Program-made: the position numbers and the translations under genes
Notes under the pieces: generated by a model
Told to the model about the DNA's origin: nothing
Seen by the model: the letters and a program-made list of their open reading frames with translations, nothing else
Database searches by the model: none
NCBI RefSeq assembly: GCF_014229095.1
Contig: NZ_JAARZC010000005.1
Span: 1-64,000, forward strand
DNA: 64,000 nt
DNA from: Listeria cossartiae subsp. cayugensis
GTDB taxonomy: Bacteria > Bacillota > Bacilli > Lactobacillales > Listeriaceae
Direction: 5' to 3'
Part shown: one piece after another, positions 1-64,000 of the stretch
How positions within the stretch are numbered: position 1 is the first letter of the stretch
How the letters are laid out: every line of letters begins with the position of its first letter

Positions 1-124
1 GGAAGTGAAAGAAGCTCCTAAAACTCGTGAACGTCGTCAGCGTAAACCTCGTGCTGAAAAAGAAGAAGTGGTTGAAGAAACGAAGGAAGAAGCTCCACGA
101 CGGAAGCGTCGGAAGCGTGATTAA
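1..124 (+). CDS. 3' end of an unidentified phage early protein (partial)
   Basis: The frame beginning at base 2 is open to a TAA at 122-124 and enters from outside the window, so only the last 40 residues are visible. They are almost entirely charged, with alternating Glu/Lys/Arg and blocks such as RRKRRKRD at the C-terminus. A low-complexity charged tail of this kind is common on phage DNA-binding or recombination proteins, but nothing catalytic can be seen. It lies 24 bases upstream of the exonuclease gene in the same direction and is probably in the same early operon. No function is assigned. Confidence 0.6.
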   Translation, partial: EVKEAPKTRERRQRKPRAEKEEVVEETKEEAPRRKRRKRD

Positions 125-148
125 AAATTAGAAGGAGGAACTAAATAA

Positions 149-760
149 ATGGGTTATGTAGTACTAGATTTTGAAACGACTGGTTTAAATTACAAAGACG
201 ATGACATTATCGAATGTGCAGTAATTAAGTTAGATGATGACTTAAATGAAGTATCACGATTTTCAACATTTGTGCATACTGAAAAAGTGTTAAGTGAAAG
301 GATAACGGAACTAACATCTATCACGCAATCCGATGTTGAAAATGGAATGAAAATTCGTCACTTATACACAATATTAAATTCATTAATTACGAGTGTTGAT
401 ATATTAGTATGTCATCATGTTCCATTCGACTCCGCGTTTTTAAGTGAACTGGGTATTGTTGCAAGTAAATATATTTGCACGAAAACGTTAATGAATATGT
501 TAGAGCCAAATGAGTCATCATCATTAATTGCAGTTTGTGCGCGCTATAATATCAAACATGAAAATGCACATCAAGCAATGAGCGATGTAGAAGCTACTGC
601 AAATATACTACGTGAATTCCGTGATGAACTAGATGATTTGAGTAATACGTTAATTGTAAAAGCTGATAGACCTTTAACATTTATTCCAGCATTTACCAAA
701 TGTATTAGATTAGATGAGAATTGTTTACCAAGCCAAGTATTAAAAGAAGAAGGGAAATGA
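149..760 (+). CDS. DnaQ-like DEDD 3'-5' exonuclease
   Basis: The 203-residue protein has the three exonuclease motifs of the DnaQ/PolC-epsilon superfamily. Exo I is LDFETTGL near residue 6, the middle region around residues 85-95 has CHHVPFDSAF, and Exo III is HQAMSDVEATA near residue 141 with the expected His and Asp. Such enzymes remove nucleotides from DNA 3' ends, for proofreading or recombination. A good ribosome binding site (AGGAGG) sits 8-12 bases before the ATG. Its place before a polymerase and a primase-helicase suggests work in phage replication. The polymerase at 1670 appears to carry its own exonuclease motifs, so this may be a separate trimming or repair activity. Confidence 0.85.
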   Translation: MGYVVLDFETTGLNYKDDDIIECAVIKLDDDLNEVSRFSTFVHTEKVLSERITELTSITQSDVENGMKIRHLYTILNSLITSVDILVCHHVPFDSAFLSELGIVASKYICTKTLMNMLEPNESSSLIAVCARYNIKHENAHQAMSDVEATANILREFRDELDDLSNTLIVKADRPLTFIPAFTKCIRLDENCLPSQVLKEEGK

Positions 761-764
761 ATCA

Positions 765-965
765 ATGAAAAGACAACTTACAGTTAAAGAATCTTATTTT
801 GCAACAACAAAAAAAGAGGCGGAGGATGTTGTTAAAGATGCACTTGAAGATAAGCATTTAATCAAACAATCTATTACCGAAAAATCGAGTAAAAATGGTG
901 ATTATTTTCAGATTGATGTTGAATTTAAATACAATACCGCACGCGGATTAATGGAGGGAGAATAA
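765..965 (+). CDS. small phage protein, unknown
   Basis: A 66-residue, mostly charged protein that I do not recognise. It starts four bases after the exonuclease stop and ends one base before the next start codon, so it is translationally packed into the early operon. No motif, signal peptide or membrane segment is visible. The sequence begins MKRQLTVKESYFATTKKEAE and looks like a compact alpha/beta fold. Conservation of spacing supports it as a real gene. Confidence 0.7.
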   Translation: MKRQLTVKESYFATTKKEAEDVVKDALEDKHLIKQSITEKSSKNGDYFQIDVEFKYNTARGLMEGE

Positions 966-966
966 T

Positions 967-1455
967 ATGAGCGAAGAGAAAAAGAAAATTGACTGGGGAA
1001 AAATGGATAAGTCGTTTGATTTTACTGGAATTGATGAAAAGGTGAAAGAAGCAAGTGGCGGAGGTGGAGACTTCCCCGAAATTCCGGATGATACGTATGA
1101 AGTAGAAGTGGAAAAATTAGAATTAACAACATCTAAAAAAGGTGATCCAATGTTAAGTATTTGGTTCAAGATTTTAGAAGGTGAATTTAAAGGTAGTCGA
1201 CTTTTCTACAATAAAGTGATGCAACCTCAGAACGATCGAGCGTTTGGTTTCCAAGTTCATCAAAATAACATTATGCTACGTGATCTATCTGATTGGGAAG
1301 AAGATGCAGTTGAGTTTGAGAATCTAAAACAATATAATGAGTTAATTTTAGATATTGCGGAATCGATTGAAGAAGATAATTTGGAATATCTTATTGAAAA
1401 AGGAACCAATAAAGGTGGCTACGACACATTTAAGATTGTTGAAATTTTAGAATAA
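967..1455 (+). CDS. DUF669 phage protein, probable single-strand DNA-binding role
   Basis: The 162-residue protein has the DUF669 layout: a short acidic N-terminus, a Gly-rich stretch (ASGGGGDFPEIPDDTYEVEV) near residue 30, then a beta-rich core with KKGDPMLSIWFKILEGEFKGSRLF. DUF669 proteins occur in replication operons of Gram-positive phages and are generally assumed to bind single-stranded DNA or serve recombination; the exact role is not established. The gene has a strong GGAGGGAG ribosome site and is followed directly by a stem-loop at 1459-1484. Its neighbours (exonuclease, polymerase) fit a replication accessory role. Confidence 0.8.
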   Translation: MSEEKKKIDWGKMDKSFDFTGIDEKVKEASGGGGDFPEIPDDTYEVEVEKLELTTSKKGDPMLSIWFKILEGEFKGSRLFYNKVMQPQNDRAFGFQVHQNNIMLRDLSDWEEDAVEFENLKQYNELILDIAESIEEDNLEYLIEKGTNKGGYDTFKIVEILE

Positions 1456-1458
1456 AAT

Positions 1459-1484
1459 AAGGGGCTTCATGCCCCTTTAATAAA
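1459..1484 (+). terminator. stem-loop after the DUF669 gene
   Basis: The sequence AGGGGC-TTCAT-GCCCCT forms a tight 6-bp GC-rich hairpin with a five-base loop, followed only by TTAATAAA. The weak T-run suggests partial termination or message processing that lowers polymerase expression relative to the upstream proteins. Confidence 0.55.
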
Positions 1485-1496
1485 GGAGGTTCGCAA

Positions 1497-1673
1497 ATGG
1501 AATGTTATTTACAAATTACAAATGAAGCCGCCGTGAAAATGATATTGAACGGTGATTATAATGAGTTATGGTTTGAAAAAGACGGTGACATTGTAACGTG
1601 TGAAGATCGTTTACTAGATGTTCACGCACTACCAAAATTTAAATTTTTCGTAAGGTTGTCGGATGAAAAATGA
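1497..1673 (+). CDS. small phage protein (58 aa), unknown
   Basis: A short open frame from ATG 1497 to TGA 1671-1673, preceded by an excellent ribosome site (AAAGGAGGT, 7 bases before the ATG). Its stop overlaps the polymerase start as ATGA, the usual translational coupling arrangement. The product is acidic and begins MECYLQITNEAAVKMI. No family is recognised. The ribosome site and the overlap make this a confident gene despite its size. Confidence 0.75.
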   Translation: MECYLQITNEAAVKMILNGDYNELWFEKDGDIVTCEDRLLDVHALPKFKFFVRLSDEK

Positions 1674-3385
1674 TTTTCTATGACTTTGAAGTTTTCAAAT
1701 ATGATTGGATGGTTTGTATTGTTGATACAAATACACGTAAAGCACAATCGTTTATCAATGATAATGAAGGTTTTAAATCATTCTATGAGAAAAATAAATA
1801 TGAAATTTGGGTAGGTTTTAACTCAAGACACTATGACCAGTTCATTTTAAGAGCCGTAATTTTAGACTTGGATTTAAAGGAACTCAATGATTATATTATC
1901 AAAAAACGTATATCGGGTTGGAAGTTCAGTCAATTATTTTATAAGGTCCAACTATTTAACTACGATGCTAAACTATCACGTGATAAAAGCTTAAAACAGC
2001 TTGAAGCATTCATGGGTCATGATATTCAAGAAACTTCTGTCCCTTTTGATATTGACCGAAAGTTAACCACTCAAGAATTGAAAGATGTAGAAAAATATTG
2101 TTTACATGACGTATATGAAACGATAGAAGTTTTTATGAAAGAATCAACTGAGTTTAATTCACACTTAGCATTGATACAAGAGTTTAATTTACCAATAAGG
2201 CATATTAGTAAGACACAAGCGCAATTAGCTGCTATCATCTTAGATGCAAAAAAACAACCAGACTTAGAAGATGACTATGACATAATTTTACCATCAACAT
2301 TAGATATTGAAAAGTATTCGTATGTTATTGATTACTTCAAAAGTTACACTAAAGATATATGTAAAGAGTTGAAAACGGACATTGCTGATGTGAAACATGT
2401 CTTTGCGGCTGGTGGCGTTCATGGTGCCAAGAAAAATTATATTCATACTTGTCAATCGGACGAGTTAATAATAATGGCTGATGTTGACCAGCTATACCCA
2501 ACCATGATGATTGAATATGATTTATTGTCACGTGGTGTAAGTCGTCCGGAAAAATTTGAGAAGATATTAGAAACAAGTCTTAAATTAAAAGCCGAAGGAC
2601 GGAAAAAAGAACGTGAACCATATAAACGAATATGTAACATCACATACGGCGCCGAAGGAGACAAGTTCAATCCTATGTTTGATGCTCGAAACAGGTTACT
2701 GGTTTGTGTTTATGGTCAGTTGTTCATGCTTGATTTAATTGAAAAATTAGAAGCTATTTCATCATTTGAACTTATTCAGTCGAATACGGATGGTGTGCTA
2801 ATAAAAATCAAAGAAAAAGACTTTGACGTCTTAGACGATATTGTTTTTGAATGGGAAAATCGAACAGGTCTACACATGAGTTTTGACTTCTATCAGAAAG
2901 TAATACAAAAAGATGTTAATAACTATTTGATAATTGATGAAGAAGGTAATTATAAAAGTACAGGTGCATATGTAAAACAATTAAGTGATCTGGATTATGA
3001 TTTGGCGATAGTGAATAAAGCAGTTGTAAATTATTTTGTTCATAATATACCAGTTGAAAATACTATTTTAAATTGTGATCAGTTGATTGAATTTCAGAAG
3101 GTTGTCAAGTTAACAAGTAAGTTCGAGTATGCAACCTACAATCGAAAAAAACAAACTGAAAAAGTGTTTCGGGTATTTGCAAGTACTAATGAAAACGATG
3201 GTGAACTACGCAAGGTCAAAAAGACGGATGATAAGTTAAGTTCTCAAAAAATAGCTAATACTCCGCTTAATTGTTTTATTGATAATAGTGATATTACTGG
3301 TAAGAAAATACCAAGTGAATTGGATAAAAACTGGTATATAAAGCTTGCTAAAAAGAGGATTAAAGACTTTGAAGGAGGTAAATAG
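1670..3385 (+). CDS. phage DNA polymerase, family B-like
   Basis: The 571-residue protein carries both halves of a family B-type polymerase. The N-terminal exonuclease motifs are YDFEVF at residue 4, a region VGFNSRHYDQFI near 50, and YCLHDVYET near 145. The palm motif A is MADVDQLYPTMM near 270, the finger motif B is KRICNITYGAEG near 322, and motif C is QSNTDGVLIKI near 375, where the first Asp of the usual DTD is replaced by Asn. It presumably copies the phage genome with the primase-helicase downstream. A dedicated polymerase is not typical of the classical temperate Listeria phages A118 or PSA as I know them. Assignment is by motif reading only. Confidence 0.85.
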   Translation: MIFYDFEVFKYDWMVCIVDTNTRKAQSFINDNEGFKSFYEKNKYEIWVGFNSRHYDQFILRAVILDLDLKELNDYIIKKRISGWKFSQLFYKVQLFNYDAKLSRDKSLKQLEAFMGHDIQETSVPFDIDRKLTTQELKDVEKYCLHDVYETIEVFMKESTEFNSHLALIQEFNLPIRHISKTQAQLAAIILDAKKQPDLEDDYDIILPSTLDIEKYSYVIDYFKSYTKDICKELKTDIADVKHVFAAGGVHGAKKNYIHTCQSDELIIMADVDQLYPTMMIEYDLLSRGVSRPEKFEKILETSLKLKAEGRKKEREPYKRICNITYGAEGDKFNPMFDARNRLLVCVYGQLFMLDLIEKLEAISSFELIQSNTDGVLIKIKEKDFDVLDDIVFEWENRTGLHMSFDFYQKVIQKDVNNYLIIDEEGNYKSTGAYVKQLSDLDYDLAIVNKAVVNYFVHNIPVENTILNCDQLIEFQKVVKLTSKFEYATYNRKKQTEKVFRVFASTNENDGELRKVKKTDDKLSSQKIANTPLNCFIDNSDITGKKIPSELDKNWYIKLAKKRIKDFEGGK

Positions 3386-3637
3386 ATGTCAGACGAAATG
3401 GAGTATATAGGTAAGATATTATGTCTCAATGCCGTGATTAAAGAACTAAATGACCTTGATTATTCTAATATTCATGATATTGGAATTAACGTTAGTAATG
3501 ATAATATTGACAACAATATGTTGATTAATATTTCAATTCCGTTTCACGTAGCACTTGAAATTATTAAACGGCGTTTTGAAAAAGACTCTGAAAATAATAG
3601 TAATAAATTTAACAATAATGGTGAAAATGATGTATAA
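3386..3637 (+). CDS. small acidic phage protein, unknown
   Basis: An 83-residue Asn/Asp-rich protein beginning directly after the polymerase stop, with an AGGAGGT ribosome site inside the polymerase 3' end. Its own 3' end overlaps the primase-helicase start by about ten bases, suggesting coupled translation. There is no recognisable domain. The C-terminal third (NSNKFNNNGENDV) is low complexity and Asn-rich. Confidence 0.65.
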   Translation: MSDEMEYIGKILCLNAVIKELNDLDYSNIHDIGINVSNDNIDNNMLINISIPFHVALEIIKRRFEKDSENNSNKFNNNGENDV

Positions 3638-5504
3638 AGGTTATTTGAAAGGTAGCGGCAAACACGCCGCTACGAAATTCAAAAATGGAGAGACAGAACT
3701 ACTTTCATTCGAAGAAGCTGAACAGCTAGATGAATATGTGGGTCTACTCGAAGATGGAATTGTGATGGTGGATGTAGATGATTATGCTGATGCTGAAAAA
3801 TTACTTCACATTGTAAATACATTAGAAATTAACTGCTCTGTACTTGAAACTGATAACGGGATGCACTTTTACTTTGATGGCTCCAATCTAACCAGTAACA
3901 AGATTAAATGGTATACAGCAATTGGGATTAAGTGTGATTTTAAGCTTGGTACTAGAAATACACCCGACCCGCTCAAAATCAACAAAAAACCACGTCGTTG
4001 GATTAAAGAATTAGATGAACTGGATGAATTGCCAAAATGGTTGTATCCAATGAACCGCAAGACCAACCAAATTGCAGAACTCGAAGAAGGTGATGGGAGA
4101 AATGATTTTCTATTCACGTATATTCTCACATTGCAATCTGAAAGTTTAAGCAAAGACGAAATCCGCGAAACAATCAATATCATCAATAGATTTATTCTTG
4201 CTGATCCAGTCAGCGACGAAGAACTTAATGTTATATTGCGTGATGAAGCTTTTATGAAAGAATCATTTTTTGTCAAAGGCACATTCCAGCATCACAAATT
4301 TGCGCATTTTATCTTAAAAGAACATCATATTATCACGCTAAACGGTGTCTTACACATATACGACGAAGGCATTTATTCAGACAATCAACTTGACATCGAA
4401 CGCGCTATTATTAAAAATTTACCCGCATTGAATCAATCGAAGCGAAGGGAAGTAGTTAGCTATCTACAAGCAATAGCATCAGAAGGTAAAATGGCGCCAG
4501 TCCATTATGTGGCTGTGGAAAATGGACTGTTAAATATTGAGACATGGGAACTTGAAGAGTTTACGCCCGAATTAGTCATCAAAAATAAAATTCCCATTCG
4601 ATATGTCGCGGATAGTTATTCCGAAGTGACGGACAGAACACTAAATAAGATAGCATGTCAAAATAAGCAGTTACGCGCTGTTATGGATGAACTGTTTGGT
4701 TATATCTTATTACGTCGGAATGAGCTTGGAAAAACGTTTATATTAACCGGAAATGGGTCGAATGGTAAGAGTACATTTTTAAAAATGTTACGCCGATTTG
4801 TTGGGAAAGAATCAACTTCAAGTTTAGATTTAAAAGACTTAAACAAGCAATTTAAAAATGCGATGTTATTTGGTAAACTCGCGAATATCGGTGATGATAT
4901 TGCAAAGACTCCGATTCGTGATTCATCAGAGTTTAAGAAGTTAACGACTGGTGAAGCTATCACCGTTGAGCGAAAAGGACATGACCCTTTTGACTTTGAA
5001 AATTATGCGAAATTGATTTTCTCCGCTAATGAAACACCTATCATTGAAGATAACTCTGATGGTCTTCTACGTCGATTAATGTTGATACCTTTCAATGCGA
5101 AGTTCTCACCTCGCGATGACGATTTTGACCCTTTTATTGTCGACAAATTAATGACAGATGAATCACTAGAATATATGCTACAAATTGCAATAGCATCATT
5201 AAAACGATTGTTGAAGAACAATAAATTTACACAAAGTAATCTAGTTGATGCTGAACTGAACAAATATAAAATATTCAATAGTCCTATCTTAGGATTCTTA
5301 GATGATGTAAATCCTAAGGTAGAAAATGAATCAACTGGTGATATTTTCGCACAATATAATATTTGGTGTCATGAGAATGACTATGAAGCTACTAGTAAAG
5401 TAGTATTTTCTCGCGATGTTTGCAGAATCAAAGGTATGAAGACGAAGAATAGTAAAGTTAATAAAAAACAAGTAAAAATATTTGTTACGGATGAAAAGGG
5501 ATAA
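3627..5504 (+). CDS. phage primase-helicase (P4/D5 family)
   Basis: About 625 residues when started at ATG 3627 (ATG 3630 is equally possible; the frame is open further upstream but overlaps the previous gene heavily). The N-terminal third has acidic strands (DGIVMVDVDDY, then ETDNGMHFYFDG) typical of primase-polymerase domains of mobile elements. The C-terminal half is a superfamily 3/D5-type helicase with Walker A GNGSNGKSTFLKM near residue 374, Walker B-like LANIGDDIAKT near 417 and the sensor stretch LIFSANETP near 455. Such proteins open the origin, unwind DNA and lay primers. The repeat-rich gap right after it is the natural place for that origin. Confidence 0.85.
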   Translation: MMYKGYLKGSGKHAATKFKNGETELLSFEEAEQLDEYVGLLEDGIVMVDVDDYADAEKLLHIVNTLEINCSVLETDNGMHFYFDGSNLTSNKIKWYTAIGIKCDFKLGTRNTPDPLKINKKPRRWIKELDELDELPKWLYPMNRKTNQIAELEEGDGRNDFLFTYILTLQSESLSKDEIRETINIINRFILADPVSDEELNVILRDEAFMKESFFVKGTFQHHKFAHFILKEHHIITLNGVLHIYDEGIYSDNQLDIERAIIKNLPALNQSKRREVVSYLQAIASEGKMAPVHYVAVENGLLNIETWELEEFTPELVIKNKIPIRYVADSYSEVTDRTLNKIACQNKQLRAVMDELFGYILLRRNELGKTFILTGNGSNGKSTFLKMLRRFVGKESTSSLDLKDLNKQFKNAMLFGKLANIGDDIAKTPIRDSSEFKKLTTGEAITVERKGHDPFDFENYAKLIFSANETPIIEDNSDGLLRRLMLIPFNAKFSPRDDDFDPFIVDKLMTDESLEYMLQIAIASLKRLLKNNKFTQSNLVDAELNKYKIFNSPILGFLDDVNPKVENESTGDIFAQYNIWCHENDYEATSKVVFSRDVCRIKGMKTKNSKVNKKQVKIFVTDEKG

Positions 5505-5539
5505 AAAGGTTATTATATCAATGTTCTAGTTATTAAAAC

Positions 5540-5783
5540 GTTACAACAGTTACACATGTTACTACTGAATGTGTAACCTTGATAATAGTTGTACTGTCAA
5601 TGATTAGTTGATATTTAGTTACGGGGTTACAGATGTTTCTAATTTCTTTTATAAGGAAGAAACTAAGAAGATAAATATAATAATAAATAAGAAAATATTA
5701 TATAATGTGTAACCAAAAAAATATCTTAAAGTGTTGATATATAAAGCTTCATCCATCTTTTTAGTTAAAAATCATCTGTAACC
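5540..5783 (+). repeat. GTTAC-core repeats, candidate phage replication origin
   Basis: The 297 bases between the helicase and the next small gene contain the core GTTAC (or GTAAC) at 5540, 5549, 5558, 5573, 5618, 5626, 5709 and 5778. Two copies are extended as AATGTGTAACC (5568-5578 and 5704-5714). Another pair is an exact inverted match, GGTTACAGATG (5625-5635) against CATCTGTAACC (5773-5783). Between them lies a stretch of nearly pure A/T (about 5668-5706) suited to melting. Clustered short repeats, an AT-rich segment and a helicase next door are the usual ingredients of an origin. The assignment is inference. Confidence 0.45.
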
Positions 5784-5801
5784 ATTTAAGGAGTGATTTA
5801 A

Positions 5802-5924
5802 ATGTTCGGATTGTTAATATGCAATATTATTGTGACAAGTATACTTGCTTATTATGTATACAGACTATCTTGTGATTTGTATTCACTTAGAATTGAAATA
5901 TTTCAAAATAAGAAGGTGAAGTGA
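5802..5924 (+). CDS. 40-residue single-pass membrane peptide
   Basis: A short frame from ATG 5802 to TGA 5922-5924 with a clear AAGGAG ribosome site eight bases upstream. Residues 2-22 (FGLLICNIIVTSILAYYVYRL) form one probable membrane helix, followed by a basic tail ending NKKVK. The stop lies five bases before the TTG start of the next gene. Short membrane proteins in this position in phages are unassigned; no function is proposed. Confidence 0.6.
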   Translation: MFGLLICNIIVTSILAYYVYRLSCDLYSLRIEIFQNKKVK

Positions 5925-5928
5925 TACT

Positions 5929-6450
5929 TTGAAATTAAATAAGAATGATATTCGTTTGATTGTGAAGACTGTGAAAGAAGTGAATCGCGATGAACTAGAT
6001 GACAAGCAACGCGAGCGAAAGAACTGGAAGTTACGTAATGTAAAGTTACTCATGACAAACTACCGATTATTAAAAAGATATTGTAATGATGTCACTGATC
6101 AGATTGACGTCATTGAGAGTATTCTTGAAGAACTAGGACGAGAAAGTTTAATACTTCATTCTATCAATGATAACAAGTTGAAGACGCAAGCAATGATGAA
6201 GCATGTTGACAATGTACTAAATGTGTATGAAGATAATTGCTTAAATGGCAATCATGAAGATCAACGACGATATAAATTGTTGTACGAGTTTCATGTAAAG
6301 GAACCTCAATTATCAACAAACCGCATTTGTGAAAAGTATAATATCAGTCGAGCTTCATTGTATCGCGAATTGAAACGAGCCTATGAAACAATCGTCATTC
6401 TAATGTTTGGTATTGATTCGTTTGATGATTTAGCAGACTATAAAGGCTAG
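5929..6450 (+). CDS. ArpU/RinA-like late transcription regulator
   Basis: The 173-residue protein has a long charged helical N-terminus and a C-terminal helix-turn-helix (ICEKYNISRASLYRELKRAYETIVILMFG, residues 126-154). Small proteins of this design just before HNH/terminase genes in Gram-positive phages belong to the ArpU/RinA/DUF1492 group, some of which switch on the late genes. The start is the TTG at 5929, placed after an AAGGTG site. A stem-loop terminator follows at 6559, separating the early and late units. Confidence 0.6.
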   Translation: MKLNKNDIRLIVKTVKEVNRDELDDKQRERKNWKLRNVKLLMTNYRLLKRYCNDVTDQIDVIESILEELGRESLILHSINDNKLKTQAMMKHVDNVLNVYEDNCLNGNHEDQRRYKLLYEFHVKEPQLSTNRICEKYNISRASLYRELKRAYETIVILMFGIDSFDDLADYKG

Positions 6451-6558
6451 TGAGAAAAAGACGAGAACAACATGAGACAACTAACATGTTATTATGATAG
6501 TGTGAGATAGTTAGCTAATACATCTAATTATTTCAAACTGAATAGTTACCTCCTTCTT

Positions 6559-6590
6559 GAACTCACCTCATATTATTGGGGTGGGTTTTT
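6559..6590 (+). terminator. rho-independent terminator between early and late genes
   Basis: CTCACCTC and GGGGTGGG can pair (with G-T and slipped pairs) around an AT-rich loop, and are followed by GTTTTTG. The 177-base gap 6451-6627 around it holds no convincing gene; a late promoter may lie here but I cannot place one reliably. Confidence 0.6.
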
Positions 6591-6627
6591 GTTATGAGTT
6601 GGCTAATTAAAAGGAGTTGATTTTAAA

Positions 6628-6945
6628 ATGATTATTAAAACGGATAGTAATAGTAATGGTACATTTTACTGGGATAATGTGGAGAAGCGTACGCGTTTTG
6701 TTCGTAAGGGTGAGACACCCGAATTTGAAGTTGTTGAGAATCCGGAAACTATGTTACATGTTGAAACACCTGAGAAGCAGACTATAGAAACAACAGAGAC
6801 TAAAAAACAAACAGACGACATTCAACTACTAACAGTCAAACAGTTACGTGAAGTAGTCAAAGACAAAGGTCTTGATGTTCCAGCTAATGCAGATAAGAAG
6901 ACACTCATTGATGCCATCGTTCAAGCGGATGAAGATGATGAATAA
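6628..6945 (+). CDS. phage protein with C-terminal HeH/SAP-type domain
   Basis: The 105-residue protein ends in LLTVKQLREVVKDKGLDVPANADKKTLID (about residues 67-98), which matches the helix-extended-loop-helix pattern of HeH/LEM/SAP domains that bind DNA. The N-terminal part (FYWDNVEKRTRFVRKGETPEFE) looks like the short beta module often found in head-region proteins. It has a good AAGGAG site and its stop overlaps the HNH start codon by one base. A DNA-packaging accessory role is likely, but this is inference. Confidence 0.6.
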   Translation: MIIKTDSNSNGTFYWDNVEKRTRFVRKGETPEFEVVENPETMLHVETPEKQTIETTETKKQTDDIQLLTVKQLREVVKDKGLDVPANADKKTLIDAIVQADEDDE

Positions 6946-7346
6946 TGAAGTACTGTTCTTATCCAGCATGTCACAATAAGATACCATCTGGATTATATTG
7001 TGATGATCATAAGCGAAGACCTAAACGGAAAAAATATTATAGTAAAAATAAATCATTCTATAACACCGATGCGTGGGAAGATTTACGAAGCGCTGTTTAT
7101 AGTCGGGATGGTGGCTTATGTCAGCATTGTGGTAAGTTTGTCTTTGGTCGTGATGCACAAGTTCATCATGTGATTCCAATTTGGAAAAATCCAGAATTAA
7201 AGTTAGATATAAATAATGTGATTTTAGTTTGTGCAACCTGTCATCCGAAATTGGAAACGAAGCCCCCCCGTACTAAAAAAAATTATTTTGATTCTTGGGG
7301 GATAGGTAGCGGGGAGGCACGCGGAGAACTCCGAGAGAAAAAATAA
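6945..7346 (+). CDS. HNH endonuclease
   Basis: The 133-residue protein shows a zinc-ribbon-like start (CSYPACHNKIPSGLYCDDH) and a classic HNH core: CQHCG near residue 61, VHHVIP near 75, LDINNVILVCATCHPKLE near 90. HNH nucleases next to terminase genes assist cutting at cos sites in HK97-type phages. A run of seven C at 7263-7269 sits in the part of the gene after the HNH core, encoding KPPRTKK, and could be a slippage site. Position, size and motifs agree with the family. Confidence 0.9.
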   Translation: MKYCSYPACHNKIPSGLYCDDHKRRPKRKKYYSKNKSFYNTDAWEDLRSAVYSRDGGLCQHCGKFVFGRDAQVHHVIPIWKNPELKLDINNVILVCATCHPKLETKPPRTKKNYFDSWGIGSGEARGELREKK

Positions 7347-7368
7347 AAATTAAGAGGGGGTGTAAAGT

Positions 7369-7809
7369 TTGGCGACAAAACGGCAATTACTTGCAGATGA
7401 AGCGCATAAAGCTAGAACGATTGAACAAGATAGGGTAAAAGAAATCTTAGTAGCAAATGGAACTTGGTCTACTGCTTTATACCCTCTCTTAGAAACGTAT
7501 TTGGATGCTTTCGAAATATATTTTGTTATGTATAATGATTGGCGAAGTATTGGATTTAAAGCTACGAAACGACATAGAAATAAAGCTGGTGCAACTAATG
7601 AAGTTAAACATCCATTAGCGCAACAAGTCGAAACGTGGTCATTAAAAAAAGCCAAATATTTAAATCAGCTTGGACTAGATAGTAAAAATAAAAAGCTGAA
7701 AAATACAGGTCAATTAATTGCTGAAAAAACAAATGTCAGCAAAAAGGAAAAAAATAACAAGCTTGTTGACTTTAAGAAGCGGCATATGGCGGGAGGAAAT
7801 ACATCATGA
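7369..7809 (+). CDS. terminase small subunit (P27 family-like)
   Basis: A 146-residue basic protein between HNH and the large terminase, the fixed position of the small subunit that recognises phage DNA for packaging. The N-terminus is helical, the middle (LLETYLDAFEIYFVMYNDWRSIG) resembles P27-family proteins, and the Lys-rich C-terminus is typical. It starts at TTG 7369 after AGAGGGGG. The stop overlaps the large subunit start by four bases. Family assignment rests on position and overall look rather than a catalytic motif. Confidence 0.75.
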   Translation: MATKRQLLADEAHKARTIEQDRVKEILVANGTWSTALYPLLETYLDAFEIYFVMYNDWRSIGFKATKRHRNKAGATNEVKHPLAQQVETWSLKKAKYLNQLGLDSKNKKLKNTGQLIAEKTNVSKKEKNNKLVDFKKRHMAGGNTS

Positions 7810-9557
7810 TTGATATGTCAGTCAATTATGCAGATGAATTTTGTGAGCTAGTATCTAAGAATTCTAAGCGTTATCCAAAGTCAATTAAGAAAGCTGTTAA
7901 GAGATACAAGACGTGGAAAAAACGGAAAGATATTCAATTTGATTTAGAACGAGCTAATACCATGCTCTTATTTACCGAAACATTTGTAAAACATGCAAAG
8001 GGTAAATGGGCGGGACAACCACTTATATTAGAACCATGGCAAAAATTTGTCTTCTCGAATATTTACGGGTGGGTTCATTATGATAAAGAAAAGCAAAAAA
8101 CGGTTCGTGTAATTCAAAAAGTATACTTGCAAGTTCCTAAAAAACAAGGTAAATCGCTGATGGGTGGCGCACCAATAATTTATGGTATGTATGGTGAGGA
8201 CGTCAAGGGTGGCGAATTCTATGTGATGGCAAATGACTTTGACCAAGCACAAATGGCGGCTATTCCAATCGCTATGACAATTGAAAATAGTCCAGACTTG
8301 GCTGAAAATAGTGATATTTACTATAAAGAAAAGAAACTCACTAGTATTAATTATACATTTGTAGAAGAAATGATTGATGAAGAAGGCGATGATTTTCTTC
8401 AAAAATATCGTAACAATTTAGAAGTGCTATCAAAAAGCATTGATGGAGCTGATGGTAAAAACCCCTATATCATATTAGCCGATGAAGTTCACGCGTGGAT
8501 AAAATCGGAACGATATGACAACTTAAAATCGGCACAAGGTGTGCAAGATGAACCATTATTAATTGTAACGACGACTGCCGGGAAAGACCCCAATACGTTA
8601 GGTGTTCGAATATATAAAGAATCAAAAGAAATTTTAAACCTCGACAATGATGATTCGTGGTTTATTTTTATTTCTGAACCTAACAAAGGTTTTGATTGGG
8701 AAGACCCAAAAGTTTGGGAAATGGTTAACCTTAATTTAGGTGTTTCAGTTAATATGCAATTTATTCGCGGGCAGTATTTAGAAGCAAAAAGGAATTCGTT
8801 TAATAAAGCGGAATTTATGAGTAAGCAACTAAATGTATTCGTCAATTATGCAGAATGTTATTTTGAACTTGATCAACTAGAACAAATAATTGTAGACGAT
8901 CTCGGCGATTTAGAAAATGAACAATGCGTTGTTGGTATTGACTTATCAAAAACAACAGACTTAACATGTGTGTCGTTAAATTTTCCAGTTGTTAATGAAG
9001 AAGGAAAAGGTATTTTGAAATTCAAACAGATGTACTTTATACCTTCGCATAACATAGCCGAAAAAGAAAAGCTTCGAAATGTTCCGTATCGAGAACTAGC
9101 AGAGCGCGGGTTTCTTACTATTTGTGATGGTAAGACAATTGACTACAATATGATATTTGAGTACGTCATGGAAAATTATAGTATTTATGACATCTTACAA
9201 ATTAACTATGATCCCGCCATGTCAGAAAAATTAGTTGAAAGATTTGAACTAGAAGGTATTGAATGTGTGAGTGTTGGTCAATATCCGAATGTGATGAATG
9301 ACGTAATTGATGACTTTGAAATGCTGTTATATCAAGATCGGGTTTATACTGATAACCCTTTGTTTTTGTTTTGTGCATCAAATGCAAAAATAATAACGAA
9401 CATCAGTAATCAAAAAGCACCGAGTAAAAGAAAATCACCAGAACATATTGATGGTTTTGTTGCGATGCTTGTTGGACATAAAGAATCAATGTTGATGGTA
9501 ATGGATTATATATCAGAAGATGACATGAATGATTATCTGGATGATATTTACAATTAG
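7806..9557 (+). CDS. terminase large subunit
   Basis: The 583-residue packaging motor has the adenine-binding segment LILEPWQKFVFSNIYGW near residue 75, Walker A VPKKQGKS near 110 and Walker B IILADEVH near 220. The C-terminal nuclease half has GIDLSKTTDLTCVSLNF near 376. This is the Terminase_1 layout of HK97-like siphoviruses. It pumps DNA into the prohead and makes the end cuts. Length is normal and the frame is intact. Confidence 0.92.
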   Translation: MIDMSVNYADEFCELVSKNSKRYPKSIKKAVKRYKTWKKRKDIQFDLERANTMLLFTETFVKHAKGKWAGQPLILEPWQKFVFSNIYGWVHYDKEKQKTVRVIQKVYLQVPKKQGKSLMGGAPIIYGMYGEDVKGGEFYVMANDFDQAQMAAIPIAMTIENSPDLAENSDIYYKEKKLTSINYTFVEEMIDEEGDDFLQKYRNNLEVLSKSIDGADGKNPYIILADEVHAWIKSERYDNLKSAQGVQDEPLLIVTTTAGKDPNTLGVRIYKESKEILNLDNDDSWFIFISEPNKGFDWEDPKVWEMVNLNLGVSVNMQFIRGQYLEAKRNSFNKAEFMSKQLNVFVNYAECYFELDQLEQIIVDDLGDLENEQCVVGIDLSKTTDLTCVSLNFPVVNEEGKGILKFKQMYFIPSHNIAEKEKLRNVPYRELAERGFLTICDGKTIDYNMIFEYVMENYSIYDILQINYDPAMSEKLVERFELEGIECVSVGQYPNVMNDVIDDFEMLLYQDRVYTDNPLFLFCASNAKIITNISNQKAPSKRKSPEHIDGFVAMLVGHKESMLMVMDYISEDDMNDYLDDIYN

Positions 9558-9568
9558 GAGGTGAGAAG

Positions 9569-10771
9569 TTGGGATTGAGAGAACGTTTTTCAAATTATGT
9601 TTTTAAACGGTCACAAACTACTGGTTTATATGATGACATTATTGACGGTGTTGTTCGATATAATTCCTTTTATTCGAATCAAGATGATATTTTAAAAAGT
9701 TCTGATGTCTATGAACTCATGCAAGACATTAGTAATCAAATTTCACTTGCTGAAATCGTCGTTGAAGAAAATGGTAAAGAAGTTCATGATCATCCAGTTT
9801 TGAAGATTATTAATCAACCAAACAGTTATCTAACTGGATTTGAATTTAAAAAATTACTAATCAATGAATATTTGTTAAATGGTGAAGTATTTCCGATTCT
9901 GGTTGATAACCAATTACATTTATTAAACAATGTACAGGTTGAATTAAATGATCAGTTAATTCCCGTGTATAAAAGTGGTGGAACGAAAATATACAATTGG
10001 ATGATTCGCCACATAAAAAATGTTGGTTTAAATCATTTAAAAGGAGTTGGAATTAAAGAGCTTGCAAGAGACACGTTAGATGGTGTGTTATCCGCTGAAA
10101 AGTCACTCACGAATAAATACCAAAAAGGCGGCTTAATGGCTTTCCTCTTGAGATTAGATGCCCATATTAACCCAACGAATGGCGCGCAAAAGAAAATCAT
10201 TAAAGCTATTCGAAGTCAGTTGGAAGGGATTGACAATCCGAATCAAGTGAAAATAATTCCTTTGGGGAAAGGTTATAACATTGAAACACTGGACTCACCT
10301 GTCGACGATGAAAAAACATTGAAATACTTATCTGTCTACAAGAAAGACCTGGGTAAATTTTTAGGTATTAATGTAGAAACATACCAAACTTTAATGAAGA
10401 CAGACATTGAAAAAGCAATGATGAACATGCACAACAAGACTGTTCGTCCTATATTGAAAAACTTAGAAGACCATTTGAGTCTTCTTTTTTTCGGTAAAAA
10501 TTCAAATAAGCGGATTAAATTCAAAATTAATATTTTGGACTTTGTCACGTACAGTACTAAAACAAACATTGCCTACAACTTAGTACGAACTATGATTACC
10601 ACTCCAGACGACGCACGCGAAATGCTAGGTTTTGAAAAACTAAACAGTGATGAATCAAGTAAATTATACATTTCAAAAGATTTGGTTGCTGGTAGTGATT
10701 TAGGTAATGCAACTAACGACAGCTTGAAAGGGGGTGAGAATGAAAGTGAAAACGGAACAGAGGACGTTTAA
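9569..10771 (+). CDS. portal protein (HK97 type)
   Basis: A 400-residue portal forming the dodecameric ring through which DNA enters and leaves the head. The sequence has DVYELMQDISNQISLAEIVVEENGKEV near residue 46, HPVLKIINQPNSYLTGFEF near 76 and the helical stretch ending DLGKFLGINVETYQ near 265, as in HK97-like portals. It starts at TTG 9569 after a strong TAGGAGGTGA site. The 3' end overlaps the protease gene, as is usual in this module. Confidence 0.88.
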   Translation: MGLRERFSNYVFKRSQTTGLYDDIIDGVVRYNSFYSNQDDILKSSDVYELMQDISNQISLAEIVVEENGKEVHDHPVLKIINQPNSYLTGFEFKKLLINEYLLNGEVFPILVDNQLHLLNNVQVELNDQLIPVYKSGGTKIYNWMIRHIKNVGLNHLKGVGIKELARDTLDGVLSAEKSLTNKYQKGGLMAFLLRLDAHINPTNGAQKKIIKAIRSQLEGIDNPNQVKIIPLGKGYNIETLDSPVDDEKTLKYLSVYKKDLGKFLGINVETYQTLMKTDIEKAMMNMHNKTVRPILKNLEDHLSLLFFGKNSNKRIKFKINILDFVTYSTKTNIAYNLVRTMITTPDDAREMLGFEKLNSDESSKLYISKDLVAGSDLGNATNDSLKGGENESENGTEDV

Positions 10772-11315
10772 CATCAATAATATTAAAACAAGGGATGACA
10801 CAGATACAGACGTAATTACCTTAACAGGTTATGCGTCTGTTTTTAATTCTTCAACGATGATTTCTGATTGGTTTGAAGAAACGATTGAACAAGGTGCATT
10901 TGCAAGGGCAATTAGTGATAACAATGACATACGTTGTTTGTTTAATCACGATTGGGCTCATGTCTTAGGACGAACAAAAGCGGGAACTTTGCGACTTGAA
11001 GAAGATGATCATGGTTTGAAATTTGAAGTTACTCTACCTAATACAACAGTAGCGCGGGACTTAGTCGAAAGTTTAAAACGCGGTGACATCAATCAATGTA
11101 GTTTTGGTTTTATCCCTGTACAAGAGACATGGAACTATGACAGTGATCCAATTTCACGCGTTATTACTGATGTGGATTTGATGGAAGTTTCTATTGTCTC
11201 ATTGCCCGCGTATGAAGATACGGAGGTTGATTTAGTCAGAAGTGTCACATTTAAAGAAGATGTTGAAAAGCGTAAAGCAATACTAAAAAAAATTAAAGAG
11301 GTGCAAAATTTATGA
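10740..11315 (+). CDS. prohead protease (HK97 family)
   Basis: About 191 residues when started at ATG 10740, which sits seven bases after AAAGGGGG (a GTG at 10734 would overlap that site). Family features are LTGYASVFNSSTMISDWFEETIEQGAF near the start, the catalytic His in LFNHDWAHVLGRT and the catalytic Ser in INQCSFGFIP. It cleaves the scaffold-like N-terminus of the capsid protein during head maturation. The gene lies between portal and capsid and overlaps both. Confidence 0.9.
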   Translation: MKVKTEQRTFNINNIKTRDDTDTDVITLTGYASVFNSSTMISDWFEETIEQGAFARAISDNNDIRCLFNHDWAHVLGRTKAGTLRLEEDDHGLKFEVTLPNTTVARDLVESLKRGDINQCSFGFIPVQETWNYDSDPISRVITDVDLMEVSIVSLPAYEDTEVDLVRSVTFKEDVEKRKAILKKIKEVQNL

Positions 11316-12661
11316 ATAAAAAATTATTGAAAAAAATGAAAGAACAACGTGAAAAAAGACTGGAAGAATTAAAAGGAAAAGTTACGAACGGTGAAATTCG
11401 CGCAGCCGATTTGGATGCTGTAAATGGTGAAATTGATACTATTATTGAGGAATTACAAGGTATCAAAGACGAACTATCTGGTGATGAAGATTCTTCTGAT
11501 GAAGAAGATGAAGAACCCGCAGAAGAAAAGAGTAGTGAAGAAGATGATGACGAAGCTCGTGACGATGACAATACCGATGAAGAGCGTGGTGCTAGTTTAA
11601 ATCCGGAACAACGTGATGCAATTATGGGTGCTATTAGTAAAGGTTTAAATGTTCGTGCTAAAAATACTAATAAACAAATTGAAAAGCAAATTCGATCCGC
11701 ATTTGCTAATTTTGTCGTTGGTAATATTACCGAAGCAGAAGCACGCGCACTAGGTATTGATGCGGGTAATGGTTCGGTGACAGTACCGGAGGTTGTAGCA
11801 TCGGAAGTTATCACATACGCACAAGAAGAAAACCTACTTCGTAAGTACGGAACAGTAGTACGAACGGAGGGTAATGTTAAATACCCTGTTCTAGTTAAAA
11901 AAGCCGCGGCTAATGTGAATAAAAAAGAGCGAAGCAATACTGATGAAATTGATGAAACTGTTACCGAATTTGATGAAATTCTACTGTCACCAGCTGAGTT
12001 TGACGCGCTTGCAACAGTAACAAAAAAATTACTCAAAATGTCTGGTGTAAATGTTGAGGATATTGTTATTGAAGAATTGAAAAAAGCGTATGTTCGAAAA
12101 GAAACTAATTACATGTTTAATGGTGACGATGCTGGAAATGAAAATCCGGGGGCATTAGCAAAAAAAGCAGTAGAATTCACACCTTCTGTACCTGTTAATT
12201 TGAAAGCAGAAGACGCGGGGCAAAAGCTATATGATGCACTAATTGAATTAAAAAATACACCTTGTTCAGACGTAATGAAAAAAGGGATGTTTATTGTTAA
12301 TCGTGCGGCATTAACTGCCATTGAGCAAATGAAAACAAATGACGGTTTCCCATTATTACGCCCATTCCAACAAGCAGAAGGTGGAATTGGTCACACGCTT
12401 GTAGGTTATCCGCTTGACTGGACAGATGCTACTGATAAACCGGGTGATGCTAATCTACCTCGTTTATACTTCGGTGATTTCAAAGCCTTTAAAATTCAAG
12501 ATGTCATTGGTGCATTAGAAATTCAGAAACTAGTTGAAAAATATGCTAGTACTAATCGCGTCGGTTTCCAAATTTATAATCTTCTCGATGGACAATTAGT
12601 TTATAGTCCATTTGAACCAGCAGTGTTTAAAATGGATATCCCAGAAGTGACAGGTGCATGA
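11312..12661 (+). CDS. major capsid protein with N-terminal delta domain
   Basis: The 449-residue HK97-fold capsid protein begins with a coiled, highly charged delta segment (residues 1-95, including a long Glu/Asp/Ser stretch) that would serve as internal scaffold and be removed by the protease. The mature part includes NGSVTVPEVVASEVITYAQEENLLRKYGTVV near residue 152 and FGDFKAFKIQDVIGALEIQKLVEKYA near 390. The stop overlaps the connector start as ATGA. Unlike phage PSA, there is no CCC-TGA recoding signal at this gene's end. Confidence 0.9.
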   Translation: MNKKLLKKMKEQREKRLEELKGKVTNGEIRAADLDAVNGEIDTIIEELQGIKDELSGDEDSSDEEDEEPAEEKSSEEDDDEARDDDNTDEERGASLNPEQRDAIMGAISKGLNVRAKNTNKQIEKQIRSAFANFVVGNITEAEARALGIDAGNGSVTVPEVVASEVITYAQEENLLRKYGTVVRTEGNVKYPVLVKKAAANVNKKERSNTDEIDETVTEFDEILLSPAEFDALATVTKKLLKMSGVNVEDIVIEELKKAYVRKETNYMFNGDDAGNENPGALAKKAVEFTPSVPVNLKAEDAGQKLYDALIELKNTPCSDVMKKGMFIVNRAALTAIEQMKTNDGFPLLRPFQQAEGGIGHTLVGYPLDWTDATDKPGDANLPRLYFGDFKAFKIQDVIGALEIQKLVEKYASTNRVGFQIYNLLDGQLVYSPFEPAVFKMDIPEVTGA

Positions 12662-12918
12662 GTGTAGATATTGAGAAATTTAAATCGCATATTCACTTTG
12701 AAGAGGGCATGGACGATAGTTTGTTAGAATTTTATTTATTGCAAGCTACAAGTTATGTCAAGAATGGAACAGGTGAAGAGAATGAACAATTAATACTTCT
12801 AGTTGCATCTGTTTTTTATCAGTTCAGAGTATCCGAAAAAGAGTTGGAGTCAGCGCTTAATGCCTTGACTCCATTTTTTGTAGCGGAGGTGTACAATGCC
12901 GAAAGTGACGACGAATAG
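12658..12918 (+). CDS. head-tail connector (gp6/gp15-like)
   Basis: An 86-residue helical protein directly after the capsid gene, the usual place of the adaptor that binds under the portal ring. It contains FHFEEGMDDSLLEFYLLQATSYVKNGTG, the familiar opening of Phage_connect_1/gp6-like adaptors, and an acidic C-terminus. It overlaps both neighbours, which indicates translational coupling. Confidence 0.8.
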   Translation: MSVDIEKFKSHIHFEEGMDDSLLEFYLLQATSYVKNGTGEENEQLILLVASVFYQFRVSEKELESALNALTPFFVAEVYNAESDDE

Positions 12919-13222
12919 CCGAAAATGGAAAGCGGAGGTTATGAATCGAGTTCAAACAATTGATAATAATGACCGTCCAGTAACAACTTATACATTCAGT
13001 AGAATTGCTTACTATAAGACACTCGGTGTAACATCAACTGAAAAATATCAATCCGCGAAAGAAAGTTCTGAGGTTGTCAAACGTATTAATATCGCATTAG
13101 ATAATCGAATTAATACGAAAGATTTTGGAATCCGGATTGGTGAGCAGATGTATAATATTGAGCGAATTTGGACGGATGATGATCAGCGGGAAATGGAGTT
13201 GAGTTTATCCTATGTTGATTGA
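12896..13222 (+). CDS. head closure protein (gp16/SPP1-type)
   Basis: A 108-residue beta-rich protein with YKTLGVTSTEKYQSAKESSEVVKRINIALDN and ending in IWTDDDQREMELSLSYVD, matching small head-closure/stopper proteins of siphoviruses. It overlaps the connector by 23 bases and the following gene by 11 bases. The role is to seal the portal channel and dock the tail. The call rests on size, order and fold-like features. Confidence 0.7.
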   Translation: MPKVTTNSRKWKAEVMNRVQTIDNNDRPVTTYTFSRIAYYKTLGVTSTEKYQSAKESSEVVKRINIALDNRINTKDFGIRIGEQMYNIERIWTDDDQREMELSLSYVD

Positions 13223-13541
13223 TTTTGAAACTTTTCGAAGTCTATTAAAACGGACTGGTATTCCTGTTTATCGTAATAAAGCAGTAAATAATGAAAACTA
13301 TCCTTTCATTATTTACACTCATGCTTTTGAAAAAGATAAGCGGGCTAGTAATAAGTTAGTACGTAACATAAAAACATTTCAAGTGTCACTATTTACGACA
13401 GGAACAGAGGAAGATATAAATGTGTTAACGAGCATTTTCAATACTTATCCGATTGGATATGCTCCATTTCGAAGTATTTCTGGTGATGAAAATGATGATA
13501 CAGTAACAAATTTCTTCACGTATGTTGAGGTGATTTATTAA
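13212..13541 (+). CDS. tail terminator/tail completion-like protein
   Basis: A 109-residue protein of the size and position of gp17/DUF3168-like tail terminators: VYRNKAVNNENYPFIIYTHAFEKDKRASNKLVRNIKTFQVSLFTTGTEEDI. It would cap the tail tube and join it to the head. Here it comes before the gp10-like gene, whereas in many HK97-type phages the order is reversed, so the two labels could be exchanged. Confidence 0.6.
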   Translation: MLIDFETFRSLLKRTGIPVYRNKAVNNENYPFIIYTHAFEKDKRASNKLVRNIKTFQVSLFTTGTEEDINVLTSIFNTYPIGYAPFRSISGDENDDTVTNFFTYVEVIY

Positions 13542-13542
13542 T

Positions 13543-13902
13543 TTGGCGAATAGAAATGGATTTGAAGATGGTTTGCAAAAATTAGGTAAACTATCTAATG
13601 TAAATGAATTAATTGCTGTTGAAGCATTAGAGGAAGCCGCTAATTTTTTCGTTAATATGTTACGTCCCGCGATTCCTCGTTCAGTGAGTAATCGACAACA
13701 TCTACAGAATTCATTAAGTGTGAAAGTAGAAAACAATATCGTCATTGTATACTTTGAAGATGAAAGTTTTTATTGGCGATTTGTCGAACACGGGACAAGT
13801 AAACAACGTGCGCAAAATTTTGTTCGTGGAACATATGAACAAAATCAAGCGAAAATTGAAGAAATCATGTTAAGTAAAATAATTAAAAAAATGGAGGTAT
13901 AA
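13543..13902 (+). CDS. HK97 gp10-like head-tail joining protein
   Basis: A 119-residue protein with the gp10 signature: a helical N-terminus (LIAVEALEEAANFFVNMLRPAIPRSVSNRQHLQNSLSV) and YWRFVEHGTSKQRAQNFVRGTYEQN near residue 75, the W-x-x-E-H-G-T-S region typical of the family. It starts at a TTG one base after the previous stop and has GAGGTGA upstream. It helps join tail to head. Confidence 0.82.
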   Translation: MANRNGFEDGLQKLGKLSNVNELIAVEALEEAANFFVNMLRPAIPRSVSNRQHLQNSLSVKVENNIVIVYFEDESFYWRFVEHGTSKQRAQNFVRGTYEQNQAKIEEIMLSKIIKKMEV

Positions 13903-13908
13903 ATAGTT

Positions 13909-14532
13909 ATGGAAGAAAAACAAGATCAAATGATTTACCCTGTTGGTGTAGATGATTTACTAATTTGTATGATGGTGGAACAAGATACATCTACAGGTGC
14001 GCCGAAATATGATTTAAAAGTTTGGCGTTTACCAGTAGTGGTAAAATTGGGTATCAAAGGAAATGGATCAGTAAAAGCAAAGTATGCTTCTAATAAAATG
14101 TTTGCTCGGGTGGGACGACAAACGGAACACGAGTTATCTTTAGACTATGTTGCCATTCCGGTTGCACTGTTTGATGTAATGCAAGGCATTACACATAATG
14201 AAGGTGTTTCCTTCTCAACTACTAACGTTAAAGAAATGCCAACGTTCGCATTAGGTTTTATTGGACCGCTATCTGATGGGTCACAAGGTTGCACTTGGTA
14301 TCCTCGTGTTCAATTATCGAATGCGGAAGAATTGGAATTTGAGACCACATCAGAAGAAATTGAAATCAAAGATTTAAAACTTACTATGACGGCCAGCGGG
14401 TTACGCAATAATTCTGTGTTATATTCACAGTTTAATCCATTACGTGATTCTATAAAAAATCTAACATTGGAGAAATATATTTCTACAGTTGTTTATGATG
14501 AAGAAGTTGTTGCAGAATTAACTAAACCCTGA
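13909..14532 (+). CDS. major tail tube protein, zero-frame form
   Basis: The 207-residue beta-rich protein (GNGSVKAKYASNKMFARVGRQTEHELSLDYVAIPV near residue 45; PTFALGFIGPLSDGSQGCTWYPRVQL near 105) is in the phi13-type major tail protein position. The zero frame ends ELTKP-stop at CCC TGA. The +1 frame beyond that stop is open for 18 more codons to TAA 14585-14587 and encodes EPPLIDEGDETEEETEEE. This is the same arrangement reported for the tail protein of Listeria phage PSA, where +1 recoding gives a longer minor form. A 225-residue long form is therefore expected here. Confidence 0.88.
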   Translation: MEEKQDQMIYPVGVDDLLICMMVEQDTSTGAPKYDLKVWRLPVVVKLGIKGNGSVKAKYASNKMFARVGRQTEHELSLDYVAIPVALFDVMQGITHNEGVSFSTTNVKEMPTFALGFIGPLSDGSQGCTWYPRVQLSNAEELEFETTSEEIEIKDLKLTMTASGLRNNSVLYSQFNPLRDSIKNLTLEKYISTVVYDEEVVAELTKP

Positions 14533-14587
14533 GCCACCCCTCATTGACGAGGGGGACGAAACAGAGGAAGAAACAGAGGAAGAATAA
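14527..14587 (+). other. programmed +1 frameshift site and acidic C-terminal extension
   Basis: Bases 14527-14532 read CCC TGA. A proline tRNA slipping from CCC to CCT puts the ribosome in the +1 frame at GAG 14531. The extension runs 18 codons to TAA 14585-14587. Five bases after the slip a 6-bp GC stem CCCCTC (14537-14542) with GAGGGG (14549-14554) closes a six-base loop, a plausible stimulator. The stop is followed by G, giving TGAG. The PSA precedent is established knowledge; use here is inferred from the sequence match in type and position. Confidence 0.75.
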
Positions 14588-14598
14588 TATAGAAGGAA

Positions 14599-14994
14599 GT
14601 GACCATTTTGGTAAAATTAAAAGATTTAGTAAATGTAAATATTAACAGTGATGTTATTCGAATTCAAGGTGTTGACATTCCTATAAAATTTACTATGGAA
14701 ACATTCGAGCACATTGGTGATAATTACAAGGGCGGTTATACGAAATTTGAAAAAGATATGAATAAAATGTTAAGTAGTAAAAACACTAAACTAATAGGTG
14801 GTAATGTAACAATTATGCGCCTACTCGTCTATGGCATGGTTCGATCTGGCGGTACTGAATGTACATTAGAACAATTAGAAAATTCTATTGCTATAAATGA
14901 ATTAGTAAGTGTCTATCAAAAAGCACTTTCTATTTTTGCGGGTCAGAACTTTCAAAGCGAGGACATGAAGCGAATTAAATCTGGAAAAAAGTAA
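14599..14994 (+). CDS. tail assembly chaperone, short form (gpG-like)
   Basis: A 131-residue protein between the major tail and tape measure genes, the fixed position of gpG-type chaperones. It starts at TTG 14599 after AGAAGGAAGTGACC. The core is DIPIKFTMETFEHIGDNYKGGYTKFEKDMNK. Its last codons are GGA AAA AAG TAA, containing an A-AAA-AAG slippery heptamer, so part of the translation continues into the downstream frame as a longer chaperone. The short form would be the major product. Confidence 0.8.
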   Translation: MTILVKLKDLVNVNINSDVIRIQGVDIPIKFTMETFEHIGDNYKGGYTKFEKDMNKMLSSKNTKLIGGNVTIMRLLVYGMVRSGGTECTLEQLENSIAINELVSVYQKALSIFAGQNFQSEDMKRIKSGKK

Positions 14995-15209
14995 ATAGTA
15001 AAAAATCCCACGACGAAGATGTGCCGTGGGATTTTTATTTGTATGTAGCTATATCAGTATTAAATTGGGATTTACATTATTTTTTAAGTGCAACCCCTCG
15101 ACATTTTATACAGCAATATGTAAAACATTTGGAGTTTACTAATCCGGATGCACTTAACGTGATAACTAGTGAAACATACACCATGGACGCAGTACCGTTA
15201 TTTGGTTAG
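14599..15209 (+). CDS. tail assembly chaperone, -1 frameshift fusion (gpGT-like)
   Basis: Slipping back one base on A-AAA-AAG at 14985-14991 lets reading continue from GTA 14991 through VNSKKSHDEDVPWDFYLYVA to the stop at 15207-15209. The joint protein is about 203 residues. The downstream part (WDLHYFLSATPRHFIQQYVKHLEF) has no good start or ribosome site of its own and begins inside the hairpin, so it is best read as the T domain of a gpG/gpGT pair. Such pairs wrap the tape measure protein during tail assembly. Confidence 0.78.
14985..15036 (+). promoter_or_regulatory. -1 frameshift signal: slippery heptamer plus hairpin
   Basis: The heptamer A AAA AAG occupies 14985-14991 in the correct zero-frame phase. 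Nine bases later a perfect 12-bp stem forms between 15001-15012 (AAAAATCCCACG) and 15025-15036 (CGTGGGATTTTT) with a 12-base loop. Heptamer, spacer length and stem strength all fit a textbook -1 recoding element. Confidence 0.85.
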
Positions 15210-15224
15210 ATTGGAGGTGAAACA

Positions 15225-18158
15225 ATGTCAGATAAAGCAAGTAATGTTGTTTTAAATTTCAAAATGGATGGTCAAGTGCAGTACGCACAAACGATTAAAG
15301 AAATCAATCAAGTAATGAACATCGCCGCTAAAGAATACAAAGCACATATTGCCGCGATGGGCAATGATGCAAGTGCTACTGAGAAGTTAAGTGCCACGCA
15401 AAAGAAATTGGAAATTCAACTTGAAGGTGCACAGAAAAGAACTGAAATGTTGCGCGCTGAGTATGAGCGAATGAAAAATGACACGAATACCAGCACCGAT
15501 GCGCTAAACAAGCAATATGGGAAATTAGTAGACGCAGAACGTGCAGAAGCGTCACTTTCTAATCAGCTTAAATCAACAAATGCGGCACTTGTAGAGCAGA
15601 ATTCTGAAACAATGAAAAACCATAAAGCGCTCGAAGGTCTCAAACAAGAATCAAGCGAGTTGGATGCTGAAAGTCAAAAGCTAACGAGTGAATTTAAATT
15701 ACAACAGTCAGAACTAAGTGATAATGCAACCGAAGCAGAAAAATTAAAAGTTGCGCAAGATCACTTAGGTAAGCAGCTGAATTTGACTGAAAAGCAAATT
15801 CACAACATGGAACAACAACTAGAACTTGTTAAAAAAGAGTACGGTGAAAATTCATCCGAAGCTAAAAAAATGGAAGCCGAACTTAATGATGCGAAAACAT
15901 CATTTAACAACTTAGGCAAGGAAATGAAAAACCTTGCCGATGATTCAAAGCGGTCACAAGATGAAATGAAACAATTAGCCGCTACAGTTAAAGCCGATGC
16001 TTTTATGAACGCGTCACAAAAAGTAGCCGACTTAGGTCAAAAAGTAAAAGAGCTAGGGAGATATGCGCTTGAAGCTTTTCGGGAAGTTGACGAAGGACTT
16101 GACACGGTTATAACAAAAACGGGCGCCACGGGCAAAGCTGGGGAAGGTTTAACAAATGTATTCAACAACATTGCTGGTAATTCTAAATTTGAGTTTCAGC
16201 AAGTCGGTGACGCCGTTGGTGAGGTTAATACGCAATTTGGTTTAACGGATAAGGCGCTAGAAGACACATCTTTACAATTGTTAAAATTCGCCGATATTAA
16301 TGGTTCAGATGTTACTACATCAACTATGAACGCAAAAAAGGCGATGGAAGCTTACGGTTTAGAAAATAAAGATCTAGCAATGATTATGGATAGTGTAACG
16401 AGTGTTGCACAAGGTACCGGACAAAGTGTAGATGATATTTTTGATAAAGCGGTGAAAGGTGCGCCGCAGATTGAAGCCTTAGGACTTTCATTTGCAGATG
16501 GTGCGCAGTTGATGGGGAACATGGAAAAAGCTGGTGTTGACTCAAGTGCAACATTATCTAGTTTAACAAAAGCCAGTGTTGTTTATGCGAAAGAAAATAA
16601 AACGCTTGGCCAAGGTTTATCCGAACTAGAAGATAAAATTTTAGGTGCTAAAACTGAAACCGAAAAAATCAATATTGCGGCTGAGGTATTCGGGTCGAAA
16701 GGTGCACCACGGATGGTTAAAGCAATTGATGAGGGGCGTTTAAGCTTAGATGGTCTTGCTGGAACAGCCGAAGCATCAGCGGGTACAGTATCAAAAACAT
16801 TTGATGAAACACTTGATCCGATTGACAAGCAAGATGAAGCAGTGAACAACTTAAAAATTACATTTGCGGAATTTGGCGATACGATCAGTGAAGTTCTAAC
16901 TCCTATTCTAGAAATACTAACATTGGTAGTGAAAGGGTTAGGTGCTTTACCTAAACCATTTCAAGCCATATTAGTTGTGCTAGGGTTGTTACTGATTGTC
17001 GCTGGTGCAGTTTTACCGCTTATTGCATCGTTTGCAGTATTTGCCGCCGCGGCAGGGGTAGGTATGGGTGCATTAGTTACAGCAATGCTACCTGTAATTG
17101 GCATTATTGTTGGTATTATAGCCGTTATTGTACTACTTGTTGCTGGATTTAAGTGGTTATGGGATAACGTCGAGGGTTTTCGTAATTTCTGGATTGGTGT
17201 CTGGGACTGGATAGTAAACGCCTTTAAGTCGGCATGGGATGCGATTCAGCCGGGACTAAAAGCGATAGGTGACGCCCTAAAAAAATTCTGGGAAGAATAT
17301 AGTCCGCTACTCATTGATGCAGTAAAGTGGATAGGTGATAAAATAAATGAATTTATAACATTTATAGAACCAATTTGGACATTCTTCTGGGAAAACGTAG
17401 GGTCTACACTTAAATTTGTATGGGACATGATTGTTTCTACTATAAAATTCGCACTTGATTATTTGGGCGGATTGATTGATATTTTTGTCGGTTTATTCAC
17501 GGGTGATTGGGATAGAATGGCGAAAGGGATTAGTAAAATTTGGAACGGGCTATGGAAATTTGTAACTTCAATTATCGAGTCTGGTAAAGATGCTGTAATG
17601 TCCAAAATTGATTCACTCGTTAAACTTGCCAATAAAGCTATTAAATACTTGGCTGATACAATTGGTGACAATTTCAAAGCGATGGAAGCATTTATGACTG
17701 ATCCGATTGGTGCGGCAAAAGATTTTATCAAGGATATTCTTGATGATATTACTGGGTTCTTCGATAATTTAGACTTGAAGTTCCCTGAAATTGAAATGCC
17801 AAAGCTCCCGCACTTTAGTTTAGATGGTGAGTTTTCACTTAAAAATATGACCGTACCTAGTCTTAATATTGATTGGCGGGCGCAAGGTGGTATTTTCACA
17901 CAACCCACAATTTTTGGTGCAAGTGGTGGAAGGTTACAGGGAGCTGGTGAAGCTGGTGATGAAGCAGTTTTACCGTTGAATGATAAAACATTAGGTGCAA
18001 TTGGTAAAGGTATCGCGGCAACGATGGGTGGAGGTAATGGAGAAATACACATACATGTTGAAACTCTTGTGGCGGACAATATGGCAAGTATAGACCGATT
18101 AAATCAACGACTTCAAATGGGGGCTATGAAGTCTAAAAATATGCTAGGACAGAGGTGA
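15225..18158 (+). CDS. tail tape measure protein
   Basis: At 977 residues this is the longest phage gene in the window. The first 260 residues are heptad-rich coiled coil (many Glu/Lys/Gln repeats). Residues about 560-650 are strongly hydrophobic (for example ILVVLGLLLIVAGAVLPLIA) as in TP901-type tape measures, and the C-terminus has Trp-rich segments (NFWIGVWDWIVNAFKSAW). It sets tail length and takes part in DNA injection. The AQGGIFTQPTIFGASGGRLQGAGEAGDEAVLP stretch near residue 886 is a common end-region motif of this family. Confidence 0.92.
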   Translation: MSDKASNVVLNFKMDGQVQYAQTIKEINQVMNIAAKEYKAHIAAMGNDASATEKLSATQKKLEIQLEGAQKRTEMLRAEYERMKNDTNTSTDALNKQYGKLVDAERAEASLSNQLKSTNAALVEQNSETMKNHKALEGLKQESSELDAESQKLTSEFKLQQSELSDNATEAEKLKVAQDHLGKQLNLTEKQIHNMEQQLELVKKEYGENSSEAKKMEAELNDAKTSFNNLGKEMKNLADDSKRSQDEMKQLAATVKADAFMNASQKVADLGQKVKELGRYALEAFREVDEGLDTVITKTGATGKAGEGLTNVFNNIAGNSKFEFQQVGDAVGEVNTQFGLTDKALEDTSLQLLKFADINGSDVTTSTMNAKKAMEAYGLENKDLAMIMDSVTSVAQGTGQSVDDIFDKAVKGAPQIEALGLSFADGAQLMGNMEKAGVDSSATLSSLTKASVVYAKENKTLGQGLSELEDKILGAKTETEKINIAAEVFGSKGAPRMVKAIDEGRLSLDGLAGTAEASAGTVSKTFDETLDPIDKQDEAVNNLKITFAEFGDTISEVLTPILEILTLVVKGLGALPKPFQAILVVLGLLLIVAGAVLPLIASFAVFAAAAGVGMGALVTAMLPVIGIIVGIIAVIVLLVAGFKWLWDNVEGFRNFWIGVWDWIVNAFKSAWDAIQPGLKAIGDALKKFWEEYSPLLIDAVKWIGDKINEFITFIEPIWTFFWENVGSTLKFVWDMIVSTIKFALDYLGGLIDIFVGLFTGDWDRMAKGISKIWNGLWKFVTSIIESGKDAVMSKIDSLVKLANKAIKYLADTIGDNFKAMEAFMTDPIGAAKDFIKDILDDITGFFDNLDLKFPEIEMPKLPHFSLDGEFSLKNMTVPSLNIDWRAQGGIFTQPTIFGASGGRLQGAGEAGDEAVLPLNDKTLGAIGKGIAATMGGGNGEIHIHVETLVADNMASIDRLNQRLQMGAMKSKNMLGQR

Positions 18159-18162
18159 TAAA

Positions 18163-18858
18163 ATGTCAGCTCCTTTTTTTGTGTTTAATAATATTAGTTC
18201 ACTAGATATGAATTGCATTATCGAAAATGAACTACCTGAAATCACTCCCGCAAAACGTGTAACAGAAAAAGCAGTTGTTGGACGTAATGGGTTGTTAACT
18301 CAAAGTTTTGGTGATTATGATGCGTATGATTATCCAGTAACATTTACTATTTTAAAATATGAAGACTTAGAAAATGTAAAAAAATGGTTGCGTGGTAGTG
18401 GTCAACTTATCACACATAACGATTTAGACAAATTCCGTACTGTACGCATAAAAGAAGATGTTAGAACGTACGAAAACGAATGGGATACATTTTGGACTGT
18501 CACAGTAGTGTTTCGATGTGATCCGTTTAGACGTCAAATTAATGAACCTACGGTGACACTTAAAACTGGTGAAAATAACGTCGTCAATCAAGGTCATGAA
18601 AACAGTTTCCCGCTGTTTCGTTTTAAAGTAACAGCTGGAAATATCACATTAATTATCAACAATGAGACTTTCACTATCATTAGTACACCTGCTAACAAAG
18701 AAATCATTTTGGACTGTGAAAATGGTTTATGCTATGCCGATGGAACTTATATACGTACGTCGGGGGAATTCCCGTCACTTGTAGAAGGTGAGAACACTAT
18801 TACGTTAAGTGGTAGCACTTCTCTTGCTGAAATGGACAAACGGAGTGTGTTCTTATGA
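18163..18858 (+). CDS. distal tail protein (Dit)
   Basis: The 231-residue protein follows the tape measure, as Dit does in siphoviruses. It has the N-terminal domain pattern VVGRNGLLTQSFGDYDAYDYPVTFTI near residue 43 and DTFWTVTVVFRCDPFRRQ near 108, both typical of Siphovirus_tail/Dit proteins. It forms the hub that connects tail tube and baseplate. The stop overlaps the next start by four bases. Confidence 0.85.
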   Translation: MSAPFFVFNNISSLDMNCIIENELPEITPAKRVTEKAVVGRNGLLTQSFGDYDAYDYPVTFTILKYEDLENVKKWLRGSGQLITHNDLDKFRTVRIKEDVRTYENEWDTFWTVTVVFRCDPFRRQINEPTVTLKTGENNVVNQGHENSFPLFRFKVTAGNITLIINNETFTIISTPANKEIILDCENGLCYADGTYIRTSGEFPSLVEGENTITLSGSTSLAEMDKRSVFL

Positions 18859-20681
18859 GACATCAACTTAAACACATCTATTTATTTGATTCAAAAGATA
18901 CGAATTTTAGTTCTAACGGTTTTGGTGCGTTGATTGATTTTTATGATGAACCAGTTGTAAAAGAAGAAATAAATGGGGAATTTAGTTTTGCTGGAACGTA
19001 TAAAATCGACGGTCAACTTGCCAAGTTAATCAAGGACGGTATGTTACTAAAAGTATATTGTTCTGATCGAACTTGGCAAATGTTTCGAATCTCTCGACCG
19101 ACGCGAAATATCCCGCTGATGACGATTGACATTTTTGCGTATCATATCAGCTATGATGCTAACCGGAACTTTATCGAAAAGTTTTTCGAGTCAAGCGGCT
19201 CTGGAAGTAAAATAATGTCTGGTTTACAGCAAGCACAGACGTTTACACAACCGTTTAAATTTAGCTCGGATGTAGTCACTACACATCAGTTTACAGCGAA
19301 TGAAGTTAATCCGATTGATGCACTCATTGGCTCTAATAACGGTATTCAGAACCTAACAGGGGTCACAGGTGGTGAGCTACAACGTGATAACTATAATTTA
19401 CGATTAAAAACGCGATTGGGTGAAGACCGAGGTTTCAGAATTGATCTAGGAATTAATCTTAATTCCATCAAAGAAACGATTGACGATAGTTCTGTAATTA
19501 ACAGTTTGTACTTGATTGGAGCTACCCCGGAGGGTTCTTATTCCGCTAATCCTAAACCAATTACGTTTAAGTATTTAGAGATTCCTAAATTAACTAATGA
19601 AACGCGCATTATCGGTAAACGTACTAACTCCGAGTGCAAAACAGTAAATGACCTCAAAAAATGGGGTCAATCACTGTTTGACAAAGACAGAATACATGAG
19701 GTGAAAGTAGTTCATGAGGTTGATATGGAGGATTTGTCACAGTATGAAGAGTACAAGCATCTAACAGCACTAACGGAGCTTGTAATAGGTGATACGGTAC
19801 ATGTCAACGGTCGTGAGTATATAGGTGCTATTAGTGAGCGAGTTGTTTCTACTGAGTGGAATCCGCGAACCGCTAAATATAAAAAATTAACGCTAGGTAA
19901 TGACTTCGATTTATATACTTTATCTCAAAATGAGACTGTTCAAAAACAAGTTAGTGAAATGAATCGAATCACGAATGACTACATTGAACGTATTAAGTCA
20001 GCTACTGAATTAATCACCGGGCAAAGTGGCGGACACGTCATTTTTAGACCTAAGGACAAGCCATCTGAAATTTTAATCATGGATACAGATGATGTAAATA
20101 CTGCTAAGAAGGTGTGGCGTTGGAACTTAGGTGGTTTAGGTTACTCTTCAACAGGTGTCAACGGTTCGTTTGGTACGGCTATCACGCAAGATGGTGCTAT
20201 TGTAGCCAATTTTATTACGGCAGGTGAGTTATCTGCCGCACTAATAAGAGTTGGATTTAATAAAATCGGTGATGTTATTAACATTGCAAGTAATGCGTTA
20301 GTGGTCTATAACGGAACAAAGAAATTAATGGAGTTGACCAAAAACGGTTTGCAGTTTTGGAACGCTTCTGGCTCGGAATTAGCTCGTATGGGTATCACAG
20401 GTATTCAAGACATTAAAGCCGTGGCTGGATACGGTCGAGATATGACAGGAAAAGGCGTATTTATAACGAATGAAAATGGGGAGTTTATCCAAATTGGAAA
20501 TGGTGATGGTACAGCAATTCAGATTTGGGACAAAGGAAACATTGTCAGTGGTACAACACACGCTGATGGATTCCATCACGTCGGAACGTTTGCGGCTGGT
20601 AGTGATGCACCCACACTTATCGCGGATAGAGCTGGTGTATATCTCTCTGGTTCAGTTTATATTAATGGTAAAAAAATGTAG
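18855..20681 (+). CDS. tail-associated protein (Tal/prophage tail endopeptidase-like)
   Basis: A 608-residue protein after Dit. The N-terminal 370 residues have the baseplate-hub fold features of prophage_tail proteins (INGEFSFAGTYKIDGQLAKLIKDGMLLKVYCSDRTWQMFRISRPTRN; later LIGDTVHVNGREYIGAISERVVSTEWNPRTAKYKKLTLG). The C-terminal part (from about 390) is Gly/Asn-rich beta sequence like a fibre. It would form the tail tip and help penetrate the wall. No clear peptidase catalytic set can be read, so enzymatic activity is uncertain. Confidence 0.8.
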   Translation: MRHQLKHIYLFDSKDTNFSSNGFGALIDFYDEPVVKEEINGEFSFAGTYKIDGQLAKLIKDGMLLKVYCSDRTWQMFRISRPTRNIPLMTIDIFAYHISYDANRNFIEKFFESSGSGSKIMSGLQQAQTFTQPFKFSSDVVTTHQFTANEVNPIDALIGSNNGIQNLTGVTGGELQRDNYNLRLKTRLGEDRGFRIDLGINLNSIKETIDDSSVINSLYLIGATPEGSYSANPKPITFKYLEIPKLTNETRIIGKRTNSECKTVNDLKKWGQSLFDKDRIHEVKVVHEVDMEDLSQYEEYKHLTALTELVIGDTVHVNGREYIGAISERVVSTEWNPRTAKYKKLTLGNDFDLYTLSQNETVQKQVSEMNRITNDYIERIKSATELITGQSGGHVIFRPKDKPSEILIMDTDDVNTAKKVWRWNLGGLGYSSTGVNGSFGTAITQDGAIVANFITAGELSAALIRVGFNKIGDVINIASNALVVYNGTKKLMELTKNGLQFWNASGSELARMGITGIQDIKAVAGYGRDMTGKGVFITNENGEFIQIGNGDGTAIQIWDKGNIVSGTTHADGFHHVGTFAAGSDAPTLIADRAGVYLSGSVYINGKKM

Positions 20682-20693
20682 GGAGGTAAAAAA

Positions 20694-21761
20694 ATGGCAA
20701 CAAATGAAGTAATTATATTATCTATGTCAGATACGAATTACGTTGGATCGTTAGTTATTCGACGAAATGACTTAGATACACCGCAGAAACGATTTAAATG
20801 TGTTCAAAAAGACGGTACACCGTTTAATTTTAAAGATTATACGATTGTTTTTGAGGTCAGAACACCAGCCGGGAAAATCATTCGTGATTACAATAGTGAA
20901 ACGCACAAAGCATTTACAAGTGAAGATGCGGAAGATGGCAGTTTCACTTATACATTTTCAAATGCACTATTTAATGAAGTTGGAGATTATCAACTTGCGT
21001 ATTTTGTATTCGAAAAATGGGACAATAAACGCGAATCAATGTTAAATCGAAAAAGTACACAAAACTTTTCGTTTAAGATTGTTGAAGATGCCTACCAAGG
21101 TAGTCCGAAGCCTTCTGATTCATTGGCAGATTGGCTTCAACTGTTAGAACAATATCAGTCATGGCGGAAACAATTAGAAGATATTATTTTTTACGATAAA
21201 GAAAGCTTACTGGATGAACTAAATGAGCTTAAAACAACCGCTGATACGTTACAAGCTAAGTTTGATGATATTAACCCAGCACAACTTACGCCTTTAGCTG
21301 ATTTTAATGATCATAAAAATAACGAAGATATTCACGTTACTGCCGTTGATAAAGATAGCTGGAATGATAAAGAAACAACGGTAGCATCACAAGAAAAAGC
21401 AGATAAAGCGCTAAGTGATGCTAAGACATATGTTGATAGTAAGACAACACAAACTGTCTGGACTGGTGGTTATCATATGACTGCAGCACACACTGTGACA
21501 CCTTCAATTCCGCTTAATAAATGTAAGGCGTGGGTAATCTACTGGTCTAAATATAGTGGCGGTTCTGCTCAAGATTATTACTGGTGTACGCAACTTGTTA
21601 CAAAGGAAGTTTTAGGAGGTCATAATTTTGACATCATGATGGATGGTAGCGCAGTTCATAAATATATTTATATCTCTAATACACAAATAACTGGTTCGAA
21701 TGATAATAGTGTTGGAACGAACGGGCAAGCTGTTATGCGTAAAGTGGTTGCGATACTATAA
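20694..21761 (+). CDS. BppU-type baseplate / receptor-binding protein
   Basis: The 355-residue protein opens with a BppU-like N-terminal domain (residues 1-130; IRRNDLDTPQKRFKCVQKDGTPFNFKDYTIVFEVRTPAGKIIRD). A coiled linker follows (YDKESLLDELNELKTTADTLQAKFDDI). The C-terminal head from about residue 245 (WTGGYHMTAAHTVTPSIPLNKCKAWVIYWSKY) is like receptor-binding domains that recognise wall teichoic acid. It precedes holin and endolysin, the usual place for the adhesin. Host-range function is inferred. Confidence 0.78.
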   Translation: MATNEVIILSMSDTNYVGSLVIRRNDLDTPQKRFKCVQKDGTPFNFKDYTIVFEVRTPAGKIIRDYNSETHKAFTSEDAEDGSFTYTFSNALFNEVGDYQLAYFVFEKWDNKRESMLNRKSTQNFSFKIVEDAYQGSPKPSDSLADWLQLLEQYQSWRKQLEDIIFYDKESLLDELNELKTTADTLQAKFDDINPAQLTPLADFNDHKNNEDIHVTAVDKDSWNDKETTVASQEKADKALSDAKTYVDSKTTQTVWTGGYHMTAAHTVTPSIPLNKCKAWVIYWSKYSGGSAQDYYWCTQLVTKEVLGGHNFDIMMDGSAVHKYIYISNTQITGSNDNSVGTNGQAVMRKVVAIL

Positions 21762-21845
21762 GTGGTAATAAATTAAAATGGTGTGGTGCTTCAAATAATA
21801 CATGTGACACAGATGAAAATAACATATTGAAACGAGGTCAGAGGG

Positions 21846-22271
21846 ATGGACATAAATACGCTTGAGCTGGTCAAGCCAGCCGTAAATTTTCTTTTTGGGG
21901 AGGGAAAGGCAGTGATTCACTTTCTTATTTTTATGATCGTTTTAGATTTAATAACGGGTTATATGAAAGCTTTTAGCTCTAAATCTAAAATGAGTTTTAA
22001 ATCTTCATTAAACTACATTGGTTTAATGAAAAAACTAGGCATTATTATCGCCGTTATGGTAGCCGCTACGGTAGACGCTGTTAGTATTCATATCGCAAAC
22101 GGACAACTACACGTAGCTTTAATTTTCACGGTTGCAATGATCATCATGGAATGCTTATCCGTTGTAGAAAATCTCGAAGAAATAGGTGTTAAAGTTCCGA
22201 TTCTAACAGATTTATTGCATAAAATGAGCAATCAAATTACAAGTAAAACGAACGGAAAGGATGAAGAATAA
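21846..22271 (+). CDS. holin (phage holin_4/TcdE type)
   Basis: A 141-residue membrane protein with probable helices near residues 20-42 (AVIHFLIFMIVLDLITGYMKAF), 62-80 (LGIIIAVMVAATVDAVSI) and 87-107 (LHVALIFTVAMIIMECLSVVEN). The VLDLITGYMKA motif followed by a Lys-rich stretch is the hallmark of this holin family. The charged tail ends NGKDEE. Its stop overlaps the endolysin start by one base. It makes the membrane lesions that release the endolysin. Confidence 0.9.
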   Translation: MDINTLELVKPAVNFLFGEGKAVIHFLIFMIVLDLITGYMKAFSSKSKMSFKSSLNYIGLMKKLGIIIAVMVAATVDAVSIHIANGQLHVALIFTVAMIIMECLSVVENLEEIGVKVPILTDLLHKMSNQITSKTNGKDEE

Positions 22272-23236
22272 TGTCAAAAAAACTAAAACTAGCTATATAC
22301 GCAGGTCACGGCGGAGTTGATTCCGGCGCGGTAGGGAATGGCTATCACGAGGACGATTTGGCGTTGGATGTAGTGAAACGAACAACGAAAGTATTACGAG
22401 GTGCAGGGCATACAGTTATTAATAACCGAACGTCTGACGTAAATCGAAATATTTCGGTGGATGCAAAACTCGCAAACAGAGAAAAAGTAGACGCAGTTGT
22501 CGAAATCCATTTTGACTCAGCCACACCAACTGCAGAAGGAACGACTGGGTTTTATTGCGAAGGTTCTTCTTCTAGTAAAAAATTAGCACAATGCGTTAAT
22601 GATAAGTTAGATGATGTTTTTAAAGATCGCAATGTTAAACCAGACACAAGCACACGTCACGGCCGATTAGGTATTTTACGAGAAACAAACGCAGTTGCAA
22701 CGTTGCAAGAAGTTGCGTTTATCACTAACAAAAACGATATGATTAAATACAATCAACGTGCCGATGAAGTAGCGACAAAAATAGCTGAGGGGATTCTTTC
22801 GTATTTTGATGAAAAGTTACCCGCGCAAAACCCAAATCGCCATTCTGGCGCAATTGTAGATTCTATTCCAGCTTTACCGAAACCGGACTTTAAAACATCA
22901 CCCACACAGATGTTCAAAGCCGGGACATCAATACTTGTTTATGATCACAACAAGTATTGGTATAAGACGTATATTCACGATAAACTATGCTACATTTATA
23001 AAGATTTCTGTGTTCCAAATGGTCAGAAAGATGTAAAAGGTCGTATACCTGTAAAAATTAAAAGTGCGAAAGACCTTCGTATCCCTGTTTGGAATAATAC
23101 GCGACTAAATAGCGGTAAAATAAAGTGGTACAGTCCTGGCACAAAATTATCATGGTACGATAATAAAAAAGGCTACTTAGAATTGTGGTACGAAAAGGAT
23201 GGTTGGTATTACACTGCTAACTACTTCTTGAAATAA
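22271..23236 (+). CDS. endolysin: N-acetylmuramoyl-L-alanine amidase with PSA-type wall-binding half
   Basis: The 321-residue lysin has an Amidase_3 domain (residues 5-180) with zinc-ligand regions IYAGHGGVDSGAV, GYHEDDLAL, VVEIHFDSA and the catalytic LQEVAFITN. The C-terminal 140 residues, from NPNRHSGAIVDSIPALPKPD to YYTANYFLK, closely match my memory of the cell-wall-binding domain of PlyPSA, which binds serovar 4-type Listeria walls. The catalytic half is clearly different from PlyPSA, so this is a domain-swapped lysin. No signal peptide is present, consistent with holin-dependent export. Confidence 0.92.
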   Translation: MSKKLKLAIYAGHGGVDSGAVGNGYHEDDLALDVVKRTTKVLRGAGHTVINNRTSDVNRNISVDAKLANREKVDAVVEIHFDSATPTAEGTTGFYCEGSSSSKKLAQCVNDKLDDVFKDRNVKPDTSTRHGRLGILRETNAVATLQEVAFITNKNDMIKYNQRADEVATKIAEGILSYFDEKLPAQNPNRHSGAIVDSIPALPKPDFKTSPTQMFKAGTSILVYDHNKYWYKTYIHDKLCYIYKDFCVPNGQKDVKGRIPVKIKSAKDLRIPVWNNTRLNSGKIKWYSPGTKLSWYDNKKGYLELWYEKDGWYYTANYFLK

Positions 23237-23237
23237 A

Positions 23238-23280
23238 AAAAAGACCTCTTGGCTTCATTGCTGAGAGGTCTTTTTTTTTA
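23238..23280 (+). terminator. strong terminator after the endolysin
   Basis: AAAGACCTCT pairs with AGAGGTCTTT around a GGCTTCATTGCTG-type loop and is followed by a run of eight T. A-rich sequence on the other side makes it usable in both directions, which would also end the leftward anti-CRISPR transcript. Confidence 0.9.
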
Positions 23281-23328
23281 TTTTTAAACAAAATATTAAA
23301 CATGTAAAATCAAAAAACTGCCATTTTT

Positions 23329-23697
23329 TCAGTTTAGCTCGCTTTTTAAGATGATTTCTTGATTGTCACTTTTCATCTCATCTTCATCAGTAGCGATTTC
23401 TAAATCATCGTCACATATTTGTACAATGTTGATGTAATATGTCACACCGTTTACGTCAACTGTTGAGTAATCAACTAATTTTTCATCTAAGTATAAGTTA
23501 GTATCATATTCACATTCATCAGTGCTAAGAGTGCAAAGAGCTACTGCATATTTTTCATTTTTTGTAACAACTACATAGTCACTATCATGTAGAACTTCCT
23601 TTGCAAAATCCGGTGTAGACTCTTCAAAGTCATCAACTAATTTTATAAATTCGTGCATTGCTTCTGCATACTTTCTTTGTGCTCTTGTTAATGTCAT
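23329..23697 (-). CDS. acrIIA2: anti-CRISPR protein AcrIIA2
   Basis: The product (122 residues from ATG 23697; an ATG one codon earlier at 23700 is possible) matches, nearly residue for residue as I remember it, AcrIIA2 of Listeria prophages: MTLTRAQRKYAEAMHEF at the start, FAKEVLHDSDYVV, DECEYDTNLYLDEKLVDYS and the ending NQEIILKSELN. AcrIIA2 binds type II-A Cas9 and blocks its DNA recognition. The segment YYINIVQICDDDLEIA differs from the version I recall. The protein is strongly acidic, as usual for DNA-mimicking inhibitors. It is the second gene of a leftward operon between lysin and attR, the known Listeria acr position. Confidence 0.9.
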   Translation of the reverse strand: MTLTRAQRKYAEAMHEFIKLVDDFEESTPDFAKEVLHDSDYVVVTKNEKYAVALCTLSTDECEYDTNLYLDEKLVDYSTVDVNGVTYYINIVQICDDDLEIATDEDEMKSDNQEIILKSELN

Positions 23698-23720
23698 CAT
23701 TCATCATCCTTTATGTTTTT
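23694..23720 (-). repeat. copy 1 of a 27-bp leader repeat before acrIIA2
   Basis: Bases 23694-23720 are identical to 24169-24195. On the minus strand each copy holds an AACATAAAGGATGATGA segment with the AAGGA ribosome site and runs into the doubled ATG of the gene. Each anti-CRISPR operon gene thus carries the same 5' leader. Confidence 0.85.
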
Positions 23721-24172
23721 TACCATTCTTCTATTTTATTACCTTCACTGTCAGATAGAACAAAATCACTTTCGTTTTCAAAAGATAACTGTATGAGTGT
23801 TTCAAGACTAGTTTTATCACTATCATCAAGTTCTTCTTCCTCTTCTTGTAGGTCTTCTAACCATTCTTTTGCTCCACTTTCAATGTTTGCTTTATATTCT
23901 TTCCATGTTAGTAATCTGTCTGTAGCTTCATTGTACCAGTATGTAGTTTCCATTTCCATTTCTTTTTCTAGATCAGTTAATTCATCTAGTACAGTACCCG
24001 GTGTTTCGCCAACAGCTTCACTAATCAACTTGATATTTAAAGCAGATAGATTATACACTGATTTAGAATCAGCAAATCTTAATGTAGTTTCTCTAATACC
24101 TGATTCTTTTGCCAGTTTGTAGAGTGTCCAACCTTTTTTCTCTTCTGCATATCTTTTAATAAATCCGTTCAT
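23720..24172 (-). CDS. AcrIIA1-type HTH protein with a novel acidic C-terminal domain; candidate anti-CRISPR
   Basis: About 150 residues from ATG 24172 (ATG 24175 also possible). Residues 1-70 align by eye with the helix-turn-helix N-terminal domain of AcrIIA1: IKRYAEEKKGWTLYKLAKES, then LNIKLISEAVGETPGTVLDE and LTDLEKE. In AcrIIA1 that domain represses the acr promoter. The C-terminal part does not match the Cas9-inhibiting half of AcrIIA1. It starts ETTYWYNEATDRLLTWKEYK, contains a long Glu/Asp stretch and ends FVLSDSEGNKIEEW. It may be an unknown Cas inhibitor fused to an autorepressor, or only a regulator. It is first in the operon, 22 bases ahead of acrIIA2. Confidence 0.75.
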   Translation of the reverse strand: MNGFIKRYAEEKKGWTLYKLAKESGIRETTLRFADSKSVYNLSALNIKLISEAVGETPGTVLDELTDLEKEMEMETTYWYNEATDRLLTWKEYKANIESGAKEWLEDLQEEEEELDDSDKTSLETLIQLSFENESDFVLSDSEGNKIEEW

Positions 24173-24195
24173 CATTCATCATCCTTTATGTTTTT
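24169..24195 (-). repeat. copy 2 of the 27-bp leader repeat, before the HTH gene
   Basis: Exact duplicate of 23694-23720, covering the ribosome site and ATG of the first gene of the anti-CRISPR operon. Such repeats would allow genes to be exchanged between leaders by homologous recombination. Confidence 0.85.
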
Positions 24196-24221
24196 ATTTT
24201 GTGTTCCCTTGCTATATTTAT

Positions 24222-24250
24222 ACTATACAACAATATATTGTTGTAGTCAA
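24222..24250 (-). promoter_or_regulatory. anti-CRISPR operon promoter with palindromic operator
   Basis: On the minus strand TTGACT (24250-24245) and TATAGT (24227-24222) stand 17 bases apart, a near-consensus sigma-A promoter. The spacer is the perfect 18-bp palindrome ACAACAATATATTGTTGT (24227-24244), which shares one base with the -10 box. Published work shows AcrIIA1 HTH domains repressing acr promoters through such a palindrome, so the operon's own HTH protein is the likely ligand. Confidence 0.88.
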
Positions 24251-24277
24251 TAGTTTTATTAAATTTATTTTAAAATA

Positions 24278-24309
24278 AAAAAGCATCAAACCGAAGTCTG
24301 ATGCTTTTT
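24278..24309 (+). terminator. hairpin upstream of the anti-CRISPR promoter
   Basis: AAAAAGCATCA pairs perfectly with TGATGCTTTTT around a ten-base loop (24278-24309). A- and T-runs on the two sides make it bidirectional. It would stop chromosomal read-through into the acr operon from the right. Confidence 0.8.
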
Positions 24310-24680
24310 CCCTTACTTTTCATAGTAAGTAGTTAAAAGTTGTAGCTCTTCACGCACTAAACGCGTGTGTCTACATTAAAATTTACATTTCACAATAAGT
24401 AACTAAACTGCGCCGAAACAGCGCCAGAACTTATTAAGTTCTTGAATACATAATAACATGCGATTTTGATATTGTCTACTGATAAAATAAAAAATACCCC
24501 GAAAAAATTCGAGGTTGCTGTTATTTAGAACAGCTAAGTGAGATGAATGAAATCATGATTGAACGAATAATATCGTTCATGTGAATATTATTGCACAATC
24601 ACAATCATATTACAATAATAGATTTTTGTGGTAAAATTTGTGGCGAATACCTTTAAAATGCCTATATATCAGTATGTGTT
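24310..24680. other. non-coding right arm of the prophage
   Basis: These 371 bases hold no convincing gene. A small hairpin at 24495-24514 (TACCCC/GAGGT type, with a T-run on the minus strand) may be a weak leftward terminator. Short AT-rich inverted segments such as GATTGAACGAATAATATCGTTCA (24559-24580 region) may be integrase arm-type or excision sites near attR; this is a guess from position. Confidence 0.35.
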
Positions 24681-24696
24681 AATCCCTCCGAGGGCA
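24681..24696 (+). other. probable attR: duplicated 3' end of a tRNA gene
   Basis: AATCCCTCCGAGGGCA reads as the 3' end of a tRNA: end of the T-loop (AAT), T-stem CCCTC, acceptor strand CGAGGGC and discriminator A, without an encoded CCA. The T-arm 5' half and the rest of a tRNA are missing upstream, where the sequence is phage. A factor-independent terminator follows immediately. This is the expected scar when a phage integrates into a tRNA and the intact gene is rebuilt at the other end. PSA-like Listeria phages use a tRNA-Arg gene; identity here is inference. Confidence 0.6.
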
Positions 24697-24697
24697 T

Positions 24698-24750
24698 ATT
24701 AAAAAACATCTCACATTTGGCAAAAGCCATTTTGTAAGATGTTTTTTCTT
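24698..24750 (+). terminator. terminator behind the tRNA remnant
   Basis: AAAAAACATCT pairs with AGATGTTTTTT, with an inner TGGC-AAAA-GCCA hairpin, over 24701-24747. It is bidirectional and also serves the leftward DUF898 gene that ends at 24752. Confidence 0.8.
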
Positions 24751-24751
24751 T

Positions 24752-25087
24752 TTATTTAAAAATCGTATTTTTTACTTTCCAATCTTCTAACTTAATGAAA
24801 ACCCAGAAACCATAAATTCCGATAGTAATAATAGTTAGCAATAACCATTTAATCCAGTGACCAAAAAGTCCAACCGCAGAACCTTGGAATTTCAAACGTC
24901 TTCCTTCAATAACAGTATGATTGATTTTCCAGCCATAAACCATACACAAAGCCCATGGATAACAAATTCCAGCAGTACAAATCGTCACCAAAGTCCCAAG
25001 TATCGTCCAACCGATATATTGCAGTAAACCTCCATCAAAAAATGATGTTCTCCCGTTTCGTGTTTCGATGTTACCTAGTTCTCCCAT
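24752..25087 (-). CDS. DUF898-family membrane protein
   Basis: A 111-residue protein with a membrane helix near residues 23-52 (YIGWTILGTLVTICTAGICYPWALCMVYGW) and another near 80-97 (WIKWLLLTIITIGIYGFWVFI). The GWKINHTVIEGRRLKFQGSAVGLFGHWIKW core is characteristic of short DUF898/YjgN-like proteins in Firmicutes. The function is unknown. It sits just outside attR on the chromosome and points towards the prophage. Confidence 0.75.
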   Translation of the reverse strand: MGELGNIETRNGRTSFFDGGLLQYIGWTILGTLVTICTAGICYPWALCMVYGWKINHTVIEGRRLKFQGSAVGLFGHWIKWLLLTIITIGIYGFWVFIKLEDWKVKNTIFK

Positions 25088-25175
25088 TTTTCAAACCAAC
25101 TTCCCTTTAATATTTATATAATCGTAAAAAACGTTTATACCAGTGTAGTAAGCACTAATATTGATATCAGCATGA

Positions 25176-25349
25176 ATGAGTGGAGAAGAGAATACTGGAT
25201 TTGACTTTTTTGTGAATTATGAGGGGGAAGTGTTTCTTGGTAAATGGTTTAAGCGTTTTGTTTTGAGGTGTAGTTTGATAAACTGTTATTGTGAAGATGC
25301 ACGCAAGTTTTTGAATGAAAAACAACGAAGATTACAAAAAGGAGATTAA
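25176..25349 (+). CDS. 57-residue open frame, possible gene remnant
   Basis: ATG 25176 to TAA 25347-25349 encodes a protein starting MSGEENTGFDFFVNYEGEVF and ending LNEKQRRLQKGD. There is no good ribosome site, and an in-frame TGA lies directly before the ATG. Its 3' end contains the AAAAAGGAG ribosome site of the next gene. The sequence reads like natural protein (Trp, Cys, aromatic content) and may be the tail of a degraded larger gene, or a small real gene. Confidence 0.4.
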   Translation: MSGEENTGFDFFVNYEGEVFLGKWFKRFVLRCSLINCYCEDARKFLNEKQRRLQKGD

Positions 25350-25352
25350 AAA

Positions 25353-25748
25353 ATGTGTCAGAAATTGCAAACGTTTTTAAAAGAAAATAAAGCGAACTTT
25401 ACAATTAAATATGATTCTGAAAGAGTAGATAAAAATTATACTGTAGTACTTTTTGATACAGAAAAAGGAGAAAGTATATGTAGCGGGGATACTGACTCTA
25501 TCGATATAGTAGAGAATGAAATTATGAAGACTTTGAATGCAAAAATTGATTTCACTAAGATAAATCAATTTTTTTATGAGGTGAAAGAAAAATTTCTAAC
25601 TACAAAAACTAATTATTTTATCGTAGGGATATACCAAACGAAGGATTTTTTAGACTACCGTATATCAATATTTGGAGAAATGGTAAATATAAGAGAGACA
25701 TTTAGCTCTTTGGAAGAATTAGAAAGGTTTATAAAAAATAATGATTGA
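25353..25748 (+). CDS. unknown 131-residue protein, immunity-like
   Basis: A soluble, slightly acidic alpha/beta protein that I do not recognise (VDKNYTVVLFDTEKGESICSGDTDSIDIVENEIM; later FSSLEELERFIKNND). It has a strong AAAAAGGAG site eight bases before the ATG. Size, acidity and the company of another small unknown protein downstream resemble immunity genes of polymorphic toxin loci, but no toxin is present. The gene is AT-rich compared with the conserved genes from 26476 onward, which suggests transfer. Confidence 0.6.
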   Translation: MCQKLQTFLKENKANFTIKYDSERVDKNYTVVLFDTEKGESICSGDTDSIDIVENEIMKTLNAKIDFTKINQFFYEVKEKFLTTKTNYFIVGIYQTKDFLDYRISIFGEMVNIRETFSSLEELERFIKNND

Positions 25749-25825
25749 ATAAATATCAATCATTATTTGCGGGAGTTAACGGGAAATGCTGTCTAATCTA
25801 TTATTATGGTATAAGAGAGGGAAAT

Positions 25826-26353
25826 ATGAAAATTCAAACTTACGAAAACAAACTAGTTAAAGATAAGCTAGAAATAGATTACTATGTACCAATCACAATA
25901 ACTTTTCCCGAAAATGCAGATAAATATAGACTAGGAGAACTCTATTACTTTTTATTTATCAATGAACATGACTCACTTGTTGAAGTTAAAATCAATGCTA
26001 TCACACAAAAGATTGTGGAATTGGTTGTCGTATCCATTAATGATATAGAAGATAGTAATTTGGTAGTTGAAAAATATACAGAAAAAAACCCATTAATTCA
26101 AACGACTATTTTTGATGCTTATCCAGTTATAACTAAAAAATCTAAGTTTAAAGTGTATAGAGCGCATAAAAAAATATATTTTAAATTTGATGGAGAGAAA
26201 ATATTTACTGTTATGAAAATGTCTAATCGTGTTGCTTTATTTCTAAACGAAGATAATAAGATTGTAGGAATGGAATTTTCTGGTTTTACAGAGGATGAGT
26301 GGAAAGAACTTGATGAAAGCATAAGATGTAAATCAAGCTTAAAGAGCACCTAA
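25826..26353 (+). CDS. unknown 175-residue protein
   Basis: The frame is open from 25745, but the good ribosome site (GAGAGGGAAAT) belongs to ATG 25826, giving MKIQTYENKLVKDKLEIDYY. The product is beta-rich with no membrane segment or known motif; the end FTEDEWKELDESIRC is acidic. It follows the previous unknown gene after 77 bases in the same direction and shares its AT-rich composition, so the two are probably one accessory unit. Immunity-like function is a guess. Confidence 0.6.
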   Translation: MKIQTYENKLVKDKLEIDYYVPITITFPENADKYRLGELYYFLFINEHDSLVEVKINAITQKIVELVVVSINDIEDSNLVVEKYTEKNPLIQTTIFDAYPVITKKSKFKVYRAHKKIYFKFDGEKIFTVMKMSNRVALFLNEDNKIVGMEFSGFTEDEWKELDESIRCKSSLKST

Positions 26354-26475
26354 AAGCGATAAGCGATTAAAAAGCACTCTAACCCTGCTAATATTTTTAT
26401 CCCACAAACAAAAATTTCCCTACTTCAACCCACCATTTTCTGGTAAAATATTAATCATTAAGGGAGGCGCTTATT

Positions 26476-26874
26476 TTGGCTGCAAGTTTGAAAGAGCGAT
26501 TAGAAAAAGAAGTAAGAACATACAGTGAAGATAATAATTTGACCGTGCAAACGATTGATTTTTTATATGCAGGACCTCACATGCGAGGAAGGCACTCGCT
26601 TATTCTCGCGTTTACGGAAGCGGGGATTTTTACGTTTGTATTTAAATTAAGTGATGCGGAAATGCACTTTTTGGATGGGAAGACGGTTCAGCAAATTGCG
26701 CTTGAGAAAAAGACTTTGGTTTATCGTTTATATATTCGTGCAGTGACAGAGGACGGCGAGCTGGAGGAAGGGAAATATCTTGTTAGTAAGCGGGTTCTTG
26801 GTCGTAAATGGCATAAGGAAACATTAGAAAAGCTCATTAATAAAAACCTTCCATTACTAACTGCAACAAAATAA
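26476..26874 (+). CDS. conserved hypothetical protein
   Basis: A 132-residue protein starting at TTG 26476 after AAGGGAGG. It is rich in charged residues, with MRGRHSLILAFTEAGIFTFVFKLSDAEMHF in the middle. No catalytic motif is visible and I do not recognise a named family. It marks the return to ordinary Listeria codon and base composition and lies 13 bases ahead of the TetR gene, so it may be co-transcribed with it. Confidence 0.7.
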   Translation: MAASLKERLEKEVRTYSEDNNLTVQTIDFLYAGPHMRGRHSLILAFTEAGIFTFVFKLSDAEMHFLDGKTVQQIALEKKTLVYRLYIRAVTEDGELEEGKYLVSKRVLGRKWHKETLEKLINKNLPLLTATK

Positions 26875-26887
26875 GAAAGGTGGGGTG

Positions 26888-27499
26888 ATGATGGAAAAGA
26901 AGCGGACTCGGGCAGAAGAATTAGGGATAACAAGAAGAAAAATACTGGATACAGCACGTGATTTATTTATGGAAAAAGGTTACCGGGCAGTTTCTACAAG
27001 AGAAATAGCTAAACTTGCCAAAATTACCCAACCGGCACTATATCACCATTTTGAAGATAAAGAATCACTTTATATTGAAGTGGTTCGTGAATTGACGCAA
27101 AATATTCAGGTGGAAATGCATCCGATTATGCAGGCGGAAAAAGGGAAAGAGGAACAACTGCATGATATGTTAATCATGTTAATTGAGGAGCATCCGACTA
27201 ATATTTTATTAATGATCCATGATATCCTCAATGAAATGAAGCCGCGAAATCAGTTTTTACTCTATAAATTATGGCAGCAAACGTATCTAGAGCCATTTCA
27301 AGCCTTTTTCGAACGATTAGAAAATGCTGGCGAACTGCGCGATGGTGTCAGTGCTGAGACAGCCGCGCGGTACTGTTTGTCTACTATTAGCCCACTTTTT
27401 TCTGGGAAAGGTAGCTTTGCGCAAAAGCAAACGACTGCGGAACAAATCGATGAATTAATCAATTTAATGATGTTTGGTATATGCAAAAAAGAGGTATAA
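26888..27499 (+). CDS. TetR/AcrR family transcriptional repressor
   Basis: About 203 residues with the TetR N-terminal helix-turn-helix: RRKILDTARDLFMEKGYRAVSTREIAKLAKITQPALYHHFEDKESLY (about residues 13-60). The C-terminal ligand domain is helical. ATG 26888 is chosen because it follows AAAGG by seven bases; a GTG at 26885 overlaps. It is directly upstream of an MMPL transporter in the same direction and most likely controls it in response to a lipid or drug. Confidence 0.9.
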   Translation: MMEKKRTRAEELGITRRKILDTARDLFMEKGYRAVSTREIAKLAKITQPALYHHFEDKESLYIEVVRELTQNIQVEMHPIMQAEKGKEEQLHDMLIMLIEEHPTNILLMIHDILNEMKPRNQFLLYKLWQQTYLEPFQAFFERLENAGELRDGVSAETAARYCLSTISPLFSGKGSFAQKQTTAEQIDELINLMMFGICKKEV

Positions 27500-27529
27500 T
27501 TTAGCGTGCTTCTTTTTTTGTGGTTTCAC

Positions 27530-27543
27530 TTATCAAACGATAA
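27530..27543 (+). promoter_or_regulatory. possible TetR operator ahead of the transporter
   Basis: TTATC-AAAC-GATAA is a perfect 5-bp inverted repeat in the 78-base gap between the TetR gene and the MMPL gene, downstream of a TATAAT at 27495-27500. It is short, so this is only a candidate site. Confidence 0.3.
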
Positions 27544-27577
27544 ACGAAAAAACGAGCAAACTAAAGGGGGATTTCTA

Positions 27578-29740
27578 ATGAAAGATGGATTTTTAAGTAA
27601 AATAGCCGGCGGGGTTGGCGGCAAGAAAGGTCGATTTATCACGTTAGGTCTGTGGATTATCGCTATTATTATTTTACAATTATTCTTTCCAAAAGCAGCC
27701 GATTACAAAGATGATGCGGCGAAAGATTTGCCTAACTCAGAGCCGTCTGTTGTTGCGCAAAAATTAATTGATGACAAATTTGCGGGAACGGATGGGGTAC
27801 CAGCTCTGATTACCTGGTATCGTTCCACTGGCTTGACGACAGCAGATTTAATGAATATCCAAAAATACAGCAAAGAACTAACAGAAAATCCAGTAGATTA
27901 CCAAAAGATGGCGGTTCCTTACGACAAAATGCCACCAGTTGCACTAAAACAACAAGTTTCCAAAGACGGAACTACGTTTATTCAAACGGTTATTATGAAA
28001 GATAGCGCAACATCGGATCAACTATCGGAAAGTTTTAAACAACTTGAATCAGCTGCGAAAACAACGATTGGTGAAAACCCATTTGCGCAGAAAGTTTCAG
28101 CGGATGACACGCTCGTTGCCCGGACAACTGGTCCGGCTGGTATAAGTGTGGATGCGAGTGGTCTATTTAAAGACGCGGATGTTTCGCTATTAATTGGGAC
28201 TGTCTTACTTGTTTTAGTCTTTTTATTAGTGATTTATCGTTCGCCAATTTTAGCATTAATTCCTTTGATTGCGGTTGGCTTTGCATATTTGGTGATTACG
28301 CCGATTCTTGGATTACTTGCGAAAGAAGGGATTATCACTTATGGCTCACAGGGACTCTCGATAATGACCGTACTGCTATTTGGCGCCGGAACGGATTATT
28401 GTTTATTCTTGATATCCAGATTCCGCAGCCATTTGCACACTGAGAAAAACAGGTTCCAAGCATTTAAAGAAGCGTTCAGCGGGACAGCAGGTGCGATTGC
28501 GCTTAGTGGTTTGACTGTAATGGCGGCACTTTTGTTACTATTAGCCGCAGAATACGGGTCATTCCATAATTTCGCCGTACCATTTAGCCTAGCAATTTTC
28601 ATTATGATGATTTCTTCGCTTACACTTGTACCAGCACTTCTAGGTATATTTGGACGCGTTTCATTCTGGCCATTTGTCCCAAGAACCGTAGAAATGGAAG
28701 AAAGTCGCGCGAAGAAAAAAGGCAAAACACCGAAACACCACAAAGAAAACCGTTTTTGGCATAAAATTGGTGAAATGTCCGCGAAACACCCCGTACGAAT
28801 TTTAATTATTACGTTGATTATTTTAATTGGATGTGGAATTTTTACAACCCAAGTCAAATACACCTATGATACGCTTTCGACGTTCCCAGAAGACATGCCA
28901 TCACGGGAAGGGTTTACGCTTATTAGCGACCATTTCGGTGCCGGTATGCTTGCGCCAATGGAAGTGGTTGTGAACTCCAAAGAATCCATGAAGAGTTCGC
29001 TGGAAAATGTGGACGGGGTTGCATCGGTTACCGGCCCTGAACGAAGCAAGGACTATCAAAAATACACACTCATTTTAAAAGATAATCCTTATAGTAATGA
29101 AGCGATGGATGTCGTACCAAAAGTTCGCGCCGCTGCTGACAAAGGAAATGACGTGTATATTGCCGGTCAAACAGCTACACAATATGACGATCGCGCAGTT
29201 ACAGAGCATGATGAAAAAGTGATTATCCCACTTGTTATTGCTTTGATTGCGATTTTACTTTTATGTTATTTGCGCTCAATTACAGCAATGCTTTACCTCG
29301 TGGCAACGGTTCTGTTATCGTTCGTTGGAGCACTCGGACTCGGCTGGGTCATTATCCATTACGCGATGGGTGTTGAGGCGATTTCTGGCTTGATTCCGCT
29401 TTATGCTTTTGTGTTTATCGTCGCACTCGGGGAAGATTACAATATCTTTATGATTTCTAGTATCTGGAAAAACAGCAAGAAAATGCCACTCCGAAAAGCA
29501 ATTACAGAAGGCGTTGGCCAAACAGGTGGGGTTATCACATCCGCAGGTCTGATTTTAGCAGGAACTTTTGGCGTTTTAACTACACTACCAATTCAACTCC
29601 TCGTGCAATTTGGCTTAATTACAGCAATTGGCGTGTTGCTTGATACATTCATCGTCCGTCCGTTCCTAGTGCCATCAATTACCGTGCTCCTTGGAAAATG
29701 GTCATTCTGGCCGGGAAAACAGCATAAAATGACAAAATAG
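27578..29740 (+). CDS. MMPL/RND-family membrane exporter
   Basis: A 720-residue transporter when started at ATG 27578 behind AAAGGGGG (the frame is open earlier but lacks a site). One N-terminal helix (FITLGLWIIAIIILQLFF) precedes a large outside domain. A helix block with LLFGAGTDYCLFLISRFRSH near residue 265 follows, then a second outside domain, and a final block with ALGEDYNIFMISSIWK near 610. The two halves with Gly/Asp-Tyr motifs are the signature of MMPL proteins that use the proton gradient to export lipids or hydrophobic drugs. Confidence 0.92.
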   Translation: MKDGFLSKIAGGVGGKKGRFITLGLWIIAIIILQLFFPKAADYKDDAAKDLPNSEPSVVAQKLIDDKFAGTDGVPALITWYRSTGLTTADLMNIQKYSKELTENPVDYQKMAVPYDKMPPVALKQQVSKDGTTFIQTVIMKDSATSDQLSESFKQLESAAKTTIGENPFAQKVSADDTLVARTTGPAGISVDASGLFKDADVSLLIGTVLLVLVFLLVIYRSPILALIPLIAVGFAYLVITPILGLLAKEGIITYGSQGLSIMTVLLFGAGTDYCLFLISRFRSHLHTEKNRFQAFKEAFSGTAGAIALSGLTVMAALLLLLAAEYGSFHNFAVPFSLAIFIMMISSLTLVPALLGIFGRVSFWPFVPRTVEMEESRAKKKGKTPKHHKENRFWHKIGEMSAKHPVRILIITLIILIGCGIFTTQVKYTYDTLSTFPEDMPSREGFTLISDHFGAGMLAPMEVVVNSKESMKSSLENVDGVASVTGPERSKDYQKYTLILKDNPYSNEAMDVVPKVRAAADKGNDVYIAGQTATQYDDRAVTEHDEKVIIPLVIALIAILLLCYLRSITAMLYLVATVLLSFVGALGLGWVIIHYAMGVEAISGLIPLYAFVFIVALGEDYNIFMISSIWKNSKKMPLRKAITEGVGQTGGVITSAGLILAGTFGVLTTLPIQLLVQFGLITAIGVLLDTFIVRPFLVPSITVLLGKWSFWPGKQHKMTK

Positions 29741-29760
29741 TTTCGTTCCTGAAAAACTCC

Positions 29761-30745
<985 letters not shown>

Positions 30746-30747
30746 CA

Positions 30748-30785
30748 AAAAGTCCAAGTGCTGAAACAAGTACTTGGATTTTTTT
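30748..30785 (+). terminator. terminator after the dipeptidase gene
   Basis: AAGTCCAAGT pairs with ACTTGGATTT around a GCTGAAACAAGT-type loop, followed by a T-run. Confidence 0.8.
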
Positions 30786-30893
30786 CAAAGAGAATCTGCT
30801 GTAATTTGAAAAATGGCATGTTATAATGAAGACAATAAATGGAATTTAGTTTGGTATGCTTATGCCAGGCGGATTTTTAATGGAGGTTTTAAT

Positions 30894-32237
30894 GTGCGTT
30901 TAGAATCTAATTTCGTCCAAAAGCAACAACAAAAGCAGTCACAGAAATTAAATATGACGCAACAATTGTCCCAGTCTATTGCAATGCTTCAATTTGCGAC
31001 AGCTGATTTAGTGGCATTTTTAGAAGATAAAGCACTCGAGAACCCATTAATTGAAGTGATTCCAGGCTCGGATTTTGCAACAGATTTTTCCTACAGTAGC
31101 CGTAAAAGCGCGGGAAGTTCTGATGATACGGATTGGCTAGAACAAATCGCTGATAATAAATTGACATTAGCCGATGCGCTAAAAGAACAGCTGCATTTAA
31201 TGGATGTCACGCAAACACAAAAAATTATCGTTTTATATTTAATAGAAAGTTTGAATGACAATGGTTATTTACAAATAGATTTAAAAGATGTCAGTGCAGC
31301 ACTTTTAATGGATGATTCTAGTGTTTTAGAAGGGCTGGAGATTCTGCAAAGCATGGAGCCGGCCGGGGTTGGAGCCAGAGATGCGCGTGAATGCATTTTA
31401 CTACAAATCGAACGCTCGCCTGATGCTCCTTACATTGCTTATGATGTGATTCAAAAATTCTTCACAGAGTTCGCCGAGAAAAAATGGAAGATAATCGCCG
31501 CAGAAATGGATGTTAGTTTACAAGATATCCAAGAAGTTTCCGATTACATCCAAACGCTAAACCCTAAACCAGGTTCTGAGTTTGAATCCGAACGTGTCCA
31601 ATATGTGGTTCCAGACTTAATTTTACTCCAACATGAAAATGAATTCGCTGTTTCGCTAGCAAAGCAATTTCTACCGCAAGTACGTTTTCAAGAAGCTTAC
31701 TACGAAACAATGCGAGCAACGGAAGAAAAAGACGTCGCCCAATTTTTACGTGAAAAAGCTGGTGAATTTGATTGGATAAAAAAAGGCATCGAACAGCGCG
31801 AAAACACGTTGCAAAGAGTTGGTGAGGCGATTGTTAGCCATCAAAAAGCCTATTTCCTTGATAATTCAGCCCATTTACAACCGTTAACTTTGAAAGAAGT
31901 AGCAGAGGAACTTGGCGTGCACGAATCTACTGTGAGCCGGGCTGTGAACGGGAAATACATGGAAACGACAAGCGGTGTATACGAACTAAAACGCTTTTTC
32001 GCATCAGGTTTACAGAAGAAATCGTCCGAAAACGAAAATGCCGGCGATATTTCCAGTACAACTATCAAAAAACTAGTGCAAGAATTTGTAGCAGCAGAAG
32101 ATAAATTAAAACCACTTTCTGATCAAAAAATAGTAGATATGCTCGCGGAAAAAGAAATCCAAGTTTCAAGAAGAGCTATCGCGAAATATCGCTTAGAATT
32201 AAATATTCCTTCTTCGTCCAAAAGAAAAAGATTTTAA
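30894..32237 (+). CDS. sigL: RNA polymerase sigma-54 factor SigL (RpoN)
   Basis: Start GTG 30894 is preferred: it follows GGAGG by eight bases and gives the usual N-terminus MRLESNFVQKQQQKQSQKLN and a length of 447 residues. Region I is Gln/Leu-rich (MTQQLSQSIAMLQFATADLVAFLEDKALENPL). The core-binding part follows, then the helix-turn-helix LKEVAEELGVHESTVSRAVNGKYMETTSG near 325, and the RpoN box VSRRAIAKYR at the C-terminus. SigL directs transcription from -24/-12 promoters with enhancer-binding activators. It sits next to the glycolytic operon, as in other Listeria. Confidence 0.97.
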   Translation: MRLESNFVQKQQQKQSQKLNMTQQLSQSIAMLQFATADLVAFLEDKALENPLIEVIPGSDFATDFSYSSRKSAGSSDDTDWLEQIADNKLTLADALKEQLHLMDVTQTQKIIVLYLIESLNDNGYLQIDLKDVSAALLMDDSSVLEGLEILQSMEPAGVGARDARECILLQIERSPDAPYIAYDVIQKFFTEFAEKKWKIIAAEMDVSLQDIQEVSDYIQTLNPKPGSEFESERVQYVVPDLILLQHENEFAVSLAKQFLPQVRFQEAYYETMRATEEKDVAQFLREKAGEFDWIKKGIEQRENTLQRVGEAIVSHQKAYFLDNSAHLQPLTLKEVAEELGVHESTVSRAVNGKYMETTSGVYELKRFFASGLQKKSSENENAGDISSTTIKKLVQEFVAAEDKLKPLSDQKIVDMLAEKEIQVSRRAIAKYRLELNIPSSSKRKRF

Positions 32238-32287
32238 AAGACGTTTTTTGCCTCACGTGCGGTGTGTGGGACAAAAAACGTCTTTTT
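32236..32287 (+). terminator. terminator after sigL
   Basis: AAAAGACGTTTTTTG pairs with CAAAAAACGTCTTTT (with a loop of about 22 bases), ending in a T-run. Symmetrical A- and T-runs make it bidirectional. Confidence 0.85.
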
Positions 32288-32425
32288 AAAACAAAAAATT
32301 TACTAAGAGCATGTTTCATTTTCAAGAGACGTGGAAAACAACTAACATAGCCTATTTCGAAGTTTGCAGTTTAAAAATTAATTGTAAATTTCAGGTGAAT
32401 ATTTCATAAATGTCCCACTTAACAC

Positions 32426-32454
32426 TTGAAGATTTGCGCCAAGACTGTTAGAAT
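32426..32454 (+). promoter_or_regulatory. promoter of the cggR-gap operon
   Basis: TTGAAG (32426-32431) and TAGAAT (32449-32454) with a 17-base spacer, about 225 bases before cggR. It is the best sigma-A match in the region. Confidence 0.65.
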
Positions 32455-32622
32455 AGGGAACGTAGGGTAGTTAAAGAACATTAAAAAAAGATTCACCAGC
32501 GTAAGCAGAAAGAGAAGGGGTAAAAATCACATTGAGAGACACTTTGTTAACAAGCTGAAGTAGCTAGTTTAATAGTCTTGAAAGTTATGAAAAACCTCTA
32601 TCTCTACTTTTTTTAGTTCTAA

Positions 32623-32658
32623 CGGGACGTCAGATGACTAAGTGGGTCGTTAAGCGTC
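32623..32658 (+). promoter_or_regulatory. CggR operator (two half-sites)
   Basis: The sequence reads CGGGAC-N6-TGAC-N4-TGGGTC-N6-CGTC. The Bacillus CggR operator has the same build, two direct copies of CGGGAC-N6-TGTC separated by four bases. CggR bound here would block elongation from the upstream promoter, and fructose-1,6-bisphosphate would release it. Confidence 0.85.
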
Positions 32659-32680
32659 CAAAGATGAGGAGCAATTAAAA

Positions 32681-33727
32681 ATGTCAGACTTAATTAACAT
32701 TCAGAAAAAGTTATTGCCCGACGTTTTGATGATTATGCAAAAACGCTACCAAATCCTACGCTCGATTTATTTTTCTGAACCAGTTGGGAGACGGACACTT
32801 GCCGGAATGTTAGGCATGAGTGAACGCGTCCTGCGCGGCGAAGTAGAATTTTTGAAAGCGCAAGGTTTAGTAGAAATTGCTTCTTCCGGAATGACCGTTA
32901 CAAAAGAAGGTTTGGTCGTTTTCCGTGATTTGGAAAATGTCATGAACCAACTTTCAGGTTTACATTCAATGGAAGAACAATTAGCGAAGAAATTGCAAAT
33001 CAAAAAATGCTTGGTAGTGCAAGGTGATAGCGATGATACTCCATGGGTCCGCGAAGAAATGGGACGTGTGGCAGTAGAACAATTAGACATGGCGCTCACC
33101 GAAAAAAGAAACATCGTCGCAGTTATGGGCGGCTCTACAATGGCAACTGTTGCCGAAATGATGACAACTGATTTCGCAAAAGGCAGAGAACTACTTTTCG
33201 TTCCCGGTCGTGGAGGTATTGGTGAAGACCTTGACAATCAAGCGAATACAATTTGTGATAAGATGGCAACGAAGACAAACACGAAGCACCGCGTTCTCTA
33301 TGTTCCAGAGCAGTTAGGTGAAGAGGCCTATCGTTCGTTACTGAAAGAACCGGCAATTCAAGAAGGCTTACGATTAGTACAATCCGCAAATGCTATTATT
33401 TTAGGCATAGGTGATGCGCTCGCGATGGCGAAACGCAGACATACCGGCGAAGATGTACTTGAAAAAATCATCCATCGTAAAGCTGTTGGTGAAGCATTTG
33501 GTTATTATTTTGATGAACAGGGCGAGGTTGTACATAAGGTTCCTACATTCGGTCTTCAATTCGAAGACTTAGCGCAAATCCCGCACATTATCGCTGTTGC
33601 AGGCGGTACATCGAAAGCCAAAGCAATCAAATCGTATATGAAAAGCGCTCCAAAAAATACGATTTTAATCACGGATGAAGGAGCAGCAAAATCGCTTTTA
33701 AAAGGGAGTAATACCCTTTTGAAATAA
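32681..33727 (+). CDS. cggR: central glycolytic genes regulator CggR
   Basis: A 348-residue SorC/DeoR-type repressor. The N-terminal winged helix is GRRTLAGMLGMSERVLRGEVEFLKAQGLVEI (about residues 36-67). The effector domain has VMGGSTMATVAEMM near 148 and LLFVPGRGGIGED near 170, the sugar-phosphate-binding region. It represses the operon beginning with its own gene when fructose-1,6-bisphosphate is low. A GAGGAG site precedes the ATG. It lies 32 bases upstream of gap in the same transcript. Confidence 0.96.
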   Translation: MSDLINIQKKLLPDVLMIMQKRYQILRSIYFSEPVGRRTLAGMLGMSERVLRGEVEFLKAQGLVEIASSGMTVTKEGLVVFRDLENVMNQLSGLHSMEEQLAKKLQIKKCLVVQGDSDDTPWVREEMGRVAVEQLDMALTEKRNIVAVMGGSTMATVAEMMTTDFAKGRELLFVPGRGGIGEDLDNQANTICDKMATKTNTKHRVLYVPEQLGEEAYRSLLKEPAIQEGLRLVQSANAIILGIGDALAMAKRRHTGEDVLEKIIHRKAVGEAFGYYFDEQGEVVHKVPTFGLQFEDLAQIPHIIAVAGGTSKAKAIKSYMKSAPKNTILITDEGAAKSLLKGSNTLLK

Positions 33728-33759
33728 AAAAACACTATTTTCAAGGAGGAAATTGACTT

Positions 33760-34770
33760 ATGACAGTTAAAGTTGGTATTAATGGTTTTGGACGTATCGG
33801 ACGTCTAGCATTCCGTCGTATTCAAAATGTGGAAGGAATTGAAGTTGTTGCAATCAATGACTTAACAGACGCTAAAATGTTAGCTCACCTGTTAAAATAT
33901 GATACAACTCAAGGCCGTTTTGACGGTGAAGTAGAAGTACATGATGGTTTCTTCAAAGTAAACGGTAAAGAAGTTAAAGTTTTAGCTAACCGTAACCCAG
34001 AAGAACTTCCATGGGGTGACCTAGGAGTAGACATCGTTCTAGAATGTACTGGTTTCTTCACAGCGCAAGATAAAGCTGAATTACACATTAAAGCTGGCGC
34101 TAAAAAAGTTGTTATCTCCGCTCCAGCAACTGGCGACATGAAAACAATCGTTTACAATGTAAACCATGAAACATTAGACGGAACTGAAACAGTTATCTCT
34201 GGCGCAAGCTGTACTACTAACTGTTTAGCTCCAATGGCTAAAGTTTTAGAAGACAAATTTGGTGTTGTTGAAGGTCTAATGACTACAATTCACGCTTACA
34301 CTGGTGACCAAAATACATTAGATGCTCCACATCCAAAAGGTGACTTCCGTCGTGCACGTGCTGCTGCCGAAAATATTATCCCTAATACAACTGGTGCTGC
34401 TAAAGCTATCGGTGAAGTATTACCAACACTTAAAGGTAAATTAGACGGAGCTGCTCAACGTGTTCCAGTTCCAACTGGTTCCCTTACAGAGTTAGTAACA
34501 GTTCTTGACAAAAAAGTTACTGTTGACGAAGTAAATGCAGCTATGGAAGCAGCTTCTGATTCAGAAACATTTGGTTACACTAGTGATCAAGTTGTTTCTT
34601 CTGACATCAAAGGTATGACTTTCGGTTCATTATTTGACGAAACTCAAACAAAAGTTCTTACAGTTGGCGATCAACAATTAGTTAAAACTGTAGCTTGGTA
34701 CGATAACGAAATGAGCTACACTGCTCAATTAGTACGTACTTTAGAATACTTTGCAAAAATCGCTAAATAA
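33760..34770 (+). CDS. gap: glyceraldehyde-3-phosphate dehydrogenase
   Basis: A 336-residue enzyme converting glyceraldehyde-3-phosphate to 1,3-bisphosphoglycerate with NAD. The nucleotide-binding start is [16 protein letters not shown], and the active-site motif [15 protein letters not shown] puts the catalytic Cys at 151, with His in IHAYTGDQN near 178. Codon usage is that of a highly expressed gene. AAGGAGG lies nine bases before the ATG. Second gene of the cggR operon. Confidence 0.98.
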
Positions 34771-34818
34771 TTAGCAGATTAATTTTACTGAAGTGCTAGT
34801 CACATCAGCAATAACAAG

Positions 34819-34852
34819 AATAAGCGGAGACACTATTGTTTCCGCTTATTTT
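34819..34852 (+). terminator. stem-loop between gap and pgk
   Basis: AATAAGCGGAGA and TTTCCGCTTATT pair across a short loop, followed by TTCTGAAAT. A partial terminator or processing stem of this kind can make gap message more abundant than the distal genes; this is an inference. Confidence 0.6.
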
Positions 34853-34904
34853 CTGAAATAACGGGGGCGACCCCAATCCTTTAAAATTAATGGAGGAACT
34901 CTAA

Positions 34905-36095
34905 ATGGCTAAAAAAGTTGTAACTGATTTAGATTTAAAAGACAAAAAAGTTTTAGTCCGTGTTGACTTTAACGTGCCAATGAAAGACGGTAAAATCACT
35001 AATGACAACCGTATTGTAGCTGCACTTCCAACAATTGAGTACATCTTAGAACAAAACGGTAAAGCAATTCTATTTTCTCACCTTGGAAAAGTAAAAACAG
35101 AAGAAGATAAAGAAGGAAAATCTCTTCGTCCAGTAGCCGCTCGTTTAAGCGAATTACTTGGAAAAGAAGTGAAATTCGTTCCTACTACTCGTGGTCCAGA
35201 ACTTGAAGCAGCAATTGCTGAGTTAAAAGACGGCGAAGTACTTCTTTTTGAAAATACACGTTTTGAAGATATTGATGGTAAAAAAGAAAGCAAAAATGAT
35301 CCAGAACTTGGAAAATACTGGGCTAGCCTTGGCGACGTTTTCGTAAATGACGCTTTCGGTACTGCTCACCGTGCGCACGCGTCTAACGTTGGAATCGCTT
35401 CTAACCTAGAATCAGCGGCCGGATTTTTGATGGAAAAAGAAATTAAATTCATCGGCGGTGTAGTTGATAATCCAGCACGTCCACTAGTAGCAATCCTAGG
35501 TGGCGCAAAAGTTTCTGACAAAATCGGTGTTATCGAAAACTTACTTACAAAAGCAGACAAAGTACTTGTCGGCGGCGGAATGACTTTCACTTTCATGGCA
35601 GCTCAAGGTCAAGAAATTGGTAAATCTCTTTTAGAAGCAGATAAAGTTGAACTTGCTAAAGGCTTACTTGAAAAAGCTGGCGATAAATTAGTATTACCAG
35701 TTGACGCAGTTGTATCTAAAGAATTCAGTAACGACGCTCCTTTCCACACAGTAGATGCAGATAAAATGCCTGCTGACGAAATGGGACTAGATATTGGTCA
35801 AGCTACAATTGACTTATTCACAAAAGAACTTCAAGGCGCTAAAACAGTTGTATGGAATGGTCCAATGGGCGTATTCGAACTTAGCAACTTTGCTAAAGGT
35901 ACAATTGGCGTATGTGAAGCTATTGCAAACTTAACTGATGCAACAACTATCATCGGTGGTGGGGATTCTGCAGCAGCAGCTATGGACTTAGGTTTTGCTG
36001 ACAAATTCACACATATTTCTACTGGTGGCGGTGCATCTTTAGAGTATCTTGAAGGTAAAGAGCTTCCTGGTGTTGCTTCTATTAGCGACAAATAA
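34905..36095 (+). CDS. pgk: phosphoglycerate kinase
   Basis: The 396-residue enzyme transfers phosphate from 1,3-bisphosphoglycerate to ADP. Family marks are [24 protein letters not shown] near residue 14, [16 protein letters not shown] near 111, [16 protein letters not shown] near 200 and the C-terminal [11 protein letters not shown] near 347. Length and frame are normal. Third gene of the operon, after the gap-pgk stem-loop. Confidence 0.98.
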
Positions 36096-36896
<801 letters not shown>

Positions 36897-36897
36897 A

Positions 36898-38430
36898 ATG
36901 AGTAAATCACCTGTAGCAATTATTATCCTCGATGGTTTTGGTAAACGTGCAGAAACAGTAGGTAATGCTGTAGCTCAAGCAAACAAACCAAATTTCGACC
37001 GTTATTGGGCTAATTTTCCTCACGGGGAACTTAAAGCTGCCGGCCTTGATGTTGGTCTTCCAGAAGGTCAAATGGGTAACTCTGAAGTTGGCCATACAAA
37101 CATCGGAGCTGGACGTATTGTCTACCAAAGCTTAACTCGTATTGATAAAGCTATTGAAGAAGGCGAATTCCAAGAGAATAAAGCCCTAAACAATGCTTTC
37201 ACTCATACAAAAGAAAACAACTCGGACCTACATCTTTTCGGTTTACTATCAGACGGCGGCGTGCATAGTCACATTAATCACCTCGTTGCACTTTTAGAAA
37301 CTGCGAAAGATAAAGGCGTGAAAAACGTATATATCCATGCATTCCTTGATGGACGCGACGTGGCTCCACAATCTTCACTAGAATATTTAGAAACACTAGA
37401 AAAAGCTATTAGTGATTTAAACTATGGCGCAATTGCTACTGTTTCTGGGCGATTCTACGCGATGGATCGTGATAAACGCTGGGAACGTGTTGAAAAAGCA
37501 TACAAAGCAATCGTAAGCGCTGAAGGTGAAAAATTTGAAGACCCAATCGAACTTGTCAAAGCTTCTTACGCTAATGACAAAAATGATGAATTCGTTGTTC
37601 CTGCTATCATTACTAAAGATGGCAAACCTGTTGCAACAGTTAAAGACAACGATGCAGTTATTTTCTTCAATTTCCGTCCTGACCGTGCGATTCAACTTTC
37701 TAATGCATTCACTGATAAAGAATGGGATCATTTCGACCGTGGGGCAGATCACCCTAAAAACATCAAATTTGTGACAATGACTCTTTACAACCCAAGCGTT
37801 GACGCTGAAGTTGCTTTTGAGCCAATTGAAATGAAAAATGTTATCGGCGAAGTACTTTCTAATGAAGGCTTATCGCAACTGCGTATTGCTGAAACAGAAA
37901 AATATCCACACGTAACATTCTTTATGAATGGTGGACGAAATGAAGAATTTCCTGGTGAAAACCGGATTCTAATCAATTCGCCAAAAGTAGAAACATACGA
38001 TTTGCAACCTGAAATGAGCGCATATGAAGTAACAGATGCACTTGTTGAAGACATTAAAAACGACAAACACGATGCAATTATCTTAAACTTCGCGAACCCA
38101 GACATGGTTGGACACTCAGGTATGCTTGAGCCAACTATTAAGGCAATCGAAGCAGTAGATGAAAACCTTGGTCGTGTAGTAGACCTTATTTTAGAAAAAG
38201 GTGGCTCAGCGATTATCTTTGCTGACCATGGTAACTCTGAAACAATGTCTACTCCAGAAGGAAAACCACACACTGCGCACACTACCGTTCCAGTTCCCGT
38301 AATTGTAACGAAAAAAGGTGTTACGCTGCGTGAAGGTGGTCGTCTGGCTGACGTTGCGCCAACAATGCTTGATTTACTTGGCGTTAAAAAACCTGCCGAA
38401 ATGACAGGCGAAAGTTTAATTCAAAAATAA
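36898..38430 (+). CDS. gpmI: phosphoglycerate mutase, cofactor-independent
   Basis: The 510-residue, manganese-dependent enzyme interconverts 3- and 2-phosphoglycerate. It begins [14 protein letters not shown] with a metal-binding Asp, followed by the serine nucleophile in [17 protein letters not shown] near residue 62. DGRDVAPQS near 152 binds substrate. The C-terminal alkaline-phosphatase-like metal motifs are [10 protein letters not shown] near 401 and [10 protein letters not shown] near 440. The ribosome site (GGAGG) lies in the tpiA 3' end. Confidence 0.97.
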
Positions 38431-38443
38431 TTTTAGTTATTAC

Positions 38444-38472
38444 TTTAGTTTTTTTGCAAACAGAGCTACAAT
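38444..38472 (+). promoter_or_regulatory. possible secondary promoter of eno
   Basis: TTTAGT (38444-38449) and TACAAT (38467-38472) are 17 bases apart in the 135-base gap before eno. The -35 element is weak, so this is tentative. Confidence 0.35.
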
Positions 38473-38565
38473 AAATACGAATTTAAAAACGGATGGGTCT
38501 TTGAATTTGAAGTGAATGTTAAGTTCATTTCGTTCAATTAATCCCAACAAAGGAGAGAATTATAA

Positions 38566-39858
<1,293 letters not shown>

Positions 39859-39878
39859 GTTGATTGAATAAAACGCTA

Positions 39879-39916
39879 AACTCCGCGAAAAGTAACATTT
39901 TCGCGGAGTTTTTTCT
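39879..39916 (+). terminator. terminator after eno
   Basis: AAACTCCGCGAAAA pairs with TTTTCGCGGAGTTT around a short loop and runs into TTTT, ending the glycolytic operon. Confidence 0.92.
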
Positions 39917-39966
39917 GTTTTAAAAATAAGAAGAGGGGTAATGATTTGGAAGAGGAGGTAATGCTG

Positions 39967-40134
39967 ATGAAAGTAAAAAATAGTCAGTCCTCAAAAGTGC
40001 TAGAAACTCCAAAAATCAAAGACGCTGTGGTGCATGAAAAAAACCACCCCTTAGCGGAAAAGCATTCTGTACAAAAGAAAATCATTAATGCAGATATGCC
40101 CCAACAACAATTCCATCGGAGACTCATGAAATAA
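39967..40134 (+). CDS. 55-residue basic hypothetical protein
   Basis: A small Lys/Gln/His-rich protein. ATG 39967 is chosen since GAGGAGGT stands eight bases before it; in-frame starts at 39946 (TTG) and 39961 (ATG) are upstream or too close. No motif is seen; it ends QQQFHRRLMK. Well-formed ribosome site and flanking terminators support a real, separately transcribed gene. I do not recognise the family. Confidence 0.6.
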   Translation: MKVKNSQSSKVLETPKIKDAVVHEKNHPLAEKHSVQKKIINADMPQQQFHRRLMK

Positions 40135-40138
40135 ACCG

Positions 40139-40178
40139 TGCGCCTGATTCTAGCTTTCAAAGAATCAGGCGTATTTTC
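40139..40178 (+). terminator. terminator after the small basic protein gene
   Basis: CGCCTGATTCT pairs perfectly with AGAATCAGGCG around AGCTTTCAA, then TATTTTCATTT. Confidence 0.88.
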
Positions 40179-40266
40179 ATTTAAATGGAAGCTTTTTTAT
40201 AGGAATTCAAGTATAATCAGGTGTAAAATAAAGGTAGAAAATGTTTTCAGCAAGGAGTGATGCGTG

Positions 40267-40986
40267 ATGATTGCAGAGATCAATGGAATTAACCTATTTT
40301 ATAAGATAGTCGGAGAAGGTGAGCCAATTTTACTCATTCATGGGAATGGCCAAAGCCACCGCTCTTTAAAGCGAATTATCGATGACCTATCACTTGATCA
40401 TATGGTGATTGCCGTAGATAGTCGTGGTCACGGAAAAAGCGATGCGGGAACAATGCCACTTGATTTTGAAATAATGGCACTCGATATGCTCTCCTTGCTC
40501 GATTTTTTGAAAATTGATAAATATAAAGTAGTTGGCTATAGTGATGGCGGTATTGTTGCTTTGTTTATGGGCAAAATGCAGCCGAGTCGTCAAATCGCAT
40601 CTGTCGTTATCGGTACTAATTATCATGTGAACCAAATTCACTTTTTACCAGATTTATTTTGTCGCGTTGCATACGGAGTAGCAAGTATTCTTGCGCCTTT
40701 CAGCCCATTTTTCAATCGGATGAAACGCCAACTCGCTTTAACTATATACCACCCGCACATGTCCGAAGCGGATTTGAATAAAATAAGTGCGCCACTTTTA
40801 GCTGTGGTTGGTGAATTTGATATGATTTCTTCCAAAGATACGAAGAAAATGGTGCATTCGGTTCAGCACGGGGAGATGGTCGTTGTTAATAATGGCACTC
40901 ATTTCTTACCAAGGCAAAAACCAAAACAATTGTTACAATTAATTCATACTTTCTTTTCGGATTTAAGCGCAAAAATTCACAATTAA
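40267..40986 (+). CDS. alpha/beta hydrolase
   Basis: About 239 residues. ATG 40267 lies nine bases after AAGGAG; GTG 40264 is an alternative. The oxyanion region is ILLIHGNGQSHRS, the nucleophile elbow VVGYSDGGIVALF puts Ser near residue 93, the acid is in VVGEFDMISS and the His in NNGTHFLPRQKP. The catalytic triad is therefore complete. The substrate is unknown. It is the first of three clustered esterase-like genes and is transcribed on its own. Confidence 0.85.
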   Translation: MIAEINGINLFYKIVGEGEPILLIHGNGQSHRSLKRIIDDLSLDHMVIAVDSRGHGKSDAGTMPLDFEIMALDMLSLLDFLKIDKYKVVGYSDGGIVALFMGKMQPSRQIASVVIGTNYHVNQIHFLPDLFCRVAYGVASILAPFSPFFNRMKRQLALTIYHPHMSEADLNKISAPLLAVVGEFDMISSKDTKKMVHSVQHGEMVVVNNGTHFLPRQKPKQLLQLIHTFFSDLSAKIHN

Positions 40987-41040
40987 AACACCACTGAAAT
41001 CCTTTCGTACCAATGGGTTTGCACTTTATAAAAAAAGTGT

Positions 41041-41069
41041 TTGACAAGTTCCTTGGATAGCGTTAATAT
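41041..41069 (+). promoter_or_regulatory. promoter ahead of the serine-less esterase paralog
   Basis: Consensus TTGACA (41041-41046) and TAATAT (41064-41069) with a 17-base spacer, 100 bases before the ATG at 41169. Confidence 0.8.
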
Positions 41070-41168
41070 TGGTCTATTGGTCAGAACTCAAAAGGTAGCT
41101 TATTTAGTTCAGATGGGCTACAATAGAGTGGATTATAAAAGTGATGATATTAGGAGGATTGCGTAAAA

Positions 41169-41912
41169 ATGAGTGCGGATCGTAGCTTTACGTTAAAAGC
41201 GGGAAATCGTGCTGTTTTGCTCTTGCATGGCTTTGCAGGGACTACAGAAGACGTAAGAGAACTTGGAGAAATTCTAGCAGAAAATGGATACACAGTGCAT
41301 GCACCAAACTTCAGAGGCCACGGGGATGAACCCGCTATTTTCTTGAAAACAACACCGGAAATGTGGTATGAAGATGCGGTGGCTGGATATCGTCAACTTG
41401 AAAAAGACGGATATAATGAAATTGCAATTGTCGGTGTGGCAATGGGCGGAGTTTTTGCGCTAAAAATGGCAGAATCGTTTTCACCAAAAGCGATTGTTCC
41501 ACTATGTGCCAATGTAAACCGCAAAATGCGCTATATCCCAATCGAAAACTATTTAACTAAACAATTAAAGAAACAAGGTATAGTAGAACAAGAAGCAGAT
41601 CAAATGTTAAAAAACTATCTTCCCGAAATTGATGTAATGACGGAAGCTCGTGCTACTTTCTACAAAAACGTAGCGCGTGACATTGAAAAAATCCATGTAC
41701 CAACCATGATTGGTCAAGGCTGCCAAGATGAAGAAATCGACGCAGACAACGCCAATTATATCTTTAAACACATTCATACAAATGACAAACAATTATGTTT
41801 CTATGCAGGGTCAGGTCATGATATCGTGAACGACTGTGAGAAAGACATTTTAGAAGAAGACTTAATTTACTTCTTAGACGATTTAGTTTGGCTTGAGGAA
41901 AAAGTCGTTTAA
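41169..41912 (+). CDS. carboxylesterase-like protein lacking the nucleophile serine
   Basis: The 247-residue protein belongs to the Est30/monoacylglycerol-lipase-like family (VLLLHGFAGTTEDVRELG near residue 18; NFRGHGDEP near 48). At the nucleophile elbow it reads VGVAMGGVF, with Ala91 (codon GCA) where GxSxG esterases have Ser. The acid (GQGCQDEEID) and His (YAGSGHDIV) remain. The frame is intact and the promoter is strong, so it may be a binding or chaperone-like pseudoenzyme. The paralog at 42496 has the serine. It lies just before secG. Confidence 0.85.
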   Translation: MSADRSFTLKAGNRAVLLLHGFAGTTEDVRELGEILAENGYTVHAPNFRGHGDEPAIFLKTTPEMWYEDAVAGYRQLEKDGYNEIAIVGVAMGGVFALKMAESFSPKAIVPLCANVNRKMRYIPIENYLTKQLKKQGIVEQEADQMLKNYLPEIDVMTEARATFYKNVARDIEKIHVPTMIGQGCQDEEIDADNANYIFKHIHTNDKQLCFYAGSGHDIVNDCEKDILEEDLIYFLDDLVWLEEKVV

Positions 41913-42006
41913 TCCATTCATTCTATGGAAACAAACCTTTACGTATAATCACAAATATGGTAAAATTAACCTTAGTCAAATTGGGCGGTTTTAGGAGGAA
42001 AGAACA

Positions 42007-42240
42007 ATGAGTACAGTTTTAACGGTCTTACTCATCATCGTATCAGTACTGTTAATTACAGTTATCATACTTCAACCAGGTAAAAGTGCTGGCTTATCCG
42101 GCGCCATCTCTGGTGGAGCTGAGCAATTATTCGGTAAGCAAAAAGCAAGAGGACTAGAACTTATTCTACATCGCACTACCATCGTTCTATCCGTTGTTTT
42201 CTTCGCAATACTAATTGCACTGGCATATTTTGTACAGTAA
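42007..42240 (+). CDS. secG: preprotein translocase subunit SecG
   Basis: A 77-residue membrane protein with two helices ([20 protein letters not shown] and [19 protein letters not shown]) joined by the conserved [27 protein letters not shown] loop. It supports the SecYEG channel. The AGGAGG site precedes the ATG by eight bases. The gene precedes an esterase and rnr, the common Firmicutes order secG-est-rnr-smpB. Confidence 0.97.
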
Positions 42241-42248
42241 CGAGATGT

Positions 42249-42282
42249 TAACCACCTGAATGAAAATTTAGGTGGTTTTTTA
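42249..42282 (+). terminator. terminator after secG
   Basis: AACCACCT pairs with AGGTGGTT around TGAATGAAAATTT-type loop and runs into TTTTTTA. Confidence 0.88.
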
Positions 42283-42326
42283 TTGGAGTTCTAAAGAAGC
42301 GTAGTCCGCTTCCCTAGAACTCCAAT
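42282..42326. repeat. large interrupted inverted repeat
   Basis: ATTGGAGTTCTA (42282-42293) pairs with TAGAACTCCAAT (42315-42326), and inside it GAAGCG (42296-42301) pairs with CGCTTC (42307-42312) around TAGTC. The two-storey stem has 18 pairs and is directly after the secG terminator, with no T-run of its own. It could be part of a small RNA or a mobile mini-element. The rest of the 255-base gap to 42495 shows no gene. Confidence 0.7.
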
Positions 42327-42495
42327 ACAAGGCGTAACAAAGTGGAGCGTTGTTTCCATTGAAAAAAGTGGACGAACAACCCAAAAAGGGGAGAGCAAAG
42401 CATTCATATTAACCCAACCCCTAGAACTTCAACAAATATAACACCCACCCAAGACCAACCAAACCTCCAAAAAGAACCAAGGAGCGATATTCACT

Positions 42496-43242
42496 ATGAA
42501 AATAACACCACCACAACCATTCTTATTCGAAAAAAGTAAACGAGCAGTCCTTCTTCTACACGGCTTCACAGGTAGCTCAGCGGATGTAAGGATTTTAGGC
42601 AGGTTTTTACAAGAAAACAATTACACTTGCTACGCGCCCCAATACAGAGGCCACGGCGTATCCCCAGACTTACTATTAAAAACAGGGCCAAACGACTGGT
42701 GGGAAGATGTACTTGAAGCTTATGATCATCTAAAATCACTCGGCTACACTGAAATCGCTGTGGCGGGACTTTCATTAGGTGGACTTTTTTCACTGAAATT
42801 AGGTTTTTCTAGGCCGTTAAAGGGAATTATAGCCATGAGCACTCCGACAAGAATGGACAGCTCATCCCCGATAATTCAAGGCTTTTTAGATTATGTACGC
42901 AATTATAAAAAATTAGAAGGCAAAACACCGAAACAAATCGACGCAGAAATGATTGCCTACAAAGACGCGCCAATGAACACTATCGCTAAGCTAAAAGATG
43001 AAATTAATGGCGTTGTGGCTGAAATAGATATGATTTATGCGCCAATAATGGTTGTCCAAGGTGAAAAAGATGATATGGTTGATGTCAGCGGAGCACAGCT
43101 AATTTATGATACAGTAGAGTCAACGAAAAAAGAGTTACACTGGTTTAAAGAATCTGGGCACGTTATCACTTTAGACAAAGAACGAAAAGAAGTAAATCAA
43201 GCCATTTTAACATTTTTAAATAGCTTAGATTGGCAAGAATAA
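42496..43242 (+). CDS. carboxylesterase (Est30-like)
   Basis: A 248-residue esterase with complete catalytic set: VLLLHGFTGSSADVRILG near residue 18, nucleophile Ser93 in VAGLSLGGLFSLKL, acid in VVQGEKDDMVDVSG near 193 and His in FKESGHVITLDKE near 224. Small cytosolic esterases of this group hydrolyse short-chain esters. It is located between secG and rnr as in Bacillus and Listeria. An AAGGAGCG site precedes the ATG. Confidence 0.93.
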   Translation: MKITPPQPFLFEKSKRAVLLLHGFTGSSADVRILGRFLQENNYTCYAPQYRGHGVSPDLLLKTGPNDWWEDVLEAYDHLKSLGYTEIAVAGLSLGGLFSLKLGFSRPLKGIIAMSTPTRMDSSSPIIQGFLDYVRNYKKLEGKTPKQIDAEMIAYKDAPMNTIAKLKDEINGVVAEIDMIYAPIMVVQGEKDDMVDVSGAQLIYDTVESTKKELHWFKESGHVITLDKERKEVNQAILTFLNSLDWQE

Positions 43243-43275
43243 ACAATTTTTAAAACAGAGAGAGGAGGGACAGAA

Positions 43276-45657
43276 GTGGAACAAAAACAAATGGAAGAAA
43301 AAATTATGAATCTATTAACTTCAGCGCCTGATAAAACATTTGCGCTAGAAGATTTGGAAATAGAAATAGCTTTAAATAATGCGGATGCTTTTAAATTAAT
43401 GGTGAAAGCGTTAGTGAAACTGGAAGATTCCGGAACTATTGTCCGCTCAAGGAAGAATCGGTATGCATTACCAGAAAAAATGGACTTAGTAAAAGGAACG
43501 TTTCGCGCGCACGAACGAGGTTTTGGCTTTGTTCTCCCGGAAGAAAAAGAAATGGACGATATTTTTATCCCGCCAAATGAAGTAAAAGACGCAATGAATG
43601 GCGACTTGGTTTTCGCAACGATTACGAAACGTAAAGGCGATAATTTGGCAGAGGGGACGATTAAGAAAATTGTCGAACGGAAGACAACGCAAATCGTCGG
43701 AACTTATATGGAAGACTTAGCTGGTACTCCGATTGTGATGCCGGATGATAAGCGCCTTTTCGGTGAAGTGGAAATTGATTTAGAAGATGGCTTAAAACCA
43801 GTAGACGGGCATAAAGTTATCGTGGAGTTAACGGAATATGCAACTGGGAATACTCGTGCTAGAGGTGTCGTTAAGTCAATTATCGGTCATCGTAATGATC
43901 CAGGAGTGGACATTTTATCGATTATTCATAAACATGGTATTTCGATTGGCTTCCCGGAAGAAGTGATGGAACAAGTAAGTAAAGCGCCGGATGTGGTTGA
44001 TGATTCGGATATTGGTAATCGTCGTGATCTGCGTGATCAAATGATTATTACGATTGACGGAGCAGATGCAAAAGATTTAGATGATGCGGTTACGGTGAAG
44101 CAACTTCCGAATGGTAACTGGAAGCTAGGCGTTCATATTGCGGATGTAACGCATTATGTGACAGAAGGATCGCCACTTGATATCGAAGCGCAAGAACGCG
44201 GAACGAGTGTTTATTTGGTTGACCGGGTAATTCCGATGCTGCCACATAAGCTATCGAACGGCATTTGCTCGCTTAATCCAAAAGTAGACCGTTTTACAAT
44301 GAGTTGTGAAATGGAAATAGATGAAGAAGGTCATGTTGTTAACCATGAAATTTTCGAAAGTATTATTAAAACAACCGAACGTATGACGTATACGGATGTA
44401 AATGATATTTTAGTCGAAAATGACGAAGTGTTACGTGAAAAATATGCGCCAATCGTTCCAATGCTTGAAGCGATGCAAAAATTGGCAGAAACACTTCGCC
44501 GCAAACGGGAAAAACGTGGTGCAATTGATTTTGATTTCAAAGAAGCTCGTGTAGTAGTTGATGAAGAAGGACATCCAGAAGCGGTCGTTATGCGCGAACG
44601 TTCAGCGGGAGAGCATTTAATTGAAGAATTTATGCTTGCTGCCAATGAAACAGTTGCCGAACATTTCCACTGGATGGATGTACCATTTATTTATCGTATC
44701 CATGAAGATCCAAAAGAAGACAAGTTAGCGCGGTTCTTTGAATTCATTACGAACTTTGGCTTGATTGTCAAAGGCACAGCCAATGATATTCATCCTGCTG
44801 CTTTACAACAAGTATTAGAAGAAGTAAAAGGAAAACCAGAAGAGATGGTTGTTTCCACGGTTATGCTGCGTTCAATGCAACAAGCGAAGTATGATACAGT
44901 GAGCGCTGGACACTTTGGTTTATCCACTGATTTTTATACGCATTTCACATCACCAATTCGTCGTTATCCGGATTTAATCGTTCACAGATTGATTAGAGAG
45001 TATTTAATCAACGGGGATGTTCGTCCAGAAACGCTAGAAAAACGCGCTGAGGAGCTTCCAGAGATTGCTGAACATAGCTCGAAAATGGAGCGTCGTGCCG
45101 TTGAAGCAGAACGCGAAACGGACGAACTGAAGAAAACAGAATTCATGGTCGACAAAGTGGGCGAACGTTTCATCGGAATCATTAGTTCGGTAACCAATTT
45201 TGGCTTATTTATCGAACTACCGACAACGATTGAAGGTCTTGTCCATGTGAGCGCAATGAAAGGCGATTACTTCAAATTCCATCAAAATCAGTTAGCGATG
45301 ATTGGCGAAAGAACCGGCCAAATTTATCGTATCGGTGATGAAGTGGAAGTAGAAGTAACGAAAGTCGATGTCGATGCACGTGAAATTGATTTTGCGCTGC
45401 GTAGTGAAGGTAAACCAGGCCCAGTGAGCGATAAACAAAAACGCCAACGCGAAAAACCGATTGATAAAACGAGAAACTTCAAGAGTGGCTCAAAAAAAGG
45501 TCGTAATAAGCGCAGAACTGGTAGAGCTGAAGACGCGAAACCGAAAACAGAACGCAAAGAAGACGAATGGTATACAAAACCTAAAAAGAAAAAGAAGAAA
45601 AAACCTTTTTATCAAGGTGTAGCAAAAGAAAGCCCAAAGAAGAAAAAACGTCGCTAG
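43276..45657 (+). CDS. rnr: ribonuclease R
   Basis: A 793-residue exoribonuclease: N-terminal winged helix, cold-shock domains (GTFRAHERGFGFVLPEEKEMDDIFIPP near residue 74), the RNB catalytic domain with ITIDGADAKDLDDAVTV near 260 holding the Asp cluster, FTSPIRRYPDLIVHR near 555, an S1 domain near 630-710 (GIISSVTNFGLFIELP) and a Lys/Arg-rich tail. It degrades structured RNA and works with tmRNA-SmpB on defective messages. The start is GTG 43276 behind GAGGAGGG. It is 15 bases ahead of smpB. Confidence 0.97.
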   Translation: MEQKQMEEKIMNLLTSAPDKTFALEDLEIEIALNNADAFKLMVKALVKLEDSGTIVRSRKNRYALPEKMDLVKGTFRAHERGFGFVLPEEKEMDDIFIPPNEVKDAMNGDLVFATITKRKGDNLAEGTIKKIVERKTTQIVGTYMEDLAGTPIVMPDDKRLFGEVEIDLEDGLKPVDGHKVIVELTEYATGNTRARGVVKSIIGHRNDPGVDILSIIHKHGISIGFPEEVMEQVSKAPDVVDDSDIGNRRDLRDQMIITIDGADAKDLDDAVTVKQLPNGNWKLGVHIADVTHYVTEGSPLDIEAQERGTSVYLVDRVIPMLPHKLSNGICSLNPKVDRFTMSCEMEIDEEGHVVNHEIFESIIKTTERMTYTDVNDILVENDEVLREKYAPIVPMLEAMQKLAETLRRKREKRGAIDFDFKEARVVVDEEGHPEAVVMRERSAGEHLIEEFMLAANETVAEHFHWMDVPFIYRIHEDPKEDKLARFFEFITNFGLIVKGTANDIHPAALQQVLEEVKGKPEEMVVSTVMLRSMQQAKYDTVSAGHFGLSTDFYTHFTSPIRRYPDLIVHRLIREYLINGDVRPETLEKRAEELPEIAEHSSKMERRAVEAERETDELKKTEFMVDKVGERFIGIISSVTNFGLFIELPTTIEGLVHVSAMKGDYFKFHQNQLAMIGERTGQIYRIGDEVEVEVTKVDVDAREIDFALRSEGKPGPVSDKQKRQREKPIDKTRNFKSGSKKGRNKRRTGRAEDAKPKTERKEDEWYTKPKKKKKKKPFYQGVAKESPKKKKRR

Positions 45658-45672
45658 AAAGGATGGGGAGTT

Positions 45673-46137
45673 ATGCCAAAAGGTGATGGTAAACTAGTCG
45701 CGCAAAATAAAAAAGCGCGCCACGATTACGCAATTGAAGAAACTTTTGAGGCTGGCATTGTCCTGCAAGGTACTGAAATTAAATCCGTAAGAAACGCACG
45801 GGTAAACTTAAAAGATTCCTATGCACGTATCGACAAAGGGGAAATTTTCTTACACAATATGCATATTAGTCCATATGAACAAGGGAACCGCTACAATCAC
45901 GATCCACTAAGAACGCGCAAGTTGCTTTTACATAAGAAGCAAATCAGCCGTTTAATTGGAGAAACGAAAGAGTCCGGTTATTCGATTGTTCCACTAAAAA
46001 TGTATATTAAAGATGGCTACGCTAAAGTACTCATCGGTGTAGCTCGAGGTAAAAAGAAATACGATAAGCGCCAAGACTTAAAACAAAAAGAAGCAAAACG
46101 TGATATTGAACGCGCCTTTAAAGAGCGTCAACAATAA
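45673..46137 (+). CDS. smpB: SsrA-binding protein SmpB
   Basis: The 154-residue protein binds tmRNA and brings it to stalled ribosomes. Hallmarks: [31 protein letters not shown] at residues 10-40, NLKDSYARI, and the C-terminal tail [23 protein letters not shown] needed for decoding-site entry. It is co-oriented with rnr. Its RNA partner ssrA lies at 56103, separated by the accessory alpha-glucan block. Confidence 0.98.
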
Positions 46138-46140
46138 ATA

Positions 46141-46195
46141 AAAGCCTAAATCTAGTCATTCAACTATACGTTGGAGAAGCTAGATTTAGGCTTTT
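46141..46195. terminator. bidirectional terminator between smpB and the Rgg gene
   Basis: AAAGCCTAAATCTAG pairs perfectly with CTAGATTTAGGCTTT, with T-runs or A-runs on both sides, serving the two convergent genes. Confidence 0.93.
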
Positions 46196-46196
46196 T

Positions 46197-47099
46197 TTAT
46201 AGGTCGATTTTTGTACATTCATTTAACGTAAGATTGTCATCATGAAGAAAATAATCAATTTCATTTTTAATCCCATTGAGTATCCGCTCTTCTTCGAGGA
46301 ATTTTGCCACTCGAAGCGCTCGTTGCATAAATCTTTTACCATCTTGCTTTTGGCCTAGTTTATACAGAACAATGCCCTTTTTAGCAATCGCCATGCAAAA
46401 TTGCAGGTAGTAGTGATTTTGTTTCGAGATTTTAATAGATTGCTCAATGTAATGTAAGGCGAGTTCGTATTTTTCATCGAGAATTAAGTAAGTTGCCCGA
46501 TTAACATGAAGCGAAATTTCAATCGAAAGTGTCGGGTGCAAGAAGCGATATTTTTTCAATTGTTTAATTAAGCGGTTAACGATATGCTGGGCTGTATCGT
46601 TTTCAAAGATAAAAAAGATGTTTCGTAAAATCAATATATCATTCCAAAATAGTTCATCAGATTCCGAAAGTCTATCCCAAATGTATGTTACTTTCTGTCT
46701 AGCTAACTCGAAATCATGCTCTTTTTCAACTAACAAAATGCCTTCCAGAGAAGCTTTAATATCAGAGATGAACGTATCAGTATGGTTTTCTAAATAAGCA
46801 TCGCATTTGGAAATGACATTCAGTAAAATATCGGTTTCGGAGGAAGTAATAATCTTGGAGTATAAATAAAGGATATTTTCTTTTGGAGAAGGCGTAAAAT
46901 CCCGTTTTACAAATTCGAATTCTTCTAATGTCATATTGAAATTAAGTAAAAGTTGAATAAATCGGTCCATGCTAGGCATAATTTTGTTGTTTTCAATCTT
47001 TTGATAATTAGAGCGACTAAGCGCACCTGTACAAGCTTCTTGTTGAGTTAAGTTCTTACTTTTGCGAATGAATTTTAACGTGTCACCAACAGTTTGCAT
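46197..47099 (-). CDS. Rgg/ComR-type (RRNPP) peptide-responsive regulator
   Basis: About 300 residues from ATG 47099 (ATG 47117 also possible). The N-terminal XRE helix-turn-helix is GDTLKFIRKSKNLTQQEACT followed by ALSRSNYQKIENNKIMPSMD, and then FNMTLEEFEFVKRDF, the transition typical of Rgg/GadR/MutR regulators. The rest is all helical and TPR-like (YELALHYIEQSIKISKQNHYYLQF; DGKRFMQRALRVAKFLEEE), the fold that binds short pheromones. A tiny hydrophobic peptide gene lies divergently 100 bases upstream, the classical rgg-shp arrangement. The GH31 genes beyond it are possible targets. Confidence 0.85.
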   Translation of the reverse strand: MQTVGDTLKFIRKSKNLTQQEACTGALSRSNYQKIENNKIMPSMDRFIQLLLNFNMTLEEFEFVKRDFTPSPKENILYLYSKIITSSETDILLNVISKCDAYLENHTDTFISDIKASLEGILLVEKEHDFELARQKVTYIWDRLSESDELFWNDILILRNIFFIFENDTAQHIVNRLIKQLKKYRFLHPTLSIEISLHVNRATYLILDEKYELALHYIEQSIKISKQNHYYLQFCMAIAKKGIVLYKLGQKQDGKRFMQRALRVAKFLEEERILNGIKNEIDYFLHDDNLTLNECTKIDL

Positions 47100-47199
47100 A
47101 ATAAAACACAGCTCCATATGTTCAAATTTGATGTATTTTAATTTTATGTAAGTCGTGTAGGTTAGAATTTCTGTATAGATGAAAAAGGAGGGAGAAGAC

Positions 47200-47238
47200 A
47201 TGTTAACTTTTTTAACGAGTGTTAATTGGTTATTCTAA
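47200..47238 (+). CDS. candidate peptide pheromone precursor (12 or 19 residues)
   Basis: ATG 47200 to TAA 47236-47238 encodes MLTFLTSVNWLF. A near-perfect ribosome site (AAAAAGGAGGGAG) stands seven bases ahead. An in-frame ATG at 47179 would give MKKEGEDMLTFLTSVNWLF, with a charged head and hydrophobic tail. The gene faces an Rgg-type regulator and is closed by its own hairpin terminator at 47264-47317. In streptococci, Rgg/ComR partners are such short hydrophobic peptides, some with Trp near the C-terminus (ComS of S. mutans also starts M-x-x-I-L-T-S). Function is inferred from context and sequence form. Confidence 0.6.
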   Translation: MLTFLTSVNWLF

Positions 47239-47263
47239 AGTAGTTTAAGCAAGGTCTTCTGAT

Positions 47264-47317
47264 GAGCGCAATTATTGTTTTTCCACTAAAATGGTCTGGC
47301 ATAATTGCGTATTTTTG
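47264..47317 (+). terminator. terminator after the candidate pheromone gene
   Basis: CGCAATTAT (47267-47275) pairs perfectly with ATAATTGCG (47301-47309), with a 25-base loop that has a small CCA/TGG hairpin, and is followed by TATTTTTG. It shows that something short is transcribed and ended between the regulator and the GH31 gene. Confidence 0.75.
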
Positions 47318-47375
47318 TGAAATTAGTAATAATTTGAACGATTTTAGTCTATCTGTGAAAAAATTATAACATTAT

Positions 47376-47389
47376 GTTACCGCTTGCAC
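47376..47389 (+). promoter_or_regulatory. cre-like site before the GH31 genes
   Basis: TGTTACCGCTTGCA matches the CcpA consensus TGWNANCGNTNWCA at all but one fixed position and is about 90 bases upstream of the first GH31 start. It implies repression of the alpha-glucan genes by preferred sugars. Confidence 0.65.
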
Positions 47390-47480
47390 AATATCGATAT
47401 TCTAAAATTATTAATTTTGCAAAATAATATATCAAAAGTAATACGTTTTTGTAAAAGCTAAATAAAGGGAGGAAAGTGAG

Positions 47481-50400
47481 ATGAAGCGAAGAACGAGAAA
47501 ATGTAGTTTAGTGTTTATTCTTGGGATACTCATATTTAGTTGTTTAAGCAGTTTTGGAACGAATGTTTTCGCGATGGACGGGGAATATCACTCGCCATAT
47601 GGGGATGATGATTTATACACAGTTCAGCCGACAGAACGTTCACCCAGGGATCCAAAAGCCGGCGAGGATGTCATTCTTAATATTACCACTTGGCCAATTG
47701 AAGACGGGCAAAATGTATGGGTAGAGTGGACAAAGAATGGTGTCGCGCAAGAGAATGTCACAGCAGCTTACGATTATAACAGTGGCAATAACACGTACTG
47801 GAAAGCAGATTTAGGTAAATTTGAAAAGGGCGATGAAATTACTTATACAACAAAAGGTTCCACAGATGGAGGAACAGCATACGAAAGCGGCCCGTTCACG
47901 TTTTATGTAACGGACTGGGAATACGTACAGGATGTTAGCAGCGTAGAAGATAATGGCGATTCTATCACGCTAAATATGACAGCAACAGCAGGTGATTTCA
48001 CGCCGAAGTTATATCTTTCATTTGAAGATTTAGACACACTGCGTATGGAACTTTCACCAACTGGTAAAGAAACTGGACATGCTGGGAAATCTGGTTATAC
48101 GGTAGAAGATACAGCGGAAAAAGTGACCGTAACAACAGAAGATCTAAGCATCGAAATCCAAAAATCACCTTATCGTATGGAAGTTTACCAGGCGGACGGG
48201 ACTTTGCTTACAAGTGAATACACAACGGCGAATAGCCTAGGTTGGTTAACAGATGGGAAAAACGTAATCAATCAATACCAAAATAACTTTATGACACCGA
48301 GCGATGAAGCATTTTATGGTTTTGGTGAGCGTTATGACACAATTAACCAACGCGGAAAAGATGTTGAAACATACGTATACAATGAGTATCAAGATCAAGC
48401 GCAGACAGAAAGAACTTATTTAGCAGTACCATTTTTCGTGAGTGCTAATAAATACGGGATGTTCGTTAATTCCGATTTTCATTCACAGTTCCAAATGGCT
48501 TCCAAAGTAGAAGATAAATATAGCTTTGTTTTGGATAATGATGGCGATATGACGAATATGCTTGATTACTATGTTATTAGCGGGAAAGATCAAAATGACA
48601 TTGTTAACAATTACACAGATATAACAGGAAAAACAACTTTACTGCCAAAATGGGCTTTCGGGCTTTGGATGTCAGCGAATGAATGGGATAGAGATTCTGA
48701 TGTAAACTCGGCCCTTTCGAATGCCAAAGCAAATGATATTCCAGCAACAGGTTTTGTATTAGAGCAGTGGAGTGACGAAGAAACCTATTATATTTGGAAT
48801 AATGCGACCTATACAGCGAAGACAAACGGGGAAGCATTTAGCTATGACGATTTTACTTTCAACGGGAAATGGACTAATCCTAAAGCAATGGTGGATAGTG
48901 TTCATGATGCGGGTATGAATATCGTTTTATGGCAAGTTCCAGTATTAAAAGATGACAACACTGTATATGAACAACGAGATAATGATGAAGCATACATGAT
49001 AAGCCAAGGGTATAGTGCGGACGATGGAACAGGGGCGCCGTACCGAGTTCCGGCATCACAGTGGTTTGGAAATGGGATATTACTAGACTTCACTAATAAA
49101 GATGCCGTAGATTGGTGGACGTCACAAAGAGAGTATTTATTAACAGAAGTAGGGATTGATGGATTTAAAACAGATGGCGGCGAAATGGTTTGGGGACGTG
49201 ATACAACCTTCTCAAATGGCGAAAAAGGACAAGAAATGAGAAACCGTTATCCAACAGATTACGTTTCTAGTTATTTTGATTTTGCGAAAAGTATTAATCC
49301 AGAAGCAGTTTCCTTTAGTCGTTCAGGAACTTCTGGTGCGCAAAAATCAGGCATTTACTGGTCTGGAGATCAAACTTCGACATTTGATTCTTTCCAAGCA
49401 TCAGTAAAAGCTGGACTTAGTGCTTCTACATCTGGTGTTTCATACTGGGCGTGGGATATGGCAGGATTTACGGGTGATTATCCAACAGCGGAACTGTATA
49501 AACGCGCATCGGCTATGGCAGCTTTTGCACCGATTATGCAATTCCACTCGGAGAAATCAGATCCATCGCCAAGTGAAGAACGTTCACCTTGGAATGCAGT
49601 AGCTAGAACAGGTGACGAAACGATTTTACCAACGTTCCAAAAATATTTGTATACACGAATGAATTTACTTCCATATATTTATACAGCTGCAAAAGACACG
49701 GCGGACAACGGAAAATCAATGATGCGTCAAATGGCGATGGATTATCCGGAAGATATTAATGCGCGTGATTTGGATGAGCAGTATATGTTTGGCGATGATT
49801 TACTTGTAGCACCAATCGTTCAAGAAGGTCAAACAGAAAAAGAAGTTTATTTACCAGAAGGCGAATGGGTTGATATTTGGAATGGCGGGATTCATCCTGG
49901 TGGCGAAACAATTTCGTACTATGCCGATGTAGATACGCTGCCTGTATTTGCAAAAGCTGGAGCAATTATTCCGATGAACATGACAGACGGCTACCAACTT
50001 GGTCAAAATGTCGGAAATGATTTAAAATCCTATGATAATTTAACTTTCCGAGTTTATCCATCTGGAAATAGCGAATATAGTTTTTACGATGATGTAAATG
50101 GCGGAGAAATGCGCGATATTAGTGTTTCAGAAGACTTCGCGAATGAAAAAGTTTCGATTGATCTTCCGGCGATGGCTGACGAAACAACGATGCAAGTTTT
50201 CAGTACAGAACCAACAAGTGTAACAATTGACGGGGCGGATGTAGCAAAAGTGGATACGCTGGATGCATTTAACGAAGCAGCGACTGGTTATTACTATGAT
50301 ACTGTACAAAACTTGACGTACGTAAAAGCGGCAACAAAAGATGCAAAACAAGCAATTGTCTTAAATGGCGTAAATCATGCGCCGTACGAAGCAGAATTCG

Positions 50401-50756
50401 GTCATTTGACAAATGTAACTACTGCAAGTGACCATGCGGGATATACTGGTACTGGTTTTGTAGCCGGTTTTGATGCTGAAAAAGAAGCAGTAGAATTTGA
50501 TGTAGATGCAGCAGATGGCGCTTCTGATTATACGATGGAAGTTCGCTATAGTGCAGGGGTAGAAGATGCAACAAGGACCGTATATATCAATGGTAAAAAA
50601 CAACAAATTACTTTACCGAAAACAGCCGATTGGGATACTTGGAGCACGATAGAAGTTCCAGTAACGTTGCAAGATGGCAATAACCAAGTCGTATTTGATT
50701 TTGAAGCCGGCGATACAGCTGGAATCAATTTTGATCATGTAGTTTTTAAGAAGTAA
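47481..50756 (+). CDS. secreted GH31 enzyme, cycloalternan-forming 3-alpha-isomaltosyltransferase-like
   Basis: A 1091-residue exported protein (signal peptide residues 1-31: basic start, then LVFILGILIFSCLSSFG, cleavage near VFA). The GH31 barrel has FYGFGERYDTINQRG near 277, nucleophile Asp565 in GIDGFKTDGGE and acid/base Asp630 in IYWSGDQTS. A CBM35/6-like domain ends the protein (from about residue 965, HAPYEAEFGHLTN). Length and build match CtsY of Bacillus globisporus and the characterised Listeria cycloalternan-forming enzyme. It joins isomaltosyl units into the cyclic tetrasaccharide. It works with the enzyme at 50939; a cre site lies upstream. Confidence 0.88.
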   Translation: MKRRTRKCSLVFILGILIFSCLSSFGTNVFAMDGEYHSPYGDDDLYTVQPTERSPRDPKAGEDVILNITTWPIEDGQNVWVEWTKNGVAQENVTAAYDYNSGNNTYWKADLGKFEKGDEITYTTKGSTDGGTAYESGPFTFYVTDWEYVQDVSSVEDNGDSITLNMTATAGDFTPKLYLSFEDLDTLRMELSPTGKETGHAGKSGYTVEDTAEKVTVTTEDLSIEIQKSPYRMEVYQADGTLLTSEYTTANSLGWLTDGKNVINQYQNNFMTPSDEAFYGFGERYDTINQRGKDVETYVYNEYQDQAQTERTYLAVPFFVSANKYGMFVNSDFHSQFQMASKVEDKYSFVLDNDGDMTNMLDYYVISGKDQNDIVNNYTDITGKTTLLPKWAFGLWMSANEWDRDSDVNSALSNAKANDIPATGFVLEQWSDEETYYIWNNATYTAKTNGEAFSYDDFTFNGKWTNPKAMVDSVHDAGMNIVLWQVPVLKDDNTVYEQRDNDEAYMISQGYSADDGTGAPYRVPASQWFGNGILLDFTNKDAVDWWTSQREYLLTEVGIDGFKTDGGEMVWGRDTTFSNGEKGQEMRNRYPTDYVSSYFDFAKSINPEAVSFSRSGTSGAQKSGIYWSGDQTSTFDSFQASVKAGLSASTSGVSYWAWDMAGFTGDYPTAELYKRASAMAAFAPIMQFHSEKSDPSPSEERSPWNAVARTGDETILPTFQKYLYTRMNLLPYIYTAAKDTADNGKSMMRQMAMDYPEDINARDLDEQYMFGDDLLVAPIVQEGQTEKEVYLPEGEWVDIWNGGIHPGGETISYYADVDTLPVFAKAGAIIPMNMTDGYQLGQNVGNDLKSYDNLTFRVYPSGNSEYSFYDDVNGGEMRDISVSEDFANEKVSIDLPAMADETTMQVFSTEPTSVTIDGADVAKVDTLDAFNEAATGYYYDTVQNLTYVKAATKDAKQAIVLNGVNHAPYEAEFGHLTNVTTASDHAGYTGTGFVAGFDAEKEAVEFDVDAADGASDYTMEVRYSAGVEDATRTVYINGKKQQITLPKTADWDTWSTIEVPVTLQDGNNQVVFDFEAGDTAGINFDHVVFKK

Positions 50757-50762
50757 ATCCAA

Positions 50763-50798
50763 TAAGCCACCCTTTTTATGGATAGAGAGGGTGGCTAT
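50763..50798 (+). terminator. stem-loop after the first GH31 gene
   Basis: AGCCACCCT (50765-50773) pairs with AGGGTGGCT (50788-50796). It lacks a T-run, so it may be a processing or stability stem between genes of one operon. Confidence 0.55.
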
Positions 50799-50817
50799 AC
50801 TGAAAGGACTGGAATGA

Positions 50818-50925
50818 AAAGAACACTCATTGCTACCGGGAGAACATTTGCTAGAAATTTCATCAGGGTATAACAGCGGAGAATATGTGGGTTATTATGA
50901 TTTCCCAGTAACTATTACGGAATAA
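50818..50925 (+). pseudogene. C-terminal remnant of an internalin-like LRR protein
   Basis: An in-frame stretch of 35 codons directly after a TGA and without a start encodes LLPGEHLLEISSGYNSGEYV, then GYYDFPVTITE, stop. The pattern is the end of the Ig-like domain that closes Listeria LRR proteins: compare DKGEYTIGIDFNGIEPYVEE and YSVKITIN at the end of the intact LRR gene at 54926. It lies between the two GH31 genes, where I recall the L. monocytogenes EGD-e reference carrying an internalin-like gene. It appears to be what is left after deletion. Confidence 0.75.
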
Positions 50926-50938
50926 AAAAAGGGGCGAG

Positions 50939-53900
50939 ATGATGAAAAAAGGTATGAAGCAAGTCTGCGTCAGTTTAGCTGTCCTCCCGCTTGTCTGGCT
51001 GAATTTAGGGATAACTCAGCCGTTACAAGTGGAAGTAAAAGCAGAAGAAACGAAGAAAAAAGAAGTGAAGAAAGAAGCAAATACAGGAGCTGCGAAACAA
51101 CTGAGTAAAGAAGAATATGCGAAATTAAGTGCGGAGGAAGGGCTTGGTAACGTACTTGAAGCGACTGTAACAGATAATGTAGTTACGCTCAAAATTGATA
51201 ATGGCGACGAGGCGGAGGATGACTATCTAGAAATTTCTCCACTGGCCAATAATTTACTTAAAGTGAATTTGCGACCTCGAAATATCGAAAATAGCGAATC
51301 AACGCCGATGATTGATCCTAATGCAACATTTACTGCGATTGGAGCAACAATTGATTTGGACTCCGATCCGATGATTATTTCAACGGAGGAGTGCACGCTT
51401 GAAATTTCCAAACAGCCAGCACGGATGACTTTCAAAGATAAGGACGGTAAAACGTTATTGTCTGAATCTGCTGATGGTGGAATTTTTGATGGAGGAGTGC
51501 GGTTTAAACGTGGCGCTTCTGACCATGTCTACGGCGCTTATGGTATTAGTTTTAGCGACGGGGATCTTGGGATGGAACGTGATAACACTGCGGCTGATAG
51601 TAGCAAAACAGCACAAGCAGGACAACAAGGTAATGCAGGTGGTCCGTTTATGTGGTCGACAGCGGGATATGGTTTGTTGGTAGATAGTGATGGCGGATAT
51701 CCGTATTCCGTTTCAGATGAAGAAAAATTGGAGTTTTACTATGGCGATACGGTAGTTGAAGGGCGCCGTTATGTGAAAGAAAATGTGGAAATGTATTTAA
51801 TGTCTGGCGAACCGGAAACGATTATGTCTTCGTATGCGGATGTAACTGGACATACACCAATGATGCCAAAATGGTCACTAGGTTTTTCTAACTTCGAGTG
51901 GGGAACTAATGAGGCTGAATTCAGAAAAAATATTGATACGTATCGTGCAAAAGGGATTCCGATTGATTCTTTCGCATTTGATTATGATTGGAAATTTTAC
52001 GGAGATCCAACGTACGGCGGGGATTACGGCGAATTTGCTTGGAATACAGACAATTTCCCGTCAGCAGCAGATACGACTTTGAAAAATGATATGGATGCAC
52101 TAGGTGTAAAAATGATTGGGATTACAAAACCTCGAGTGGTAACTACTTTGCAAGACGGGACGGAAACACAACAAGGCAAGGATGCGGAAGCAAATGGTTA
52201 CTGGTACCCGGGGCAAGAAGCTTATGAAGATTATGCTTTCCCGGTAATGGTTAGAAGTATTGATCCTTATAATACAGATGAACGCAATTGGTGGTGGTCC
52301 CATTCGGAAGATGCGCTAGATAAAGGAATTGTTGGTTGGTGGAATGATGAAACCGACAAAGTATCTTCAAATGGCGCCGATTATTGGTTTGGGAATTTCA
52401 CTACTGGCTTCACATCAGAAGCAATGTACGAAGGGCAACGAGACTATACGAATGAACGTGTTTGGCAAACTGGAAGAACTTATTATCCGGGGGCACAACG
52501 TTATTCTACATCGATTTGGTCCGGGGATATTGGCGTACAATGGAAAAAGGGAGAAGTGATTGACTGGGCAAATGGGATGCAAGAACAACCTAGTACGATG
52601 CTGTCTACTATTAATCTTGGCCAAACAAAATGGGGCATGGATACAGGTGGCTTTAATGCGAATTCTGGACAAGTTTTAAATCCAGATCCAGAACTTTATA
52701 GTCGCTGGATGGAATTTAGTTCACTTGTTCCGGTTTTCCGTACACATGGGAACGATAACCAGCAACGCCAACCTTGGTATTATGGTGGAACGGCAGAAGA
52801 AATTGCTAAAAGTGCTATGACTTGGCGCTATTCGATGATTCCATACATGTACGCTTATGAACGCCAAGCTTATGATTCTGGCGTTGGACTCGTTCAGCCG
52901 CTTACTTTTGATAATCCTACCGATGAAAATGTAGTGAATTTGACGGATGAATGGATGTTTGGGGATGCGATTTTAGCAGCGCCAGTTTTAGAAGAAGGAG
53001 CAGGTTCCAGAGATATTTATTTACCTGCTGGAACGTGGATCGATTATAATCGCGGCGATGTTTATGATGGCAACCAAACAATTAATTATGAAGTAAATGA
53101 CGAAGACTGGACGGACGTACCGATGTTTGTTAAAGAAGGTGCGATTATACCAATGCAACAACCGCAAAATTATATTGGCGAATCCGCAGTCGAAACAGTT
53201 TACTTGGACACTTTTGCAGCAGAAAAAGAAACTTCTTTTACACATTATGACGATGACGGGAAATCTTTTGATTACGAAAAAGACACCTATTTAAAACAAA
53301 AGATGACCACTTCTAGTACAGCCGATGCTACTACTTTTACCATTGGTGCGAAAGAAGGAAGTTTTAAAGCTGATACAGAAAATTACATTATCAAACTACA
53401 CGGAAATGCTGCTGGAAATGTGCAAGTAAATGGCGCAGACAGTAAAGTATACGATGATTTATCTGCACTCGAAAATGCAGATGGCGGCGGATATGCAGTC
53501 GGAAGCGATATCTACGGGGCAGTAACTTATGTTAAAGTACCTGCTCAAGCAAGCGAAGACACAGTCATTAAAACATCTGGTTCGATAACAGTTGACCAAT
53601 CCGGCACATACGAAATGGAAAATGGCTCTAGTTTTGCAGCGACCGTTGCTGATAAACCAGTCACAGAAAAAACGTATGTAGATGGCTATGATACAGATGG
53701 CGCGGGAACAACTATTTATGCAAACGTCAAAGACTCTGGTGACTACAACGTTGATTTAACGTATAAAAATGCATCTAGCGAGGACCAAGCGCTAAGTATT
53801 TTCGTCAACGGAGAATATGTGAAACAAACTACATTAAAACCAGCGACAGATTGGACCGTTGCACCCGAAACATTACCTCTTTCAGCTGGGAAAAATAGTA

Positions 53901-54874
53901 TTTCGTATAAAGTAGTGACAGATACTGGTGACAAAGCGGATCAAGTCTCACTGGATAAAGTTACTATTGGTTTTACGCCAACTGTAGCAAAAGTAGAAGC
54001 TGAAGAAGCAAGTCTTGCAGGTACTTTGAAAGTAGCAAATGATCACTGGTTTTATAGTGGAGAAGGTTTTGTCGGCGGATTTGGAACAGCAGGGGATGAA
54101 ATCAAATTTGAAGTAGATGTACCAGCAGACGGTGAATATGTATTAAATACACGTACGGCTAACGGAACTAGTATGCCACAAACGCTTGATTTATACACAA
54201 ATGGCGATTACAATTCGCGCGTAACATTCCCTTCTGAAGGCGAAAACTGGAATATCTGGTCAGATACAGAAACAGCAGTGAATTTAAAAGCAGGTACGAA
54301 TAAAATTACGTTCTTAATGGACGGAGAGTCGACAGGGAATATTAATATGGATAGAATTCTAGTTTCCGCTGAACCGATTAATTCTCCTGTTCAGTCAGAA
54401 ATGAATTTACTTGATAATGGCGGATTTGAGCGTGACGCTGCAGCAACAACGAATTGGGTAGAGTCGCATCCAGACGGTCAGGACAAGGCTTATGGCGTTG
54501 ATAGTGGTTCGGGTGTAAATCCTCCAGAATCACCAGCATTTGGTAAGCAGAGCGCTTATTTCTATCTACCAGGGGCTTATACACAAACTTTATCGCAACA
54601 AATAGCGGTTCCAACGAATAACGCAAATTATGACGTCGAAGCATGGGTCAAAGTAAGTGAAGACGACGCAGCCAAAGCACAAATGATTGTCAACAATTTT
54701 GATGATAGCGACGGGCAAACGATTGACTTGGTGGCGGATAATGTTTGGCATTATGTAACGATTAAAGATGTCAAAGTCACAACCGGTAATATAAATACAA
54801 GTTTCCAGATGGATTCTCCGGGTGGAACAAGTATTCATATTGATAATGTGCGCGTTATGCCATCTGCGGAATAA
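50939..54874 (+). CDS. secreted GH31 enzyme, 6-alpha-glucosyltransferase-like
   Basis: A 1311-residue exported protein (signal peptide to about residue 35, VEVKA). The GH31 barrel spans roughly 80-740, with nucleophile Asp470 in VGWWNDETDK and acid/base Asp530 in SIWSGDIGVQW. Three beta-sandwich modules follow: two CBM35/6-like (from about 885 and 1020) and a last CBM4-like one (MNLLDNGGFERDAAATTNW near 1155). Size and order match CtsZ of Bacillus globisporus, which makes alpha-isomaltosyl-oligosaccharides from starch, the substrate for the 47481 enzyme. Start ATG 50939 or 50942 follows GGGGCGAG. Confidence 0.85.
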   Translation: MMKKGMKQVCVSLAVLPLVWLNLGITQPLQVEVKAEETKKKEVKKEANTGAAKQLSKEEYAKLSAEEGLGNVLEATVTDNVVTLKIDNGDEAEDDYLEISPLANNLLKVNLRPRNIENSESTPMIDPNATFTAIGATIDLDSDPMIISTEECTLEISKQPARMTFKDKDGKTLLSESADGGIFDGGVRFKRGASDHVYGAYGISFSDGDLGMERDNTAADSSKTAQAGQQGNAGGPFMWSTAGYGLLVDSDGGYPYSVSDEEKLEFYYGDTVVEGRRYVKENVEMYLMSGEPETIMSSYADVTGHTPMMPKWSLGFSNFEWGTNEAEFRKNIDTYRAKGIPIDSFAFDYDWKFYGDPTYGGDYGEFAWNTDNFPSAADTTLKNDMDALGVKMIGITKPRVVTTLQDGTETQQGKDAEANGYWYPGQEAYEDYAFPVMVRSIDPYNTDERNWWWSHSEDALDKGIVGWWNDETDKVSSNGADYWFGNFTTGFTSEAMYEGQRDYTNERVWQTGRTYYPGAQRYSTSIWSGDIGVQWKKGEVIDWANGMQEQPSTMLSTINLGQTKWGMDTGGFNANSGQVLNPDPELYSRWMEFSSLVPVFRTHGNDNQQRQPWYYGGTAEEIAKSAMTWRYSMIPYMYAYERQAYDSGVGLVQPLTFDNPTDENVVNLTDEWMFGDAILAAPVLEEGAGSRDIYLPAGTWIDYNRGDVYDGNQTINYEVNDEDWTDVPMFVKEGAIIPMQQPQNYIGESAVETVYLDTFAAEKETSFTHYDDDGKSFDYEKDTYLKQKMTTSSTADATTFTIGAKEGSFKADTENYIIKLHGNAAGNVQVNGADSKVYDDLSALENADGGGYAVGSDIYGAVTYVKVPAQASEDTVIKTSGSITVDQSGTYEMENGSSFAATVADKPVTEKTYVDGYDTDGAGTTIYANVKDSGDYNVDLTYKNASSEDQALSIFVNGEYVKQTTLKPATDWTVAPETLPLSAGKNSISYKVVTDTGDKADQVSLDKVTIGFTPTVAKVEAEEASLAGTLKVANDHWFYSGEGFVGGFGTAGDEIKFEVDVPADGEYVLNTRTANGTSMPQTLDLYTNGDYNSRVTFPSEGENWNIWSDTETAVNLKAGTNKITFLMDGESTGNINMDRILVSAEPINSPVQSEMNLLDNGGFERDAAATTNWVESHPDGQDKAYGVDSGSGVNPPESPAFGKQSAYFYLPGAYTQTLSQQIAVPTNNANYDVEAWVKVSEDDAAKAQMIVNNFDDSDGQTIDLVADNVWHYVTIKDVKVTTGNINTSFQMDSPGGTSIHIDNVRVMPSAE

Positions 54875-54880
54875 TAAAAC

Positions 54881-54904
54881 AGGGCGGGAAATCTTTCCCG
54901 TCCT
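54881..54904 (+). terminator. stem-loop after the second GH31 gene
   Basis: AGGGCGGGAAA pairs with TTTCCCGTCCT around a TCT-centred loop. No T-run follows, so read-through into the LRR gene 22 bases later is likely. Confidence 0.55.
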
Positions 54905-54925
54905 ATACTTGAAGGAGGAGAGATA

Positions 54926-55987
54926 ATGAAAAATTTGTGTAAATTATTTCTAGTAGTTAGTATGATTATCATTGGCGTCATTTCTTTTAAAACAATCGAT
55001 GTAAGTGCGTCCGTGACAGATATTTACCCATTACCAGCCAGAATAATTGATGTTTTTCCAGATGAGAATTTAGCAAAAGATATGGTGGAGAATTTTGGTA
55101 AAACAAATGTGACAGATGTAATTACCCAAGATGATGTAGATGCAGTGACGTCTTTAGGGTTGGGTTATTTTAGCGATTATCTAACGGACGAAGATTTACA
55201 AATGCTGGGAAATGCTTACTTTACAAATGTAAACAATATCATGATTTATCCTACTCAAACGATGTTTACAGGTTTTCCCGATTTACCAACCTTGCCCAAA
55301 TTAGATACTTTAAGAGCGGAATGGGTCCAAACATCCGACATACTAGCTGCAAACATTACAGTACCCGATTATCAAAACTACCCAGAGTTAACGTATCTGG
55401 ATCTTAGTGGTCGAACTATTGTTGGCGGCTTACCAGATTTTTCTAATATTCCTAAGCTCGAAACCTTGTTGATGAGCAATTGTGGACTCGCTTCAGAAGA
55501 CGTTCCAGATTTTACAAACTTGAAAAACTTGCAGAAAGTAAATTTCCAAACGAACCAATTTAGAACAGAAATGACTGATTTTACTCATTTGGATAGTTTG
55601 GTAAGTATGGATTTAAGCTATAATTATTTAAATGTGTTGCCACCTACCATTGTGGATAAAGTAATCTTACTAGGTCAAATTGGAACTTTACCAGATCAAA
55701 ATGTTGTTTTTGGTGAGGATACAACTATTACTTTACCAATTTATACGCAACTGGATGATTTAGGCCGAATTAGTGGTTTTCAAGAAGTTTGGATTCATGA
55801 TTCAAATGAGAAAGAAATTTACAACGCGTATGCAGTAGATTACGACGAAGTGACGAAGCAAATCATTATACCGACAAGTACCCTTGATAAAGGCGAATAC
55901 ACCATTGGAATCGATTTTAATGGCATAGAGCCTTATGTAGAAGAAGGCGAAGTTATGAGTTACTCGGTAAAAATAACGATTAATTAA
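54926..55987 (+). CDS. secreted internalin-like LRR protein without wall anchor
   Basis: A 353-residue protein with signal peptide (residues 1-28, LFLVVSMIIIGVISF). The internalin cap follows (YPLPARIIDVFPDENLAKDM), then a few LRR units (LTYLDLSGRTIVGGLPDFSN; LETLLMSNCGLASEDVPDFTNL; LVSMDLSYNYLNVLPP), and an Ig-like end. The LRR block is short and partly degenerate. There is no LPXTG motif, GW module or C-terminal membrane helix, so it is probably released, like the InlC class. It follows the GH31 pair with AAGGAGGAG before the ATG and may be co-transcribed. A PrfA box is not visible at its start. Confidence 0.85.
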   Translation: MKNLCKLFLVVSMIIIGVISFKTIDVSASVTDIYPLPARIIDVFPDENLAKDMVENFGKTNVTDVITQDDVDAVTSLGLGYFSDYLTDEDLQMLGNAYFTNVNNIMIYPTQTMFTGFPDLPTLPKLDTLRAEWVQTSDILAANITVPDYQNYPELTYLDLSGRTIVGGLPDFSNIPKLETLLMSNCGLASEDVPDFTNLKNLQKVNFQTNQFRTEMTDFTHLDSLVSMDLSYNYLNVLPPTIVDKVILLGQIGTLPDQNVVFGEDTTITLPIYTQLDDLGRISGFQEVWIHDSNEKEIYNAYAVDYDEVTKQIIIPTSTLDKGEYTIGIDFNGIEPYVEEGEVMSYSVKITIN

Positions 55988-55990
55988 TTG

Positions 55991-56047
55991 AAAACTTGTG
56001 ACATGCTAAATAATAGTTGCGCATTTGGCTATGTCACAAGTTTTTTC
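55991..56047 (+). terminator. terminator after the LRR gene
   Basis: AACTTGTGACAT pairs perfectly with ATGTCACAAGTT, followed by TTTTTC. The loop is long (26 bases) and AT-rich. Confidence 0.9.
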
Positions 56048-56050
56048 TGA

Positions 56051-56079
56051 TTGTAAAGCCCCGTTTTTTCCTGTATAAT
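56051..56079 (+). promoter_or_regulatory. promoter of ssrA
   Basis: TTGTAA (56051-56056) and TATAAT (56074-56079) with a 17-base spacer, about 24 bases before the mature tmRNA start. Confidence 0.85.
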
Positions 56080-56102
56080 AACTACTGTTAGACTTTAACT
56101 CT

Positions 56103-56469
56103 GGGGATGTTACGGATTCGACAGGGATAGTTCGAGCTTGAGTTGCGAGTCGGGGGGATCGTCCTCGTTATCAACGTCAAAGCCAATAATAACTGGCAAA
56201 GAAAAACAAAACCTAGCTTTCGCTGCCTAATAAGCAGTAGCATAGCTGATCCTCCGTGCATCGCCCATGTGCTACGGTAAGGGTCTCACTCTAAGTGGGC
56301 TACACTAGTTAATCTCCGTCTGAGGTTAAATAGAAGAGCTTAATCAGACTAGCTGAATGGAAGCCTGTTACCGGGCCGATGTTTATGCGAAATGCTAATA
56401 CGGTGACTACGCTCGTAGATATTTAAGTGCCGATATTTCTGGACGTGGGTTCGACTCCCACCATCTCCA
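56103..56469 (+). ncRNA. ssrA: transfer-messenger RNA (tmRNA)
   Basis: The 367-base RNA opens GGGGATGTTACGGATTCGAC and ends in GGGTTCGACTCCCACCATCTCCA. GGGGATG and CATCTCC form the acceptor stem, and the T-arm GTGGGTTCGACTCCCAC is intact. The tag frame is at 56195-56227 (GGC AAA GAA AAA ...), giving GKEKQNLAFAA plus the tRNA-borne Ala, followed by two stops. It rescues stalled ribosomes with SmpB and marks proteins for ClpXP. The gene is uninterrupted, so no mobile element has used this common integration site here. Confidence 0.98.
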
Positions 56470-56588
56470 TAAAATGAAAAAAGTTATGAATGGCTTTATG
56501 AAGCTGTTTGTAGCTTTTTTTATTAGCAGTATTTAAGTCCAAGGGTAACGATGAAAATAAACAAAGTGACATTATAGGGAGTCTGTCA

Positions 56589-56780
56589 ATGAGTACGGAA
56601 GAATTTGTAAAAAACGTTCATAAAGAAAAAGACAACTTATTGAGAGCATACTTTGAAAATCAAAATAGTGAAGTTAGTAATCAAATAAATACCATGGAAT
56701 TAACTGCTAAACAAAAAGAAAAATTAAATAAAGCTCTTGATATAGCTTTAAGTGACCTTTGTTTTTCTTTTTTCTCTTAA
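56589..56780 (+). CDS. 63-residue hypothetical, possibly truncated
   Basis: A small charged helical protein, MSTEEFVKNVHKEKDNLLRA to the end, with a run TMELTAKQKEKLNKALDIAL. It stops abruptly after SDLCFSFFS; related Listeria proteins that I remember continue past this point with a hydrophobic stretch. The T-rich DNA around the stop (56755-56775) is a likely place for an indel. The ribosome site is GGGAG at 56578. The function is unknown. Confidence 0.5.
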   Translation: MSTEEFVKNVHKEKDNLLRAYFENQNSEVSNQINTMELTAKQKEKLNKALDIALSDLCFSFFS

Positions 56781-56856
56781 CTTGATCATTTCTTTCTCTT
56801 TTATTTACAATCTTCTGCTAAACTATAATTAAAGAACTAAAGAGAGGACGAGCTAG

Positions 56857-57426
56857 ATGATACGTCTTAGAAAAATTTTTGTTATTTTAATTGCAATTGG
56901 ATTTATATATTTGTTAATTGTAGCGGCATTTATGTTTAGTGGAACGAGAGCAAAACCGAATGAAAATGCGGATACTGTACTTATTTTAGGTGCGCGAGTG
57001 AACGGGGATCCGGCAGAACCGTCGTCAGTACTAAAGGAAAGATTGGATACTGCTGTGACTTATTTAAATGAAAATCCTACGTTGAAAGTCATTGTTAGCG
57101 GCGGGCAAGGCGAGGATGAAAGTGCCTCGGAAGCGTCGGTCATGGAAGAATATTTAGTTAATCAAGGAATTGCTAGAAGTCGGATTAATATGGAAGATAA
57201 ATCGACAAGAACGGAAGAAAATCTTAAATATAGTAAGGGGAAATTTAATTTAGGGAAAACGGTGATTGTAACGAGTGATTATCATATGTACCGTGCGTTA
57301 ATGTTAGCGAAGCGCCAAGGTGTTGACGCGTCAGGGCTTCCAGCGAAATCACAATCAGCCGGCAAATATAAGAAAATGATGCGAGAAACTTTATCCATTA
57401 CGTATGCATGGGTTTTTGATCGATAA
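56857..57426 (+). CDS. YdcF/SanA-like DUF218 membrane protein
   Basis: A 189-residue protein with one N-terminal helix (IFVILIAIGFIYLLIVAAFMF) and a DUF218 domain: DTVLILGARVNGDPAEPSSVLKERLDTAV near residue 44, LKVIVSGGQGEDESASEASVMEEYL near 79, EDKSTRTEENLKYSK near 112 and VIVTSDYHMYRALMLAK near 132. Relatives are linked to envelope integrity and vancomycin resistance in Gram-negatives; the biochemical activity is not settled. GAGAGGACG precedes the ATG, and the next regulator starts 19 bases later. Confidence 0.88.
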   Translation: MIRLRKIFVILIAIGFIYLLIVAAFMFSGTRAKPNENADTVLILGARVNGDPAEPSSVLKERLDTAVTYLNENPTLKVIVSGGQGEDESASEASVMEEYLVNQGIARSRINMEDKSTRTEENLKYSKGKFNLGKTVIVTSDYHMYRALMLAKRQGVDASGLPAKSQSAGKYKKMMRETLSITYAWVFDR

Positions 57427-57444
57427 GAAGGCGGGGATTTTGGG

Positions 57445-58341
57445 ATGAAATTAGAACGGATTTTAGCGATATTAGTCATGATTTTGGAGCGAAAAGTACT
57501 GGCAAGTGAGCTGGCTGAAAAATTTGAAGTAAGTACGCGAACGATTTACCGAGATATGGAGACACTTTTGTACGCGGGATTTCCAGTCGTTTCTTTGCCG
57601 GGCAAAAATGGTGGATTTACGATGCTCGATACGTATAAATTAGCGACATTTACTTTTTCTGAGGCCGAAAAGCAGATTTTGCTGGAGGCGTTAGAGGCGC
57701 GGTCGGAGTTTATGTTGAATGATAGCCAAGAAACGTTGCGAGAAAAAATCACTTTGTTGCAAACAGAAAAACCGGCGAGTAATCATATTTTCTTTGATTC
57801 TGCGACACAACACCGCCGCCAAATTGAAGCAGAGGTGAAGCGGAAAATCGCCTACATCCAAAAAGCTTTTACAACAAATAAACAACTAAAAATTAGTTAT
57901 ATCGCCATGAGTGGCACAGAAACGGAGCGCGAAATTTCACCGCAGAAGCTAAACTTAATGGATGGTAGTTGGTATTTAGAAGCTTATTGCCACAAAAGAG
58001 CAGCGGTACGTCATTTTAAAGTAACCCGGATAACTGCTTTGAAGGAAATCGATAAAGCGATTATGGAAATTGCAGAAACCAAGTACCAGCCCGGAGAAAT
58101 GGAAAGAATCGTTTTGGAATTCCCGAAAAATCAGCTCGGGAAATTATTGGATTATTTTTTGTGGGAAGAAATGGAAATTGAGGAAGATTTTGTGCGTGTG
58201 ACTTTTCTCTATGATTTGGAGCGGCAAATAATTCCATTTTTATTGATGTTTGGTAGCGCTGTGAAAATTTTAGAACCGGCATCGCTTCAAAAAGACTATA
58301 AAGCCGAGGTAGAAAAACTTTATTTTAATTTGAATTGTTGA
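57445..58341 (+). CDS. HTH-WYL family transcriptional regulator
   Basis: The 298-residue protein has an N-terminal winged helix (LERILAILVMILERKVLASELAEKFEVSTRTIYRDMETLLYAGFPV) and a middle WYL domain (LKISYIAMSGTETEREISPQKLNLMDGSWYLEAYCHKRAAVRHFKVTRI), where the usual W-Y-L is W-Y-L in SWYLEAY. WYL proteins sense small ligands or nucleic acids. An inverted repeat at its 3' end may be its operator for the following gene. GAAGGCGGGGA is a weak ribosome site. Confidence 0.88.
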   Translation: MKLERILAILVMILERKVLASELAEKFEVSTRTIYRDMETLLYAGFPVVSLPGKNGGFTMLDTYKLATFTFSEAEKQILLEALEARSEFMLNDSQETLREKITLLQTEKPASNHIFFDSATQHRRQIEAEVKRKIAYIQKAFTTNKQLKISYIAMSGTETEREISPQKLNLMDGSWYLEAYCHKRAAVRHFKVTRITALKEIDKAIMEIAETKYQPGEMERIVLEFPKNQLGKLLDYFLWEEMEIEEDFVRVTFLYDLERQIIPFLLMFGSAVKILEPASLQKDYKAEVEKLYFNLNC

Positions 58342-58354
58342 CAGATAGTTGTCA
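58339..58354 (+). promoter_or_regulatory. inverted repeat before the GyrI-like gene
   Basis: TGACA-GATAGT-TGTCA is a 5-bp inverted repeat at the stop codon of the WYL gene, about 17 bases upstream of a TATAAT at 58367-58372. Its position over the -35 region suits a repressor or activator site for gene 58396; the WYL protein is the obvious candidate. Confidence 0.4.
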
Positions 58355-58395
58355 GGTTTTGTTCGCTATAATGATTTTAAAGGAGGCGGCAAAAG

Positions 58396-58779
58396 ATGAT
58401 TTTACAAGAGAATAAAGAAATTTTCGGGAAAAAGATACGCGCAAATAATGGGAATTTTAGTCCGATTGCAGAGCTTTGGGGTGAAGTGATGGTAGAGAAG
58501 CCTGCTGGAGATATTTTTGCGGTATATAGTAATTATGCAAGTGATTATAAGGGTGACTACGATTTATTGGTTGGAACGCGTGACTGGGATGAAGTGAACA
58601 GCGCAGTAATCGCAGCAGGGGAGTATTTGGTGTTTGAGGTCGATAATGCCAATCATAAAGGTGTCGAGGAAGCTTGGCAGGAGATTTGGGCGCGGGATAG
58701 TGAGTTAGAGCGTGCGTATAGAACCGATTTTGAGTGGTATCATACTAATGGAAAAATAGAGGTATACATTTCGATATAA
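58396..58779 (+). CDS. GyrI-like/effector-binding domain protein
   Basis: A 127-residue protein resembling the stand-alone effector-binding (GyrI-like, AraC E-binding) fold: AELWGEVMVEKPAGDIFAVYSNYASDYKGDYDLLVGT, then GEYLVFEVDNANHKGVEEAWQEIWARD and DFEWYHTNGKIEVYISI at the end. Such proteins bind small hydrophobic molecules. AAAGGAGGCGG precedes the ATG. Together with the WYL regulator upstream it may be a sensing or sequestration pair; this is inference. Confidence 0.78.
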   Translation: MILQENKEIFGKKIRANNGNFSPIAELWGEVMVEKPAGDIFAVYSNYASDYKGDYDLLVGTRDWDEVNSAVIAAGEYLVFEVDNANHKGVEEAWQEIWARDSELERAYRTDFEWYHTNGKIEVYISI

Positions 58780-58810
58780 AAAATCCCCTCGCAAGGAGGA
58801 GATTTCGTTG
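58780..58810. terminator. terminator between convergent genes
   Basis: AAATCCCCTC pairs imperfectly with GAGGAGATTT around GCAAG, and serves the genes ending at 58779 and 58811. Confidence 0.6.
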
Positions 58811-59152
58811 TTATTTTAGTTTTTCTGCTGCTTTAGATGGGACGTCTTTTTCTGCGACTTCTTCAAATGAAGTTACGCCTTTATCTTTTTTGCTGTAGAT
58901 TTTCAAATAAGCACCTTTGCGTAAGTTTTTGTCTGCAGAAAGGGTCACTTCTGTTTCTTTGCCAGTTTCATCATATGCAGGAAGTGTATAGGAATAGTTG
59001 AAGCTTACTTTTTTGCCCATTTCACCGTCTTTCGTAATCTTAACATAGGAAACATCTGCTCCTAGTCGGTTGGCGTTTTTAAAGTAATATGCCCCGAATC
59101 CGATCCCGATAAGTATTAGTAAGCTCATAATAATGATAACGATTTTTTTCAT
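58811..59152 (-). CDS. YxeA-family (DUF1093) exported protein
   Basis: About 113 residues from ATG 59152, which follows AAAGGATGG on the minus strand. A signal-anchor helix (KKIVIIIMSLLILIGIGFGAYYF) is followed by the DUF1093 domain: RLGADVSYVKITKDGEMGKKVSFNYSYTLPAYDETGKETEVTLSADKNLRKGAYLKIY. YxeA-like proteins are small membrane-attached or secreted proteins of unknown role, common in several copies in Listeria and Bacillus. Confidence 0.85.
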   Translation of the reverse strand: MKKIVIIIMSLLILIGIGFGAYYFKNANRLGADVSYVKITKDGEMGKKVSFNYSYTLPAYDETGKETEVTLSADKNLRKGAYLKIYSKKDKGVTSFEEVAEKDVPSKAAEKLK

Positions 59153-59276
59153 GTTCATCCATCCTTTGCTGAGTGATATCTTCCATTTTATAGGGAAATG
59201 GCGTTTTAATCCCTCGTGCAAGGCGACGAAATACGTATTTAAACTTACATATTTGTTAGAAAGGGGTCATGTTTAT

Positions 59277-59789
59277 ATGGCGAGACCGAAGAATAAAGAG
59301 GAATTGCTGCAACAAAGTGCGGAAAAGTATCAACAGTTGAATGATTTAATTGATTCTATCCCAACAGAATCTCAGCAGCTCGCGTTTCCTTTTGAGGACC
59401 GGGATAAAAATATTCGCGATGTTTTAGTGCATTTGCATGAATGGCATAAGATGGCGCTTAATTGGTACCGAATTGGTATGAGCGGCAAGAAGCCATTTAT
59501 GCCAGCGGAAGGTTATACGTGGAAAACGACGCCGGAACTGAATTTGGTTATTTGGCAGAAGTATCAAACGACGGATTTGACATGTGCGCGAGAATTACTG
59601 GATGAAACTCACAATAAAGAAATGATTTTAATTGCTGAACATTCGAACGAGGAATTATTTACAAAGAAATATTATAAATGGACGAATACCACTTCGCTTG
59701 GGGCTATTTTTATTTCAAGCGCATCGAGCCATTATGATTGGGCTATGAAGAAAATACGGAAATTTAAAAAAGCCACTGGAATCAAATGA
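59277..59789 (+). CDS. ClbS/DfsB-family four-helix bundle protein
   Basis: A 170-residue protein from ATG 59277 after AAGGGG. It starts MARPKNKEELLQQSAEKYQQ, typical for the ClbS/DfsB/IRC4 group, with DVLVHLHEWHKMALNWYRIG near 45 supplying a DinB-like His. The end is ASSHYDWAMKKIRKFKK. Known members detoxify reactive compounds (ClbS acts on colibactin); the role here is unknown. The gene's 3' end is folded into a terminator hairpin. Confidence 0.85.
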   Translation: MARPKNKEELLQQSAEKYQQLNDLIDSIPTESQQLAFPFEDRDKNIRDVLVHLHEWHKMALNWYRIGMSGKKPFMPAEGYTWKTTPELNLVIWQKYQTTDLTCARELLDETHNKEMILIAEHSNEELFTKKYYKWTNTTSLGAIFISSASSHYDWAMKKIRKFKKATGIK

Positions 59790-59804
59790 ATTCCAGTGGC
59801 TTTT
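59768..59804. terminator. bidirectional terminator
   Basis: GCCACTGGAAT pairs perfectly with ATTCCAGTGGC around CAAATGA, flanked by an A-run and TTTTG. It overlaps the last codons of the ClbS-like gene and serves the convergent VOC gene. Confidence 0.9.
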
Positions 59805-59809
59805 GATGT

Positions 59810-60220
59810 TTATTTTAAAGCGGATTCGTCTAAATAAGCGATTTCCCATAGGTGGTTGTCTAAATCGAGAAAACTTCGGCTATACATGAAATCGAAGTCT
59901 TGCGTTTCTCCGGCTTGTTTGGCGCCAATTTTTAGAGCACGATCGACGAGATTGTCGACATCTTGGCGGCTATCTTGGGTGATTGTGATGAGGACTTCGC
60001 GTGCTTTTGTTGTGTCAGCGATGCCTTCTTTATGGAAAGTCTGGAAGAAATCTTCTTTCAAGAGCATGGCGAAAATATTTTCCCCGATGAGCATTTGGGT
60101 AGCATTTTCATCTGTGAATTGCGGGTTGAATTCGTAGCCAAGTTCCGTGAAAAAAGCGATGGTTGCTTGTAAATCTTTTACAGGCAAGTTAATAAAAATT
60201 TGCTTCGAGCGTGTTACCAT
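59810..60220 (-). CDS. VOC-family (glyoxalase-like) protein
   Basis: The 136-residue protein has a VOC fold pattern: IFINLPVKDLQATIAFFTELGYEFNPQFTDENATQMLIGENIFAMLL at the start and YSRSFLDLDNHLWEIAYLD at the end. Residues like Glu in WEIAY occupy a metal-ligand position, though the N-terminal His of true glyoxalase I is absent. It may be a metal-dependent isomerase/dioxygenase or a binding protein. The GGAGGTG site lies before ATG 60220. Confidence 0.85.
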   Translation of the reverse strand: MVTRSKQIFINLPVKDLQATIAFFTELGYEFNPQFTDENATQMLIGENIFAMLLKEDFFQTFHKEGIADTTKAREVLITITQDSRQDVDNLVDRALKIGAKQAGETQDFDFMYSRSFLDLDNHLWEIAYLDESALK

Positions 60221-60331
60221 AATTTATCACCTCCAGCCAAAAATAGCATGCAGAAAACTACATGTCAATGAATAAGTTGTGGTAAAGTAGGGAAGATATA
60301 AAGTAATCTAAAATTGAATATCAAAAACCAC

Positions 60332-60360
60332 TTGTAATCGGTTTCTTTTTGTACTATAAT
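60332..60360 (+). promoter_or_regulatory. promoter of the antiterminator gene
   Basis: TTGTAA (60332-60337) and TATAAT (60355-60360) with a 17-base spacer, immediately upstream of the RAT element. Confidence 0.85.
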
Positions 60361-60375
60361 GTTAGAGAAAAGCAT

Positions 60376-60470
60376 AGGATTGTTACTGCTAAGGCAGGCA
60401 AAACCTGAATTAATTCAAGTGCTATTTTGGTATCAATAGCGTTGGAATTAGTTTGGGTTTTTTTCTTTTG
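60376..60470 (+). promoter_or_regulatory. ribonucleic antiterminator (RAT) overlapping a terminator
   Basis: AGGATTGTTACTGCTAAGGC, continuing AGGCAAAACC (60376-60404), is a clear RAT of the LicT/SacY/BglG family. Its last bases are also the left arm of a hairpin (AAACC...GGGTT with inner GAATTAATTC/GAATTAG pairing) that ends in a run of seven T at about 60461. Binding by the antiterminator stabilises the RAT and prevents the terminator. Confidence 0.9.
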
Positions 60471-60486
60471 AAAGAGGTGAAAATGC

Positions 60487-61344
60487 ATGATTATCAAAAA
60501 AATACTGAATAACAATGTTGTAATCGCCGAGGGTAAAAGTGGCAAGGAGTCTGTCGTGATGGGCCGTGGTCTTGCTTTTCAAAAGAAGATTGGCGATGAG
60601 GTGGAGGTAGCCAATATTGAGAAAACATTCGTAATGGAAACACATGAACTTTCAGAAAAGCTCTCTGAATTACTTAGCGAGATACCACTGAAACATTTAC
60701 GTGTTGCGGATGATGTTGTCCAGTATGCGCAAGAAACGCTGGAAACAGATTTAAGTGACAATATTTATTTGACTCTCACAGACCATATTAACTTCGCAGT
60801 GTCACGGTATAATCAAGGTATTAATTTGAAAAACGCACTATTATGGGAAATAAAACGATTTTATCATGCGGAATATTTAGTTGGCATGAAGGCATTAGAT
60901 TTTATCGAGCAAGAAGTTGGCATTCGCTTGGATGAAGATGAGGCAGGTTTTATCGCACTTCACATTGTAAATGCTAGACAAGATGGACAACAAATGCACA
61001 TGACAGTAGCAATGACCCAAATTGTTCAAGATATTTTAAGTATCGTCACTTATCACTATGGCATGGTTTTAGATGAAACTTCACTGAATTACACACGTTT
61101 TATTACACATTTACAGTATTTCGCACAACGTTTACTTCGAAAAGAAATTGTCGATTCCGGCGATGACTTTTTATACGAACAAGTGCAACTCAAGTACCCC
61201 GAAGCTTTTAAATGCACGAAAAAAATTGACGCTTATTTAATTAATACGCATCATACAGAGTTAACAAGAGACGAACGTGTCTATCTTACAATTCATATTT
61301 ATCGCGTCACAGAACGTAATACGATGATTAAAAAGGAAGACTAA
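60487..61344 (+). CDS. BglG/LicT-family transcriptional antiterminator
   Basis: The 285-residue protein has an RNA-binding CAT domain (MIIKKILNNNVVIAEGKSGKESVVMGRGLAFQKKIGDEV) and two PTS-regulation domains. PRD1 has conserved His in LTDHINFAVSR near 102 and DEDEAGFIALHIVNAR near 153; PRD2 has YFAQRLL near 216 and DERVYLTIHIYRV near 262. Phosphorylation of these His by PTS proteins sets activity. A RAT lies in its own leader, so it controls itself. Unlike licT or sacY, no beta-glucoside PTS or hydrolase gene follows, so its other targets lie elsewhere. Confidence 0.95.
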   Translation: MIIKKILNNNVVIAEGKSGKESVVMGRGLAFQKKIGDEVEVANIEKTFVMETHELSEKLSELLSEIPLKHLRVADDVVQYAQETLETDLSDNIYLTLTDHINFAVSRYNQGINLKNALLWEIKRFYHAEYLVGMKALDFIEQEVGIRLDEDEAGFIALHIVNARQDGQQMHMTVAMTQIVQDILSIVTYHYGMVLDETSLNYTRFITHLQYFAQRLLRKEIVDSGDDFLYEQVQLKYPEAFKCTKKIDAYLINTHHTELTRDERVYLTIHIYRVTERNTMIKKED

Positions 61345-61404
61345 ATTTTTTTGGACTTATATGTAATGGATTACAGAAAAGTACTGCTTAGCGCGGTGCT
61401 TTTT

Positions 61405-61713
61405 TTATTGTAATTTTTTCTCAACTAAAATGACGGAAAATAGCACGGCGAAAATACTTGTCGTTAATAAAACGGAGCTGCGGATAAAAGCGTGCATCGG
61501 GATGAAAGCTAACACGAGCGATAGAACTAGAAGCAAAATACCGATAATTATCCAGTAATTTCCAAGCAATTGATGTGCTTTTTGCCAAGTATTTTCATTT
61601 TTTAAAGAAGCTTTCGTCCGGTAACTAAAGCGACTTTCTTTATTTTTAGGCGGATTGACCCGGTAGGTAATACCAAGAATAATGAGCAAAAGTGGAAAAA
61701 TTAAATCAAGCAT
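61405..61713 (-). CDS. SdpI-like small membrane protein
   Basis: A 102-residue protein from ATG 61713, behind AAAAGGAGG on the minus strand. Three helices are visible (LDLIFPLLLIILGITY, YWIIIGILLLVLSLVLAFI, IRSSVLLTTSIFAVLFSVILV). The YRVNPPKNKESRFSYRTKASLKNENTWQKAHQLLG segment is the hallmark of the SdpI/YfhL C-terminal domain. SdpI gives immunity to the SDP toxin in Bacillus, but many single-domain relatives have no known function. Confidence 0.85.
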   Translation of the reverse strand: MLDLIFPLLLIILGITYRVNPPKNKESRFSYRTKASLKNENTWQKAHQLLGNYWIIIGILLLVLSLVLAFIPMHAFIRSSVLLTTSIFAVLFSVILVEKKLQ

Positions 61714-61838
61714 AACGAACCTCCTTTTATGTACCATCGTAGTATAACAAATTATTGTGAAAAATTGAACGGTTTGGCCCTTTGGTTTAAGGGTATTGGT
61801 GAGTGAAGATGATCAGCTATTTAAAAGGAGGAAGAAAG

Positions 61839-63242
61839 ATGCTTTATAGTGAAAACGACAAGCGAAAACATGAAAGTTATCGAATCCCGCTCTTTGGATC
61901 TGAGGAAGAAAGTACTAGTATCCCAAAATATGTCTTAAAAAAGGAACCGATGGAACCGCGCATTGCTTATCAACTTGTGAAAGATCAGCTGATGGATGAA
62001 GGAAATGCGCGGCAAAACTTGGCGACTTTTTGCCAGACGTATATGGAAAAAGAAGCAGAAATACTGATGTCGGAAACACTTGCGAAAAATGCGATTGATA
62101 AATCCGAGTATCCGCAAACGGCAGAACTGGAAAACCGCTGTGTCAATATTTTGGCAGATTTATGGAATGCGCCAAAAGATATGACTTATCTAGGAACTTC
62201 CACAGTTGGCTCGTCGGAAGCTTGCATGCTTGGTGGTTTGGCGATGAAGTTTCGCTGGCGTAATAATGCGGAAAAACGCGGGTTAGATATTCAGGCAAAA
62301 CGCCCTAACTTAATTATTTCATCAGGTTATCAAGTGTGCTGGGAGAAGTTTTGTGTCTACTGGGATGTTGATATGCGTGTCGTACCAATGGATGAAGAGC
62401 ATCTTAGTATCGATGTGGACAAGGTGTTTGATTTCGTCGATGAGTATACAATTGGGATTGTCGGGATTTTAGGTATCACTTATACTGGCAAATTTGATGA
62501 TATTGCTTTGTTAGACGAAAAAGTAGAAATTTATAATGAAGCAAATGAGCATCAGTTAGTTATTCATATTGACGGAGCGAGTGGTGCGATGTTTACGCCA
62601 TTTGTGAACCCAGAACTACCTTGGGATTTCCGACTTAAAAATGTAGTTTCGATAAACACTTCTGGTCATAAATATGGTTTAGTTTATCCAGGTGTTGGTT
62701 GGATTTTATGGAAAGATAAAGAATATTTGCCAAAAGAACTTATTTTCGAAGTGAGTTATTTAGGTGGATCGATGCCGACGATGGCAATTAACTTTTCCCG
62801 AAGTGCGAGCCAAATTATTGGTCAGTATTATAATTTCTTGCGTTATGGCTTTGAAGGCTACCGAGAAATTCACGAAAAAACAAAGAAAACGGCGCTTTAC
62901 CTTGCAAAAACAGTAGAAAAAAGTGGCTATTTTGAAATTATTAATGATGGCGCAAATTTGCCAATTGTTTGTTACAAAATGAAAGATGGGCTTGATGTGG
63001 AGTGGACTTTGTACGATCTTGCTGATCAGCTTTTGATGAAGGGGTGGCAAGTTCCGGCGTATCCATTACCGGCTGATTTAAGTGATACTATTATTCAGCG
63101 CTTTGTTTGTCGGGCAGATTTGGGTCATAATGTGGCGGAAGAATTTGCCGCTGATTTCAGAGATGCGCTGCATAATTTAGAGCATGCCAGAGTGCTTTAT
63201 CATGACAAAGGCCGCAACGACTCTTACGGATTTACGCATTAA
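61839..63242 (+). CDS. gadD3: glutamate decarboxylase
   Basis: A 467-residue PLP enzyme from ATG 61839 after AAAAGGAGG. It has the family N-terminus YRIPLFGSEEESTSIPKYVLKKEPMEPRIAYQLVKDQLMDEGNARQNLATF, the cofactor region STVGSSEACMLGGLA near 124, IHIDGASGAMFTPF near 245 and the Schiff-base Lys at about 278 in SGHKYGLVYPGVGW. It consumes a proton while converting glutamate to GABA, the main acid-resistance reaction in Listeria. No antiporter gene is adjacent, as I recall for the third Gad of L. monocytogenes; the number in the symbol is inferred from that context. Confidence 0.95.
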   Translation: MLYSENDKRKHESYRIPLFGSEEESTSIPKYVLKKEPMEPRIAYQLVKDQLMDEGNARQNLATFCQTYMEKEAEILMSETLAKNAIDKSEYPQTAELENRCVNILADLWNAPKDMTYLGTSTVGSSEACMLGGLAMKFRWRNNAEKRGLDIQAKRPNLIISSGYQVCWEKFCVYWDVDMRVVPMDEEHLSIDVDKVFDFVDEYTIGIVGILGITYTGKFDDIALLDEKVEIYNEANEHQLVIHIDGASGAMFTPFVNPELPWDFRLKNVVSINTSGHKYGLVYPGVGWILWKDKEYLPKELIFEVSYLGGSMPTMAINFSRSASQIIGQYYNFLRYGFEGYREIHEKTKKTALYLAKTVEKSGYFEIINDGANLPIVCYKMKDGLDVEWTLYDLADQLLMKGWQVPAYPLPADLSDTIIQRFVCRADLGHNVAEEFAADFRDALHNLEHARVLYHDKGRNDSYGFTH

Positions 63243-63282
63243 AAAAGAAGACTTGGATGCGTGTCCAAGTCTTCTTTTTATG
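63241..63282. terminator. bidirectional terminator between gad and the esterase
   Basis: AAAAAGAAGACTTGGA pairs with TCCAAGTCTTCTTTTT around TGCGTG, perfect over 16 pairs. Confidence 0.95.
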
Positions 63283-64000
63283 AAAGTGGTAGCCAGTCGA
63301 TGATTTCCTTGATGCTTTTATCCCAAAATTCCCAGTCGTGGTCGCCGGGACCTTCGCGATATTCTAGCGGGGCATTATTGGCAAGCGCAAAATCGCGGAA
63401 ACGAATATTATCTTCATAAAGAAAATCTTCTGTGCCGCAATTTTGGAAAAGGGCTGGTAATTCGATTTGGTTGTTTAGGTTGGTTTCTAATAAATGAAAG
63501 AGATCATTTTCCGTACCAGTTTGGCTAGTCATTTCGCCGGTGATGGCACGCGTGCTAAAATTTTCGAAGCAGTCTTCTTTAATGATATAATTAATATCCA
63601 TGACGCCGGACATACTTGCCGCGGCTTGGAATTTTTCTGGGAAAGTAAGTGCAACTTTGAACGCACCGTAACCACCCATGGAATGCCCAGCGATGAAAGT
63701 GTCTTCTCTTTTGTCGGAAAGTGGCAGCCAATTTTTCATCACATGTGGAAGTTCTGTGCTAACAAACGCGAAAAAGTCGCGACCGTGGACCATGTTAGAA
63801 TAGAAGCTATGATCTGCTGCGGGCATGATGACAGCGAGCCCTTTTTCCGTAGCATAGCGCTCAATATTCGTATTACGTACATAAGTTGTGTGGTTATTGG
63901 ATAAGCCATGAAGAATATATAATGTTTTATATTTAGAAATCGAGCCATGGTAAAGTGTTTCTGTTTCGGGCAAAATCACCGTTACACTTGTTTGCATAGC
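63278..64000 (-). CDS. tributyrin esterase/S-formylglutathione hydrolase-like esterase (5' end outside window)
   Basis: At least 239 residues are visible; the family normally has about a dozen more at the N-terminus (a short stretch ahead of the SVTVILPE strand), so the start is probably beyond base 64000. Esterase D-type motifs: YKTLYILHGLSNNHTTYVRNTNIERYA, nucleophile in FIAGHSMGGYGAFKVALTFP, acid in NCGTEDFLYEDN and His in EGPGDHDWEFWD. The triad is complete. Such EstA-type enzymes hydrolyse short-chain esters. Confidence 0.9.
   Translation of the reverse strand, partial: AMQTSVTVILPETETLYHGSISKYKTLYILHGLSNNHTTYVRNTNIERYATEKGLAVIMPAADHSFYSNMVHGRDFFAFVSTELPHVMKNWLPLSDKREDTFIAGHSMGGYGAFKVALTFPEKFQAAASMSGVMDINYIIKEDCFENFSTRAITGEMTSQTGTENDLFHLLETNLNNQIELPALFQNCGTEDFLYEDNIRFRDFALANNAPLEYREGPGDHDWEFWDKSIKEIIDWLPLS

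Follow-up and report, generated by a model that had tools for sequence, protein, structure and literature searches.

SHPs, which pair with the receptors Rgg2 and Rgg3, are made as longer propeptides (about 20 or more residues) with a basic N-terminus. Type II XIP of the ComR-ComS system carries a double Trp near its C-terminus, and a palindrome lies before the ComR promoter. Peptide signalling is likewise known in L. monocytogenes from pPplA, which is derived from the signal peptide of a lipoprotein, and from Agr, whose signal is a cyclic peptide; to our knowledge, no mini-gene dedicated to either signal stands next to an Rgg receptor. Listeriaceae are placed in Lactobacillales by GTDB, not by NCBI.

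In the available text of two reports, the Rgg/ComR/PrgX branch is said to be limited to Lactobacillales (PMC9765709, PMC12700828). The leaderless peptides (LCPs) of RopB-type receptors are 8-10 residues long with few exceptions allowed, and LCP pairs have already been reported in Bacillaceae and Staphylococcaceae (PMC10518010). The available main text of that report contains no occurrence of Listeria, and Listeriaceae are outside the six families named in it. L. monocytogenes encodes the Rgg-like Lmo0833 and four more such proteins, and the accessible part of the paper describing them names no peptide adjacent to these proteins (PMC4379056). Two Rgg-type regulators of this species, Lmo0325 and Lmo0326, have been linked with chitinases and with the internalin-like Lmo0327 (PMC5666140). 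Among the matches listed from the open-access literature, none describes a peptide gene dedicated to a Listeria receptor of the Rgg type. The locus described here appears to be a system for signalling between cells, one for which we know of no earlier description in this intensively studied genus.

The peptide gene and its divergent regulator

The locus lies in a stretch of 64,000 nt from Listeria cossartiae subsp. cayugensis (contig NZ_JAARZC010000005.1), hereafter the window. A small rightward unit, with a 12-codon gene, sits between a leftward regulator gene and a rightward GH31 gene (Table 1). Ordinary annotation would likely miss a gene this short. Elsewhere in the window, a run of phage-like genes at about 149-23236, recognised from translations only, is a probable prophage, and a tmRNA gene (56103-56472; RF00023) is the only Rfam match.

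Table 1. Features of the regulator-peptide locus and of the downstream cluster (window positions).
Feature	Position	Strand	Remarks
Rgg-type regulator, 300 aa	46197..47099	-	XRE HTH and Rgg_C/TPR-like peptide-binding domain; start ATG 47099
Operator-like box GTTCAAATTTGATGTAT	47120..47136	+	Contains perfect palindrome TCAAATTTGA; conservation, copies in relatives
-10 element TAGAAT	47163..47168	+	43 nt after first base of box; no recognisable -35
Shine-Dalgarno AAGGAGG	47185..47191	+	8 nt 5' of ATG; present in 13/13 regulator-bearing genomes
12-codon peptide gene MLTFLTSVNWLF	47200..47238	+	ATG 47200, TAA 47236-47238; C-terminus S[IV]NW[LI]F conserved
Terminator-like hairpin with T5 tail	47266..47316	+	3' of peptide gene; stem about 47266-47310, T5 47312-47316
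GH31 enzyme, candidate downstream target	47481..50756	+	Pfam Lmo2446-like_N; PDB 4kmq, 5f7u
Second GH31 alpha-glucosidase, candidate downstream target	50939..54874	+	CBM35 domains
Internalin-like LRR protein	54926..55987	+	Internalin_N PF12354 (2.2e-13), LRR_4

The regulator shows the architecture of the Rgg branch of RRNPPA proteins, with an N-terminal HTH and a C-terminal TPR-like peptide-binding domain. Pfam matches include Rgg_C (2.4e-10), HTH_19 and HTH_3, and the NCBIfam model RGG_Cterm was matched at 36.2 bits, just below its cut-off of 36.9. PDB profile matches are to Lmo0325, Rgg2, Rgg3 and PlcR. An AlphaFold model (pLDDT 87.5) was compared by Foldseek and matched Lmo0325, Rgg2, Rgg3, PlcR, Rgg144, ComR and PrgX, with TM scores of about 0.45-0.60 and large overall rmsd. 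The regulator is therefore predicted to have the Rgg/PlcR/ComR fold, and these domain, profile and fold matches bear out the RRNPP-type regulator that a first, sequence-only reading of the window had placed beside the peptide gene.

An ortholog of the regulator is present at 83-100% identity in 12 of 25 Listeria genomes, the genome under study counted, and a thirteenth (G003) carries one at 46%. Identity is 98% for L. marthii and 82% for L. immobilis. From the gene order, and with support from the adjoining Lmo2446 match, we take the regulator to be the ortholog of lmo2447. In the available text of two studies, lmo2447, named Rgg/GadR/MutR, is 10.8-fold up in a rex deletion (PMC8389512) and is the most down-regulated gene upon desiccation (PMC6987299).

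The peptide frame, its start, stop, SD sequence and 12-codon length are all intact in the alignment of the 12 orthologous loci, with the consensus ML[T/N][F/L][L/F/V][T/K]S[I/V]NW[L/I]F. At the equivalent position in G003, between the GH31 gene and the regulator, which there lies on the same strand, is a 13-codon version, MLATILESINWLF, with an SD match of 7/7. The ORF from ATG 47200 that had been proposed is thus confirmed, and so is its near-ideal SD sequence; none of the frameshifts or stop codons that would have spoken against it occurs in the 12 orthologous loci. The longer start that had been offered as an alternative, ATG 47179 (MKKEGEDM...), was rejected: it is present in 8 of the 12 orthologs and absent from 4, which leaves the 12-residue product as the conserved form. 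A single Trp is found in the peptide of each of the 13 genomes. A search pattern that joins SD, ATG and the ending N-W-x-F has a single match in each of the 13 regulator-bearing genomes and none in the 12 Listeria genomes counted as regulator-free, that is, without this ortholog, in which more distant Rgg proteins may occur; the reversed control also gives none.

Across the 12 orthologs, 67% of the peptide columns are invariant, compared with 68% in the SD region, 43% at 47239-47266, 41% in the hairpin and 18% at 47308-47340. The peptide frame is thus better conserved than these downstream stretches, but differs little from the GH31 coding start (62%). Variable sites at codon positions 1, 2 and 3 number 3/2/7, a weak bias (binomial P 0.066). 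Against the G003 copy (L013), the C-terminal 8 codons are more alike as protein than 8 random changes would leave them (P 0.00015 when judged by BLOSUM score and 0.0034 when judged by identity). The combined P for five family pairs is 1.3e-5 by score, with two of the five singly non-significant and a sixth pair (L029/L093) omitted since its lengths differ.

These comparisons bear on the possibility that the unit is a small regulatory RNA or a 5' leader in which the ORF is incidental. An undescribed RNA is possible because the Rfam scan of the window found only the tmRNA, and a hairpin with partly invariant columns does lie 3' of the ORF. We nevertheless regard an RNA of this kind as very unlikely, since the likeness to the G003 copy is at the protein level while the flanks are unlike by eye, the SD spacing is conserved and there are many paralogous peptide genes. 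A type I toxin was set aside, as a matter of judgement, by peptide length and regulator linkage. A stem pairing GAAGAC at the start codon with GUCUUC downstream was rejected as a translation switch: it occurs in a 150-nt fold with a z of only -1.4, and its pairing is not clearly preserved, by eye, in L009-L012.

The box, the hairpin and the candidate targets

Columns 47120-47149 are 87% invariant across the 12 orthologs. At box offset 43, the hexamer TAGAAT, TAGTAT or TAGACT is found in 12/12 ortholog peptide promoters; the peptide promoter of G003 has the box and no clear -10 at that offset. With the box centred near -46 (start near 47174) and a -10 without a -35, the promoter layout suggests that the regulator acts as an activator.

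The exact 17-mer box has no second copy at up to 2 mismatches in the genome under study, where a degenerate form gives two further two-mismatch matches, both within long ORFs. A genome-wide regulon in this genome was rejected, the focal copy being the sole one of the exact box at up to 2 mismatches; a wider regulon rests on the comparison with related genomes. At up to 1 mismatch, the degenerate box marks the peptide promoter in 13/13 regulator-bearing genomes and has 8 extra matches in them. Six of these are upstream of LRR genes (one each in G010, G014 and G016 and three in G020), and a seventh, in G003, precedes a remnant in which 26 residues match an LRR C-terminus at 50% (E 2e-4). The eighth (L149, G015) is not upstream of an LRR gene. 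Two box matches in regulator-free genomes are within or beside unrelated genes. In G003 (contig C31; L133/L117), the regulator has the opposite orientation to that in the other species and the extra box lies beside smpB, 5' of the LRR-gene remnant; the switch locus is locally rearranged here.

The six LRR promoters each have an extended -10 (TGTTAnnnT) that begins 40 nt from the box start and places its hexamer at 43, the same box-to-hexamer distance as in the 12 ortholog peptide promoters. The TG extension is absent from the peptide promoters; the position of the -10 is common to both. When two mismatches are considered, the 13 genomes hold 48 box matches, of which 6 are upstream of LRR genes with the extended -10 at offset 39-40 in 6/6, compared with 0/42 for the others, a contrast weaker than the raw counts because the extended -10 rule was formulated after the sites were seen and there are probable ortholog pairs among the LRR sites (e.g., L147/L148, L180/L196 and L205/L207). 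The other 42 include 31 that fall inside open frames of at least 120 codons, and also L182, whose box is within a frame that matches LRR proteins weakly, on the opposite strand. At one of the 6 LRR sites, L211, the LRR protein is only 24% identical.

The window's own LRR protein is 27-38% identical to those of the six box-associated LRR genes, and Internalin_N is carried by the three LRR proteins scanned, this one included. The box is read as a real operator, with a putative regulon of the peptide gene plus internalin-like genes; that the regulator binds it we infer from position and co-occurrence. The earlier guess that LRR genes are controlled by this system gains independent support, because related species have the operator-like box in front of internalin-like LRR genes elsewhere in their genomes.

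The first GH31 protein matches the cycloalternan-forming enzyme Lmo2446, and the window LRR gene is third in a GH31-GH31-LRR cluster 3' of the peptide gene. This cluster may be driven from the peptide promoter across the hairpin or from a promoter of its own. The peptide-GH31 order is retained in the 12 orthologs and in G003. Between the two lies the hairpin. Its 55-nt segment has a folding energy of -16.1 kcal/mol and a z of -4.1 (0/200 shuffles as good), but the z varies with the stretch taken (82 nt, z -0.8, 41/200; 150 nt, z -1.4, 15/200). The terminator said to follow the stop codon is partly upheld: a hairpin with T5 is present, but it contains internal loops, is missing from the list of a simple terminator scan of the window and has a stretch-dependent z. 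By eye, the T tract is lost in L011, and a different hairpin with a TATTTTTG tail takes its place in L013. No second box precedes GH31 in the window at up to 3 mismatches. Control of GH31 in the window stays a candidate because a hairpin with a T-run separates it from the peptide gene; the cycloalternan GH31 cluster is perhaps under the same circuit.

The succession of peptide gene, hairpin with T-run and GH31 on one strand, with its order held across the orthologs and G003, would also suit a cis-acting leader peptide or attenuator, in which ribosomes on the short frame would determine how often transcription passes the hairpin and enters the GH31 operon. Such a role is very unlikely. At paralogous loci such as L017, L042 and L051, the stretch inspected behind the peptide gene contains no ORF of at least 70 codons on that strand, the peptide sequence co-varies with the receptor and has no run of one amino acid, and the loss of the T-run in L011 also argues against it. 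Further 5' of GH31, the block 47341-47372 around TATCTGTGAAAAAATTATAACATTATGT is 72% invariant in 12 species and is perhaps the GH31 promoter or the site of another regulator. It was considered as a GH31 promoter, Rex or cre site; the half-site spacing differs between species (by eye).

Candidate regulator-peptide pairs across Listeriaceae

The regions upstream of Rgg-type regulator genes were scanned for divergent ATG ORFs 8-25 codons long and preceded by an SD that matches over 5 or more contiguous bases. The 108 complete regulators (at least 250 aa; fragmentary ones excluded) gave 95 distinct sequences and 51 clusters at 70%, of which 50 were scanned, one having been dropped for its short upstream stretch. 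Such an ORF was found at 20 of the 50 Rgg clusters, the focal one included, versus 5/124 among the control genes (Fisher 1e-8). In 100 shuffles, the mean was 2.0 clusters and the maximum 6. Hydrophobic ORFs at 80-140 nt from the regulator start occur at 15/50 clusters versus 0/124 control genes. Widening the range to 8-32 aa raises the count to 24/50. The divergent placement noticed at the focal locus therefore recurs in the family, although at least three of the 20 strict matches (L079, L033 and L041) are not believed. The strict rule gives no divergent mini-ORF at 30/50 clusters.

Peptide similarity tracks receptor similarity (r 0.57 over 18 hand-chosen pairs, 0/5000 permutations). A tree of the 50 regulators has one supported group of 10, 9 of them without a peptide, and 14 other peptide-less rows that are scattered; its labels (22 LCP-like, 5 SHP-like and 23 none) are hand-set, admit ORFs with a 4-base SD or a GTG start (L028, L033, L037, L049 and L082) and count the strict matches L079 and L041 as none. 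Examples of the peptides at Listeriaceae Rgg loci are MLASVLVYFIIV and MLASVFAYFIIA, from different genera, and MLSSITVMIYYIFS and MFSSITVLINFIFN. The genome under study has three more Rgg loci with weaker-SD candidates: L028 (MFSLFTAPLALLCGHWWV), L033 (MTALIFWILGG) and L037 (MNLLLMFIGTNGHGHLG).

Several loci depart from the single-peptide arrangement. At L025 (G010:C13, 1219-1402, minus strand), three tandem SD-led ORFs with WW near the end face an Rgg gene (MTGLIQVLIQWWM, MNKNLGFILYSNWWIG and MKPCFQKWGHWWM), resembling a multi-pheromone version of the ComS type. L107 (G028:C32) has two tandem mini-genes divergent from the regulator, ending RIWDRG and RIWDRD (the second by eye). SHP-like genes of 27 residues (MKK...GG) lie about 95-105 nt upstream of Rgg at L094, L095 and L096, in another Listeriaceae genus, and at L049 in G010; these look like canonical SHP systems outside streptococci. 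Also in G010, two different Rgg-peptide pairs (L025 and L047) precede homologous genes starting MSQPTQDGKYIQSIKENIHQIL. Order-level matches came from 94 genomes, Listeriaceae included, and the order-level peptide scan covered 13 loci; at 6 of these (L118, L119, L121, L123, L126 and L130), ORFs of 22-26 residues ending WF[VIM]GG or WF[VIM]GGGG lie beside the regulator.

It is fairly likely that the Listeriaceae have a diversified and so far undescribed set of ultra-short pheromone genes (about 12-20 residues), several per genome and each facing its own Rgg receptor. In this reading, one palindromic box, spread to or kept at internalin-like loci in several species, would let the focal 12-mer coordinate cycloalternan metabolism with internalin-like surface proteins.

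Proposed circuit and comparison with known systems

The 12-codon frame probably encodes the cognate ligand of the divergent Rgg protein in an autoinducing, leaderless-pheromone activator circuit driving internalin-like LRR genes. The pairing of peptide gene and receptor, also put forward by the sequence-only reading, is backed by conservation, co-occurrence (13/13 vs 0/12), the recurring arrangement, co-variation and the receptor fold. In the proposed circuit, the peptide would leave the cell without a leader, either at full length or cut down to roughly its C-terminal S-[IV]-N-W-L-F, perhaps via an EcsAB/PptAB-type exporter, re-enter through an oligopeptide permease and bind the TPR-like pocket of the regulator. 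The liganded regulator would then bind the box and activate promoters without a -35, both that of the peptide gene, giving autoinduction, and those of internalin-like LRR genes; the GH31-GH31-LRR cluster might be activated by read-through or otherwise. One EcsB and five SBP_bac_5 proteins are encoded in the genome under study, although such proteins are not specific support for signalling.

The peptide is thus a putative secreted signal. It could instead bind the regulator within the producing cell and never be exported, as a private autoregulatory switch. Its 12 residues have no leader or charged N-terminus, no exporter or peptidase was recognised among the translations beside the pair, and the sequence evidence for the pairing fits an intracellular ligand equally well. 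An intracellular ligand is still unlikely, because, according to the available text of PMC10518010, the leaderless peptides known for receptors of this superfamily exert their effect from outside the cell, and relatives in the same family carry SHP-like, propeptide-like genes of 27-31 aa.

Listeria is a model pathogen genus, and a pheromone circuit of the proposed kind, if true, would supply lmo2447-type regulators with ligand, operator and regulon and would give a testable switch for a group of internalin-like genes. Genomes with several diverging pairs would lend themselves to research on how pheromones and their receptors co-evolve.

Among described systems, Lmo0325/Lmo0326-Lmo0327 of L. 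monocytogenes offers a parallel, in that Rgg regulators are associated with an LRR surface protein. Rgg2/Rgg3-SHP systems are alike in receptor fold and in the adjacent peptide gene. The Rgg-SHP arrangement that had been invoked for the locus is retained in the divergent pair, but the conserved product of 12 residues is not a longer propeptide, its MKKEGEDM extension occurring in 8/12 orthologs only, and is nearer to the leaderless class. ComR-ComS/XIP shares the receptor fold, a short hydrophobic Trp-containing peptide and a palindrome before the promoter. The earlier likening to ComS/XIP fits in hydrophobicity and in a Trp near the end; however, the focal 12-mer has one Trp, not two, and comes nearer to the leaderless peptides of RopB. 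Paralogs L025 and L028 do carry WW peptides. No competence genes were recognised beside the focal pair.

RopB-LCP (SIP) likewise combines an Rgg-type receptor with an often divergent, ultrasmall, SD-led gene for a hydrophobic leaderless peptide and with effectors nearby, as given in the available text of PMC10518010 and PMC13361665. The focal gene shares these LCP traits, being an ultrasmall adjacent ORF with a strong SD and a hydrophobic, aromatic product. At 12 residues, and 13 in G003, the peptide is longer than the usual 8-10 (PMC10518010), and the candidate targets differ, being internalin-like and cycloalternan genes. By analogy, RopB with its leaderless peptide would be the closest working model for the Listeria locus.
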